Source: Bacteroidales bacterium (GTDB lineage: Bacteria; Bacteroidota; Bacteroidia; Bacteroidales; UBA932). From it: 9,662 nucleotides of DNA. Both the position numbers and the translations under genes were made by a program. Position 1 is the stretch's first letter. Every line of letters starts with the position of its first letter. The DNA is taken from assembly GCA_004555145.1 (NCBI GenBank), contig SFJB01000067.1, positions 1 through 9,662 on the forward strand. The letters are read 5' to 3'. The notes beneath the pieces were generated by a model, which was not told the DNA's origin, did not search any database, and saw nothing but the letters and a program-made list of their open reading frames with translations. This document shows positions 1 to 9,662 of the stretch, piece after piece.

Positions 1-276
1 ATCGACGGTTGCGTGGAGGCTGTAGTGACCTGCGCTCTCGCCCACGATTACGTGGTGCTTCTGACTGCCGATCACGGAAATGCCGACTACGCTGTTAATC
101 CTGACGGTTCCCCTAACACCGCACACTCCCTCAATGAGGTGCAGTTCATCGTAATCGGTGCAGGTGAGGATGTCAAGACAGTAAAGGACGGCGCCCTCTG
201 CAACGTGGCTCCTACAATACTCAAGCTTATGGGTATCCCTCAGCCTGAATCCATGACTGCCGAGCCGCTGATCTAG
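1..276 (+). CDS. gpmI: 2,3-bisphosphoglycerate-independent phosphoglycerate mutase, C-terminal fragment
   Basis: This is the last 91 codons of a gene that begins before the window; the frame is open from base 1 and ends at TAG 274-276. The enzyme interconverts 3- and 2-phosphoglycerate in cytoplasmic glycolysis and gluconeogenesis, using two Mn ions and a phosphoserine intermediate. The family signature is visible: the metal-binding TADHGNADY segment, the downstream NTAHS histidine, then a conserved end with NVAPTILKLMGI, a QPESMT segment and a terminal PLI. The complete enzyme is usually about 510 residues, so roughly 420 residues, including the catalytic serine, lie outside. NEVQF replaces the more usual NPVPF, which is a minor variation. 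No frameshift is seen in the visible part. A hairpin 50 bases downstream probably ends the transcript. Identification is firm on motif grounds. Confidence 0.93.
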   Translation: MDGCVEAVVTCALAHDYVVLLTADHGNADYAVNPDGSPNTAHSLNEVQFIVIGAGEDVKTVKDGALCNVAPTILKLMGIPQPESMTAEPLI

Positions 277-324
277 CCCTTGGCCTGCACACGGGCTGCG
301 GAATTGGCCGCCCGATGTATTAAT

Positions 325-352
325 CCCCCGGGAACTTCACCGTTTCCGGGGG
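325..352. terminator. Bidirectional hairpin terminator between gpmI and the HAD gene
   Basis: Left arm 325-334 (CCCCCGGGAA) pairs with right arm 343-352 (TTTCCGGGGG) over ten base pairs, including one G-U wobble, around the eight-base loop CTTCACCG. A short TTT follows on the plus strand, and ATTAAT follows on the minus strand. It lies between two convergent genes, so it can serve both. The U-tract is short, so termination strength is inferred. Confidence 0.7.
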
Positions 353-381
353 TTTGCGTCATTATGCAATTGGGGAGCCGG

Positions 382-1008
382 CTAGGCTTTCAGCAGAATC
401 TCAAGCATACGGGAGGCGTTCTCCGCGCGGAATTCGGCAGGGATGCCCTGCTGGCCACGGGACCTCCAGTCGGCAAGAAGGAAGGGGATACCGGCGCCGT
501 GGGCGCACTGGTAGTCGTGCATCGTATCCCCCACAAAAATCGCGTCCCGGGCCGAGGCTCCCGCCCTGCGCAGGAACTCGAGTGCCGGCTCGGGATTGGG
601 CTTGTGCAGCTCCGTGTCCTCGGCGCAGATTTCAATGTCGAAATATTTCAGAAGCGGTTTGAGTTCCACGTCCTTCTCGAACTCGTAACGGTTGCGGGAG
701 GTCACGCAGCCCATCCTGCACCCTGCCTGCGCAAGTCTCTCCATCATCTCCTCCACTCCAGGAAAGGCCTTCATCAGGTGCATGAGCCCGATGAAATGCT
801 CCTCCCAGCGCCGCTCGAAAAGCTTTGCGTCGGGATATCCCATCATCGGCGCCACCTTGCCGCTAGGTATGCCGAAATACTTGTACGCCTCATCGTAAGG
901 CATCTCCTTTCCCATCAGTTCCTTGACAGTCTGAATCAAGGAAAGCACCCCTGTCCTCTCGGTGTCTATGAGCGTGCCGTCTATGTCAAAAATTATGTAT
1001 GGAACCAT
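382..1008 (-). CDS. HAD-superfamily phosphatase (phosphoglycolate phosphatase-like, subfamily IA)
   Basis: A 208-residue cytoplasmic haloacid dehalogenase-family hydrolase that probably removes phosphate from a small metabolite. All four HAD motifs are present, numbered from the start chosen here: DIDGT near residues 8-12 (nucleophile Asp8, acid/base Asp10), VTS at 102-104, Lys136 in HKPNP, and GDTMHD at 160-165 with the Mg-binding Asp161 and Asp165. The stretch between motifs I and II is the helical cap typical of subfamily IA. An in-frame ATG at 1059 would add 17 residues. I prefer 1008 because the protein then begins five residues before the core strand, and because a -7 element (1027-1034, minus strand) lies between the two ATGs. 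The gene is convergent with gpmI and divergent from alaS. Substrate specificity cannot be read from sequence; phosphoglycolate, pyrophosphate or a sugar phosphate are all possible. Confidence 0.85.
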   Translation of the reverse strand: MVPYIIFDIDGTLIDTERTGVLSLIQTVKELMGKEMPYDEAYKYFGIPSGKVAPMMGYPDAKLFERRWEEHFIGLMHLMKAFPGVEEMMERLAQAGCRMGCVTSRNRYEFEKDVELKPLLKYFDIEICAEDTELHKPNPEPALEFLRRAGASARDAIFVGDTMHDYQCAHGAGIPFLLADWRSRGQQGIPAEFRAENASRMLEILLKA

Positions 1009-1026
1009 TGCCTTATATTCTTGCAG

Positions 1027-1034
1027 CAAAGCTA
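1027..1034 (-). promoter_or_regulatory. Bacteroidota -7 promoter element for the HAD phosphatase gene
   Basis: On the minus strand the bases read TAGCTTTG, a full match to the Bacteroidota consensus TAnnTTTG. They lie 18 bases upstream of the ATG at 1008. No convincing -33 TTG lies 19-21 bases further upstream, so the call rests on the -7 match and its placement. It lies inside the longer alternative reading frame starting at 1059, which argues against that start. Confidence 0.5.
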
Positions 1035-1060
1035 CGATTTTTTTCGCAGTTTTCCCCATC

Positions 1061-1091
1061 TTGCCAATCTCCGAAGAAAGTAGTATTTTTG
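1061..1091 (+). promoter_or_regulatory. Promoter of the alaS operon (-33 TTG, -7 TATTTTTG)
   Basis: TATTTTTG at 1084-1091 matches TAnnTTTG, and TTG at 1061-1063 lies 20 bases upstream, within the 19-21 spacing described for Bacteroides primary-sigma promoters. Transcription would begin at about 1096-1100. This leaves a short A-rich leader before the alaS start at 1128, and makes the upstream ATG at 1101 an unlikely start. The start position is inferred. Confidence 0.6.
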
Positions 1092-1127
1092 TAAGTTAAT
1101 ATGATTTGTAAACAACATAACAACAAT

Positions 1128-3767
1128 ATGACCTCTAAAGAGATAAGGCAGAAGTTCCTCGATTTTTTCGCTTCGAAGGGACATACGGTAGTGCCATCCG
1201 CACCGATGGTAGTGAAGAATGATCCCACGCTGATGTTCACCAACGCGGGCATGAACCAGTTCAAAGATATTTTCCTTGGCAACTCGTCCGCCCCTTACAA
1301 AAGGGCGACCGATTCACAGAAGTGCTTGAGAGTCAGTGGAAAGCACAATGACCTCGAAGAAGTGGGCCACGATACCTACCACCACACCATGTTCGAGATG
1401 CTCGGCAACTGGAGCTTCGGCGATTATTTCAAGACTGAAGCCATAGACTGGGCCTGGGAACTTCTGACCGAGGTTTACGGAATAGACAAGAGCCTCCTCT
1501 ACGCCACCGTTTTCGAAGGCTGTGAGGAAGACGGCACCACCCTCGACACCGAGGCGAGGGAAGCCTGGCTCAAACACCTTCCTGAGGATCACATACTTCT
1601 GGGCAACAAGCACGACAACTTCTGGGAGATGGGAGACACAGGCCCTTGCGGTCCTTGCTCCGAGATACACATAGACATACGCAGCGAGGAAGAGAAAAAG
1701 CAGAGCGGCCTGGACGGACGCGAGCTTGTCAACAAGTCCGATCCTCACGTCATCGAGATCTGGAACCTGGTATTCATGCAGTACCAGAGAATGGCCGACG
1801 GCCATCTCGAGAGCCTCCCGGCCAAGAATATCGACACCGGTATGGGCTTCGAGCGTCTATGCGCCGTGCTCCAGGGCAAAAACAGCAACTACGACAGCGA
1901 CGTATTCACCGGAATGCTTGCCGAAATCGGTAAAATTTCCGGCCACGTATACGGTGAATCCGAGAACACCGACGTGGCAATGCGAGTGATTGCCGACCAC
2001 ATACGCGCAATATCCTTCAGCATTGCCGACGGCCAGCTCCCGTCCAACGTCAAGGCGGGTTACGTCATCAGGCGAATACTCCGCCGCGCCGTGCGCTACG
2101 GCTACACCTTCCTCGGACTTACCGATCCTTTCCTCTGCAGGCTCGTAGCAAAGCTCGTGGAAGAAATGGGTGAGGCTTATCCGGAAATTGCAAAGCAGCA
2201 GAAGTTCATCGAGAACGTTATCCGCGAGGAGGAAATGGCCTTCCTGCGCACCCTTGACAGGGGAATCAAGCTTATGGATGAATGCGTGGAACGCAACAGG
2301 GACAGCAAGACCATCCCCGGCGAGGACGCGTTCAAACTCTATGATACCTACGGCTTCCCTATAGACCTCACCGAACTGATTGCCTCAGAGAAGGGTTATA
2401 CAGTCGACCTCGAGGGCTTCAACGTGGAGCTCCAGAAACAGAAGGACCGTGCCCGCAACGCCACCGCCAACAGCTTCGGTGACTGGACCGTTTACCACGA
2501 GGGCGAAGACGTGGAGTTCACGGGTTACGACAGCGTTACCGTGCAGGGCGCAAAGCTTCTTAAGCACAGGACCGTGGTTCAGAAGAACAGGGAAATGCTT
2601 CAGCTCGTCTTCGACAGGACTCCGTTCTATGGCGAGATGGGTGGTGAAATTGGAGACACTGGCACCATTGAAAGCGCTGACGGACAAGTGGTCCGGGTGC
2701 TCAATACCGTAAAGGAGAACAATCTCACCATACACATAGCCGAGAAGTTGCCGGACAACTGCAGCGGCGAATTCACGCTCCGCGTGGATGAGGGCAGGCG
2801 TCGCCGTATCGAAGCGAACCACAGCTGTACCCACCTCCTCGACAGGGCGCTGCGCGAAATCCTCGGCACGCACGTGGAGCAGAAGGGTTCATACGTGAGC
2901 GACAAGGGATTCCGTTTCGACTTCTCCCACTTCGAGAAGCTGAGTGACGAGCAGATTGCAGCAGTCGAGCGCAGGGTGAACCAGCTCGTGCGCGAGAACC
3001 ACCCGCTCGAGGAGAAACGTGACGCCACAATGGCGGAAGCTCAGGAAATGGGTGCCATTGCCCTCTTCGGAGAGAAGTACGGAGACAGGGTGAGGGTGGT
3101 GAAGTTCGGCCCGAGCATAGAGCTCTGCGGCGGCTGCCATACCTCCGCCAGCGGCAACATCGGCGTGTTCAAGATACTCAGTGAATCCGCAATCGCGGCC
3201 GGCATCAGGCGCATCGAGGCCGTGACCGGAGAGGAAGCCGAGAACTACATCTACGGCGTGCAGGATCTGCTGAAGACTGCGAAATCATTCTTCAACAACG
3301 TGCCTGACCTCAGCGGCGCGATACGCAAGATGATAGAGGAAAACGCCAGCTTCAAAAAGCAGGTGGAAGAGTTCACACGCCAGAAGGCAGCCGAGTTCGC
3401 AAAGTATGTCAGCTCCAAGGCGAGCGAGGTCAACGGAGTGAAACTCATAGTCATAGGCAGCAAGGACGTAAGCGGAAGCGATGCCGATCCTGCATTCATA
3501 CGCAATGCCGCTCTAAGCATCCAGAAAGAGCTCAGCAACACGGCACTCGTGGCCGCAGTGGCATACGAAGGCAAGCCTCAGCTCCTGCTTATGTATTCTG
3601 ACGACCTTATTGCCAAGGGCAAGAATGCCGGCAAGGACATACGCGAAGCTGCCAAGCTCATCCTCGGTGGCGGCGGCGGACAGCCCGGACTCGCATCTGC
3701 AGGCGGCAAGGACGTGAATGGACTCGAGAATGCCCTTGAACTCCTCAAGAACATAGCGACAAGGTAA
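1128..3767 (+). CDS. alaS: Alanine--tRNA ligase
   Basis: This 879-residue cytoplasmic class II synthetase charges tRNA-Ala and edits mischarged Ser or Gly. The catalytic domain begins at [15 protein letters not shown] and carries the motif 2 region [12 protein letters not shown] near residues 90-101. The editing domain has its zinc ligands His565 and His569 (HSCTH) and Cys667 and His671 (CGGCH). The C-Ala domain ends with a glycine-rich GGGGGQPG near residue 847. The zinc ligands fall one residue from the E. coli positions (564, 568, 666, 670), and the length matches E. coli's 876, which supports the start at 1128. An in-frame ATG at 1101 would add nine residues but sits almost on the predicted transcription start. 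No Shine-Dalgarno is present; the leader is A-rich, as is common in Bacteroidota. The permease-fmt gene follows after 14 bases, so both are probably on one transcript. Confidence 0.97.
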
Positions 3768-3781
3768 TTTTCCGGAGCGGG

Positions 3782-6178
3782 ATGAAGAAACTCGACCGTT
3801 TCATATTGAAATCGTTTATCGCTCCTTTCGTGGCGATACTTCTCGTCGTGATTTTCATCCTGCTTCTCCAGTTCCTCTGGGTATATATCGATGACCTGGT
3901 GGGAAAAGGCCTGGGTCTGGGCGTAGTGATGGAATTCCTGATGTGGGGTGCGTGCACTTTGTTGCCCCTATCCCTGCCTCTCGCCACCCTGCTCGCCTCG
4001 ATGATGGTCATAGGCCAGATGGCCGAGAACAAGGAACTCCTTGCAGTGAAGGCTTCCGGAGTTTCCTTCTCCCGCGTGATGGCCCCTCTGACCGTGGTCT
4101 GTACCATAATCGCAATCGGTGCATTTTTCGTGGGTGACCGGCTTGTGCCTAAGTCCTGGGCGGAAATCTACACCCTGCGAGACGACATACTCAATACCAA
4201 GAACGAGATCAAGATACCTTCGGGCATATTCTACGACGGCATAGAAGGATACACGATAAGGGTGGTGAACCAGAACAAGGAGAGCAAGATGCTCTACGGA
4301 GTTACCGTTTACGACCATACCGACAACAAGGCCAACACCACGGTTACCTTCGCCGACTCCGCGCTCATTAAGATCTCCAAGGCCAAAGACTATCTGACCT
4401 TCACCCTTTTCAATGGGTCCAACTATCAGGAAACCAATACTGTACGCTACTCCGACACGACCCTGGCCCTGCAGCACATCGACTTCAGCCGCCAGGACCT
4501 GGTGATTCCTCTGAAAAACTACCGTTTCGAGAAGTCCGACAGCGTGCGTTTCGAGGACCAGGCAAAGTCGATGAGCGTCAGACAGCTCAAGCACGAAAGC
4601 GATTCCCTGCACCACAGGCTGGATTCCCTCAATGAGCTCCATTTTGAGAGGGCGAAGAAGAGCGCGACCTTCCTGGAGAACCGCCAGCTCGACACGGCAT
4701 ACAGGGATGCCGGCAGGAGCTATTTCGAGTGCGAAGAGTTCAATGAGTGGAATTCATTGAATGACAAGGCCTTGGCAGTAAGGAGAGCGAGTGAGAATGT
4801 GGCTCGCTACAGCACTGAAATCAACAGTTACAAGTTCGATATCTACGAAGAGCAGTACTACATACGCCACGAGGACATAGAGCTTTTCAAGAAGTTTGCC
4901 CAGGCCCTGGCCTGTCTGATACTCTTCTTCATCGGAGCTCCTATAGGCTCGCTGGTGCGCAAGGGCGGTCTGGGCACGGGAGCAATAGTCGCAGTACTTT
5001 TCTTCGTACTTTATTGGGTAGTAGACATTTCAGGCTCGAAACTTGCTACCAATGGAGCCCTGGATGCCACTACGGGTGCGTTCATATCCTCGTATGTGCT
5101 CATCCCGATAGGAATGCTCCTCACCTGGTGTGCAATCAACGATTCGGATTTCTTCAATATGGACCAGCTGAAAACACGTTGGAGGAAGCTCAAGAGTATG
5201 GTATACCGCTTCTTCCGCCCTGTGCGTATCGTTTATATGGGTACGCCTGAATTTGCAGTCGAGCCCCTTGACCGCCTCATACGCAACGGGTACAAGGTGG
5301 TTGGAGTGGTCACGGTAGCAGACAAGCCTAGCGGACGCGGCCTGAAAGTGAACGAGAGCGCCGTCAAACAATATGCAGTTGCCCACGGTATTCCCGTGCT
5401 TCAGCCTGTGAAGCTCAAGGATCCTGAGTTCCTCGATGCCCTGCGCGCCTGGAAGGCGGATATGTTCGTGGTGGTTGCGTTCAGGATGCTGCCGCAGGAG
5501 GTATGGTCTATGCCGCGTCTTGGCACCTTCAACCTCCACGCCGCACTGCTCCCGCAGTATCGCGGTGCCGCCCCTATCAACTGGGCAGTAATTAACGGGG
5601 AGAAGATGACCGGAGTAACTACCTTCATGATAGACAAGGATATAGATACAGGCGGCATCATATACAGGCAGGAGTGCAAGATAGGGCCGGAAGACACTGC
5701 CGGCGACGTGCACGACAAGCTTATGGACATAGGCGCAGACCTTGTGGTCCAGACAGTGGAAGGCTTGATACAGAACAATGTGGAGACGCGCGTGCAGCGT
5801 TCATTCATCCAGGGTTCCGAGGTTCTCAAGCCGGCGCCGAAGCTCACGAAGGAGCTGTGCCGCATCAATTGGAATGACAGCAGCAGGCAGGTGTACAACC
5901 TGATACGAGGCTTGAGCCCGTATCCGACGGCATATACTGAACTGCTCTCCCCTGAAGGCGAGTGTCTCCAGCTGAAGATTTTTAAGTCCGAGAAAGTGGA
6001 TCTCAAGGGTAAACCTGGAGAAATCCTCACCGACGGCAAGACTTACTTTGCCATTGCGACCGGGGACGGAGCCATAAGCATCAAAGAGCTTCAGCTCGCC
6101 GGCAAAAAGAGAATGGAGGTGAAGGCCTTTCTTCTCGGATTCAGAAATGCGGAAAATTACTCTGTCAAAATATGTTAA
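3782..6178 (+). CDS. fmt: LptF/LptG-family LPS-export permease fused in frame to methionyl-tRNA formyltransferase
   Basis: One uninterrupted 798-residue frame holds two proteins that are normally separate. Residues 1-472 are an LptF/LptG (YjgP/YjgQ) permease: helices near 12-36, 52-78 and 100-118, a large periplasmic region 119-370, then helices near 373-393, 401-420 and 433-452. Such permeases pair with the LptB ATPase to extract lipopolysaccharide from the inner membrane. The periplasmic part is about 110 residues longer than in E. coli, with a Ser/Leu/Glu-rich helical stretch near 255-365. Residues 473-798 are a complete Fmt, which formylates Met on initiator tRNA. It has RIVYMGTPEF at 482-491, the formyl-donor loop with Asn584, His586 and LLPQYRGAAP, Asp622 in DIDTGG, and a C-terminal domain containing APKLTKE and GLSPYPTAYT. 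A basic segment, RWRKLK, joins the halves on the cytoplasmic side. GGAG lies just before the 3782 ATG. The true product may be one fused protein or also a free Fmt from 5198. Both family assignments are firm; the biological reality of the fusion is less so. Confidence 0.9.
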   Translation: MKKLDRFILKSFIAPFVAILLVVIFILLLQFLWVYIDDLVGKGLGLGVVMEFLMWGACTLLPLSLPLATLLASMMVIGQMAENKELLAVKASGVSFSRVMAPLTVVCTIIAIGAFFVGDRLVPKSWAEIYTLRDDILNTKNEIKIPSGIFYDGIEGYTIRVVNQNKESKMLYGVTVYDHTDNKANTTVTFADSALIKISKAKDYLTFTLFNGSNYQETNTVRYSDTTLALQHIDFSRQDLVIPLKNYRFEKSDSVRFEDQAKSMSVRQLKHESDSLHHRLDSLNELHFERAKKSATFLENRQLDTAYRDAGRSYFECEEFNEWNSLNDKALAVRRASENVARYSTEINSYKFDIYEEQYYIRHEDIELFKKFAQALACLILFFIGAPIGSLVRKGGLGTGAIVAVLFFVLYWVVDISGSKLATNGALDATTGAFISSYVLIPIGMLLTWCAINDSDFFNMDQLKTRWRKLKSMVYRFFRPVRIVYMGTPEFAVEPLDRLIRNGYKVVGVVTVADKPSGRGLKVNESAVKQYAVAHGIPVLQPVKLKDPEFLDALRAWKADMFVVVAFRMLPQEVWSMPRLGTFNLHAALLPQYRGAAPINWAVINGEKMTGVTTFMIDKDIDTGGIIYRQECKIGPEDTAGDVHDKLMDIGADLVVQTVEGLIQNNVETRVQRSFIQGSEVLKPAPKLTKELCRINWNDSSRQVYNLIRGLSPYPTAYTELLSPEGECLQLKIFKSEKVDLKGKPGEILTDGKTYFAIATGDGAISIKELQLAGKKRMEVKAFLLGFRNAENYSVKIC
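5181..5200 (+). promoter_or_regulatory. Candidate internal ribosome binding site and fmt start
   Basis: GGAGGAAG at 5181-5188 is followed nine bases later by the in-frame ATG 5198-5200 (Met473 of the fusion). It is the best Shine-Dalgarno match ahead of any start in the window. Starting here gives a 326-residue Fmt whose catalytic Asn, His and Asp fall at 112, 114 and 150, four residues from the E. coli positions 108, 110 and 146. It therefore looks like the original fmt start, kept inside the fused frame. The bases also encode Trp-Arg-Lys of the linker, so chance is not excluded. Confidence 0.5.
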
Positions 6179-7659
6179 GAAAGCTTAGAATCGTCCTCGC
6201 CGCACTGTTTCTGGTCGGCATAACGCTTCTTTTCTGCGGAATCGGAGCCCAATGGTGGGGTTGGATGGCCAAACTTCAGTTCCTGCCTTCCTGCCTCGCG
6301 CTCAATGTCGGCGCCCTCGCCGCCGTCCTTCTGCTGACTTTCGTTTTCGGAAGACTCTATTGCAGCGTCATCTGCCCTATGGGCGTGTTCCAGGACATCA
6401 TAATCTGGATCAGACGCGTTTATGGCAAGGCTGTTGACAAGTGCCGTGCCCGCAAACTCCGCAAGCTTAAAGAGAAAGGAATCAAGCCGGCCTCCGTCAA
6501 GCCTTCCGCGGCGTCCAGGTTTGCCTTCGTCAAGGAGAACCGCGTGGTGCGCTTCTGCATACTCGGACTCATTGTAGCCGGTAGCCTCATAGGACTTCAG
6601 TTCCTGCTAACACTGCTGGCTCCGTACAGCGCTTACGGGCGTATGGTGCGCAGCGTGGTCGGTTTGGCAGAAGGTCAGAGCATTGCTCCGGCACTCCTTG
6701 TCACCGCTGCTGCCACCCTCGTGGTGATTGTGCTTTTCGCCTGGACGGGTGGACGCAATTACTGCAACTATATTTGTCCTGTGGGCACTGCGCTCAGTCT
6801 CGTGTCCCGTTTCTCACTCTTCAAGCCGGTGATTGACGAGAGCAAGTGCGTATCCTGCGGCCGCTGCGTGAAGAAGTGCAAGGCTTCTTGTATCGACGGT
6901 GTCAATCACCGTATAGACGGCAGCCGCTGTGTGGTCTGCTTCGACTGTCTGGACAACTGTAGCGAAGGAGCAATCAAATACAGGTTCCGTTTCTCAAAGG
7001 CCTGCAGGCCTGCTTCCAAATCCGAAGCTGCCTCTGCCGACAAATCCCGCAGAAGCTTCCTGGTCACGACTGCCATCGCAGGTACGGCTCTTGCCGCAAA
7101 AGCCCAGAACAAACGTCTGGACGGCGGTCTTGCCGATGTAGTGGACAAGACTGTACCGGAGCGTTCCGGGCGTCTTGTGCCCCCGGGAGCGGGAAGCGTG
7201 AAGCGTTTCTATGACAGGTGCACCGCCTGCCAGCTCTGCGTGAGCAACTGTCCTAACGGCGTGCTCCGACCTTCCACCGACATAGAGCACTTCCTCCAGC
7301 CTGAGATGGGCTACGAAAAAGGCTATTGCAGACCTGAGTGCAACACTTGCGGCACTGTCTGCCCAGCCGGAGCAATACTTCCGATCAAAAAGGAAGAAAA
7401 ACTACTCGTTCACATAGGCACCGCAAAGGTGAATCCTGATCTCTGCTTTGCTGCATTGGGCAAGGAGTCCTGCGGCAACTGTGCGTATCACTGCCCTTCA
7501 GGTGCAATCAGAATGATTACCGATGCTGAGGGTCGCCGTATGCCTGTTGTCAACGAGGAACAGTGCATAGGCTGCGGAGCCTGCGAATATCTCTGCCCTT
7601 CCAGGCCTGTCAGTGCCATCACCGTGAACGGATTGTCAACCCATATAGAAAATAACTGA
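6172..7659 (+). CDS. Membrane polyferredoxin: NapH-like and NapG-like 4Fe-4S domains in one protein
   Basis: A 495-residue iron-sulfur membrane protein, probably passing electrons from the quinol pool to the periplasm. Helices lie near 7-27, 38-59, 128-149 and 173-192. Two NapH-type CxxxCP motifs sit at the cytoplasmic ends of helices 2 and 4 (Cys64/68 and Cys198/202). A two-cluster ferredoxin domain follows (Cys226, 229, 232, 236 and Cys253, 256, 259, 263). An internal twin-arginine motif, SRRSFL, at 292-297 leads a hydrophobic stretch to about 312. The NapG-like part then has four further cysteine sets: 350/353/356/360, 386/390/393/397, 425/434/437/441 and 465/468/471/475. The second and third of these have non-classical spacing. 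The ATG overlaps the fmt stop by seven bases (ATGTTAA), so translation is probably coupled. The aldo/keto reductase gene follows after seven bases and is its likely electron partner. I recall similar fused proteins in other Bacteroidota; no nitrate reductase gene is nearby, so a role in nitrate reduction is not implied. Confidence 0.85.
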   Translation: MLRKLRIVLAALFLVGITLLFCGIGAQWWGWMAKLQFLPSCLALNVGALAAVLLLTFVFGRLYCSVICPMGVFQDIIIWIRRVYGKAVDKCRARKLRKLKEKGIKPASVKPSAASRFAFVKENRVVRFCILGLIVAGSLIGLQFLLTLLAPYSAYGRMVRSVVGLAEGQSIAPALLVTAAATLVVIVLFAWTGGRNYCNYICPVGTALSLVSRFSLFKPVIDESKCVSCGRCVKKCKASCIDGVNHRIDGSRCVVCFDCLDNCSEGAIKYRFRFSKACRPASKSEAASADKSRRSFLVTTAIAGTALAAKAQNKRLDGGLADVVDKTVPERSGRLVPPGAGSVKRFYDRCTACQLCVSNCPNGVLRPSTDIEHFLQPEMGYEKGYCRPECNTCGTVCPAGAILPIKKEEKLLVHIGTAKVNPDLCFAALGKESCGNCAYHCPSGAIRMITDAEGRRMPVVNEEQCIGCGACEYLCPSRPVSAITVNGLSTHIENN

Positions 7660-7666
7660 TACAGCT

Positions 7667-8998
7667 ATGGATAGAAGAGAGTTTTTGAAGAAAGCCGGCG
7701 TGGGCGCCGCGGCTCTTGGAGTCGGAGCCTGCGCTCCCGGAAGCCTTAAAGGAGGCTCGGACAACAAAGAGACCACGTCCCCTTCCGGTACTATGGTCTG
7801 CAATTATGAAGGCGTAGGACTCCTCGGCTATGGCTGTATGAGGTGGCCTCAAGTCAAGGGAGACGACGGCAAGAACCATATAGACCAGGATGCGGTGAAC
7901 TCCCTGGTCGATTATGCCCTTGAACACGGAGTCAACTATTTCGACACCTCCCCTATATATCTTGAGGGCGACAGTGAAAGGGCAACGGCTGAGGCCCTGA
8001 ACCGCCATCCGCGCGAGAAGTGGCTGCTTGCAACCAAACTTTCCAACTTTGGAGATGCCAGCTATGACAATTCCGTGAAGATGTACCGCAAATCCCTTGA
8101 GATTTTCAAAACTGATTACGTGGACTACTATCTTCTCCATTCAGTAAGCGGCGGCGCAGATTTCAACAACAGATTCGGAGATACGGGAATAATGGACTTC
8201 CTCCTTGAGGAGAGGCGTAAAGGCCATATCCGCAATCTGGGATTCTCTTTCCATGGTCCGGATAACGGATTCAGGGAACTTATGGCCCTGCACGAGAAAT
8301 ACCACTGGGATTTCGTCCAGATTCAGATGAACTACATGGACTGGACACATTCAGGGGCCAACAATGCCAGCGCCAAGTTCCTCTACGGGGAGTTGGACTC
8401 AAGGGAGATTCCAATCATAATAATGGAGCCTCTTCGTGGAGGCCGTCTGGCGGACCTTCCTGCGGCTCTTGCCGATATGCTGAAGTCAAGGGAACCTCAA
8501 AAATCCCTCGCTTCCTGGGCTTTCCGCTTTGCGGGCAGTTTCCCGAGGGTGAAGTGCATACTCAGCGGAATGACATATATGAACCACCTCCAGGATAATC
8601 TGGATACCTTCCTGAATTTCAAGCCGCTCACCGACGAAGAAAAGGATCTGCTGGAACTCACTGCCGACCAGATGGAAAAATATCCCCTCGTGCGCTGCAC
8701 CAGCTGCCAATACTGTATGCCTTGTCCTTATGGCATCAATATCCCGGCAATCTTCCGTTTTTATAACGACAACGTGAATGCGGGCACCTATGTCGTGAAC
8801 AAGGAACAGGAAGGCTATGCAAAGGCCCGCAGGCGCTATCTGTTGGCTTATGACAAGGCTATCCCAAGCGTGCGTCAGGCCGACCACTGCATCTCCTGCG
8901 GCCGTTGTTCAAAGGCCTGCCCTCAGCACATAGCCATACCCCGGGAACTGAGGCGCATCGATGCCTACATCGAATCCCTTAAGAGGGAGGAACTTTAA
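7667..8998 (+). CDS. Tat-exported lipoprotein aldo/keto reductase with C-terminal 4Fe-4S domain
   Basis: A 443-residue oxidoreductase. The N-terminus MDRREFLKKAG is a twin-arginine signal. The hydrophobic stretch ends in the lipobox VGAC with Cys22 as the putative lipid-carrying residue, so the mature protein is predicted to be anchored outside the cytoplasm. The aldo/keto reductase barrel keeps the full catalytic tetrad: Asp93 and Tyr98 (DTSPIY), Lys124 (ATKL) and His158 (LLHS). The segment LSGMTYMNHLQDNLD near residue 300 resembles the family's late cofactor-binding region. The C-terminal part adds cysteines 344, 347, 350 and 353, followed by PYGINIP, and a classical set 408, 411, 414 and 418 followed by PQHIAIP. 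The clusters and export suggest that electrons may come from the polyferredoxin encoded immediately upstream rather than from NADPH, which is scarce outside the cytoplasm; this is inference. The substrate is unknown. A hairpin follows the stop after 22 bases, so this is probably the last gene of the operon. Confidence 0.88.
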   Translation: MDRREFLKKAGVGAAALGVGACAPGSLKGGSDNKETTSPSGTMVCNYEGVGLLGYGCMRWPQVKGDDGKNHIDQDAVNSLVDYALEHGVNYFDTSPIYLEGDSERATAEALNRHPREKWLLATKLSNFGDASYDNSVKMYRKSLEIFKTDYVDYYLLHSVSGGADFNNRFGDTGIMDFLLEERRKGHIRNLGFSFHGPDNGFRELMALHEKYHWDFVQIQMNYMDWTHSGANNASAKFLYGELDSREIPIIIMEPLRGGRLADLPAALADMLKSREPQKSLASWAFRFAGSFPRVKCILSGMTYMNHLQDNLDTFLNFKPLTDEEKDLLELTADQMEKYPLVRCTSCQYCMPCPYGINIPAIFRFYNDNVNAGTYVVNKEQEGYAKARRRYLLAYDKAIPSVRQADHCISCGRCSKACPQHIAIPRELRRIDAYIESLKREEL

Positions 8999-9020
8999 TT
9001 CTGATAATATCCCAACAATA

Positions 9021-9050
9021 AAGGCCCGGCGTCTCACGACTCCGGGCCTT
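9021..9050. terminator. Strong hairpin ending the alaS-to-aldo/keto reductase series
   Basis: AAGGCCCGG (9021-9029) pairs perfectly with CCGGGCCTT (9042-9050). After one C/T mismatch, GTC (9031-9033) pairs with GAC (9038-9040) around the four-base loop TCAC. No U-tract follows on the plus strand, where the sequence continues TTGGGAAATT. Position after the last operon gene and before a new promoter supports a terminator. The minus-strand product is followed by TTTATTGTT, so it may work both ways. Confidence 0.7.
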
Positions 9051-9168
9051 GGGAAATTAGTATAGCTTGTTAATTAAGTGAAGCCTGACTACGAGGATGC
9101 CGATGAACAATTGCTAATCTTGGTGGCAAATCAAAATCCACCGGAAAAATTTATTATAAAAAAATTAG

Positions 9169-9176
9169 TACCTTTG
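9169..9176 (+). promoter_or_regulatory. Bacteroidota -7 promoter element for the M23 gene
   Basis: TACCTTTG matches TAnnTTTG exactly and follows an AT-rich run (9145-9168). Only seven bases separate it from the ATG at 9184, so the transcript would have almost no leader. No clear -33 TTG is found at the expected distance. The rest of the 185-base intergenic stretch 8999-9183 holds the hairpin at 9021-9050 and nothing else I can name. Confidence 0.5.
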
Positions 9177-9183
9177 TCGCCGT

Positions 9184-9662
9184 ATGCCGAAGTACTTCTA
9201 CAATCCGGAGACTTTGCTCTATGAGGTCAAGAAGGACAACAAATACCTCAAGCATATAAAGGTCGCCCTGTTGATTCTGACAGCGCCGGCCTTGATGTGT
9301 TTATATTTCTGGATATATGTGTCCGTGCTTCATCTGGAGCTGCCCAAGACCGCCTGGCTCAAGCGTCAACACGCCAGCTGGGAGGCCAGGATGGACATAC
9401 TCGACCGCCAGATGGATATCTACGAGCAGACTCTCACCGGCATAGAGCAGCGCGATGATGACGTGTACAGGTCGATTTACGGACTCAGCCCCATACCGGA
9501 GGAACTGCGCAACTCGGGACTCGAGGGTGTGAACCGCTACAACGAGCTTGACGCGCTGGGCGCTAATTCCCGGCTCAAGCTCTCCGTGCACCGCCTGGAC
9601 GCGCTCATGAAAAGGGTGTACCTGCGCAGCCGTGCCCTGGACGAGATGTGGGACATCTCCTC
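9184..9662 (+). CDS. M23-type metallopeptidase family protein, N-terminal part (truncated by window end)
   Basis: The frame is open from the ATG at 9184 to the window end (159 codons plus two bases), with no stop reached. The visible protein has a short cytoplasmic start (PKYFYNPETLLYEV), one membrane helix near residues 25-49, a charged helical, probably coiled-coil, segment near 56-92, and then the stretch IEQRDDDVYRSIYG followed by PIPEELRNSG and NRYNEL. This N-terminal pattern is what I recall from Bacteroidota cell-wall proteins that end in an M23 (LytM-like) peptidase domain, which cut or help regulate cutting of peptidoglycan cross-links. The peptidase domain with its zinc ligands would lie beyond the window, so catalytic status cannot be judged. 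ATG 9184 is the only sensible start because the conserved residues begin at once. A separate promoter and the upstream hairpin make it independent of the preceding operon. Confidence 0.72.
   Translation, partial: MPKYFYNPETLLYEVKKDNKYLKHIKVALLILTAPALMCLYFWIYVSVLHLELPKTAWLKRQHASWEARMDILDRQMDIYEQTLTGIEQRDDDVYRSIYGLSPIPEELRNSGLEGVNRYNELDALGANSRLKLSVHRLDALMKRVYLRSRALDEMWDIS

Follow-up and report, generated by a model that had tools for sequence, protein, structure and literature searches.

Can a permease of the LPS exporter and the enzyme that formylates the initiator tRNA be parts of one protein? The question is raised by a Bacteroidales contig (SFJB01000067.1; the whole stretch of 9,662 nucleotides that was analysed is called the window below), in which an LptF/LptG-type permease and a methionyl-tRNA formyltransferase (Fmt) share one open frame (Table 1). 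We consider it likely that this frame encodes a genuine two-function permease-Fmt protein, which works as one polypeptide and arose when neighbouring genes of an operon fused, on more than one occasion. This predicts that a housekeeping enzyme of translation, a soluble protein in textbook bacteria, is anchored to the inner membrane as a component of the LPS exporter, in the only copy found. Searches of the PMC literature found no paper reporting an lptF/lptG-fmt fusion. Automated domain databases probably already contain the architecture, and among the matches listed in our protein search two clusters are named 'methionyl-tRNA formyltransferase' by NCBI and one by JGI.

Table 1 Features of the window around the fused gene
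Feature	Positions	Strand	Remarks
alaS, alanyl-tRNA synthetase	1101..3767	+	14 bases upstream of the fused gene
Fused lptF/lptG-fmt gene	3782..6178	+	798 aa plus stop, ATG to TAA, one open frame
LptF/LptG permease part, residues 1-450	3782..5131	+	PF03739 at 6-448, hydropathy, model and fold match
Linker, residues 451-480	5132..5221	+	basic; helix 460-478 in the model
In-frame ATG (Met473)	5198..5200	+	13 codons ahead of the MGTP Met; possible, unconserved internal start
In-frame GTG (Val481)	5222..5224	+	5 codons ahead of the MGTP Met; possible, unconserved internal start
Methionyl-tRNA formyltransferase part, residues 481-798	5222..6175	+
Codons of active-site Asn584, Leu585, His586	5531..5539	+
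Codon of active-site Asp622	5645..5647	+

The two halves of the fused protein

Three Pfam domains were found in the 798-residue protein: LptF_LptG (PF03739; 221.6 bits, cut-off 27.9) at residues 6-448 and, both far over their cut-offs, Formyl_trans_N (123 bits, residues 482-658) and the tRNA-binding Formyl_trans_C (PF02911; 89.3 bits, residues 687-787). The protein also passes the equivalog cut-off of the NCBIfam fmt model (TIGR00460; 253.5 bits, cut-off 201.5), as do its relatives at loci L022, L035, L037 and L183. The equivalog cut-offs of LptF (TIGR04407; 142.1 bits, cut-off 230) and LptG (TIGR04408; 114.1 bits, cut-off 240) are not reached; because both scores fall short, we name this half an LptF/LptG-type permease rather than LptF or LptG. 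Hydropathy of the permease part reveals six membrane-like stretches, in two sets of three that flank a presumed periplasmic part, a layout of three helices, a beta domain with long helices and three further helices. An earlier note on this DNA had described a complete six-helix permease running without a stop into a complete Fmt, and the open frame, the three domains and the six stretches bear this out. The C-terminus of the permease should be cytoplasmic, so Fmt would be tethered to the inner membrane, provided that the polypeptide stays whole. Compared with LptF/LptG proteins (PF03739; PDB 5x5y, 6mhu, 8frl and others), the window permease is about 90 residues longer than the Pfam profile and bears an enzyme at its C-terminus, besides scoring below both NCBIfam cut-offs.

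Known Fmt proteins are free, soluble and about 310 amino acids long. Unlike these (TIGR00460; PDB 1fmt, 2fmt), the Fmt of the window forms the C-terminal half of a membrane protein. Alignment to PDB 1fmt matches Asn584, His586 and Asp622 to the N-x-H motif and the Asp of Fmt from E. coli, and the trio, rightly described in the note as intact, is identical in all 107 fused and all 53 split Fmt rows aligned. Both folds are present in a confident structure model (pLDDT 93.7), with which a fold search matched the permease part to LptF/LptG chains and aligned the Fmt fold over residues 475-796. This model superseded a first, poor one (pLDDT 70.6) that had been built on 25 close sequences.

A formyltransferase domain within a two-function protein tied to the lipid A chemistry of the envelope is also found in ArnA (PDB 1z7e), where it is fused to a decarboxylase/oxidase. 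ArnA differs in that its formyltransferase acts on a sugar nucleotide, in that both halves serve one pathway, and in being soluble; the window protein scores 149.4 bits against an ArnA cut-off of 777.

Relatives, distribution and origin of the fusion

The note held that a sequencing or assembly error was not an easy explanation, since the nearest stop in the other two frames was placed at 5248, inside the Fmt region. This is correct for the +2 frame, but in the +1 frame there are stops ahead of the junction, at 5109 and 5169, so the argument against an indel is weaker than claimed and relatives decide instead. The note proposed a search for the same architecture in related genomes; all 120 protein matches listed (the best 120 of 5334, E <= 0.001) carry all three Pfam domains, and 119 of them are 788-910 amino acids long and one is a 558-residue fragment. 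The best cluster is 99% identical to the window protein and stands for 101 member sequences, and further clusters among the matches listed add hundreds more from several sources. At the DNA level 112 fused genes were read, the window's included (111 others), and ORF reading of the best 80 loci in a scan of one-genome-per-species contigs gave 39 fused genes, 6 loci with both genes apart and 35 with fmt alone. Close relatives that all had separate genes would have spoken for an error, yet all 32 rows of the smallest starred set around the window are fused. An artefact of sequencing or assembly, or a recent strain-specific join, for which the +1-frame stop at 5169 is the one point in favour, is already refuted by these conserved full-length relatives (the 101-member cluster, the hundreds of further sequences and the 111 fused genes of other genomes) and has next to no probability; from sequence comparison the fusion is well supported as genuine, and the note's interpretation as a whole is partly supported. 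One fused gene, from a yak rumen MAG, has an in-frame TAG within its permease part (L017:1129-1131) where its relatives have a sense codon; this may be an error, the mark of a pseudogene or a stop that is suppressed.

The fused gene is also the only recognisable source of Fmt. Twenty-nine genomes searched for fmt gave exactly one match over the cut-off each, and in all 23 fused genomes among those searched this was the fused gene itself (open frames of 803-932 aa). Candidates for a second, free fmt were rejected in 23/23, the other rows being weak, mostly partial relatives of formyltransferases, none over the cut-off. As to the second copy of fmt or lptG for which the note proposed to look, the 23 fused relatives gave no further fmt over the cut-off (0/23) and a separate PF03739 protein (open frame 363-494 aa) in 19/23; the PF03739 search of the other four (G001, G002, G015 and G017), which are perhaps incomplete, found the fused permease alone. 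Peptide deformylase was present in all 23 genomes searched for it (19 fused and 4 split), so initiator-tRNA formylation appears to be in use in these genomes.

Fused genes were found only in the family around Candidatus Cryptobacteroides, uncultured gut bacteria of the Bacteroidales. The family was searched around G013 (Candidatus Cryptobacteroides faecigallinarum), whose family we take to be UBA932 of GTDB, in 199 genomes drawn from a larger group. Seventy-nine of these carry the fusion, 76 by ORF reading (72 regions plus L019, L022, L037 and L053) and three by the search row alone (G518, G482 and G592, the last two cut by contig ends). Another 50 were read as adjoining split lptG and fmt (48 regions plus L042 and L043). 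The other 70 comprise 20 with only a permease row among the matches listed, two without a match, and 48 that scored below the listed matches, where a full fusion is not expected. In a sample of the class (395 genomes) the match of the centre, G013, covers both halves at 1318 bits; the next-best row reaches 461 bits and covers one half. Complete fused rows in the family search score above 900 bits, and those cut by contig ends go down to about 670; judged by score alone among the best rows listed, there is therefore no full fusion in the other 394 genomes of the class.

In the family of Alistipes, 12 rows from the 120 genomes searched span both halves, each with one internal stop, and no fusion was found in the 40 regions read. 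Separate ORFs under table 11 were seen in all 39 loci with both genes visible; the fortieth (L249), at a contig edge, showed lptG alone, and the genome of L038 and L040 is split. Open frames of ~1250 aa listed for both halves in many rows had suggested a three-part fusion in this family, which was dropped as the DNA shows separate ORFs. The listed open-frame lengths are misleading here, so the fused status of genomes elsewhere rests on ORF reading, except for G518, G482 and G592. The two genes lie about 1 kb or more apart in 36 of the 39 Alistipes-family loci with both, and in L231 (3458-4684) the intervening gene was identified as ribBA.

The unfused pair of the relatives (L191-L230, L042, L043 and others) has the same genes in the same order and differs from the fused gene in that the two either occupy different reading frames or share one frame that a stop interrupts. 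Among the 53 adjoining split pairs the reading frames overlap in 42, and 11 pairs lie in one frame with a stop between; the nearest Fmt start is ahead of the lptG end in 33/53, in several by 4 bases. With frames that are neighbouring and mostly overlapping, one frameshift in the overlap or one lost stop would join lptG and fmt.

Trees were built on both domains without the linker (FastTree, 139 rows; IQ-TREE, 55 rows), leaving out the incomplete or interrupted fused rows L017, L030, L177, L186 and L187 as well as L074, whose lptG lies 4.4 kb from fmt. By parsimony there are four changes between fused and split, at least three of them forced on starred branches, and a single clade of all fused rows is rejected (AU p 2.9e-57). 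The branch uniting the largest fused clade, to which the window belongs, has a support of 80 (FastTree) and 88 (IQ-TREE), and this clade has no split member in either tree. How exactly L160 and L183 are placed depends on unresolved forks or on branches whose support is 80-90. Linkers differ between the separately fused groups. As the fused genes do not form one clade and their linkers differ, the pair was probably fused repeatedly within this one family of Bacteroidales, on three or four occasions. Rooted on the unfused Rikenellaceae, the trees are most simply read as four gains, one each in the large clade of the window, the L037 clade, L160 and L183. The trees count changes without giving their direction, and fewer gains followed by fissions are a possible alternative.

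Linker and internal starts

In unfused relatives the permease has a free C-terminal tail to which the window's linker corresponds, and among the window's close relatives the linker has a near-constant length and similar sequence. The structure model predicts a helix at residues 460-478 within the linker. In the mechanism that we propose, this tail would have become the connection into the cell's only recognisable methionyl-tRNA formyltransferase, in a product that stays uncleaved.

One frame could also yield two working proteins, with a separate Fmt arising by internal initiation or by proteolysis of the linker and the tethering only apparent. Linker blocks of the model, with a pLDDT of 80-84, lower than either side, agree with this, as do the ATG at 5198 and the GTG at 5222 of the window, both in frame ahead of Fmt. 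In the 53 neighbouring split Fmt genes the nearest start candidates range from 5 to 13 codons before the MGTP Met. We therefore dropped codon 5 before MGTP as a relic of the Fmt start and counted in-frame ATG, GTG and TTG over the whole interval from 14 to 4 codons before this invariant Met (L170, in which the motif is absent, was excluded). A start-type codon is present in the interval in 57/111 fused genes, ATG in 41 of them, so a free Fmt by internal initiation is possible in many strains, the window's included. Against this, no start is conserved: an ATG is found at the position equivalent to 5198 in only 3/111 fused genes, and ATG, GTG or TTG at that equivalent to 5222 in 12/111. Besides the 57 genes with a start-type codon in the interval, 54/111 have none at all where Fmt could begin, a further difference from free Fmt genes; internal initiation therefore does not appear to be a conserved feature.

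Pooled dN/dS was 0.09 at the start of Fmt, 0.18 in the stretch ahead of the linker and 0.25 in the linker itself, rough figures that come from 132 of 140 chosen pairs (8 dropped out) with shared members. By this measure the linker is under purifying selection as protein, which also argues against two separate products, and we regard that reading as improbable.

Possible consequences of the join, and neighbouring genes

For the single polypeptide that we favour, the permease half would be paired, in the inner membrane, with LptB and a second, unfused LptF/LptG protein; formylation of Met-tRNAfMet by the Fmt half would take place from the cytoplasmic face. Each half presumably retains its activity. 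Were the intact protein stable, the cell could not express or degrade its two functions, LPS export and initiator formylation, independently of each other.

The join may itself be adaptive: with Fmt fixed to the LPS exporter, the formylation of initiator tRNA or its local supply could be coupled to the growth of the envelope. The same pair is fused in the same order in separate clades of one family, and the largest fused clade is without a split member in the trees. No frame in 165 loci reaches more than 46 residues past Fmt or more than 102 before the permease, so in none of them is the lptG-fmt unit joined to a neighbour on either side, though alaS is close in most. However, the alaS and downstream pairs are unmatched controls for overlap, and a neutral ratchet would leave the same pattern: a single indel suffices to fuse frames that overlap, and reversal needs a stop and, in about half of the genes, a new start. 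The ratchet thus explains persistence as well as selection does, and the two, neutral ratchet and regulatory coupling, appear equally plausible. That adaptation explains the join is in our view doubtful. It is equally unlikely that formylation is built into the LPS exporter, with translation starts coupled to or concentrated at envelope export sites, and that the join was repeatedly selected for this. The same pair fused in separate clades of one family amounts to a natural experiment with replicates, on how a single protein arises from overlapping genes of an operon and on whether selection or a mere ratchet is behind such joins.

The gene order around the unit is largely shared, with alaS upstream in 108/111 fused and 46/54 split loci. 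Directly downstream in the window, a polyferredoxin gene begins with an ATG at 6172 that overlaps the fused gene's stop. It is followed, within 6172-8998, by an aldo/keto reductase gene that shows 4Fe-4S motifs and a match to a Tat-type signal. A polyferredoxin gene follows the fused gene in 14/111 fused relatives; in L001 the polyferredoxin-reductase pair lies upstream of alaS. The window ends (9184-9662) in the start of a 159-aa open frame that has no Pfam match and runs off its edge; in L022, L032, L035 and L042, relatives of this frame are found next to alaS, on the opposite strand.
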